Of a stretch of DNA of 32,970 nt, positions 1 through 32,970 are shown piece by piece. Position 1 is the stretch's first letter. Each line of letters starts with the position of its first letter. Both the position numbers and the translations under genes were made by a program. Origin of the DNA: Gracilibacter sp. BRH_c7a (GTDB lineage: Bacteria; Bacillota; Desulfitobacteriia; Desulfitobacteriales; Syntrophobotulaceae); contig LOEZ01000070.1 in assembly GCA_001516055.1 (NCBI GenBank), positions 1 through 32,970 of the forward strand. The letters run 5' to 3'. The notes below the pieces were generated by a model. The model was given only the letters and a program-made list of their open reading frames with translations. It ran no database searches and was not told where the DNA came from.

Positions 1-13
1 TTAAAATATTATC

Positions 14-42
14 TTGCCTTTTTTCTTTCTCTTTGATATAGT
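14..42 (+). promoter_or_regulatory. sigma-A-type promoter of the ferredoxin gene
   Basis: TTGCCT (14-19) and TATAGT (37-42) are separated by 17 nt, which fits a housekeeping promoter. The predicted transcript would start near 49 and reach the ferredoxin start at 71 after a short leader containing a strong GGGGAGG ribosome binding site. This is pattern matching only. Confidence 0.5.
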
Positions 43-70
43 TTTTTTGGAGAAAGGGGAGGTTCAAACT

Positions 71-241
71 ATGGCATACGTAATTACTGATGAATGTTCC
101 AGCTGTGGCACTTGTGTAGATGAATGTGCAGTTGGCGCTATCAGCGAGGGCGATGGCAAATATGTTATTGATGCAGACACTTGCGTTGATTGTGGTGCTT
201 GCGTTGATGCATGTCCTACCGATTCAATTATCGAAGGATAA
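71..241 (+). CDS. 2[4Fe-4S] clostridial-type ferredoxin
   Basis: This 56-residue acidic protein carries two CxxCxxC motifs, CSSCGTCVDEC near residues 9-19 and CVDCGACVDACP near 37-48, each followed by the downstream cysteine typical of bacterial 8-iron ferredoxins. Such proteins are soluble low-potential electron carriers for enzymes such as pyruvate:ferredoxin oxidoreductase or hydrogenase, and the length is normal for the family. I chose the ATG at 71 because GGGGAGG lies about 8 nt before it and because the family starts this way; a longer in-frame start at 14 lies inside the promoter. The gene looks monocistronic, with its own promoter and a perfect terminator. Its particular redox partner cannot be told from here. 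Confidence 0.96.
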   Translation: MAYVITDECSSCGTCVDECAVGAISEGDGKYVIDADTCVDCGACVDACPTDSIIEG

Positions 242-253
242 TTAATAATTCCC

Positions 254-292
254 AAAGAAAGAGTATTCAACTTGGAGTACTCTTTCTTTTTT
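254..292 (+). terminator. intrinsic terminator after ferredoxin
   Basis: A perfect 12-bp stem, AAAGAAAGAGTA (254-265) with TACTCTTTCTTT (278-289), encloses a 12-nt loop and runs into a T tract. It ends the ferredoxin transcript just before the perR promoter. Confidence 0.85.
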
Positions 293-294
293 AA

Positions 295-323
295 TTGACC
301 TTCTTAATAAATAATACTATAAT
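295..323 (+). promoter_or_regulatory. perR promoter
   Basis: TTGACC (295-300) and a consensus TATAAT (318-323) are separated by exactly 17 nt. Transcription would begin near 330, about 60 nt before the perR start. The -35 box sits directly behind the ferredoxin terminator, so perR has an independent promoter. Confidence 0.75.
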
Positions 324-336
324 AAAATAGTAATCG

Positions 337-351
337 TTATAATTAATAAAA
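337..351 (+). promoter_or_regulatory. putative Per box (PerR operator)
   Basis: TTATAATTAATAAAA matches the Bacillus Per box consensus TTATAATNATTATAA except at two positions. It lies just downstream of the predicted transcription start, where bound PerR would block the polymerase. This suggests negative autoregulation of perR. The site is read from sequence only. Confidence 0.6.
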
Positions 352-389
352 TGTTTCACGTTATGTTTACTTGAAAGGATATGAATACT

Positions 390-815
390 TTGGATGCTGT
401 TGAGATTCTAAAGGGTTTAAAAGATAAAGGGGTTCGATTTACTCCGCAAAGACAGGCGATACTTGAGTTCTTACTTGCTACTGATATTCATCCTACAGCC
501 GAAGATATTTATAAGCAGGTAAAAGTTAAGTTCCCTGGTGTAAGTCTTGGAACTATTTATAATACACTTAACATGCTAAAAGAGCATGGTTTTATATTGG
601 AACTTACTTGTGGTGATATGTCCAGCAGATTCGATGGCAATCCAGTTAATCACTATCATGCAATGTGTAACAGGTGTGGTAAGGTAGTGGATTTTCCTTG
701 CGACTTAGTTGAAATGGATAAATATGTTGCAGAAAAAACTAATTTTATTATAAATACCCATAATTTAGTATTTTATGGTATTTGCCCAGAGTGTCAAAAA
801 GAACAGCAACATTAG
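390..815 (+). CDS. perR: PerR, Fur-family peroxide-sensing repressor
   Basis: A Fur-family repressor with an N-terminal winged helix (GVRFTPQR, then GTIYNTLNML) and a C-terminal metal-sensing domain. Counted from the ATG at 381, the regulatory ligands fall where they do in B. subtilis PerR: H37, D85, H91, H93 and D104. D104, in place of the Glu of Fur, marks peroxide-sensing PerR. The structural zinc cysteines form CxxC pairs (CNRC near 96-99 and CPEC near 135-138). In the family, Fe(II)-catalysed oxidation of the histidines by H2O2 releases the repressor from DNA. Start choice: AAAGGA (374-379) lies only 1 nt before ATG 381 but 10 nt before the in-frame TTG at 390, so I prefer 390 (141 residues); 381 remains possible. 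A promoter and Per box precede the gene. Confidence 0.93.
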   Translation: MDAVEILKGLKDKGVRFTPQRQAILEFLLATDIHPTAEDIYKQVKVKFPGVSLGTIYNTLNMLKEHGFILELTCGDMSSRFDGNPVNHYHAMCNRCGKVVDFPCDLVEMDKYVAEKTNFIINTHNLVFYGICPECQKEQQH

Positions 816-878
816 GACTCTAAGACAATAAAACAATACTTTTTAAAATTAAATATAGAACATTGTGACATTATTCTT

Positions 879-900
879 AGCCGGGCTTTCCGGCTTTTTT
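879..900 (+). terminator. intrinsic terminator after perR
   Basis: The stem AGCCGG (879-884) with CCGGCT (890-895), a 5-nt loop and a following T run form a compact GC-rich terminator. The T run overlaps the longest possible reading frame of the next gene at 902, one reason to start that gene further downstream. Confidence 0.85.
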
Positions 901-973
901 AATGCAGGTTTTTTTAGATATTTCCCGAATTATTATAGTATTTAATATGATTAAGACTAATTTTGAGGTTAAT

Positions 974-3178
974 ATGTTCAGACGATTTACAATAATATTG
1001 ATATCATTCTTTGTATTATCAATCTTAATCCTCACTTTCTCTTGGAATAGTGACCAGGGAGTAGAAGTATATAGCTCAAAACCAGTTATTAAAGTTTATA
1101 GAATTACTCAAGATTTAGGAGGAAAATGGAATAGCTATTCCTCCTTAAAAGAAGCTTGGGCTAGAGAGGAAATACTTAAAGATAGCGATGGTATTCTAAC
1201 TGGTGTGAAGCAAACGGAAAGCATCATAGTCCCTTCTAGTACAGGACTATCCGTAATCGCAAAACGGTTTAGTGTAGCGGGGCAATGGGGCTCAAGAACA
1301 GCTCAATTGATAGTGGAAGGATTTTATGGCGAAGGTAAAGTTTACTTAAATGGAATTAATGACATAAATTATATCGGAGAAGTAAAAGGAATAGGAGGGA
1401 TACACAAACTGGAGATATCTCCCTCCTCCTTTGATTTTAGCCAGGATAACACCATATATATTGAGTTTACACCAAGGACTGTTCAAAAGGAAAAATTATT
1501 TGGCTGGATTTGGCCTCAAAAAGGCAGGATAACCGGACAAATAAAGCTGGAAGCAGTCCCGGAGACTACCCTAGATACTACTAAATTGTCATTTTCTTAT
1601 AACCGTTCTACAGAACAATTAGTTGTGACAACTATACTTAATCACCATCAGAATCTCGAAAAAGAGCCTTGGGTTATTAATGGGGTCTTGAAAAATAATG
1701 GCCAAAAAGTAGCGGAATGTCTTTTGCCGGTAAGCTCAAACGGCAAGTATGCTCAGCAAGTAGATCTTATTTTTAATTTGCCCGACCCAAAGTTCTGGAG
1801 CCTTGAAAACCCATATCTGTATGATCTTGATCTCTCCGTAATCAATAGCAGGGGGGATCAAGATAGTATTCAAATTCCGCTAGGTATAAGTCAACTTACA
1901 ATGGAATTAGGAAAATGGAAGATAAATAATCAAGATATCGATGTTAAGGGATTAGCAATAACCCAAGAAGATGAATATGTTCTAAGAAATCAACAAGCGA
2001 TGCCCGGATGGTTACAAGAAGCAAAAGATAAAGGTATAAATGTAATTTATTTTATGGGGTTTTTTCCAGACGAAAGTTGGTTGTATGCTGCGGATGAAAT
2101 AGGCCTAGGAATTTGGTTGGAATTGCCTGTCAATATGGTTCCGGGGAAGAGAATACCTAATCCAAATATTTACGAGGGGCTTATAGATTTTAATTCTCGA
2201 CACCCTTCCATTATGGCTTGGACTCTAGCCAAAGGTTTAGAGCCAAATCAATATAGTGAGAACTACATTCAAAAATTCAGGCAAAAGATTTCAGCCAACA
2301 AACCAGTTTATCATCTCACTTACAGCTCTGGATTAGAAATAATCAAAGGCGTTGAGAATGTAATATTAACGGCTGATGGCTTTAGGGGAACTTGGGGAAG
2401 TGTAAACTTTAGTGATAGTGGGGGTGGAGACTCAGACAGTTCCTCATCTTGGAAAGAGGAGAAGACCTCGGCTATTGTATGGTTTATTTGGCTTAGTTTT
2501 ATTAGCATACAGAATTTCCGAGCTGTCAAATGGAACTATAGCGAGTTAGCGAATAGAAACCCCAAAAGGGCGGTAAGGACAGCCTTCTTCTGGCAATGCT
2601 TGCATCTAGTTAGCCGCCTAGGAACCCTGGGTGGGGTAATAACTTCAGTTCTTTTTCGAGTGCCCTTAGATATTCCACCTTGGCTTCCTTATGATTTAGA
2701 GATAATCAGAATCTTGCAAATTCAGAATCCGTTCCTGATTTGGTTTTTTATTTCGACTTTTTTGATAGTTTGGAGATTGCTTCAAGTAGGTGTATCTACC
2801 TCTGCTTTCCCTAATAATCCAAGTTCTTTAGGTTTAGCATGCTGGTTGGAGAGGAAATATGGTTGGATATTCCTTGTTGGGTTAGGGTGGCTCCTTACTT
2901 TTTACGGTTTTCCTTTTTATTTATCATTAATTACGTACCTGTTGTTATCTTTAATTATGTTACCTTTAAGAATTAGCCAGGTATGGAAAGCAGGAGGTAA
3001 GTACACCTATCTTTCACTTATACCTTTTACAGTAGGAGCGGGAGTATTGATATTAGGCATCGGGTATCGGGAAGATTTTCACTACGTATGGTCTATGGTT
3101 CTTCCTGAAATTATCTTGGCTTTATCCAAGATTACTTTACCTGATTGGTCTAATCTTTTAGAAAAGATCTTTTACTAA
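974..3178 (+). CDS. membrane protein with degenerate GH2-like extracytoplasmic domain
   Basis: A 734-residue protein. Residues ~5-23 form a signal anchor. Residues ~60-460 resemble glycoside hydrolase family 2 architecture: a sugar-binding jelly-roll (GKVYLNG), an Ig-like sandwich, and the start of a TIM barrel with SRHPSIMAW near 408-416. GH2 enzymes then have W-S-x-x-N-E, where Glu is the acid/base; here the sequence is WTLAKGLEP, so the Asn-Glu pair is missing. No nucleophile segment follows. After a Ser/Gly/Asp-rich linker (~470-490) the chain enters about six membrane helices (~499-730). I infer a non-catalytic, surface-exposed carbohydrate-binding or sensing protein; the function is unknown. 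I start at ATG 974 because TGAGGT precedes it and the upstream ATG at 902 overlaps the terminator. The gene appears to stand alone. Confidence 0.7.
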   Translation: MFRRFTIILISFFVLSILILTFSWNSDQGVEVYSSKPVIKVYRITQDLGGKWNSYSSLKEAWAREEILKDSDGILTGVKQTESIIVPSSTGLSVIAKRFSVAGQWGSRTAQLIVEGFYGEGKVYLNGINDINYIGEVKGIGGIHKLEISPSSFDFSQDNTIYIEFTPRTVQKEKLFGWIWPQKGRITGQIKLEAVPETTLDTTKLSFSYNRSTEQLVVTTILNHHQNLEKEPWVINGVLKNNGQKVAECLLPVSSNGKYAQQVDLIFNLPDPKFWSLENPYLYDLDLSVINSRGDQDSIQIPLGISQLTMELGKWKINNQDIDVKGLAITQEDEYVLRNQQAMPGWLQEAKDKGINVIYFMGFFPDESWLYAADEIGLGIWLELPVNMVPGKRIPNPNIYEGLIDFNSRHPSIMAWTLAKGLEPNQYSENYIQKFRQKISANKPVYHLTYSSGLEIIKGVENVILTADGFRGTWGSVNFSDSGGGDSDSSSSWKEEKTSAIVWFIWLSFISIQNFRAVKWNYSELANRNPKRAVRTAFFWQCLHLVSRLGTLGGVITSVLFRVPLDIPPWLPYDLEIIRILQIQNPFLIWFFISTFLIVWRLLQVGVSTSAFPNNPSSLGLACWLERKYGWIFLVGLGWLLTFYGFPFYLSLITYLLLSLIMLPLRISQVWKAGGKYTYLSLIPFTVGAGVLILGIGYREDFHYVWSMVLPEIILALSKITLPDWSNLLEKIFY

Positions 3179-3262
3179 AAGGTGTTACTTCAGCTGATGT
3201 TGGCTCTAGACACGAATAAGCATAAAAGGTTTAAGAAAGTCTATAAAAGTCAAAGCATAAGT

Positions 3263-3291
3263 TTGCTTCTTATTATGACATAATTTATAAT
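3263..3291 (+). promoter_or_regulatory. promoter of the DUF1858 gene with palindrome in its spacer
   Basis: TTGCTT (3263-3268) and TATAAT (3286-3291) are separated by 17 nt. Inside the spacer lies ATTATG-A-CATAAT (3272-3284), a perfect 13-bp inverted repeat, placed where a repressor would compete with RNA polymerase. I cannot assign the palindrome to a known regulator; it does not fit the Per box. Confidence 0.65.
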
Positions 3292-3329
3292 AGTACCGAT
3301 TGGTTTTACAAAAAAAGGAGGATAACAGA

Positions 3330-3527
3330 ATGATTACAAAAGAAATGGTAATAGGTCAAGTACTTAGAGAATATCCACAGACAGCAGAAGTTTTCTTATC
3401 TCTGGGAATGCATTGTCTGGGATGTCCTTCATCGACTATGGAAAGCGTTGAAGGAGCCGCCAGAACTCATGGTAAAGATCCGGATGAACTTATTGAACAG
3501 CTTAATGACATAATTGGCCAAAAGTAA
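3330..3527 (+). CDS. DUF1858-type redox-disulfide protein
   Basis: A 65-residue protein of the DUF1858 / hybrid-cluster-protein-associated redox disulfide family. It has the typical N-terminal pattern (MITKEMVIGQVLREYPQTAEVF), the central CLGC motif in GMHCLGCPSS, and a C-terminal helix (DELIEQLNDII). Proteins of this type are common in anaerobes and often occur beside, or fused to, hybrid cluster or iron-sulfur proteins, and the CxxC pair is presumed redox-active. No hybrid cluster gene is nearby. I chose ATG 3330 because AAGGAGG lies 8 nt upstream; an in-frame start at 3300 has no such site. The gene has its own promoter and a terminator, so it is probably monocistronic. Confidence 0.85.
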   Translation: MITKEMVIGQVLREYPQTAEVFLSLGMHCLGCPSSTMESVEGAARTHGKDPDELIEQLNDIIGQK

Positions 3528-3569
3528 AATTTACCAACTATTTGTTCAGCTGTTATTGACAATCTTCAT

Positions 3570-3608
3570 AAAAGGCTTTGCTGTTTTTGAGCGAGGCCTT
3601 TTCTTTTT
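3570..3608 (+). terminator. intrinsic terminator after the DUF1858 gene
   Basis: AAAAGGC (3570-3576) pairs with GCCTTTT (3596-3602) and is followed by CTTTTTAT. The loop is long (about 19 nt) but can fold further through GC and AGC pairs. Confidence 0.75.
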
Positions 3609-3663
3609 ATCTTAGGAGCATTATTATTAAGTAAGTAATTATTGCAACTGGAGTGTGTTTAGA

Positions 3664-4899
3664 ATGTTCGGATTAGTTCTTGAAGGCGGGGGAGCAAAAG
3701 GATCCTACCAGATTGGGGCTTGCAAAGCTCTGTTGGAAATGGGATTGGATATAGGGGCGGTAGCAGGAACTTCCATTGGTGCTTTAAATGGAGCCATGAT
3801 AGTCCAAGGCGAGTTAGAAAGAGCATATGAATTGTGGTATAACATCTCTCCAGCGCAAGTCTTTGATATTGAAGAATCTCGTTTAGAGGAGCTGAGAAAT
3901 TTAGAAATATCTCATGATGGACTGTTTTATTTTATGAAGAAAGCGAAAGAGATTGCTCAGAGTAGAGGTCTTGATATTACCTTCATTAAGAAGCTTTTAC
4001 ATGAGATTATAGATGAGAAAAGATTACGGGATTCCCAAATGCTATTTGGCTTTGTGACTATTTCACTTTCTGATATGAAACCGTTGGAACTCTTTTTGGG
4101 AGATGTGCCTCAGAATAAAGTTGTTGAATATCTTTTGGCTAGTGCTAACCTTCCGGCTTTTAAACAGGAAAAGATCGACGGTAAACTTTATCTAGATGGC
4201 GGTCTCTATGATAATTTGCCATTGAATATGCTTGTTGGTAAAGGGTTTAAAGAAATAATCGCCGTTAGAACCAAAGCAGTAGGTCGGACAAGAAAGATAT
4301 CGGATACTGGTGTAAAAGTAAAATATATTGCTACAGATGAAAACCTTGGTGGTATCCTAGATTTTAATAATCTGCAGGCTAGAAAAAATTTAAGCCTCGG
4401 TTACTTCGATGCTCACAGAAGATTCAAAGGATATAAAGGAAAACTATATTATATTGAACCCACAAATGATGAAGAATTATTCTTGAACTTTCTGTTAGCT
4501 CCTGGAGAGAATATAATTCTTCAAGTGGGAGAAACTCTAGGCTTAAAAGGTATTCCCTATAGGAGATTGTTATTTGAACACATTATTCCAAAATTTTCTC
4601 TTTTGCTCGATTTGGAGAAGAACAGCAGCTATGAGGAAGTTGTGATTGCAATACTTGAAGTATTAGCCATCAATATGAAAATAGAACGTTTCCGAGTATT
4701 TTCTTTTAGAGACTTCCTGCTCGAAATAAAGAAGGGATATGCGAAGAAGAAACATCCTAAACGTAATGACCTTATTAATTTACCCTCTTTTGTTAAACAA
4801 AGTGATGTTCTATCCAGAGCTGTCAAGGATCGGGTTGCAGAAGAAATGATCCAAGAAATGTTTGGTGAATATATTATAAGCCCCAATCTTGCACACTAG
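3664..4899 (+). CDS. patatin-like phospholipase (RssA-type serine hydrolase)
   Basis: A 411-residue cytoplasmic protein whose first ~200 residues form a complete patatin lipase domain. It has the glycine-rich oxyanion loop GGGAKGSYQIG (residues ~8-18), the nucleophile elbow GTSIG (Ser37), and the DGG motif in LYLDGG (Asp178), giving the Ser-Asp dyad. Patatins hydrolyse acyl ester bonds of lipids. The roughly 200 C-terminal residues, rich in charged helices, match nothing I can name and may serve regulation or membrane contact. ATG 3664 is chosen because GGAG sits 10 nt upstream; GTG 3655 is too close to that site. metX follows after 65 nt without an obvious promoter, so the two may share a transcript. 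The true substrate is unknown. Confidence 0.88.
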   Translation: MFGLVLEGGGAKGSYQIGACKALLEMGLDIGAVAGTSIGALNGAMIVQGELERAYELWYNISPAQVFDIEESRLEELRNLEISHDGLFYFMKKAKEIAQSRGLDITFIKKLLHEIIDEKRLRDSQMLFGFVTISLSDMKPLELFLGDVPQNKVVEYLLASANLPAFKQEKIDGKLYLDGGLYDNLPLNMLVGKGFKEIIAVRTKAVGRTRKISDTGVKVKYIATDENLGGILDFNNLQARKNLSLGYFDAHRRFKGYKGKLYYIEPTNDEELFLNFLLAPGENIILQVGETLGLKGIPYRRLLFEHIIPKFSLLLDLEKNSSYEEVVIAILEVLAINMKIERFRVFSFRDFLLEIKKGYAKKKHPKRNDLINLPSFVKQSDVLSRAVKDRVAEEMIQEMFGEYIISPNLAH

Positions 4900-4935
4900 C
4901 TTAAAAGAATGTAAACTATTTTAGGAGAAAAGCGG

Positions 4936-4959
4936 AAATCTCTCTGAAAAGAGAGGTTT
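4936..4959 (+). promoter_or_regulatory. hairpin enclosing the metX Shine-Dalgarno
   Basis: AAATCTCTCT (4936-4945) pairs with AGAGAGGTTT (4950-4959) around a GAAA tetraloop, with one G-U pair. The 3' arm contains GAGAGG, the only plausible ribosome binding site for the ATG at 4965, and a T-rich stretch follows. The structure could attenuate transcription, hide the ribosome binding site, or do both. Confidence 0.6.
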
Positions 4960-4964
4960 TGTTT

Positions 4965-6062
4965 ATGGCAGGAGGGAAAGAATTGGCACTTAAATCCATA
5001 GGAGATATTGGACTGAGATCGGGTAAAGTGCTAAAGAATGTTGAGGTTGCTTATCATACTTATGGCAGGCTTAACAAAGAGGCTGATAATGCTCTTATAA
5101 TATGTCATGCTCTTACCGGAGATCACTATCCTGGACGTTACGAGAACATCAAAGGATGGTGGGAAACTTTAGTAGGCCCTGGCAAAGTAATAGATACACG
5201 ACGTTTCTTTATAGTTTGTTCTAATATCATCGGAGGATGTTATGGATCAACAGGACCTTCATCTCTTGACCCTGACACTGAAGCTCCTTATGGTATGAAT
5301 TTTCCTTTGATTGAATTCGCTGACGCAGTTACGGCCCAAGTAAAGCTAGCCCAAAGTTTGGGAATAAAAAAGGTCTTTGCTGTAGTAGGAGGATCAATGG
5401 GAGGAATGAACGCTTTAGAGTGGGGAATGCAGGACAAGATCCCTGTTGATAGACTTGTTATTCTCGCTGCTCCAGCTAGATCTTCTCCTTTGGTAATAGC
5501 CTTTCATGAGATTCAAAGGCAGGCAATTATGTTGGATCCAAATTGGAGAGGAGGGGATTACTACGGAAGAGAAATCCCTTCATCGGGATTGTCTGTTGCC
5601 AGAATGATTGGAGTACTTTCTTATAGATCAGAATACTCCCTGGCATCTAAATTTGCCCGAAAGCCTGCTTGGAGGACAGGGGTGATAGAAGACCCTTATC
5701 AAGACTTTACCCAAAGATTCGATGTACAAAGTTATATGAATTACCAAGGGGATGCCTTGGTACACCGGTTCGACCCTAACAGTTATCTGTATTTGACTAA
5801 AGCAATAGATCTTTTTGATATATCAAAAGGATGGGAAAGCATGGAGCAGGCAATGGCTCAACTTCAAGGGAAGTTCTACTGTCTATCAATAGACACCGAC
5901 TTACTCTTTCCACCCTATCAACTTTTGGAAATGACTGAACTCAGAAAGAAGTCGGGAAAAACAACTGCATACTATGAGCTAAAATCTATCCATGGACATG
6001 ATGCTTTCTTAATTGAGACAGCTGAGATGGAGGCTGTACTTGGGCAATGGCTTAACGAGTAA
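4965..6062 (+). CDS. metX: homoserine O-acyltransferase (MetX)
   Basis: An alpha/beta hydrolase-fold acyltransferase of 365 residues, normal for MetX. It acylates the hydroxyl of L-homoserine, normally from acetyl-CoA, as the committed step towards methionine. The nucleophile is Ser144 in GGSMGG; the catalytic Asp is in SIDTDLLFPP (residues 310-312) and the His in HGHDAFL (His345). Other family signatures visible are CHALTGDHY and IIGGCYGSTGPSS. MetX proteins include both acetyl and succinyl donors users; acetyl-CoA is the default reading and is not proven here. ATG 4965 is preferred over TTG 4959 because of spacing from GAGAGG. No SAM riboswitch fits in the 65-nt gap before it. A terminator at 6187 separates the gene from mraZ. 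Confidence 0.95.
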   Translation: MAGGKELALKSIGDIGLRSGKVLKNVEVAYHTYGRLNKEADNALIICHALTGDHYPGRYENIKGWWETLVGPGKVIDTRRFFIVCSNIIGGCYGSTGPSSLDPDTEAPYGMNFPLIEFADAVTAQVKLAQSLGIKKVFAVVGGSMGGMNALEWGMQDKIPVDRLVILAAPARSSPLVIAFHEIQRQAIMLDPNWRGGDYYGREIPSSGLSVARMIGVLSYRSEYSLASKFARKPAWRTGVIEDPYQDFTQRFDVQSYMNYQGDALVHRFDPNSYLYLTKAIDLFDISKGWESMEQAMAQLQGKFYCLSIDTDLLFPPYQLLEMTELRKKSGKTTAYYELKSIHGHDAFLIETAEMEAVLGQWLNE

Positions 6063-6186
6063 CATCTTAAGGTGTAGCTTAGATAAATTGTAGTGCTAGG
6101 TTGCTAAGCAATGAACAAGTATTGAGCTGAAAAATGTGGCCTTTTGAATCTAATCGCGCTAGGGCCGTATATGGGTATTATTAAAG

Positions 6187-6225
6187 AAAAAATAGGACGT
6201 TCTTCCTATTTTTTTTATTTTTTTT
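6187..6225 (+). terminator. intrinsic terminator between metX and the dcw cluster
   Basis: AAAAAATAGGA (6187-6197) pairs with TCCTATTTTTT (6204-6214) around a 6-nt loop and continues into a long T-rich tract. It isolates the metX transcript from mraZ. The remainder of the 256-nt gap holds a small inverted repeat (TTGCTAAGCAA near 6100-6112) and the MraZ boxes. Confidence 0.85.
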
Positions 6226-6260
6226 ATATGAAAGAAGGAGTTATCTAACTAATGGAGAAT

Positions 6261-6290
6261 ATAGTGGTGTGAAGTGGGGTAAAGTGGTAG
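6261..6290 (+). promoter_or_regulatory. MraZ operator: three tandem 10-bp boxes
   Basis: Three consecutive 10-mers, ATAGTGGTGT, GAAGTGGGGT and AAAGTGGTAG, share the core AGTGG at exactly 10-bp intervals, about 30 nt before the mraZ start. Known MraZ operators are short direct repeats with this periodicity (AAAGTG-type in Mycoplasma, TGGG-type in E. coli). A possible TATAGT -10 box (6260-6265) overlaps the first repeat. Autorepression of the cluster is the natural reading. Confidence 0.7.
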
Positions 6291-6318
6291 ATAAATAAAC
6301 CCGTGTGGGGTGAAAGAT

Positions 6319-6750
6319 ATGTTTATGGGGGAATTCCTCCATACAATTGATGTCAAGGGTCGGTTGATAATACCGGCGAGGCTCAGGGAAACCCTTGGAG
6401 ATAAGTTTATTATTACCAAGGGTTTGGATAACTGTTTATTTCTTTATGGTTTAAATGAGTGGCAGATATTCGAAGAAAAGCTCAAGAAATTACCTGTTTC
6501 TCAGCCTAATGCAAGGGCTTTTGTTCGTTTCTTTTTCTCTGGGGCTACCGAATGTGAATTTGATAAACAAGGAAGAATTCTCTTGCCTGCCAACTTAAGG
6601 GAATATGCAACTTTGGAAAAAGAAGTGGTAGTAGTAGGAGTAATGAATAGGATTGAGATCTGGGACAATGCTAAATGGAAGGAATATAGTAATCAAGCAG
6701 AACAAAATTATGAGTTAGCTGCAGAATCTCTGGTTGATTTGGGTATTTAA
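6319..6750 (+). CDS. mraZ: MraZ, transcriptional regulator of the dcw cluster
   Basis: At 143 residues it has the same length as B. subtilis MraZ and begins in the same way (MFMGEFLHTIDVKGR). It contains two SpoVT/AbrB-like half repeats, each with the conserved D-x-K/Q-G-R turn (DVKGR near residue 12 and DKQGR near 78), and FFSGATECE between them. MraZ forms a ring-shaped oligomer that binds tandem repeats in its own promoter and modulates expression of division and wall genes. ATG 6319 is chosen because GGGGTGA (6307-6313) fits as its ribosome binding site and because it gives the canonical N-terminus. It is the first gene of the cluster and sits directly behind the repeat boxes. Confidence 0.97.
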   Translation: MFMGEFLHTIDVKGRLIIPARLRETLGDKFIITKGLDNCLFLYGLNEWQIFEEKLKKLPVSQPNARAFVRFFFSGATECEFDKQGRILLPANLREYATLEKEVVVVGVMNRIEIWDNAKWKEYSNQAEQNYELAAESLVDLGI

Positions 6751-6776
6751 AGAGAATAACGGAAGGAACGGACGGA

Positions 6777-7724
6777 ATGGATACTTCAAATTCTGAACAT
6801 AAAAGCGTTCTTTTAGAGGAAACAGTAGATATGGTTTTCACCATTCCCAATGGAATTTATGTCGATTGTACCTTAGGTAGAGGTGGACACTCCGCTCTTC
6901 TCTTACAAAAACTAGATTCCGTAGGACATCTCGTTTGTTTCGATCAGGATAAACAAGCTGTAGATTTTGCTCACAGAAAGTTCTCTAGAGAACAAAGAGT
7001 AACCATTATTCACAAGAATTTTACTGAATTGGAAAGTACTTTAAAAGAAAATAACTTTTGGCCGGTGACCGGTATTATGTTTGATCTAGGGGTTTCTTCT
7101 CCTCAATTAGATGAGGCAGAGCGAGGTTTTAGTTATATGAATGATGCCCCTTTGGATATGAGGATGGATAGAAATTCAGATTTGACCGCTAAACATATTG
7201 TTAATAATTGGTCAGTTGAAGACATTACAAAGGTTATAAGGCAATACGGCGAGGAAAAATGGGCATCTAGAATAGCCAAGTTCATTGAACAAAGCCGTGG
7301 TAATAATCCGATTGAGACAACGGGACAATTAGTTGAGGTTATTAAGAATGCTGTTCCGGCCGCCGCCCGTAGGGAAGGCCCGCATCCTGCCAAAAGGACA
7401 TTCCAAGCTTTGAGGATAGCGGTAAACAGGGAACTCGAAACTCTGGAAATTGCTTTAGATCAAGCCTTAAATTGTCTTGATTATGGTGGCAGAATCGCTG
7501 TCATTACTTTTCATTCTCTTGAAGATAGGATAGTTAAGAATAAATTCCAATCCTGGTTAGGAAAATGCACTTGTCCACCTGGATTTCCGGTATGTAGATG
7601 CGGCGCTAAACCTTTAGTTAAATTAGTAACCAAAAAACCTCAAATTCCATCAGAGCGGGAAGAAGAGGACAATCCAAGATCTCGAAGTGCTAAACTGCGT
7701 GTTGCTGAGAAACTACAGGTCTAA
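6777..7724 (+). CDS. rsmH: 16S rRNA (cytosine-1402-N4) methyltransferase RsmH
   Basis: This 315-residue class I SAM-dependent methyltransferase (formerly MraW) methylates N4 of C1402 in the 16S rRNA decoding centre. Visible signatures are EHKSVLLEE at the N-terminus, the SAM-binding segment DCTLGRGGHS, MFDLGVSSPQLDEAERGFSY, and ITFHSLEDRIVK. A cluster of four cysteines near the C-terminus (CTCPPGFPVCRC) is common in Firmicute members. The length is normal. It lies 26 nt after mraZ with GGAAGG upstream of its ATG, in the conserved mraZ-rsmH order. Confidence 0.97.
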   Translation: MDTSNSEHKSVLLEETVDMVFTIPNGIYVDCTLGRGGHSALLLQKLDSVGHLVCFDQDKQAVDFAHRKFSREQRVTIIHKNFTELESTLKENNFWPVTGIMFDLGVSSPQLDEAERGFSYMNDAPLDMRMDRNSDLTAKHIVNNWSVEDITKVIRQYGEEKWASRIAKFIEQSRGNNPIETTGQLVEVIKNAVPAAARREGPHPAKRTFQALRIAVNRELETLEIALDQALNCLDYGGRIAVITFHSLEDRIVKNKFQSWLGKCTCPPGFPVCRCGAKPLVKLVTKKPQIPSEREEEDNPRSRSAKLRVAEKLQV

Positions 7725-7745
7725 ACGAAAGGGGAGTAGAATAAC

Positions 7746-8264
7746 ATGTTAATGGCACAAAGAAAAATTCAATACGATGAACCTTTTGCTTATCAGGACA
7801 TTGAGCCGAAGAACCCAGTACCTAAGAAAGTCAGGCCAATAGCTAAGAAAGCAGTTTCATCAGCTAATAATAAAGGAATCCGTAACTTTGTAATGATGAT
7901 GGTAGTTATCGTGATATTTGGTCTTATTGGAGCAAAAACTGTTCATATCACGGTGGTTAAAGGAGCTGAAATACGTGCTCTAGAAAAAGAAATAACTGCT
8001 CTAAATGTTGAAAACGGCTTGCTCCAGGTAGAAGTAGATAAACTTCGCTCGGTTGGAAGAATCGAACAGGCCGCGTTAGCTATGGGTATGGAAAAACCTG
8101 AGGGTACAATTTATATTGCCAGTAATATAATTCAACCGGAAAAAGAGCTTGGGGTGGAAAAAACTCAGATGACTGCACAGGCACCTGGCGACGAAAAAGC
8201 CACTTCTGTATTAGATAATGTCTTTAAGATATTTACAAGCTTTTTTGCCTCTACGCAAAGGTAG
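7746..8264 (+). CDS. ftsL: FtsL-type divisome protein
   Basis: A bitopic membrane protein of 172 residues: a basic cytoplasmic tail (~1-45), one membrane helix (~47-66, FVMMMVVIVIFGLIGA), then a leucine-zipper-like coiled coil (EIRALEKEITALNVENGLLQVEVDKL) and a low-complexity tail. FtsL with FtsB/DivIC and FtsQ/DivIB activates the septal synthase pair. Sequence identity in this family is low, so the call rests on topology, the coiled coil, and its place between rsmH and the septal PBP. The GIEQAA-like segment (GRIEQAALAMGMEKPEG) resembles the septum-formation-initiator end of FtsL. GGGGAG lies 9 nt before ATG 7746; ATG 7752 is a less well spaced alternative. The C-terminal tail is longer than in B. 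subtilis FtsL. Confidence 0.85.
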   Translation: MLMAQRKIQYDEPFAYQDIEPKNPVPKKVRPIAKKAVSSANNKGIRNFVMMMVVIVIFGLIGAKTVHITVVKGAEIRALEKEITALNVENGLLQVEVDKLRSVGRIEQAALAMGMEKPEGTIYIASNIIQPEKELGVEKTQMTAQAPGDEKATSVLDNVFKIFTSFFASTQR

Positions 8265-8281
8265 CAGTATCTGAATATTAT

Positions 8282-8310
8282 AATCTACCCCTGAAGGGGT
8301 GGATTTTTTT
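8282..8310 (+). promoter_or_regulatory. terminator-like hairpin enclosing the spoVD Shine-Dalgarno
   Basis: AATCTACCCC (8282-8291) pairs with GGGGTGGATT (8296-8305), with one G-U pair and a TGAA loop. A seven-T run ends directly at the ATG at 8311. The 3' arm contains GGGGTGG, the SD of the gene. As RNA this is both a textbook intrinsic terminator and a block to ribosome binding, in the middle of the cluster. Confidence 0.7.
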
Positions 8311-10368
8311 ATGGTACAGTATCTAAAAATGCGCAAAAGAATAGTTCTGATTTTTGTTTTATGTTCTATTTTTTTAGTAATTCTGATTATCAGGTTAGGT
8401 TTCGTTCAATTAAGAGATGGACCTTTTCTAAAAAATCTTGCCGATGAGGAGCATTATAGAGGGGTTCCTGTCGCTGCAAAAAGAGGAAATATCGTAGACT
8501 GTAATGGCAATATCCTGGCAATGAGCGTAAGTGTTGATACTGTCTACGCAATTCCTGCTGAGGTGAGAAAATCTGGAAAAGAAGATGAAATAGCAACCTT
8601 ATTGGCAGAAACCCTAGAGATGGATAAACAAGCAGTAAAAGATAGAATAACAAAGAGGACTTCTCTGGAATATGTCAAAAAGAAAATCCCAACAGAAACT
8701 GCAAGCATCATTAAATCCATGAACCTCCCGGGAATTGGAATCGTAGAGGATAGTACTCGATTTTACCCTAATGACACGATGGCAGCACATATTCTAGGAT
8801 TTACAGGAATAGATAGTCAGGGTCTTGAAGGAATAGAGTATTCCAGAGATAAAGAATTGACTGGGATCCCAGGGAGTATCCTGACAGAATATGGGGCAAA
8901 TGGCATTAAGATTCCAGGAGGAGATCACGAATTTATCCAACCTATCCAAGGGAATACTGTGCAACTGACTATAGACAAGAATATCCAGTCTTTTGCTGAA
9001 AGAGAACTTGGGAAAATTATGTCTGGCCAAGGCATGAACATGGAAGGAAGAATACCTAAGAATGCTTCTATCCTGGTAATGGAGCCTTCTACCGGAAGAA
9101 TGCTGGCAATTGCTACCGCCCCAACGTTTAATCCCAATAATTATCAGGCATTTGACCAAAGTGCTCGCAGAAATATTGCGATTCAAAATGGTTATGAACC
9201 TGGATCCACGTTCAAGATTATCACCCTTGCTGCAGCCCTTGAAGAAAAGGTTGTAAAAACAGATGAAGTCTTTGTGGATAAAGGATATATTAATATTTTA
9301 GGCAGAAACATTCATTGTTGGAAAGATGGAGGGCATGGCAGACAAACCATGATTGAAGCCGTCGAAAACTCTTGTAACCCTGTTTTTATAGAAATGGGAC
9401 AAAGGTTGGGCATGGATAGGTTTTATAAGTATTTAACAGGATTTGGGTTTGGAAAAAAAACGGGCATTGAGATGGCAGGAGAAGCTAAAGGCATCTTAGC
9501 AAATAAAAAGAAGGCGACGGCTCTCGACCTAGCTACCATGTCTATCGGTCAAACCAATAACGTAACCCCCATTCAACTTTTGACGGCAGTATCTGCTGTT
9601 GCTAATGGAGGAACTCTACTAGAACCACAAATAGTACAGGAAATAACCTCTCCCTCAGGAGAAGTAATCGTACCTTTTAAGAAAGAAGTTGTGCAACGAG
9701 TAATAAGTGAATCGACAGCTAAATTAACTAGGGAAATCTTAGAATCTGTGGTGACCAATGGGACAGGTCGAAGAACGTTCCTACCTGGATACCGGGTTGC
9801 AGGCAAAACAGGAACTGCTCAGAAGGTTGGGCAGGGTGGATATATTCAAGGGGATTATGTAGCATCTTTCATTGGATTTGCCCCAGCAGACAATCCTCGT
9901 CTAGTGGTTTTTGTGGTGATGGATGGAGTGCCTTTCTATGGAGGCGTAGTTGCTGCTCCTGTTGTTCAGGCAGTAATGCTTGATTCCTTAAAATACTTAG
10001 GAGTCAAACCTGATCCTAATGCTCCACTTGCCCCAGGTAAACCACTATATGGTGTGGAGTTTCCTGCAGTTCGTAAAGAGGCAATTGTTCCATCTGTACT
10101 GGGATACCCGAGAGCCGAGGGTGAGGGAATCCTAAAAAAAGAGGGATTCAAAGTAATGGTAGAGGGAACTGGGACAACGATTATTGATCAGATCCCTTAT
10201 GGTGATGCTAAGGTAGAAGCCGGTTCAACTGTTCAGCTGTATCTTGGAGCCGAGGTTGGCCAACAAACTTTAGCTCCTTGGAAAGAGGTTTTGGATCCAG
10301 ATATTGAGGCTATCGAACAATTTGGTCCGAGACTTCCCATTAGTATGAATCAGAACCTACTCGAGTAA
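8311..10368 (+). CDS. spoVD: SpoVD/FtsI-type penicillin-binding protein (septal transpeptidase)
   Basis: A class B PBP of 685 residues. After an N-terminal membrane anchor (~7-28) come a dimerisation/pedestal domain (~40-220), the transpeptidase domain, and one C-terminal PASTA domain (~595-650). The penicillin-binding motifs are all present: S299-T-F-K, S354-C-N, and K499-T-G. It cross-links septal peptidoglycan together with the SEDS polymerase encoded downstream. A single PASTA domain is the SpoVD pattern; B. subtilis PBP2B has two. As the only class B PBP in this cluster, it may serve both vegetative division and the spore cortex. ATG 8311 follows the hairpin-enclosed GGGGTGG with proper spacing. 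The C-terminus extends about 35 residues beyond the PASTA domain. Confidence 0.93.
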   Translation: MVQYLKMRKRIVLIFVLCSIFLVILIIRLGFVQLRDGPFLKNLADEEHYRGVPVAAKRGNIVDCNGNILAMSVSVDTVYAIPAEVRKSGKEDEIATLLAETLEMDKQAVKDRITKRTSLEYVKKKIPTETASIIKSMNLPGIGIVEDSTRFYPNDTMAAHILGFTGIDSQGLEGIEYSRDKELTGIPGSILTEYGANGIKIPGGDHEFIQPIQGNTVQLTIDKNIQSFAERELGKIMSGQGMNMEGRIPKNASILVMEPSTGRMLAIATAPTFNPNNYQAFDQSARRNIAIQNGYEPGSTFKIITLAAALEEKVVKTDEVFVDKGYINILGRNIHCWKDGGHGRQTMIEAVENSCNPVFIEMGQRLGMDRFYKYLTGFGFGKKTGIEMAGEAKGILANKKKATALDLATMSIGQTNNVTPIQLLTAVSAVANGGTLLEPQIVQEITSPSGEVIVPFKKEVVQRVISESTAKLTREILESVVTNGTGRRTFLPGYRVAGKTGTAQKVGQGGYIQGDYVASFIGFAPADNPRLVVFVVMDGVPFYGGVVAAPVVQAVMLDSLKYLGVKPDPNAPLAPGKPLYGVEFPAVRKEAIVPSVLGYPRAEGEGILKKEGFKVMVEGTGTTIIDQIPYGDAKVEAGSTVQLYLGAEVGQQTLAPWKEVLDPDIEAIEQFGPRLPISMNQNLLE

Positions 10369-10388
10369 AAGTAATAAATTTTGAGGTC

Positions 10389-10527
10389 TGTTATCCTTTC
10401 TGGATGTTTATAATAGATATAAAGTGAAGAATTTAAGACTCTCGCTTCTTCCGGTTGATATAAGAGGCACTAAGCTCCTGGATAACATCTTTTAAGATTC
10501 AAATGGAGTTAAAAGCCATCTTGAATC
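10389..10527 (+). other. structured intergenic segment between spoVD and murE
   Basis: The 295-nt gap holds nested inverted repeats. TGTTATCC (10389-10396) pairs with GGATAACA (10480-10487) and encloses GAAGAA/TTCTTC (10426-10431 with 10446-10451). A second hairpin pairs GATTCAAATGG (10496-10506) with CCATCTTGAATC (10516-10527) with one bulged C. No T run follows, so this is not an ordinary terminator. It could be a structured leader or small RNA; I recognise no known riboswitch. Confidence 0.45.
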
Positions 10528-10534
10528 AAGAATA

Positions 10535-10564
10535 TTGTTAATTGTAAAAAATTAATTCTATAAT
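10535..10564 (+). promoter_or_regulatory. putative promoter for murE
   Basis: TTGTTA (10535-10540) and a consensus TATAAT (10559-10564) are separated by 18 nt, right after the structured segment and about 90 nt before the murE start. A separate murE promoter would uncouple precursor synthesis from spoVD. Confidence 0.5.
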
Positions 10565-10663
10565 GTAAGCGGAAAAACAAAATTAATAGCGAATACATCA
10601 TAAGTAAACACTTAGTTGTGATGAAACATCATAATGAAAGACTATTAGGAAAGGGTGACAGAA

Positions 10664-12145
10664 TTGTTGTCTACCAAGAAAAATCTGGCTGAACTAATGA
10701 AAGTCATAAAAGGGGCAGAGGTACATGGAGATACTAGCATAACAATAACAGGTATAGCTTTAGATTCTAGACAAATAATTCCTGGGGATATCTATGTCTG
10801 TATTCCCGGATTTTCTTTGGATGGTCATGATTTTGCTGAGTCAGCTATCAAAGCGGGAGCACGTGCTTTAGTGGTGGAACGCTATCTTCCTCTTGATGTC
10901 CCCCAACTTAAGGTTGAAGATACTCGCAAGATTGTAGGTTATCTAGCAGCAGAATTATACAATTATCCATCTCAGCAACTAACCTTAGTAGGAGTAACAG
11001 GTACCAACGGTAAAACAACTGTCACTCATCTGGTTGAGGAGATTGCTCGCCATGGAGGAAAGAAAACCGGGATTATTGGCACTCTAGGCACGAAAATTGC
11101 TGATAAGGAGCTCCCCGGTCAACATACAACCCCTGAATCCACAGATATTCAGAAGGTCCTCCATGAGATGGTTCAAGGTGGAGTAGAGATGGCGGTAATG
11201 GAAGTTTCGTCGCATGCTCTTGACCTTGGAAGAGTAAATGGCTGTGAGTTCGAATCGGCGATTTTTACCAACCTTTCTCAAGATCACTTAGATTATCATA
11301 AAGATATGGATGAATACTTGAAGGCTAAAGCTCTTCTCTTTTCCGGTATGGATAAGAATGGCGAAAAGCAGTTGGCAGTAATTAATGCTGATGATCCAGC
11401 GTGTGATTATCTGAAGAAAGTTACTCCTTGCTCCATCGTTACTTATGCCATAGATTCTAAAGCGGATTTTAAAGCGAAGAATATACACCTTTCGGATAAA
11501 GGCGTAGAATTCGAGATAAGTTTCAAGGAGAAATCGGCGAAAGTGTTTTATAGGACCCCCGGTAAATTCAGCGTTTATAATGCTATGGCTGCATTTGCTT
11601 GGGGCATCATGAGCGGTTATGCTGAAGATGAAGTAATTGGAGCTTTGGAAAGCATCAGAGGTGTCCCGGGAAGATTTGAAAGCGTTTGGGGAGGGCAACC
11701 CTTCCTGGTTATTGTTGACTATGCTCATACCCCTGATGGCTTGGAAAATGTTCTCAGTACCGCTCGAGAATTTACTAATGGTAAACTATATACTGTATTT
11801 GGTTGTGGAGGAGACAGGGATAAGAAAAAACGGCCTTTAATGGCTGAAGCAGCCAGCCGTTGGAGTGATTACCTCATAGTCACTTCAGATAATCCTCGTA
11901 CAGAGGATCCGCACAGTATAATTCAGGATATCTTACCTGGGATTAATGAAGTAGACTATACGGTCATCGAAGACCGCAGAAGTGCTATCAATCATGCCTG
12001 TAAGACTGCAGCCGCAGGTGATACCATAGTGATTGCAGGTAAGGGGCATGAGGATTATCAGATTATCGGTAAGACCAAGATTCATTTTGATGATCGGGAA
12101 GAGGTTAGGAAAGCGTTAAGGGGAATTGGGTATGTGGAAAAGTAA
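10664..12145 (+). CDS. murE: UDP-MurNAc-tripeptide synthetase MurE (meso-diaminopimelate adding)
   Basis: A cytoplasmic Mur ligase of about 493 residues that adds the third amino acid of the stem peptide to UDP-MurNAc-L-Ala-D-Glu using ATP. Domains in order: N-terminal UDP-binding (GIALDSRQIIPGDIYVCI), central ATPase (P-loop GVTGTNGKTTVTHL; HTTPES; EVSSHAL), and C-terminal domain (DYAHTPDGLENVL; CGGDRDKKKRP). The amino-acid specificity motif is DNPR near residue 409, the meso-diaminopimelate signature, rather than the DNPA-type motif of lysine enzymes. The SD AAAGGGTGA (10650-10658) overlaps GTG 10655 and is correctly spaced for the in-frame TTG at 10664, so I prefer TTG. The end overlaps murF. 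Confidence 0.96.
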   Translation: MLSTKKNLAELMKVIKGAEVHGDTSITITGIALDSRQIIPGDIYVCIPGFSLDGHDFAESAIKAGARALVVERYLPLDVPQLKVEDTRKIVGYLAAELYNYPSQQLTLVGVTGTNGKTTVTHLVEEIARHGGKKTGIIGTLGTKIADKELPGQHTTPESTDIQKVLHEMVQGGVEMAVMEVSSHALDLGRVNGCEFESAIFTNLSQDHLDYHKDMDEYLKAKALLFSGMDKNGEKQLAVINADDPACDYLKKVTPCSIVTYAIDSKADFKAKNIHLSDKGVEFEISFKEKSAKVFYRTPGKFSVYNAMAAFAWGIMSGYAEDEVIGALESIRGVPGRFESVWGGQPFLVIVDYAHTPDGLENVLSTAREFTNGKLYTVFGCGGDRDKKKRPLMAEAASRWSDYLIVTSDNPRTEDPHSIIQDILPGINEVDYTVIEDRRSAINHACKTAAAGDTIVIAGKGHEDYQIIGKTKIHFDDREEVRKALRGIGYVEK

Positions 12146-13550
12146 TAAAATTGCACAGATACTAGACGCGAATCTCTTTGGGTCGGAATCAGCTGTTTTT
12201 AGCGGATGTACTTTAGACAGCCGTCAAGTTGTTGAAGGCAATTTATTTGTAGCAGTTCAAGGTGAAAAAGTTGATGGTCATAACTTCATAGCTCAAGCTT
12301 TTGAGGCTGGGGCAGCAGTTGTAATTGGTGAGGAAACAAGACTTGGAGATATTGATCTTTCTATAATCCCACCAGGAAAAGCTTTATTAGGGGTAAAGAG
12401 TTCTCTAAAAGCCTTACAGGAATTAGCAACAGTCTGGTGTTCTGAACTACACCCCATTGTTGTTGGTATTACAGGTAGCAGCGGAAAGACAACCACTAAG
12501 GATATGGTAACCATCGTCCTTGCTCAGAAATATAGAGTTCATAGTAATAAAGAAAACTTTAATAATGAAATTGGTTTGCCGTTAACTATTCTGAACTCGC
12601 CCCACAAAACAGAAATCATGGTGTTGGAGATGGGGATGCGCGGCCTTGGGCAGATAAAGGAATTATGTGGTATTTGTAAGCCATCTTTAGGAGTAATAAC
12701 CAATATTGGAACAACCCATATGGAGTTGCTAGGATCCCATGAAAATATCGCTCGGGCAAAATGGGAACTAATAGATAGTCTAGGAGAAAACGGTGTTGCG
12801 GTTCTTAATTCCGAAGATTTGTTAAGTATTCAACTTGCTAATTCCACCGCGATTAATAAAATCTTCTACGGAACAACAGGCAGATACGTAAAGCCGGATG
12901 TAGAGGGAAGTAATCTCCAAATTTCCGGAGAGTTGGGCACTACATTTGAAGTGTGTTTTCAAGGGAATAAGGAAGCAGTTGAGCTACCTTTGCCAGGAGA
13001 GCATAATGTGCTCGATGCATTAGCTGCTTTATCGGTTGGGATTCATTATGGTATTTCCTTGAAGTCGGGTGCACAGGCTTTGAAAGACTTAAAACTATCT
13101 AAAATGAGGCTGAACATATTTGAAGGTATCTTAGGAAGCATAATAATTGATGATGTCTATAATGCTAACCCCGATTCTATGAAGGCTTCCTTAAATGTTT
13201 TAGCCCAGCGAGGTGAACAACAAAGCGTTGCGGTGTTAGGGGAAATGTATGAATTGGGAGAACTATCCATTTCTGGGCATCGTGAAGTAGGAGAGACAGT
13301 AGCTCACTTGGGTATTGATACCCTGGTTACGGTTGGCGAGATGGCTGAAGGGATAGCACAAGGAGCCCGAGACGCGGGTTTATCTGAACAACGCATCCAT
13401 ATCTGTTCTAATTGTACTCAGGCAGTTCAAGAAGTAATGACAATACTTCAAAGAAAAGGTGCAAAAACATGGGTACTTATCAAGGGTTCTCGAGGAATGA
13501 AAATGGAACAGATTACTCAAAAACTAGTTCCAACTAAAAACAAGTTATAA
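12132..13550 (+). CDS. murF: UDP-MurNAc-tripeptide:D-Ala-D-Ala ligase MurF
   Basis: A Mur ligase of 472 residues that joins D-alanyl-D-alanine to the tripeptide nucleotide in the cytoplasm. It has an N-terminal domain (GCTLDSRQVVEGNLFVAVQG), the ATPase P-loop GITGSSGKTTTKDMV, the conserved NFNNEIGLPLTIL, EMGMRGLGQI, and DDVYNANPDSMKASL in the C-terminal part. The length is typical. It overlaps murE by 14 nt, implying translational coupling. ATG 12132 is preferred to TTG 12126 on spacing from the purine-rich AAGGGGA. A 150-nt gap containing a likely promoter separates it from mraY. Confidence 0.96.
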   Translation: MWKSNKIAQILDANLFGSESAVFSGCTLDSRQVVEGNLFVAVQGEKVDGHNFIAQAFEAGAAVVIGEETRLGDIDLSIIPPGKALLGVKSSLKALQELATVWCSELHPIVVGITGSSGKTTTKDMVTIVLAQKYRVHSNKENFNNEIGLPLTILNSPHKTEIMVLEMGMRGLGQIKELCGICKPSLGVITNIGTTHMELLGSHENIARAKWELIDSLGENGVAVLNSEDLLSIQLANSTAINKIFYGTTGRYVKPDVEGSNLQISGELGTTFEVCFQGNKEAVELPLPGEHNVLDALAALSVGIHYGISLKSGAQALKDLKLSKMRLNIFEGILGSIIIDDVYNANPDSMKASLNVLAQRGEQQSVAVLGEMYELGELSISGHREVGETVAHLGIDTLVTVGEMAEGIAQGARDAGLSEQRIHICSNCTQAVQEVMTILQRKGAKTWVLIKGSRGMKMEQITQKLVPTKNKL

Positions 13551-13618
13551 AAGTTTGAAAACCATAAAACCTGTGAATAATAGATTTGTAGAAATTACTT
13601 TTATGAGATTTGTCAAGT

Positions 13619-13647
13619 TTGTCTTAGTTAATTAACTAAAGTACAAT
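13619..13647 (+). promoter_or_regulatory. putative mraY promoter with a 16-bp palindrome in its spacer
   Basis: TTGTCT (13619-13624) and TACAAT (13642-13647) are separated by 17 nt. TTAGTTAATTAACTAA (13624-13639), a perfect 16-bp palindrome, fills nearly the entire spacer. That position is typical of a repressor operator. The regulator is unknown to me. Confidence 0.5.
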
Positions 13648-13677
13648 ATCATATATTAAAGAAACCAGGAGTTACCT

Positions 13678-13734
13678 GTGAAGAAAGGAATATTAAAGAA
13701 GTGGTGGAGAAAATATTTGTGGCCGCAGGGTTAG
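13678..13734 (+). CDS. possible 18-codon leader ORF overlapping the mraY start
   Basis: GTG 13678, preceded by AGGAG (13667-13671) at good spacing, opens a frame of 18 codons rich in Lys and Trp ([17 protein letters not shown] after the start) and stops at TAG 13732-13734. It overlaps the mraY start in another frame. Translation of this ORF could deliver ribosomes to mraY. It may also be a chance frame, because AAAGGA further down can serve mraY directly. Confidence 0.3.
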
Positions 13735-14708
13735 CTATGCTAATAAGTTTATTAATCGGTCCTTTTCTTATCCCTGTGTTGCGAGTTTTAAAATTTGGAC
13801 AAAGCATTAGAGATGACGGTCCTCAAAGACACTTGTCCAAAGCAGGGACACCAACTATCGGAGGACTCATTTTCCTTGGTGGCATAACCATTGCTGTTCT
13901 AGTCATGGCTGAAAAGCCTTATTCAGCAGGGATGATTACCCTTCTTGGTATTACTCTGGCCTTCGGATTGATAGGTTTTCTGGATGATTTTCTTAAGGTG
14001 GTCAGAAAAAGAAACCTAGGCCTTACTGCTCGGCAAAAACTCGCTGCCCAATTCTTACTGGCTTTTATACTTGCCGGAATTTCTGCCGTATTTCTTGGAA
14101 GAGGAACAACAATTGGCATTCCATTTACCAGTTTCGAAATCAACCTTGGGTACTTATACTACCCATTTGTAGCTATATTAGTAATTGCCGCAACCAATGC
14201 AGTCAATCTGACAGATGGCTTAGATGGTTTAGCCGCCGGAGCCACAGTTTTTGCGGGCATTGGATATATATTTATCGCCGTCTTAGCTGTAAATACAGAT
14301 TTTCTAGAGGGTATAGCTATCAACTCCAGTGATCTGGCGATCTTTGCAGCGGCCCTTACAGGAGGGTGTCTTGGCTTTTTACGTTTCAACCTCCATCCTG
14401 CCAGAGTATTTATGGGTGACTGTGGTTCACTGGCCTTAGGTGGAGCTTTAGCAGGACTTGCTGTACTTAGCAAAAGTGAACTTGTTTTGATTATTCTTGG
14501 AGGAGTTTACGTCGTGGAAACTTTTTCAGTCATTATCCAAGTAATTTCTTTTCAGACAAGAGGCAAAAGAATCTTTCGCATGAGTCCTTTACATCATCAT
14601 TTTGAATTAGGCGGTTGGTCTGAGAGAAAAGTAGTAACGGTATTCTGGACAGCCGCAGCAATTGCTGCATTCTTAGGGGTTATTTCTTTTGCTCTTATGG
14701 TGAGGTAA
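13701..14708 (+). CDS. mraY: phospho-MurNAc-pentapeptide transferase MraY
   Basis: A polytopic membrane enzyme of 335 residues (about ten helices) that transfers phospho-MurNAc-pentapeptide to undecaprenyl phosphate, making lipid I on the inner face of the membrane. Key motifs: [12 protein letters not shown] with [10 protein letters not shown], the Asp pair in [24 protein letters not shown] with its catalytic Asp, [12 protein letters not shown], and the histidine loop [11 protein letters not shown]. The start is GTG 13701 (or GTG 13704), because from there the N-terminus aligns throughout with B. subtilis MraY; AAAGGA lies about 11 nt upstream. murD follows after 11 nt. Confidence 0.97.
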
Positions 14709-14719
14709 GGAGGAAGAAT

Positions 14720-16081
14720 ATGAATTTAGAAGGAAAAAGGGTACTTGTAGTTGGTGGGGGGCTAAGTGGACGTGCTGCAGCTAGCAAGTTATTGAAGATG
14801 AAAGCCGAAGTCTTCCTGACTGATATGCAACCTAAGGCTAAGCTTACAGGGATAGAAGAATTGGGACTTAATGATAGTCAGCTTATATTGGAAAAAGAAC
14901 CAGACCTAGCTCAGGTCAAGCCTGAACTGCTTGTTCTCTCGCCGGGAGTACCCCCTACTATTTCTTTTATCGTTGAAGCCCGACGCAGGGGGATTCCGCT
15001 CTGGGGAGAGGTTGAACTAGCCCTAAGAGATTCACACGCTTTAGTTATAGGTGTTACGGGCAGCAATGGCAAGACCACAACTACCACGTTGATAGGAGAA
15101 CTGGCTAAAGGGACAGGTAGAGATACCATAGTGGCAGGTAATATCGGAGTTGCTCTTAGTGGACAAGTTGATTATCTTAATAATCGAGGTATTGTTGTAG
15201 CTGAATTATCCAGTTTTCAGTTGGAATTGATTGATAGATTAAGAGTAAATATTGCTGTAATGCTCAATATTACTCCTGATCATCTAGATCGACATGGCAC
15301 GATGGAGAATTATATCGCAGCTAAAGCTCGAATCCTCGAGAATCAAACCAAGGAAGACCTAGCGGTTTTAAACTGGGATGATGATCTTGTAAAAGGGTTC
15401 GTACCTGCAACCAAAGCAAGAATAATTTTCTTTAGTCTTTCAAGCGAGTTACCTACAGGAATTTGTCTGGAAAATGATACTATTGTGCTTAAAACACTAG
15501 AACAGACTACTAAGATTATCCATAGAGATAATCTTCTGCTTAAAGGAAATCACAACCTGCAAAATGCTATGGCCGCTATAGCAGTGGCACTTGAACTTGG
15601 GATGAAAGTTAATGAACTAGGAACTATCCTCCGAGATTTCGCTCCTGTCAAACATAGGCAGGAGATTGTGGGAAAGTTCCAAGATATTCTATTTATTAAT
15701 GATTCCAAAGGCACTAACCCTGATTCTTCTATTAAGGCTCTACAATCGTACCAAGAACCTATCGTCTTGATTGCCGGAGGCAAGAATAAAGGTTTGGACA
15801 TGACAGAATTTATGATTGAAGTTCGTGAAAAAGTCAAGAGTTTGATTTTGGTGGGTGAAGCAGCCCAAGAGTTAGAAGAGAAAGCAAAAGAACTAGATGT
15901 TAAAAGAATTATTAGAGCGAATACTTTTGAAGACAGTGTGCAGAAAGCCATAGAAGAAGCACAGTCTGGTGATGTTGTGCTGTTGTCTCCGGCTTGTACA
16001 AGTTGGGATATGTTTAAAAGTTATGAAGAAAGAGGGGAATTGTTTAGCCGATTAGTGCGTAATCATTATAGCGAACCCTAA
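14720..16081 (+). CDS. murD: UDP-MurNAc-L-alanine:D-glutamate ligase MurD
   Basis: A cytoplasmic Mur ligase of 453 residues that adds D-glutamate to UDP-MurNAc-L-Ala. It shows a Rossmann-like N-terminal domain (VLVVGGGLSGRAAASKL), LSPGVPP, the P-loop GVTGSNGKTTTTTLIGEL, VAELSSFQLE, LNITPDHLDRHG, NDSKGTNPDSS, and the closing motif LLSPACTSWDMF. All are standard for MurD and the length is normal. AAGGAGG precedes the ATG and the gene follows mraY by 11 nt, indicating the same operon. murC, the preceding ligase of the pathway, is not in the window. Confidence 0.97.
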   Translation: MNLEGKRVLVVGGGLSGRAAASKLLKMKAEVFLTDMQPKAKLTGIEELGLNDSQLILEKEPDLAQVKPELLVLSPGVPPTISFIVEARRRGIPLWGEVELALRDSHALVIGVTGSNGKTTTTTLIGELAKGTGRDTIVAGNIGVALSGQVDYLNNRGIVVAELSSFQLELIDRLRVNIAVMLNITPDHLDRHGTMENYIAAKARILENQTKEDLAVLNWDDDLVKGFVPATKARIIFFSLSSELPTGICLENDTIVLKTLEQTTKIIHRDNLLLKGNHNLQNAMAAIAVALELGMKVNELGTILRDFAPVKHRQEIVGKFQDILFINDSKGTNPDSSIKALQSYQEPIVLIAGGKNKGLDMTEFMIEVREKVKSLILVGEAAQELEEKAKELDVKRIIRANTFEDSVQKAIEEAQSGDVVLLSPACTSWDMFKSYEERGELFSRLVRNHYSEP

Positions 16082-16104
16082 TGTTTTTTAAAGGGGGAAG
16101 CTAG

Positions 16105-17220
16105 ATGATTAAAAAATATCGTCAAGTAGATGGTGTGCTGCTAGGAGCTATTATTGCCCTTTTGTTAATCGGTCTTTTAATGTCATACAGTTCGAGTGCA
16201 GTTAAAGGTTACTTATATTTTGATGACCCGTATCATTACTTAAAAATGGAAGTAGTCTGGGTCTTTCTCGGACTAGCAGCGATGACAGTGGCTCTTTTAC
16301 TAGATCTGCGGAAATTGTATAAATGGGCAAAGCCAATTCTGTACGTTGCCATAATCCTTCTGATAATTGTTAAGATTCCGGGATTAGGCAGAACTGTCAA
16401 TGGAGCTACCCGTTGGATAGGTTTAGGACCTTTATCTATTCAACCATCGGAAGTAATTAAACTGGCAATGGTACTTATAATGGCAAGGATATTAGCAACA
16501 AATCCTCGAAATATCCAGTCTTTTCACAAGGGTTTATTACCCTGTTTAGCATTGTTGGGGATTATATGTATGCTCATTATGCTCCAACCTGATCTGGGGA
16601 CGACTCTCGTGATTGCAGCTACAACTTTTTTCATGCTTATCGCCGCTGGGGCCAAGATATGGCATATGACGGCCCTGGGGACGGCAGGGCTGGCAATGGT
16701 TGTAGGAGCTATAGTGGCAGCACCTTACAGGATGCGAAGAATATTTGCATTTCTCGATCCTTGGGCTGATCCATCTGGTAAAGGTTACCAGAGCATCCAA
16801 TCTCTATTAGCTTTGGGTCCAGGTGGTTTGTTTGGTTTAGGATTCGGTCAAAGCAGACAAAAGTTTCTTTATTTGCCTGAAAACCACACGGATTTCATTT
16901 TTGCTATGATTGGGGAGGAGTTTGGCTTTATTGGGGCAACACTAGTGGTTATGCTTTTCTTCTTAATAATTTGGCGGGGATTCAGAATAGCGATTAATGT
17001 TTCTGACAACTTTCTTGGACTATTCGCTGTGGGGCTAACCTCATTAATAGGTATTCAGGCCATGGTTAATATGGGTGTAGTAACAGGAGTTCTTCCCGTT
17101 ACAGGTATCACCCTACCATTCCTTAGTTATGGAGGAACCTCATTGGTTTTCACCATGATCGGGGTAGGATTGTTACTCAATATCTCTAGATACAGGAGCA
17201 AGACTGAGGAGGTCATTTAA
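16105..17220 (+). CDS. spoVE: SpoVE/FtsW-type SEDS peptidoglycan polymerase
   Basis: A SEDS-family integral membrane glycosyltransferase of 371 residues with about ten helices. It polymerises glycan strands from lipid II with a partner class B PBP. Family signatures: NGATRWIGLGPLSIQPSEVIKLAM, the conserved extracytoplasmic loop GKGYQSIQSLLALGPGGLFGLGFGQS, LPENHTDFIFAMIGEEFG, and GITLPFLSYGGTS near the C-terminus. The length is close to B. subtilis SpoVE (366 residues), and it lies in the spoVE position between murD and murG. Together with the single-PASTA PBP upstream it forms a SpoVD/SpoVE-like pair. FtsW and SpoVE cannot be separated by sequence alone, and this copy may serve both division and cortex synthesis. 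Its TAA shares an A with the murG ATG. Confidence 0.93.
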   Translation: MIKKYRQVDGVLLGAIIALLLIGLLMSYSSSAVKGYLYFDDPYHYLKMEVVWVFLGLAAMTVALLLDLRKLYKWAKPILYVAIILLIIVKIPGLGRTVNGATRWIGLGPLSIQPSEVIKLAMVLIMARILATNPRNIQSFHKGLLPCLALLGIICMLIMLQPDLGTTLVIAATTFFMLIAAGAKIWHMTALGTAGLAMVVGAIVAAPYRMRRIFAFLDPWADPSGKGYQSIQSLLALGPGGLFGLGFGQSRQKFLYLPENHTDFIFAMIGEEFGFIGATLVVMLFFLIIWRGFRIAINVSDNFLGLFAVGLTSLIGIQAMVNMGVVTGVLPVTGITLPFLSYGGTSLVFTMIGVGLLLNISRYRSKTEEVI

Positions 17221-18326
17221 TGCGTGTCATAGTAACCGGCGGTGGGACCGGAGGACATATTTATCCTGCTATGGCTGTTGCCAAAAGACTCGAGGAAAGA
17301 ATAAATGATATTCATGTTCTCTATGTTGGCACTAGAGATGGAATGGAATCAAGGCTAGTCCCGGAAAATGAAATAGAATTCCAGGGAATTTCCGGTAAGG
17401 GACTATCCAAGAAAATAGGAGTGGAAACAGTCAGAACTGTGGGCCTTAATCTACGGGCTCTTTGGGAAACAAAAAAAATTCTAAAAGATTTTAGACCTGA
17501 TCTTGTTCTGGGAACAGGAGGATATGTCTCAGGCCCTGTGGTTCTGGCTGCAGCAATTTTTGGCATTCCAACCTTGCTTCATGAGCAAAATGTTTTTCCG
17601 GGCAAAACAAACAGGTTCTTGGCTCGGATGGTGAAGAAAGTCATGTTATCATTTCCAGAAAGTGAATCATTTCTACCAAGAGATAAAACCGAAGTAGTTG
17701 GTCTTCCTGTCCGAGAGGATATTGGCAAGATTGATAGAAAGACTGCAGCTAAGGAATTTAATATCGATCCCCAGAAAAAAACCCTATTAGTTACTGGAGG
17801 CAGCCGTGGCGCTTTAAGTATCAACAAAGCTATGATACATATTCTGCTTCAGTTAGAAAAATATCCGGAAATTCAGGTTATATGGGGAACAGGTTCAGCC
17901 ACCTATCAAACAATAATTGATGAACTGGAAGCAAGCGGAATAAGATATCAAAGAAGTAATTGGGTAGTGAGAGAGTATATCAATAATATGCCTCAGGCAC
18001 TCGCTTGTTCAGATCTTTGTATTTGTCGGGCTGGAGCTGTTACTTTAGCGGAGCTTTCTACCGCAGGTGTAGCTAGTATTCTCATTCCGTATCCTCATGC
18101 CTCAGATAACCATCAAGAATATAATGCTCGTGCCTTTGAAGAAAAAGGTGCGGCTAAGGTAATTCTCGATAAGGAATTGAATGGTTCGATTCTTTGGGAT
18201 GAGCTAATGAAAGTAGTGTTTAATCCATTTGTATTGGAAGAAATGAGTGCCAAAACAAAGAATGTGCTTCAACCAGGAGCACTCGATTGTATAGTGGAGA
18301 TCTGTTTAAGAACCGCTTGGAAATAG
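17220..18326 (+). CDS. murG: UDP-GlcNAc:lipid I GlcNAc transferase MurG
   Basis: A GT-B glycosyltransferase of 368 residues acting at the inner membrane face, where it adds GlcNAc to lipid I to make lipid II. The glycine-rich N-terminal motif GGGTGGHIYPAMAVAKRL, LGTGGYVSGPV, LLHEQNVFPGKTNRFLA, the second glycine-rich loop VTGGSRGALSIN, and the UDP-GlcNAc-binding region CRAGAVTLAELSTAG with PYPHASDNHQEYNA are all present. The start overlaps the spoVE stop (TAATG), so translation is probably coupled. The gene is followed by a strongly structured 150-nt gap before murB. Confidence 0.97.
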   Translation: MRVIVTGGGTGGHIYPAMAVAKRLEERINDIHVLYVGTRDGMESRLVPENEIEFQGISGKGLSKKIGVETVRTVGLNLRALWETKKILKDFRPDLVLGTGGYVSGPVVLAAAIFGIPTLLHEQNVFPGKTNRFLARMVKKVMLSFPESESFLPRDKTEVVGLPVREDIGKIDRKTAAKEFNIDPQKKTLLVTGGSRGALSINKAMIHILLQLEKYPEIQVIWGTGSATYQTIIDELEASGIRYQRSNWVVREYINNMPQALACSDLCICRAGAVTLAELSTAGVASILIPYPHASDNHQEYNARAFEEKGAAKVILDKELNGSILWDELMKVVFNPFVLEEMSAKTKNVLQPGALDCIVEICLRTAWK

Positions 18327-18377
18327 TAGATAATCCTAATCAAAGATATATATCTTTATTGGAAGCTGTCTATGAAA

Positions 18378-18430
18378 CCTTCCTCTCACACTGCAAGCTA
18401 TAGTTGCATAACATATGCAGTAGAGGAAGG
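18378..18430 (+). other. long hairpin between murG and murB
   Basis: CCTTCCTCT (18378-18386) and ACTGCA (18390-18395) pair with TGCAGT (18416-18421) and AGAGGAAGG (18422-18430). This gives 15 base pairs interrupted only by a 3-nt bulge (18387-18389), with a 20-nt loop. No T run follows (GGGTTATATATATAC), so it does not look like an intrinsic terminator. It may be an RNA processing or stability element between murG and murB. Confidence 0.55.
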
Positions 18431-18482
18431 GGGTTATATATATACATAGAAACAAACATCTTAACAGGCTGGAGTGAACATA

Positions 18483-19367
18483 TTGAACTTACCTCAAGTT
18501 AAGGGCAGGCTTGAAAAAGACTACTCTCTAAAAAAGCTGAATACGTGGAGAATCGGTGGTCAGGCTGAAACTGTATTCTGGCCAGAAAATAGCAATGAAT
18601 TATTGGATATGCTCAATTGGTGTCAGCAGAATTCCCTACCCATTGTTCTTTTAGGACGCGGCTCTAATGTTCTGCTTCCAGATAAAGGACTTCGGGGTAT
18701 GGTTATCGTGACTACCAAGATTGATAGTATTAATTGGCAGGAAGATAGAGTTCAAGTAGGAGCAGGATATTCACTTATTAGACTTGCTTCGGAGGCAGCT
18801 CTTAGAGGGCTGCAGGGTTTAGAATTTGCATGTGGGATACCAGGTACCATTGGTGCAGGGATAGCAATAAATGCAGGGGCACACGGTGGCGAGATTGGGA
18901 ATCTAGTTGAGGAAGTCAAGGTTCTGACAGCTGAAGGGAAGATCCTAGAACTTAATGGTGAGGAAATAAAATTCTCTTATAGGGATAGTTCCCTAGTTCA
19001 AAATGGTTACTGGGTTTTGGAGAGCACAATCAGACTAAAGGCAGGAGGCAAAAGTTCAGATATTCGAGAGAAGATGAAAACCCTGAAGTATAAAAGACGA
19101 CAAACACAACCTTTAGAATATCCTAATGCTGGAAGTATATTCCGTAACCCACCAGGACATTCTGCAGGGCAACTAATCGAACAGGCAGGATGGAAAGGGT
19201 ATAGACTAGGAGAGGCCGAAGTATCCGAGAAACATGCAAATTTTATCATCAATAAGGGAAATGCCAAGGCAGATGATGTGTTAGAGCTTATCAGTATAGT
19301 CCAACAGGATATCAAAGATAAATACGGGTTAGTGTTGGAGACAGAGGTAAAGATAGTTAATAGCTAA
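18483..19367 (+). CDS. murB: UDP-N-acetylenolpyruvoylglucosamine reductase MurB
   Basis: An FAD-dependent cytoplasmic reductase of about 294 residues that uses NADPH to convert enolpyruvyl-UDP-GlcNAc to UDP-MurNAc. It has the FAD-binding domain (NTWRIGGQAE; LGRGSNVLLPDKG; GLEFACGIPGTIGAGIAINAG) and the MurB C-terminal domain with SYRDSSL, the catalytic Ser in PNAGSIFRNPPG, and AGWKGYRLGEAEVSEKHANF. The missing Tyr loop and sequence pattern suit the type II enzymes of Firmicutes. GGAG (18471-18474) is 8 nt before TTG 18483 but overlaps GTG 18474, so TTG is preferred; GTG 18474 would add three residues. In this window murB precedes murA, although MurA acts first in the pathway. Confidence 0.95.
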   Translation: MNLPQVKGRLEKDYSLKKLNTWRIGGQAETVFWPENSNELLDMLNWCQQNSLPIVLLGRGSNVLLPDKGLRGMVIVTTKIDSINWQEDRVQVGAGYSLIRLASEAALRGLQGLEFACGIPGTIGAGIAINAGAHGGEIGNLVEEVKVLTAEGKILELNGEEIKFSYRDSSLVQNGYWVLESTIRLKAGGKSSDIREKMKTLKYKRRQTQPLEYPNAGSIFRNPPGHSAGQLIEQAGWKGYRLGEAEVSEKHANFIINKGNAKADDVLELISIVQQDIKDKYGLVLETEVKIVNS

Positions 19368-19398
19368 TAGTAATAGCTAGACAAAAGGGGGAGAAGGC

Positions 19399-20670
19399 AT
19401 GACGATGGATCGTTATGTCATCACAGGTAAACAAAAATTAGAAGGGCATATTAAAACAAGCGGTGCTAAAAATGCGTCCCTTCCTTTGATGGCAGCAGCA
19501 ATACTAGCTGATGGAATAACTGTGATTCAAGGAATTCCTAACCTTAGTGATATCAGAAACATGGGTGAGGTTCTAAAAAGTTTAGGTTGCCAAGTAGAAT
19601 TTAAAAATTCTGAAATGATGATTGATACTACTTCTCTTGTTGAATGGACAGTGAATGAGGAGCTTATGCGAAAGATGAGAGCTTCGAATCTTATCCTAGG
19701 ACCAATGATAGCCAGAGAAGGAAAAGTTAAGATATCCAGGCCTGGAGGATGTGCTATAGGAAGTAGGCCTATGGATCAGCACATCAAAGGGCTTTTAGAA
19801 TTAGGAGTCAGAGTTGAAGAAAAGCATGGCTATATCGAAGCCCGGGCTGATAAACTCATTGGTGGTGAGGTATACTTAGATATTCCAAGTGTCGGTGCTA
19901 CCGAGAATATAATGATGGCTGCAGTTAAAGCCGAAGGTATCACGGTTATTCGTAATGCAGCTAGGGAACCAGAAATAGTGGATTTGCAAAACCTTCTAAA
20001 TAAAATGGGTGGGAAGGTTAGGGGAGCTGGGACACATGTCATACGAATTGATGGTGTCAAAAAGTTAAAGAGTGTCGAACATACTGTTATCCCCGATAGG
20101 ATAGAAGCAGGCACCCATATGGTAGCAGCTGTAATGACCGGCGGAGATATAGTTGTGGACAATGTAATTCCGGAACATGTTAGTCCAATCATAGCCAAAT
20201 TACGACAAGCTGGAGCAGATATCACTTCTAACGGTGATAGTGTTAGGGTACGTCATAGTGGCAAGATAAAGGCCATGGAGGTAAAGACATTAGCTTACCC
20301 AGGGTTTCCAACAGATATGCAGCCCCAGTTTTTAGCTCTACTCACGATTGCTGAAGGTACGAGCATAATCACGGAAACAATCTTTGAAAATAGATTTCAG
20401 CATATCGCAGAGCTCAGAAGGATGGGGGCTAAGGTCATTATCGAGGGACGAACAGCAATAATCTGTGGTGTATCAACTTTAGAAGGAGCATTTGTGGAAG
20501 CCACCGATCTTAGAGCAGGTGCTGCCCTTTTCTTAGCAGCTTTGGCTGCAGAGGAAGGAACTGTCTTAGAAAGGGTTAATTATATAGATAGAGGATATGA
20601 GAACTTGGAGCATAAATATCGTGCTTTAGGAGCAAAGTTACAAAGAGTAGTCAGAACATCAGAAAAATAA
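19399..20670 (+). CDS. murA: UDP-GlcNAc 1-carboxyvinyltransferase MurA
   Basis: This 423-residue cytoplasmic enzyme transfers enolpyruvate from phosphoenolpyruvate to UDP-GlcNAc, the first committed step of peptidoglycan synthesis. It shows the catalytic Lys in SGAKNAS (Lys24), the catalytic Cys in RPGGCAIGSRP (Cys118, the fosfomycin target), and the late motifs YPGFPTDMQPQF and ATDLRAGAALFLAALAA. The Cys indicates the fosfomycin-sensitive form rather than the Asp variant. GGGGGAG precedes the ATG; a second ATG at 19405 has poorer spacing. Many Firmicutes carry two murA paralogues, and only one is visible here. Confidence 0.97.
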   Translation: MTMDRYVITGKQKLEGHIKTSGAKNASLPLMAAAILADGITVIQGIPNLSDIRNMGEVLKSLGCQVEFKNSEMMIDTTSLVEWTVNEELMRKMRASNLILGPMIAREGKVKISRPGGCAIGSRPMDQHIKGLLELGVRVEEKHGYIEARADKLIGGEVYLDIPSVGATENIMMAAVKAEGITVIRNAAREPEIVDLQNLLNKMGGKVRGAGTHVIRIDGVKKLKSVEHTVIPDRIEAGTHMVAAVMTGGDIVVDNVIPEHVSPIIAKLRQAGADITSNGDSVRVRHSGKIKAMEVKTLAYPGFPTDMQPQFLALLTIAEGTSIITETIFENRFQHIAELRRMGAKVIIEGRTAIICGVSTLEGAFVEATDLRAGAALFLAALAAEEGTVLERVNYIDRGYENLEHKYRALGAKLQRVVRTSEK

Positions 20671-20673
20671 TAT

Positions 20674-20703
20674 TTGCATGCTGATTATTTATTATTGTAA
20701 AAT
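20674..20703 (+). promoter_or_regulatory. putative promoter upstream of ftsQ
   Basis: TTGCAT (20674-20679) and TAAAAT (20698-20703) are separated by 18 nt in the 148-nt murA-ftsQ gap. A small imperfect hairpin, ACGgACGC with GCGTaCGT (20778-20798), lies further down near the ftsQ start. Both are weak to moderate signals. Confidence 0.4.
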
Positions 20704-20818
20704 AAAGAGAAACTTGCCAACTTGTTTGGCTTAGTCGAACAAATTAGGAAGTTAGCGACCGTTGTTCAAGTACATATACGGACGCTTACTGCGTACGTGA
20801 AGGTAGGAGAGAGGGGAA

Positions 20819-21544
20819 TTGTCCCAAATCAAAGCCAATACTTCTTTTATTTATATAGCCGCATTAATTTGCCTCCTGGCGGTAGGTCTTTTTATGTTTA
20901 CAAAATCAGACTTTTTTATGTTACAAGAAGTACGAATCGAAGGTTTGGAAAATGTTGCTGAAGAAGAAATAGTAAAACTGTTAGGAACAGTAAAGGGACA
21001 AAACCTTTTTCTGACAGATACGAAAGCACTTGCTCAGAGAGTTAAGCTACATCCACTTGTAAATGAAGCAGCAGTTAGAAAAGAATTACCGTTAACACTG
21101 GTTGTTGATATTCAAGAGCGTATTCCAGTAGCGTTAATTCTGAATGAAGATGGTGTTGTGGAAGTCGATAAAGAAGGAACAATACTGCGTTTTCATGAAA
21201 CATGGCCTAAAACAGGTAGCCCGGTGGTGACTGGAGTTGTGGTTCCAGACACCATCGGACCAGGACAAAAGCTTGTAAGCAAACAATTGGATAAAGTCCT
21301 TTTATTATTAGGACAAGCTTCTCCGAGTATGATTCCTCTAATTGGAGAAGTTAATATTAATGAAGTAGGTCAAGTCTTTTTGTTCCTTAACACTGGTATG
21401 GAAGTAAGACTTGGCCATGACGAGGAATATGCAGGAAAACTCAACTTACTTAACGAACTAATATATAACGAAGAATACAAGTCCATTGAGAAATCTATCA
21501 AGTATATTGATCTAACAGCAGGAAAGCCCGTCTTGGGACGTTAG
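20819..21544 (+). CDS. ftsQ: FtsQ/DivIB divisome protein
   Basis: A bitopic membrane protein of 241 residues: a very short cytoplasmic tail, one membrane helix (~8-27, FIYIAALICLLAVGLFMF), then an extracytoplasmic POTRA domain (LQEVRIEGLENVAEEEIVKLL, residues ~36-100) and an FtsQ-type beta domain. The FtsQ/DivIB protein binds FtsL and FtsB/DivIC and regulates septal wall synthesis. The nearly absent cytoplasmic tail is shorter than in B. subtilis DivIB. The start is TTG 20819, preceded by AGGAG (20804-20808) at 10 nt. Its position between murA and sbp-ftsZ is the conserved Firmicute arrangement. Confidence 0.93.
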   Translation: MSQIKANTSFIYIAALICLLAVGLFMFTKSDFFMLQEVRIEGLENVAEEEIVKLLGTVKGQNLFLTDTKALAQRVKLHPLVNEAAVRKELPLTLVVDIQERIPVALILNEDGVVEVDKEGTILRFHETWPKTGSPVVTGVVVPDTIGPGQKLVSKQLDKVLLLLGQASPSMIPLIGEVNINEVGQVFLFLNTGMEVRLGHDEEYAGKLNLLNELIYNEEYKSIEKSIKYIDLTAGKPVLGR

Positions 21545-21557
21545 CGGAGGAAATAAA

Positions 21558-21926
21558 ATGTGGTTGTTACCTATTTTTGGTTTAGTACTAGGATTAGCTA
21601 TAGGTTTTTTAAGTCCTTTTTCTATTCCGGTAGAATATGCCAAGTATTTTTCTGTGGCAATTCTAGTTGCTTTCGATTCCGTTATGGGCGGAATCAGAGC
21701 TTACCAAGAAGACTATTTTGATAATACTGTTTTCCTAAGTGGTTTCTTTGTGAATATTCTTATGGCTGGTTTTCTTGCCTTCATTGGCGATAGGATAGGA
21801 GTTGACCTTTATCTTGCAGCAGTTGTTGCCTTTGGTACAAGGTTATTCCAGAATATAAGTATCATCCGCAGGCATGTTATTAATAAACAAATTCTAGGGA
21901 ATGAGAATGTAAAAAAGAAGGAGTAA
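21558..21926 (+). CDS. sbp: small basic protein Sbp (DUF1290)
   Basis: A 122-residue membrane protein with about four hydrophobic segments, matching B. subtilis Sbp in length and sequence ([56 protein letters not shown]). The family is conserved between ftsQ and ftsZ in Firmicutes and Actinobacteria, but no biochemical role is established. GCGGAGG precedes the ATG, and the gene follows ftsQ by 13 nt. The C-terminus is lysine-rich. Confidence 0.93.
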
Positions 21927-22009
21927 ATACATTTGACCTAGAAAGTATTAAAATGGTTTGCAGTATTAATCATATCATAGATGAAGATTTAGAAGGAGGC
22001 AGGAGGAAA

Positions 22010-23083
22010 ATGCTAGAATTTGATAATGATGATAATCAATTCGCCAGAATTAAAGTAATCGGAGTAGGTGGCGGAGGGAACAACGCTGTTAATAGGATGA
22101 TATCTGCAGGTCTTAAAGGTGTTGAGTTTATTGGTATTAATACAGATGCTCAGGCACTTCAAATGTCAAGAGCTGCTGAAAAAATACAGATAGGTATGAA
22201 ACTAACAAAAGGGCTTGGAGCAGGTGCTAATCCAGAAATAGGACATAGTGCTGCTGAAGAAAGCCGTGATGAAATAGCTCAAGCATTGATGGGAGCAGAT
22301 ATGGTATTTGTAGCTGCAGGTATGGGCGGAGGAACAGGAACCGGTGCGGCTCCGGTGGTAGCCGAGATTGCTAAGGAAATTGGGGCACTCACAGTTGGAG
22401 TGGTCACGAGACCTTTTTCTTTCGAAGGTAGAAAAAGAGCGATGCAGGCTGAAAGAGGGATTCTGGAACTTAAAGATAAGGTTGATACCCTTATTACCAT
22501 ACCTAATGATAGGCTGCTTCAGGTGGTAGATAAACACACTACAGTCCAGGAGGCTTTTAAAATAGCCGATGATGTTTTGCTTCAGGGAGTACAAGGGATA
22601 TCTAACCTAATAACTATACCTGGTTTAATTAACTTGGACTTTGCTGATGTAAAAACAATTATGGCTGACACGGGTTCTGCTCTGATGGGGATTGGACAGG
22701 CTGCTGGTGAGAACAGAGCGATTGAAGCTGCTAAGAGAGCGATCTCTAGCCCTCTTCTTGAGACTTCTATTGAGGGTGCTAAAGGAGTGTTATTAAACAT
22801 TACTGGCGGACCTAATCTTACCCTCTTAGAAGTAAATGAAGCCTCGGAGGTTGTAGGTGATGCTGCCGATCAAGAGGCTAATATTATTTTCGGTGCGGTA
22901 ATTGATGAAAGTCTTAAGGATGACCTTAGGGTTACGGTTATAGCTACCGGATTTGAACAAAGAAATAATATTTTCAAAAAGACTAAGACCACCAATCAAG
23001 TTGAATCTTTAGGAAACAAAGGTGGAGACCTTTTTCAAGACGTCGTTGACATCCCTAACTTCTTGAAATATCGAAGACAATAA
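22010..23083 (+). CDS. ftsZ: cell division GTPase FtsZ
   Basis: The tubulin-like GTPase that forms the Z ring, 357 residues. The GTP-binding core shows [23 protein letters not shown], and the tubulin signature [15 protein letters not shown]. The synergy residues are in [19 protein letters not shown], and the C-terminal domain runs to ~318. After a short linker comes the conserved C-terminal peptide DIPNFLKYR, which recruits membrane tethers such as FtsA or SepF. The linker is short compared with many FtsZ proteins. ATG 22010 has GGAGG just upstream (AGGAGGAAA) and gives the canonical N-terminus; a longer in-frame start at 21953 is unlikely. A strong terminator follows, closing the dcw transcript. 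sepF is at 30923 and no ftsA is in the window. Confidence 0.98.
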
Positions 23084-23112
23084 GTTAGAGAAATCAATAT
23101 GCATGTTGCCTG

Positions 23113-23143
23113 AAAAGTACCGGCCAAGAGCCGGTACTTTTTT
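23113..23143 (+). terminator. intrinsic terminator after ftsZ
   Basis: AAAAGTACCGGC (23113-23124) pairs perfectly with GCCGGTACTTTT (23130-23141) around a 5-nt loop and ends in T residues. It is the strongest terminator in the window and separates the vegetative cluster from the sporulation block. Confidence 0.93.
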
Positions 23144-23218
23144 ATGTGCCACAAAAAACAAAGATACAACATAATGCTTTTAATCTTTTCCAAAAAATCG
23201 GTGTTCCAGCTATCTTAA

Positions 23219-23252
23219 AGCGACAGGATTCATATGACATGCAGGGTATAAT
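23219..23252 (+). promoter_or_regulatory. putative spoIIG promoter with Spo0A-box-like site
   Basis: A consensus TATAAT (23247-23252) has no good -35 box at 17 nt. A CGACA core (23221-23225, within AGCGACAGG), the reverse complement of the TGTCG core of Spo0A boxes, lies about 21 nt before it. The B. subtilis spoIIG promoter is likewise a sigma-A promoter activated by Spo0A with abnormal spacing. The match is partial (5 of 7 positions), so this is tentative. Confidence 0.4.
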
Positions 23253-23293
23253 TTGAGAATGAGAATTAGATAGATTTGAAAGGATTAACAGGT

Positions 23294-24190
23294 ATGATTT
23301 ACCTGGATATCACCCTAATAATTAATGCAGTGATGGATGCTTTTCTGCTCTTATTTACTGCCCATCTGTTGCGTAGAAAAGTATATCCTCTCAATCTTTG
23401 CGCAGGGGTAGTTATCGGTAGCTTACCTATTTTTGTAATAATATTCCAATATCCAATCCTTACGTTAATTTCTAAGGTACTCGTCCCTATAGGGATGGTA
23501 GCAATAACTTTAAGGAGTAAGAATTTTTGGGATTTAGCTAAAGGAATATTATATTTTAGCCTCTTGGCTGCTATCTGTGGCGGACTGTTTTATGCACTCT
23601 TAGGTTGGCTTGGTATCTCAGGAATCAATAGTTTTTATACATTTTGGATTTTACCCTTAGCTTCCCTGATATTAATTGGTGGCTATAGAATATGGGAAAA
23701 ATCATCTAAGAATAATCAATTCCTTGACAGCGTGATTTTTGATGCAGAGATTTCCTTTGAAGAAGGTAAGTCCCTTACTATTAAAGCACTTCTAGATACG
23801 GGGAATGACTTACGAGATCCCTTAACAGGAGCACCTGTCATGCTCTTGGAAGAACGAACCGCACGAGAGATATTACCAGAGAAAATCTTAGAATTCCTTC
23901 AACTTCCATGGAAGGAGAACCCTAATCCATGGTCTATTCTCTGGAAAAGTGATGAATATTATTTGCAAAAGATAGTATTCATCTCAGCTAAGGGAGTAAA
24001 TGGTCAAAGCTGGCTACTAGGTATTCGTCTTGGTAAAGTTAAAATTAGTCAAGGGGGAAGTATATGGGAAGAACAACCGATTACAGTGGCTCTTGTAGAA
24101 CAGGTACTTAATAGTGAACATAGGTTCCAAGCACTATTACACCCTGAACAAATCCAGAAACCTGTCAACAAGGAGGAGATAGCCTCATGA
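23294..24190 (+). CDS. spoIIGA: SpoIIGA, sigma-E processing protease
   Basis: An integral membrane aspartic protease of 298 residues. The N-terminal half has about five hydrophobic helices ([20 protein letters not shown] at the start matches SpoIIGA). The cytoplasmic C-terminal half holds the active-site triad D-T-G in [12 protein letters not shown], with Asp near residue 168. In B. subtilis it removes the pro-sequence of SigE in the mother cell in response to the forespore protein SpoIIR. ATG 23294 is chosen because AAAGGA lies 9-10 nt upstream and the N-terminus then matches the family. It overlaps sigE by 4 nt (ATGA), so protease and substrate are translationally coupled. Confidence 0.95.
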
Positions 24191-24912
24191 GTGAATTTAA
24201 AAAGCTTACCTACATAATAAAAAAAATAATTTCGTTTCTACTCCTAAAATTCTATAGAGTAAGAGAAATCTTTTATGTAGGCAGTAGTGAAGCACTGCCA
24301 CCGCCTTTAAGTCTTGATGAAGAAGAGTTCTTAATTAATCGCCTGGAGCACGGTGATTATTCGGTCAAAGACACTTTGATAGAACGCAATCTTCGACTCG
24401 TTGTATATATTTCTCGCAAGTTTGAGAACACTGGAATCGGGATTGAAGATTTGGTCTCCATCGGAACAATTGGCCTTATAAAGGCTGTGAACACTTTTGA
24501 TCCTGTCAAGAAAATTAAACTGGCAACTTATGCTTCACGCTGTATCGAGAATGAAATACTTATGTATTTACGCAGGAATAATAAGATTAGATCAGAAGTT
24601 TCTTTGGATGAACCCTTGAATATTGATTGGGATGGTAATGAACTCCTGCTTTCTGATGTGCTGGGGACTGAGAATGATATTATTTCTAGACCAATTGAGG
24701 AAGAGGTAGATAGACAACTTTTATCCCAGGCTATGGCTAATCTTACTGATAGAGAAAAACTGATAATGGAATTAAGATTCGGGATGGGCGGGGTAGACGA
24801 AAAAACCCAAAAAGAAGTTGCCGATCGTTTAGGGATTTCTCAATCATACATCTCCAGGTTAGAAAAGAGGATTATTAGGCGCTTAAGGAAAGAATTTGTT
24901 CGCTTAGAATAA
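24187..24912 (+). CDS. sigE: RNA polymerase sporulation sigma factor SigE (pro-form)
   Basis: A sigma-70 family factor of 241 residues that directs early mother-cell transcription. An N-terminal hydrophobic and basic pro-sequence (~1-29, ending near [13 protein letters not shown]) precedes region 2 ([56 protein letters not shown]) and region 4 ([22 protein letters not shown]). The SEALPPPL junction matches the processing region of B. subtilis pro-SigE, the expected target of SpoIIGA. The ATG lies in the ATGA overlap with spoIIGA. Confidence 0.97.
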
Positions 24913-24930
24913 GCAAAAGATCCAATATTG

Positions 24931-24959
24931 GAATAACTTGTCTTGAGACAGGGAATACT
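24931..24959 (+). promoter_or_regulatory. putative sigma-F/sigma-G-type promoter of sigG
   Basis: GAATA (24931-24935), then 15 nt, then GGGAATACT (24951-24959) fits the forespore consensus (GHATA, about 15-16 nt, GGnnAnAnT). In B. subtilis, sigG is switched on by sigma-F in the forespore from a promoter in this very gap. The candidate is about 35 nt before the sigG start. Confidence 0.5.
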
Positions 24960-24994
24960 CTCCAGAGAAACAACCACATGGAGGGTATTTCACA

Positions 24995-25768
24995 ATGGTA
25001 TTAAACAAAGTAGAGATATGTGGAGTTAACACTTCCAAGCTACCCGTCTTAAGTGGTACTAAGATGAAACAATTATTCATAACACTTCAAGCTGGTGAGT
25101 TAAGTGCCAGAGAAGAACTTGTGAGAGGAAATCTTCGTTTGGTTCTAAGTGTGATTCAGAGGTTTAGTAACAGAGGAGAACATGTAGATGATCTGTTCCA
25201 AGTAGGTTGTATAGGTCTGATGAAGGCTATAGACAATTTTGATTTGGGACAGAATGTTAAGTTCTCTACTTATGCGGTTCCTATGATAATCGGAGAGATA
25301 AGACGTTATTTACGAGATAATAATCCTATCAGGGTTAGCAGATCCCTGCGAGATATTGCTTATAAAGCACTGCAAATCAGAGATAAACTAGCTGTAGAGT
25401 GCTCACGTGAACCAACTATTACTGAGATTGCTGCTAAACTTGAAATTCCTCATGAAGATGTAATATTTGCCTTGGATGCTATTCAGGAGCCTGTTTCTTT
25501 ATTTGAACCCATTTATCATGATGGTGGAGATCCCATCTTCGTTATGGACCAGATAGGGGATGATAAGCAATCTGATAAATTATGGCTGGAGTCAATCGCT
25601 ATCCACGAAGGAATGGGTAAATTAGGGGAACGGGAGAAAAAGATTGTTTCTTTAAGATTTTTCCAAGGAAAGACCCAGATGGAAGTAGCTGAAGAAATTG
25701 GTATCTCCCAGGCCCAAGTCTCTCGCCTAGAGAAGGCAGCTCTCAAGCACATGCGCAAACACGTGTAA
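24995..25768 (+). CDS. sigG: late forespore sigma factor SigG
   Basis: A sigma-70 family factor of 257 residues, nearly the length of B. subtilis SigG. Its N-terminus (NKVEICGVNTSKLPVL) is diagnostic for SigG. Region 2 includes GNLRLVLSVIQRFSNRGE, DDLFQVGCIGLMKAIDNFD and FSTYAVPMIIGEIRRYLRD; region 3 includes PIRVSRSLRDIAYKAL; region 4 includes FFQGKTQMEVAEEIGISQAQVSRLEKAA. It drives late forespore genes after engulfment. TGGAGG lies about 10 nt before ATG 24995. An 82-nt gap with a likely forespore promoter separates it from sigE. Confidence 0.97.
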   Translation: MVLNKVEICGVNTSKLPVLSGTKMKQLFITLQAGELSAREELVRGNLRLVLSVIQRFSNRGEHVDDLFQVGCIGLMKAIDNFDLGQNVKFSTYAVPMIIGEIRRYLRDNNPIRVSRSLRDIAYKALQIRDKLAVECSREPTITEIAAKLEIPHEDVIFALDAIQEPVSLFEPIYHDGGDPIFVMDQIGDDKQSDKLWLESIAIHEGMGKLGEREKKIVSLRFFQGKTQMEVAEEIGISQAQVSRLEKAALKHMRKHV

Positions 25769-25859
25769 GTGATGCAAAGTCAGAGATTAACATTTTAGAT
25801 ATTCGTACATTGCATATCTAATTACCTATAAAAATCTGACGGATAGATTCATTATTATC

Positions 25860-25893
25860 AGACCTCCTCATATTATGTAGGGAGAGGAGGTCT
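25860..25893 (+). promoter_or_regulatory. hairpin enclosing the ylmC Shine-Dalgarno
   Basis: AGACCTCCTC (25860-25869) pairs perfectly with GAGGAGGTCT (25884-25893) around a 14-nt loop. The 3' arm holds GGAGG, the SD for the ATG at 25899, and its partner CCTCC is an anti-SD sequence. In this RNA the ribosome binding site is fully base-paired. The T tract is short (TTT), so translational masking is more likely than termination. Confidence 0.7.
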
Positions 25894-25898
25894 TTACT

Positions 25899-26147
25899 AT
25901 GAGAGTCTCCGAATTACGGTTACTGGATATTATCAACATCGAGGATGGAAGACGCTTAGGTCCAATGATTGACTTAGATCTTGATCTGGAGAAGGGCTTT
26001 ATAAAAGGGATAGTAATTCTCGTAGCTTCAAGAGGTAAAGGTTTCTTTGGTGGCGGAAGAGATAATGATGTATTCATACCTTGGGATAAGGTGATAAAGA
26101 TTGGGGTAGATGTCATCCTGGTTGATGGCAGAGAAATTAAACTTTGA
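25899..26147 (+). CDS. ylmC: YlmC/YmxH family sporulation-associated protein
   Basis: An 82-residue PRC-barrel-like protein (MRVSELRLLDIINIEDGRRLG; GGGRDNDVFIPWDKVIKIG; VILVDGREI). Members of the YlmC/YmxH family are conserved in endospore formers, often next to sigG and the ylm genes, and no enzymatic role is known. The length is normal. The start follows the hairpin-enclosed GGAGG described above, so its translation may be conditional. A T-rich inverted repeat follows the gene. Confidence 0.88.
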   Translation: MRVSELRLLDIINIEDGRRLGPMIDLDLDLEKGFIKGIVILVASRGKGFFGGGRDNDVFIPWDKVIKIGVDVILVDGREIKL

Positions 26148-26172
26148 TTAATTTTCGGTTAATATTAAAAAA

Positions 26173-26224
26173 AAAATTAGTTTTTACGATATTATAAATA
26201 TAATAGAGATAAAAACTAGTTTTT
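26173..26224 (+). terminator. AT-rich, possibly bidirectional terminator after ylmC
   Basis: AAAATTAGTTTTTA (26173-26186) pairs with TAAAAACTAGTTTT (26210-26223) over 14 bp with one G-U pair, flanked by an A run upstream and T residues downstream. The loop is about 23 nt. It probably ends the ylmC transcript, though its low GC content makes the strength uncertain. Confidence 0.6.
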
Positions 26225-26281
26225 ATGATATTAATAGATAAGAATATTACTTTAGTAACAATCTCAAATGAGGTAGGCTTA

Positions 26282-27085
26282 ATGAAATGGACTTGGAAAA
26301 CGGGTAAGAAGCTTTTATACTTAACAATCCCTGAATGGTTGGAGCAAGGAGTCACAGTAGGATTCTCTACCAGAGGAGGAGGGGAAAGCAAAGAACCTTA
26401 CTTAGCTCTAAATTTGGCTTTGCATGTAAATGATAATGAAGAAGATGTTCTCAGAAATAGAAATATTTTTCTTGCAGAATTTGATATGGAAAGCGAAAAT
26501 TGTGTTACAGCCCAACAGGTACATGGAACAGAAATAAATATAGTGCTGAATAAGGATAAGGGCCGTGGGATGAAAGACATAGCTACGGCTTTTTCTCAAT
26601 GTGATGGCTTGCTTACTCAAGAGAGTATAGGTATGCTAAGTTTTTATGCAGATTGTGTACCTCTTTATTTCTTCAACCCAGAGATTGGGATTGTAGGGAT
26701 TGCCCATGCTGGCTGGAAGGGTACAGCTAACAAGATTGCCTCTAAGGCCATCCAGGAAATCAAATTAGCCGGAGGATTAGTTGAGGACACTCTAGTAGGG
26801 ATTGGACCTTGTATAAAAGAATGCTGTTACGAGGTAGATGTTAATGTAGCTTCATTTTTTAAGAGCTTTCATAACCCTCACATCTTGCAACAACACCAAG
26901 ATAAATATAAATTGAATTTGGCTGAAGCGAATAAAGAAGTGCTTATTTCTGAAGGTGTACCTAATGAAAACATCGTAATTTCTGATCTTTGCACAGCCTG
27001 TAATCCTAACTTATTCTTCTCTTATAGAAGAGATGGGCTCACAGGGAGGATGGGAGCGTTTATTCGGAAGAGGAAGGAGTTTTAA
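26282..27085 (+). CDS. pgeF: PgeF/YlmD purine nucleoside phosphorylase (multicopper polyphenol oxidase family)
   Basis: A 267-residue protein of the YfiH/YlmD/LACC1 family, long annotated as laccase. Members act as purine nucleoside phosphorylases or adenosine deaminases, and the E. coli protein (PgeF) also corrects misincorporated L-Ser in muropeptide precursors. The zinc/active-site motifs are visible: VGFSTRGGG, QQVHGTEI, ADCVPLYFF, HAGWKGTANKI and GPCIKECCYEV. ATG 26282 is preferred because TGAGGT lies about 8 nt upstream; an in-frame ATG at 26225 abuts the terminator and has no SD. The next gene begins 3 nt after its stop, so it is probably co-transcribed with the two-component system. 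Confidence 0.92.
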   Translation: MKWTWKTGKKLLYLTIPEWLEQGVTVGFSTRGGGESKEPYLALNLALHVNDNEEDVLRNRNIFLAEFDMESENCVTAQQVHGTEINIVLNKDKGRGMKDIATAFSQCDGLLTQESIGMLSFYADCVPLYFFNPEIGIVGIAHAGWKGTANKIASKAIQEIKLAGGLVEDTLVGIGPCIKECCYEVDVNVASFFKSFHNPHILQQHQDKYKLNLAEANKEVLISEGVPNENIVISDLCTACNPNLFFSYRRDGLTGRMGAFIRKRKEF

Positions 27086-27087
27086 AG

Positions 27088-27780
27088 ATGGAATCTATCC
27101 TTATAGTCGATGATGAGGTCGCTATTAGAGAATTGCTGAAATACAATCTGGAAAAAGAAGGGTATAAAACTACCAGTGCCGCAGATGGGGAACAAGCTCT
27201 AAACTTTATGAATAAAAACAAATATGATCTTGTTATTCTTGATTTGATGCTTCCAGGAATAAATGGCTTGGAAGTATGTCGTAAGATGCGTCAGGATCCT
27301 TCTTTAGCTAGGATTCCCATAATAATGTTAACAGCCAAAGGAGAAGAGATAGATAAAGTAGTCGGACTGGAATTAGGTGCTGACGATTATGTCACCAAGC
27401 CCTTTGGAGTCAGAGAATTAATTGCACGTATCAAAGTTCGATTACGAAGGACAAGCCTTGATCAAGACGAAAATATTATTGTTAAAGGAGATTTAGTTAT
27501 CGACTTGAACTCATTTAGCATCAGAGTAAGAGATGAGGAAGTAGATTTCACACCCAAAGAATTTGAACTGTTACGTTTATTGGCTACTCATCCTGGAAAA
27601 GTTTATAACAGGGACGACTTACTGGAAAAAATATGGGGATATGAATATCCTGGGGATACGCGTACAGTGGATGTCCATGTCCGACATTTACGTCAAAAGA
27701 TTGAAAAGGATCCTTCTAATCCGGAATACATAGAGACCTTACGAGGAATTGGATATAGGTTCCAAGGAAAGTCATTATGA
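27088..27780 (+). CDS. PhoP/PhoB-type response regulator
   Basis: An OmpR/PhoB-family response regulator of 230 residues. The receiver domain (1-120) has the acidic pair in IVDDEVAI, the phospho-acceptor Asp52 in VILDLMLPGING, the switch Thr in MLTAKG, and Lys in TKPFGVREL. The winged-helix DNA-binding domain (~130-225) has FTPKEFELLRLL and TVDVHVRHLRQKIE...YIETLRGIGYRF. It resembles PhoP, WalR and similar regulators, but the regulon cannot be identified here. It begins 3 nt after pgeF and overlaps the kinase gene by 4 nt (ATGA). Confidence 0.93.
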   Translation: MESILIVDDEVAIRELLKYNLEKEGYKTTSAADGEQALNFMNKNKYDLVILDLMLPGINGLEVCRKMRQDPSLARIPIIMLTAKGEEIDKVVGLELGADDYVTKPFGVRELIARIKVRLRRTSLDQDENIIVKGDLVIDLNSFSIRVRDEEVDFTPKEFELLRLLATHPGKVYNRDDLLEKIWGYEYPGDTRTVDVHVRHLRQKIEKDPSNPEYIETLRGIGYRFQGKSL

Positions 27781-29150
27781 ATATCAGAGCCAAATTAACT
27801 ATTATTGCTATTCTTTTAGCAAGTGCGTCTTTTGTTCTCTTTTATCTAATTAATAGATACGAGTTAACTGGAGTGTATTATGGCTGGGAACTCCTCATTC
27901 CTCTTGTCCTTTTTTCGGGGATGATAATGTATCTATACGCAGATAAACTTGCTAAGAGGATGGATGGTATCAACACCAAAATAGGAATGATCGTCAAAGG
28001 TCATTATAAGTTTGAGATTTCTCCTTTAGAAAAAGATGAACTGGGGAAAATCGAAAATGAGTTAAACCAATTAGCTAAACACAACCAAGGAATAATCAAG
28101 AGGGAGAAACAAGAGGCTATTACGATTCAAACCATTCTTTCAGGCATTAAAGAAGGAGTAATCCTGCTTGATCGCCTAGGAAAAATAATTCTAGTTAACT
28201 CCGCCATCGAAGAGATGTTTGGGAGAAATCAAAAGATGCTTGAGAATAAACCTCTAATGAGCTTATTAAGAAACCATGACTTGGAATTATTAATTGAATC
28301 AGCACTTAAGGACAAACAGAAAAGTAAGCTTGAGCTACCCTTTCGTGAAAGAATCTTTAGCGTTTGGGTAAGTGTACTTGATGAGGAGGATTTTGCAGTA
28401 AGGTCAGTACTTGTTTTTCGGGATGTCACGGAATTACGTAGGTTAGAAAGGCTAAGAACAGAGTTCGTAGCGAATGTTTCTCACGAACTTATGACTCCTC
28501 TTACTTCGATAAAAGGTTTTGTCGAAACTTTGATAGATGGTGCAGGGGATGATAAGGAAGTCAGAGATCGGTTTTTGAAAGTTATTCAAAAGGAGAGTCT
28601 TCGGCTTCAAGGAATCATTGATGATCTGCTAGCCTTGTCAAGGATTGAGAGTAAACCACAGAAGGAATCAAAGAATAGATCAAAGCGTTTTAGTTTTGTC
28701 CAGAATGCTTATGAAAAGATAAAACCGGTGATTGAATCTTATGCTCAGGCCAAAGGGTTAAATATAGAAGTTCAAATACCTGCTGATTTACCATATGTAT
28801 TCATCAGCGAAGATCTCTTAAGTCAAGTATTGCTTAATTTAATGGAAAATGCGATTAAATATACCTCAGAAGGCCAGATTAAGTTAAATTGTTTAGCAGG
28901 AGAAAAGAATGTTATAGTAGAAATAAGTGATACTGGCTGTGGAATTCCTCAAGAGAGCCAGGCTAGAATATTTGAAAGATTTTACAGAGTAGATAAAGCC
29001 CGTTCCCGAGATATTGGGGGTACAGGGTTAGGACTAAGCATTGTTAAACATATCATTGAGGGTAGCGGAGGGAGTATAGAAGTTTCTTCAGAAATAGGTG
29101 AAGGGACTACCTTTAGATGCTATTTACCATGCACTTTGGAGGTATCTTAG
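27777..29150 (+). CDS. PhoR-type sensor histidine kinase
   Basis: A membrane histidine kinase of 457 residues. Two helices (~5-26 and ~37-56) are joined by only about 10 residues, so there is no real extracytoplasmic sensor domain. A HAMP-like linker, a PAS domain (~118-215, GIKEGVILLDRLGKIILVNSA), the HisKA domain with His236 in VSHELMTPLTSIKGF, and the ATPase domain follow (N box NLMENAIKYT; G boxes DTGCGIP and GGTGLGLSIV). The Arg usual after HEL in this motif is replaced by Met239. The layout matches PhoR/PnpS-type kinases with minimal external loops, so the signal may be membrane-borne or cytoplasmic. It overlaps its response regulator gene. Confidence 0.92.
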   Translation: MNIRAKLTIIAILLASASFVLFYLINRYELTGVYYGWELLIPLVLFSGMIMYLYADKLAKRMDGINTKIGMIVKGHYKFEISPLEKDELGKIENELNQLAKHNQGIIKREKQEAITIQTILSGIKEGVILLDRLGKIILVNSAIEEMFGRNQKMLENKPLMSLLRNHDLELLIESALKDKQKSKLELPFRERIFSVWVSVLDEEDFAVRSVLVFRDVTELRRLERLRTEFVANVSHELMTPLTSIKGFVETLIDGAGDDKEVRDRFLKVIQKESLRLQGIIDDLLALSRIESKPQKESKNRSKRFSFVQNAYEKIKPVIESYAQAKGLNIEVQIPADLPYVFISEDLLSQVLLNLMENAIKYTSEGQIKLNCLAGEKNVIVEISDTGCGIPQESQARIFERFYRVDKARSRDIGGTGLGLSIVKHIIEGSGGSIEVSSEIGEGTTFRCYLPCTLEVS

Positions 29151-29155
29151 AATTA

Positions 29156-30064
29156 ATGCCTAAGACAGCAAGGAGAAGACCAAGCTTTTTAGTGATATTA
29201 GGAATACTATTTTTTCTAGTCTTAATTTTATGGAATTTTAGGGCTAATATATTTTTTGGCGGATATGATATAGTAGCTGCCCAACAAGGATTAGTTAAAC
29301 ACGAGAAAATTGTTGAGGTTGTTTTTGCTAATACAGAGTCTGTCTTGACCGCACCGGCCGAGGGTCAAGTAATCCTTCCTCAAGAGGAAGGACGTAGGTT
29401 TGCTCGTGGAGAAGTAATCGCCAAAATAATACCCACTGGAGTTGATCATGGCGATACGAAAGAAGAGATCACTTTGCAGGCACCGAATGCTGGTTTGTTT
29501 TATGCAAGTTATGATAATTTGGAACATATTATTACGCCTGAAAACTTGATGAATATGGACTTAAATGGGCTGCTTACCCAGATTTCAAATACCGTTACTT
29601 TTTCTATAGATCAAAATGTTCCAGTCAGTAAACATTCCCCTATAGGTAAAATAGTAAATAATCTTTATCCAACTTGGATGTTTGTACATCTTGACAATAG
29701 TGCGGAGATGGTTAAGGATGATACAATAAGAGTTATTGTTGGAGATTATGAATATAATGGAACGGTTATGAAGGTTGTTCAGCAACCCCAAGGAGCAATA
29801 ATTAGGTTTACCCAATATGTTAGAGGTTCAACAGAAGCGCGAACCGGAGCTGTTACTTGGATTGTTAAATCTCCGACTAGAGGTATGGTTGTTCCATCCA
29901 GTGCCCTTGCTATTCAAGGTGAAGAGCAAGGTGTCTATGTGGCTGAAGAAGGGTTGATTCGTTTTAGGTCAGTTAAAGTTTTGGATGACAATGGAACTTT
30001 TGCTAATGTTCAGGGAATTCGTGAAGGTGATAAAGTCATAAGTAATCCTAAGCAAAAAGTATAA
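29156..30064 (+). CDS. HlyD-like membrane-anchored adaptor protein
   Basis: A protein of 302 residues with a basic N-terminus and one membrane helix (~9-28, SFLVILGILFFLVLILW). The extracytoplasmic part has a biotinyl-lipoyl-like hairpin (residues ~55-100: VLTAPAEGQVILPQEEG, RGEVIAKIIP), a central beta domain, and a C-terminal barrel (VVPSSALAIQGEEQGVYVAEEG) as in HlyD/RND periplasmic adaptors. Classical adaptors link an exporter to an outer membrane pore, but no transporter gene is nearby. It follows the histidine kinase by 5 nt and is probably in the same operon. ATG 29156 is 13 nt after GGAGG, a rather long spacing. The role is unknown; a wall- or septum-related membrane function is a guess from context. 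Confidence 0.75.
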   Translation: MPKTARRRPSFLVILGILFFLVLILWNFRANIFFGGYDIVAAQQGLVKHEKIVEVVFANTESVLTAPAEGQVILPQEEGRRFARGEVIAKIIPTGVDHGDTKEEITLQAPNAGLFYASYDNLEHIITPENLMNMDLNGLLTQISNTVTFSIDQNVPVSKHSPIGKIVNNLYPTWMFVHLDNSAEMVKDDTIRVIVGDYEYNGTVMKVVQQPQGAIIRFTQYVRGSTEARTGAVTWIVKSPTRGMVVPSSALAIQGEEQGVYVAEEGLIRFRSVKVLDDNGTFANVQGIREGDKVISNPKQKV

Positions 30065-30143
30065 ATTAAACCTTTATCAGAGAGATTTTGTTATATTCAC
30101 TGTTAATGTGTCATAGATGCGGGATATTTCATATAAATAAATT

Positions 30144-30171
30144 TTGCTAAAGCAGGTAATTAAGGTAAAAT
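30144..30171 (+). promoter_or_regulatory. putative promoter of yggS
   Basis: TTGCTA (30144-30149) and TAAAAT (30166-30171) are separated by 16 nt in the 138-nt gap before yggS. It would give the yggS-sepF-yggT-ylmH genes their own transcript. I see no terminator after the HlyD-like gene. Confidence 0.5.
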
Positions 30172-30202
30172 GTAGAAGATAATAGTGACACAGGAGTAAA
30201 TA

Positions 30203-30883
30203 ATGAACGTCGAAACAAATATTAAAGATGTATTGATACGAATAAAAGCAGCAGCGGAAAGAACCGACCGCGAAGCCAGTAATATTCAACTTGTTGTTGT
30301 TTCCAAAAATGTATCTTTGGAAAAAATAGAAGAAGCTTATAAAGCAGGGCAGAAAAACTTTGGAGAGAATAGAGTTCAGGAATGGATGCAAAAGCATAGC
30401 TTGCTGCCCGGAAATTGTGAGTGGCATATTATTGGCAGGTTGCAAACAAATAAGATCAAATATTTAAATGAAAGAGTTACTCTTATCCATTCGCTTGACA
30501 GGTTTTCCTTGTTAGAGAAGCTAAATAGTGAGGGAGAAAAAAACCAAATTATTTGGCCGACCTTAGTCCAGGTTAATGTTGCGCGAGATCAGGCTAAAGC
30601 AGGATTAGAAATAGAAGAGGTTAAAGATTTCTTATTGTCAGCAAAAGACTTTCCATACGTCAGAGTTTCAGGACTAATGACCATAGGTGCGCTCAAAGCT
30701 GAACCAGAAGAAACAAGAGGTTATTTCAGAAAACTCCGCGAGCTTAGAGATAATCTACTCCGACAGGGAGTAGGGAATGAGGAAGAGCTGAAACACCTCT
30801 CTATGGGGATGAGCCAAGATTATGAACTAGCTGTTGAAGAAGGTGCAACTATAGTGCGAATAGGCAGCAAAATATTTGGGTAA
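30203..30883 (+). CDS. yggS: YggS/YlmE pyridoxal phosphate homeostasis protein
   Basis: A PLP-binding protein of 226 residues of the YggS/PROSC family, a TIM barrel resembling the N-terminal domain of alanine racemase but without racemase activity. It maintains PLP and amino-acid homeostasis. The PLP Lys is Lys35 in LVVVSKNV; other signatures are FGENRVQEW, WHIIGRLQTNK, SGLMTIGA, and LSMGMSQDYELAVEEGATIVRIGSKIFG. ACAGGAG precedes the ATG. The ylmE-sepF-yggT-ylmH order is the standard Firmicute one. Confidence 0.96.
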   Translation: MNVETNIKDVLIRIKAAAERTDREASNIQLVVVSKNVSLEKIEEAYKAGQKNFGENRVQEWMQKHSLLPGNCEWHIIGRLQTNKIKYLNERVTLIHSLDRFSLLEKLNSEGEKNQIIWPTLVQVNVARDQAKAGLEIEEVKDFLLSAKDFPYVRVSGLMTIGALKAEPEETRGYFRKLRELRDNLLRQGVGNEEELKHLSMGMSQDYELAVEEGATIVRIGSKIFG

Positions 30884-30922
30884 TGTTATCTCTACAAACT
30901 AAATAGATACGGGGGGAGAAAA

Positions 30923-31453
30923 TTGGCTGGATTGTTCGATAAGTTTATTGGAATTATGGGTTTCGGTGATGATGAAAATGAAGAAGAATATGGAAACAAC
31001 GAATTAGAAGAAGCTTATACCCCAAGAGGAGAAAACTACCGAAACAATAGGGAGGATGTCCTAAGAGAACCTCTGCCTAAAGAAAACTTCTCTAGGGACT
31101 TGGCGTTTAGAGAGAATTCCTCCAAAAAGAAATCAGCCTCTGTTGTGAGTATTCATACTCAGAAACAAGTAAGGGTAATAGTAGTAGAACCAGTGTCTTT
31201 CGAAGAAGCACAGGGGATTGCCGAACATTTGAAAGCAAGAAAATCAGTTATTCTTAATCTGGAAAAAACCGGGGAAAATCTCTGTCAGAGAATAGTAGAT
31301 TTTATTAGCGGGACAACCTATGCTTTAGGCGGAAATATGCAAAAAGTGGGTAACGGAATATTTTTGTTTGTTCCTAACAATGTTGATATCAGTGGTGAAC
31401 TGAATTTCAGAACGAACGAGAGAGATATTCTCTGGCCAAAAATTAATAATTAA
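30923..31453 (+). CDS. sepF: SepF cell division protein
   Basis: A SepF family protein of 176 residues. The N-terminal amphipathic membrane-binding segment is GLFDKFIGIMGF, followed by an acidic, disordered linker (~15-75) and the C-terminal SepF domain (~85-170: VRVIVVEPVSFEEAQGIAEHL, SVILNLEKTG, RIVDFISGTTYALGGNMQKVG). SepF polymerises into rings, binds the FtsZ C-terminal peptide and tethers the Z ring to the membrane. The start is TTG 30923 behind GGGGGGAG. Since ftsA is missing from this neighbourhood, SepF may be an important FtsZ tether in this organism. Confidence 0.95.
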   Translation: MAGLFDKFIGIMGFGDDENEEEYGNNELEEAYTPRGENYRNNREDVLREPLPKENFSRDLAFRENSSKKKSASVVSIHTQKQVRVIVVEPVSFEEAQGIAEHLKARKSVILNLEKTGENLCQRIVDFISGTTYALGGNMQKVGNGIFLFVPNNVDISGELNFRTNERDILWPKINN

Positions 31454-31474
31454 TTACATACATCTAGGGAGGTA

Positions 31475-31765
31475 ATGAAGATTTCTACAATAATGTATAT
31501 CTATCGTGTAGCAGATATGGTAATAATGATTTTACAGTGGTTGATTATTATCCGCAGTATTTTATCTTGGTTCCCTCATTCTACTGGTAATTTTATTATC
31601 AGAACAATTTACGAGATAACTGAACCTATACTTAGACCTTTTAGATCGATACGTATCGGTGGCATGATTGACTTCTCACCATTGTTTGCCATCCTGGCAC
31701 TTATTCTTTTCAGGTCGTTTGTTCTTGGTCCATTATTTGGCGGCATCGCGAGTCTCTTATACTAG
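31475..31765 (+). CDS. YggT/YlmG membrane protein
   Basis: A 96-residue YGGT-family protein with two hydrophobic regions: ~7-30, ending in the typical IIRSILSWFP, and ~66-90, preceded by EPILRPFRSI and DFSPLFAILAL. The family is linked genetically to division and to thylakoid or membrane organisation, and its mechanism is unresolved. The ribosome binding site GGGAGG ends only 2 nt before ATG 31475, tighter than usual. The next in-frame ATG, 31493, is 20 nt away, so 31475 is kept with some doubt. It lies between sepF and ylmH as in B. subtilis. Confidence 0.92.
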   Translation: MKISTIMYIYRVADMVIMILQWLIIIRSILSWFPHSTGNFIIRTIYEITEPILRPFRSIRIGGMIDFSPLFAILALILFRSFVLGPLFGGIASLLY

Positions 31766-31768
31766 GAC

Positions 31769-32554
31769 ATGTTTAACCGTAATAGCATCGGTTATTGGAC
31801 CGATAAAGATAAAAGGATGGAAGCAGCTCATCTGCTTGATCTTTGTAACAGTGTTGTTGAGAGTAAAGAGAGAATGGTGACACCATTTTTATCTCTTGGG
31901 ATATCCTCTTGGCTAAAAGATGTACTTCAGGGAAGTTCAGTTAATTTTTTGGCGTGGGGTGGATTTGAAAACTCGGAAAGAGTTAGATTTGTACTAACAA
32001 CGGAGCCAGAAAACCTTTATTGTGAACAGGCTCAGATTGTTCTTCTTCAGGCAATCTCCAGTGAAAAGACAAAGAAGCTTGGTCATCGAAGCATTTTAGG
32101 GTCATTAATGTCACTTGGCTTGGAAAGGGAAGTAATTGGTGATATCCGTCAAAGTGAAGAGGGATTTATAATCGCTGTTACTGATCAGATTAAGCAATAT
32201 ATCTTACAAAACTGGCATAGTGCAGGATCAGAAAAAATTAACGTAGAGATTTGTAAGGAAGCTGTAAATATACTACCTGTCTCAGGAGTAGAGAAAAGGA
32301 TAATATCAGCTTCTTTTCGTTTAGATGCTTTAGTGGCTGCCAGTTTTGGACTCTCCAGAGGTTTAGTTCAAGAGAAGATTAGACAGGTGACTATCTTACT
32401 TAATGGACTAACCGCTCTTAAGCCGGATGCAGAAGTAAAGGTTGGAGATATTCTTTCCTGTAGGGGAGAAGGTAAAATAAAAATCTTAGATCAGGATGGG
32501 CAAACTCGCAAAGGAAAAAACGCTTGGAGGATATTTGTATATACTGACAATTAA
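31769..32554 (+). CDS. ylmH: YlmH, S4-domain RNA-binding protein
   Basis: A protein of 261 residues. The N-terminal ~180 residues form the YlmH domain (SERVRFVLTTEPENL; LGHRSILGSLMSLGLEREVIGDI), followed by an S4 RNA-binding domain (~185-245: RLDALVAASFGLSRGLVQEKI, VTILLNG, KVGDILSCRGEGKI). Family members bind ribosomes and have been linked to ribosome rescue, and the gene is widely conserved in the ylm locus. ATG 31769 follows yggT by 3 nt, with only a weak AGGA directly before it, so coupling to yggT translation is likely. In many Firmicutes divIVA follows; here the T-box region follows directly. Confidence 0.92.
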   Translation: MFNRNSIGYWTDKDKRMEAAHLLDLCNSVVESKERMVTPFLSLGISSWLKDVLQGSSVNFLAWGGFENSERVRFVLTTEPENLYCEQAQIVLLQAISSEKTKKLGHRSILGSLMSLGLEREVIGDIRQSEEGFIIAVTDQIKQYILQNWHSAGSEKINVEICKEAVNILPVSGVEKRIISASFRLDALVAASFGLSRGLVQEKIRQVTILLNGLTALKPDAEVKVGDILSCRGEGKIKILDQDGQTRKGKNAWRIFVYTDN

Positions 32555-32635
32555 AAGATGGACTTTTCTTTTCTATCAACTTTATATATAATACTAATAT
32601 GGTTTTATGAAAAGTATATTGGTTTAATATTATGA

Positions 32636-32903
32636 TGAGGAAGATATCTGCCTTAAAACTCTTAACAGCGAACAGGATGCGGTGGAAGCCTGGAAGTGTA
32701 TGGTAGAATATTATCACCTCGGAGTGATTTGCTGAACAGTAGAATATCAAACCCATGGTATTCTCATAGTAGGCCGATCCGGTTAGTTCCCGTTAAAAAA
32801 CTAAAAGTGGTTTAATGCATATCTCAACTACGAAGAGAATTCATTAAACAATGAAGGTGGTACCGCGATTAATATTCGTCCTTAAACATAAGGGCGTTTT
32901 TTT
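32636..32903 (+). ncRNA. T-box riboswitch leader, isoleucine specifier (likely for ileS)
   Basis: The T-box sequence GAAGGTGGTACCGCG (32853-32867) contains the TGGT bulge that pairs with an ACCA tRNA end. In stem I, GAGG (32637-32640) pairs with CCTC (32717-32720) and CTGCC (32648-32652) with GGTAG (32702-32706). The internal loop between them has ATC (32713-32715) followed by A, exactly where the specifier codon sits, so tRNA-Ile is the expected ligand. The apical part (CAGG-ATGCGGTGGAAG-CCTG) resembles known stem I ends. The terminator is CGTCCTT (32877-32883) with AAGGGCG (32890-32896), then seven T. The regulated gene, by convention ileS, lies beyond the window. No clear promoter was found, though TATTAT (32628-32633) may be its -10 box. 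Confidence 0.9.
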
Positions 32904-32906
32904 GAC

Positions 32907-32970
32907 GTCCACGGATGGACTAATGCCGCGGTGCCATGGATGGCAAGGAGCGGCAAGTCCACGGATGGAC
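32907..32970 (+). repeat. GC-rich palindromic repeat cluster with 25-bp period (runs off window)
   Basis: GTCCACGGATGGAC occurs at 32907-32920 and again at 32957-32970, the last base of the window. Between them, TGCCGC (32924-32929) pairs with GCGGCA (32950-32955) around an inner TGCCATGGATGGCA (32932-32945). The core CCAYGGATGG recurs at 32909, 32934 and 32959, exactly 25 bp apart. Each copy folds as a 5-bp stem with a four-base YGGA loop. The GC content contrasts with the AT-rich neighbourhood. I cannot name the family, and the right border is unseen. Confidence 0.75.

Follow-up and report, generated by a model that had tools for sequence, protein, structure and literature searches.

A TwoAYGGAY-like hairpin repeat between the T-box and ileS in Gracilibacter sp. 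BRH_c7a, a possible mRNA-borne decoy for CsrA

The array between the T-box and ileS

The window, the stretch of DNA analysed here, is the entire contig LOEZ01000070.1 (32,970 nucleotides; C70 below) of Gracilibacter sp. BRH_c7a. Its genes include sepF, an ORF that is yggT-like by its sequence, and ylmH, followed by a T-box and an array of hairpins within which the contig ends. The features concerned, all on the + strand, are:

31769-32554, +: gene for a YlmH-type RNA-binding protein, the last gene before the T-box (Pfam YlmH_RBD, 54.9 bits)
32623-32886, +: T-box leader of ileS (Rfam RF00230, 101.4 bits); ileS itself lies behind the same array on contig C11
32877-32903, +: intact T-box terminator hairpin (8-bp stem) and T-run (seven T)
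32904-32970, +: start of the array, truncated where the contig ends (64 bases match C11:1-64 exactly; empty site in genome G001)
32907-32920, +: hairpin 1, GTCC-ACGGAT-GGAC, loop at 32911-32916 (sequence; covariation in 62 copies)
32924-32955, +: hairpin 2, TGCCGC/GCGGCA around TGCC-ATGGAT-GGCA, loop at 32936-32941 (sequence; covariation in 62 copies)
32957-32970, +: hairpin that opens the second unit, with its loop at 32961-32966 (sequence); the rest of this unit is on C11

The first-pass annotation had located the motif CCAYGGATGG at 32909, 32934 and 32959, and direct reading of the sequence gives the same three copies at 32909-32918 (CCACGGATGG), 32934-32943 (CCATGGATGG) and 32959-32968 (CCACGGATGG), spaced by exactly 25 nt. 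No further exact copy occurs elsewhere in the window. The palindromes that it described are also present, with GTCC/GGAC and TGCC/GGCA arms around the loops and TGCCGC/GCGGCA enclosing the middle copy. Its 25-bp period is correct as the spacing of hairpins (25 nt from GGA to GGA), but the true repeat unit is 50 bp long and holds two distinct hairpins: GTCC-ACGGAT-GGAC, TAA, TGCCGC-GG-TGCC-ATGGAT-GGCA-AGGA-GCGGCA, A. Both have a 6-nt loop of the form A-N-GGA-N. The array stretch folds better than 200 out of 200 dinucleotide shuffles (z -4.8). In the lowest-energy fold the units pair with one another, which would hide most loops, and the local hairpins are favoured only under a limited pairing span.

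Contig C11 opens with 64 bases identical to the end of the array on C70, carries further units and continues into ileS. It contributes one more unit, then a diverged unit (GATC-ATGGAG-GATC), then ileS at position 232, and the order of genes in the window up to the T-box is consistent with this junction. When the contigs are joined by the 64-base overlap, the ileS leader contains at least six A-N-GGA-N hairpins, a lower bound given with an assembly that breaks within the array; the repeats explain a break at this point. The array starts right after the T-run of the terminator and extends towards the ileS ribosome-binding site. It had been placed where the Shine-Dalgarno sequence (SD) would be expected, but the ileS SD, AGGAGG, is present downstream (C11:219-224) and is not replaced by the array, because it lies about 80 nt past the last good hairpin (C11:127-140).

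Copy number, distribution and insertion

In its own genome, the repeat has 23 related places based on a DNA search and about 22 good copies based on the covariance model R1. The paired motif occurs nine times genome-wide, versus zero for the reversed control pattern. Among relatives, copies were detected in 52 of 100 genomes searched, all from the same order and with up to 59 copies each. Occurrence across the phylum is patchy, with carriers in 21 out of 398 sampled genomes. Some of these belong to other families, with copy scores of 68-75 bits, which suggests horizontal spread of the sequence. In a separate collection, most of the named carriers are assemblies of Peptococcaceae, Desulfosporosinus and Gracilibacter. 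A description of the repeat family was not found in the literature on CsrA with REP or MITE elements or on Dehalobacter repeats, and the main text of a REP survey does not name these genera (PMC3733652).

The copies are of two types, one compact and one long with outer inverted repeats, the sequence of which varies between copies. An outer stem around the two hairpins is seen in the long forms and not at the ileS array. Compact copies in operons lie mostly in the sense direction (15 versus 4, P = 0.02) when classified manually, with classes drawn after the contexts had been viewed, and P is 0.12 with an automatic threshold. The long copies have no preferred orientation relative to flanking genes. 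A strict terminator scan was satisfied at 3 of 24 compact sites, against 0.2 expected in shuffles, and further cases were apparent by eye; we consider this a tendency and rejected terminator targeting as a rule.

Several other copies are found in distinctive contexts. Four diverged ones (L023, L024, L026 and L027, on contigs C14, C86, C56 and C34) are near contig ends, with several other palindromes around them, and one of the four is directly behind 23S rRNA. On contig C91 (L015:1501-1964), a copy shares its strand with a second T-box (78 bits) and lies about 120 bases downstream of it. In three same-genus relatives (L110, L126 and L157, near 1981-2068) the repeat and the upstream gene overlap at the gene's 3' end, and the repeat stops a few bases short of the SD of the next gene.

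A comparison with sister strains, as the first-pass annotation had proposed, revealed an empty site. At this position the sequence reads TTTTTTT-AGGTTC in the same-genus genome G001 and TTTTTTT-array-AGGTTC in BRH_c7a, and from AGGTTC onward the leaders and ileS starts align closely. No clear target duplication was recognized at this filled/empty ileS site. The repeat is likewise missing from the remaining relatives in which a T-box precedes ileS. The one exception, G010, is from another genus and has its own repeat units, also directly behind the terminator T-run. The empty site suggests that the array was inserted. We took the occurrence of both filled and empty sites among close relatives as the mark of a mobile repeat, and this was seen at one locus.

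The array had been described as a REP-like or mobile element, or as part of a larger array. The repeat is indeed multi-copy, palindromic and REP-like, and the array continues beyond the end of the window, but the search for a linked transposase was negative: there was no R1 match at any of the four Y1-transposase loci of the genome. The two findings named in advance as speaking against that description, a sequence found only once in the genome and a repeat belonging to the coding region of the next gene, did not materialize, as the repeat is multi-copy and non-coding; we rejected the coding repeat since ileS starts only at C11:232. Short length, palindromic form, high copy number, intergenic location and rarity in divergent gaps are shared with REP elements and MITEs. 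RAYT-mobilised REPs are defined by an unpaired GTAG or CGTC tag at one end (PMC3733652). The present repeat differs from them in that it has no unpaired tag (the GTC of ACGTCC/ACGGCC sits in the stem), in its loop rule and in that no linked RAYT was found. A RAYT-mobilised REP was rejected based on the absence of both Y1 linkage and the unpaired tag.

Loop conservation and the CsrA consensus

Across 62 distinct copies, A and GGA are fixed in both loops with one exception, while all four bases occur at the N positions of both. Little or no variation is seen in the closing C-G pair, and the stems show covariation, with 67 double-change cells compared to 24 in shuffles. The search model R1 was built from such copies, so independent evidence on the loops comes from the flanks outside the model. 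There, extra ANGGAN hairpins with different stems occur, in almost every case immediately 3' of the core: the sense strand has 42 and the opposite strand 3, and shuffled sequences yield 2. The ANGGAN hexaloop is the recognition element of RsmE/CsrA (PMC7652899; CANGGANG in PMC4894983), and the repeat loops match this hairpin consensus, A-N-GGA-N with N variable. The first-pass annotation missed the match. Because the consensus is kept in every loop while the stems covary, the likely meaning of the sequence shifts from a DNA palindrome to a protein-binding site in RNA.

The genome encodes csrA (C20, 91.8 bits) adjoining fliW, and both are beside flagellin. Flagellin leaders are the classic CsrA target. 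The leader of the genome's own flagellin gene (hag) reads TAATCGC-ATGGAT-GCGATTA, followed by CATGGAGG over the SD. An ANGGAN hairpin is present in all 25 of the flagellin leaders readable in the order, against 0.8 expected, and in about 22 of the 25 it is positioned at -35 to -39. Therefore, the type of hairpin in the repeat is evidently one that CsrA uses in this order. The pattern agrees with the two-site control of hag in B. subtilis (PMC7652899). Presence or absence of csrA was dropped as a line of support, being too weak: co-occurrence with the repeat (P = 0.03 at 90% completeness, uncorrected for kinship) is only weakly informative because csrA is nearly ubiquitous. Several draft genomes with repeat copies show no csrA, and most of these are incomplete.

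The closest known family is TwoAYGGAY (RF01731). It was described from human gut as well as from Gammaproteobacteria and Clostridiales (PMC2864571), was later predicted to bind CsrA (PMC4333381) and is grouped with rsmX in Rfam clan CL00106. The repeat resembles it in the tandem pair of hairpins, in the A-Y-GGA-Y loops (ACGGAT and ATGGAT here, compared over the 62 copies), in the outer stem of the long forms and in its occurrence in Clostridia and in the same genomes: RF01731 matches occur in 41 genomes of the order, 39 of which also contain the R1 repeat. At 6 of 10 RF01731 loci, R1 gives a weak alignment to the core. Unlike TwoAYGGAY, the second hairpin of the repeat has its own GCCGC/GCGGC extension, compact copies have no outer stem, and there are tandem 50-bp arrays. 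Relative to the RF01731 gathering cut-off of 43 bits, the array, the C30 copy and one Desulfosporosinus-type copy score 19-28 bits (19.1 for the C11 part, 19.8 for C30), and the window copy has no match to the model at E 5. Since it fails this score test, membership was rejected for the window copy, which we call TwoAYGGAY-like and not a member. The same genome has one full TwoAYGGAY RNA, at 47.1 bits and so above the cut-off, near the start of contig C31 (L038:100-257).

Two other systems are relevant for comparison. With CsrB/CsrC and RsmX/Y/Z, the sponge RNAs of Gammaproteobacteria, the repeat shares a series of hairpins, GGA loops and room for several CsrA dimers. In contrast to these RNAs, its sites are dispersed, many of them within mRNAs (at ileS, in an mRNA leader), no dedicated sRNA gene was seen, and it is found in another phylum where FliW is present. 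The CsrA sites of hag/flaA leaders have the same ANGGAN hairpin, but hag combines a single upstream hairpin with a site at the SD, whereas the repeat forms a tandem array away from the SD and is found in many unrelated mRNAs.

Possible functions of the array

Our preferred interpretation, held with modest confidence, is that the array is a TwoAYGGAY-like, mobile repeat of CsrA sites that serves as an mRNA-borne CsrA decoy. It would belong to a family of short, structured RNA repeats that is dispersed, mobile-like and of TwoAYGGAY-like design, and whose sense-strand hairpins would each display the CsrA/RsmE loop A-N-GGA-N closed by C-G. One such repeat would have entered the site immediately behind the ileS T-box terminator and multiplied there in tandem. 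Read-through of the T-box would then produce an ileS mRNA with at least six hairpins about 25 nt apart, of which neighbouring pairs could each bind one CsrA dimer. The most likely effect would be titration of CsrA by decoys carried on mRNAs, given many copies genome-wide. The CsrA-site reading is well supported by the sequence but unproven, and we infer CsrA binding itself, the transcription level, the mechanism of mobility and titration. Counting against this reading are the inter-unit fold of the array, which would conceal most loops, the draft genomes that carry copies but show no csrA, and the unoriented long copies, which would suit a DNA element equally well.

Selfish DNA is an unlikely alternative. 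Here the repeat would be a REP- or MITE-like palindrome, its loop fixed by a putative transposase that reads the single-stranded hairpin, and CsrA binding would be incidental. The dozens of copies, some of them identical, the patchy distribution, the empty site, the long forms with outer inverted repeats, random orientation and rarity in divergent gaps are all as expected, and the genome does have four Y1 transposases. These genes, however, have no copy nearby, one loop rule holds across at least three hairpins with different stems, and the loop equals the CsrA consensus and the flagellin leaders letter for letter. A palindrome without a specific partner, persisting because it is stable or is repaired from a hairpin template, is very improbable: it would account for the strong folding, but its loop would be expected to drift, yet N positions and stems vary around a fixed A and GGA, and the loop rule holds on one strand only.

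Regulation in cis, in which CsrA bound to the repeat alters translation, stability or termination of the carrier mRNA (here ileS) as in hag/flaA leaders, appears improbable as the explanation of the array. The sense bias of compact copies in operons and the copies that reach to within a few bases of an SD (L110, L126 and L157) are in its favour, although the bias weakens under automatic classification and relatives control ileS by a T-box without the repeat. With about 80 nt separating the SD from the last good hairpin, a direct block of ileS translation is less likely than titration.

CsrA titration by mRNA-borne decoys would have wider consequences. We tentatively propose, while regarding it as somewhat doubtful, that a mobile repeat has spread CsrA sites across Dehalobacter- and Desulfosporosinus-type genomes, creating a distributed, mRNA-borne sponge that helps to tune free CsrA outside the Gammaproteobacteria. 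At the time of the proposal that TwoAYGGAY is a clostridial CsrA-titrating sRNA, such sRNAs had been identified only in Gammaproteobacteria (PMC4333381), and the known CsrA antagonist of Gram-positive bacteria is a protein, FliW (PMC7652899). If the proposal is true, a repeat family that supplies a genome with dozens of CsrA-type hairpins would offer a second means of setting free CsrA, genome repeats would be linked to a global regulator, and the uncharacterised TwoAYGGAY class would gain a testable function.

Unusual csrA genes were observed in other genomes. Single frames of 150 and 144 codons (G020:C13:32721-33056 and G016:C12:40887-41222) encode two CsrA domains in tandem, as if a fused dimer. 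Extra csrA clusters, of two or three, are present by flagellin genes in Desulfosporosinus-type genomes (G033:C6:115102-116462, G043:C21, G050:C1:2729184-2730410 and G067:C77), where some frames are very long, up to 1978 codons.
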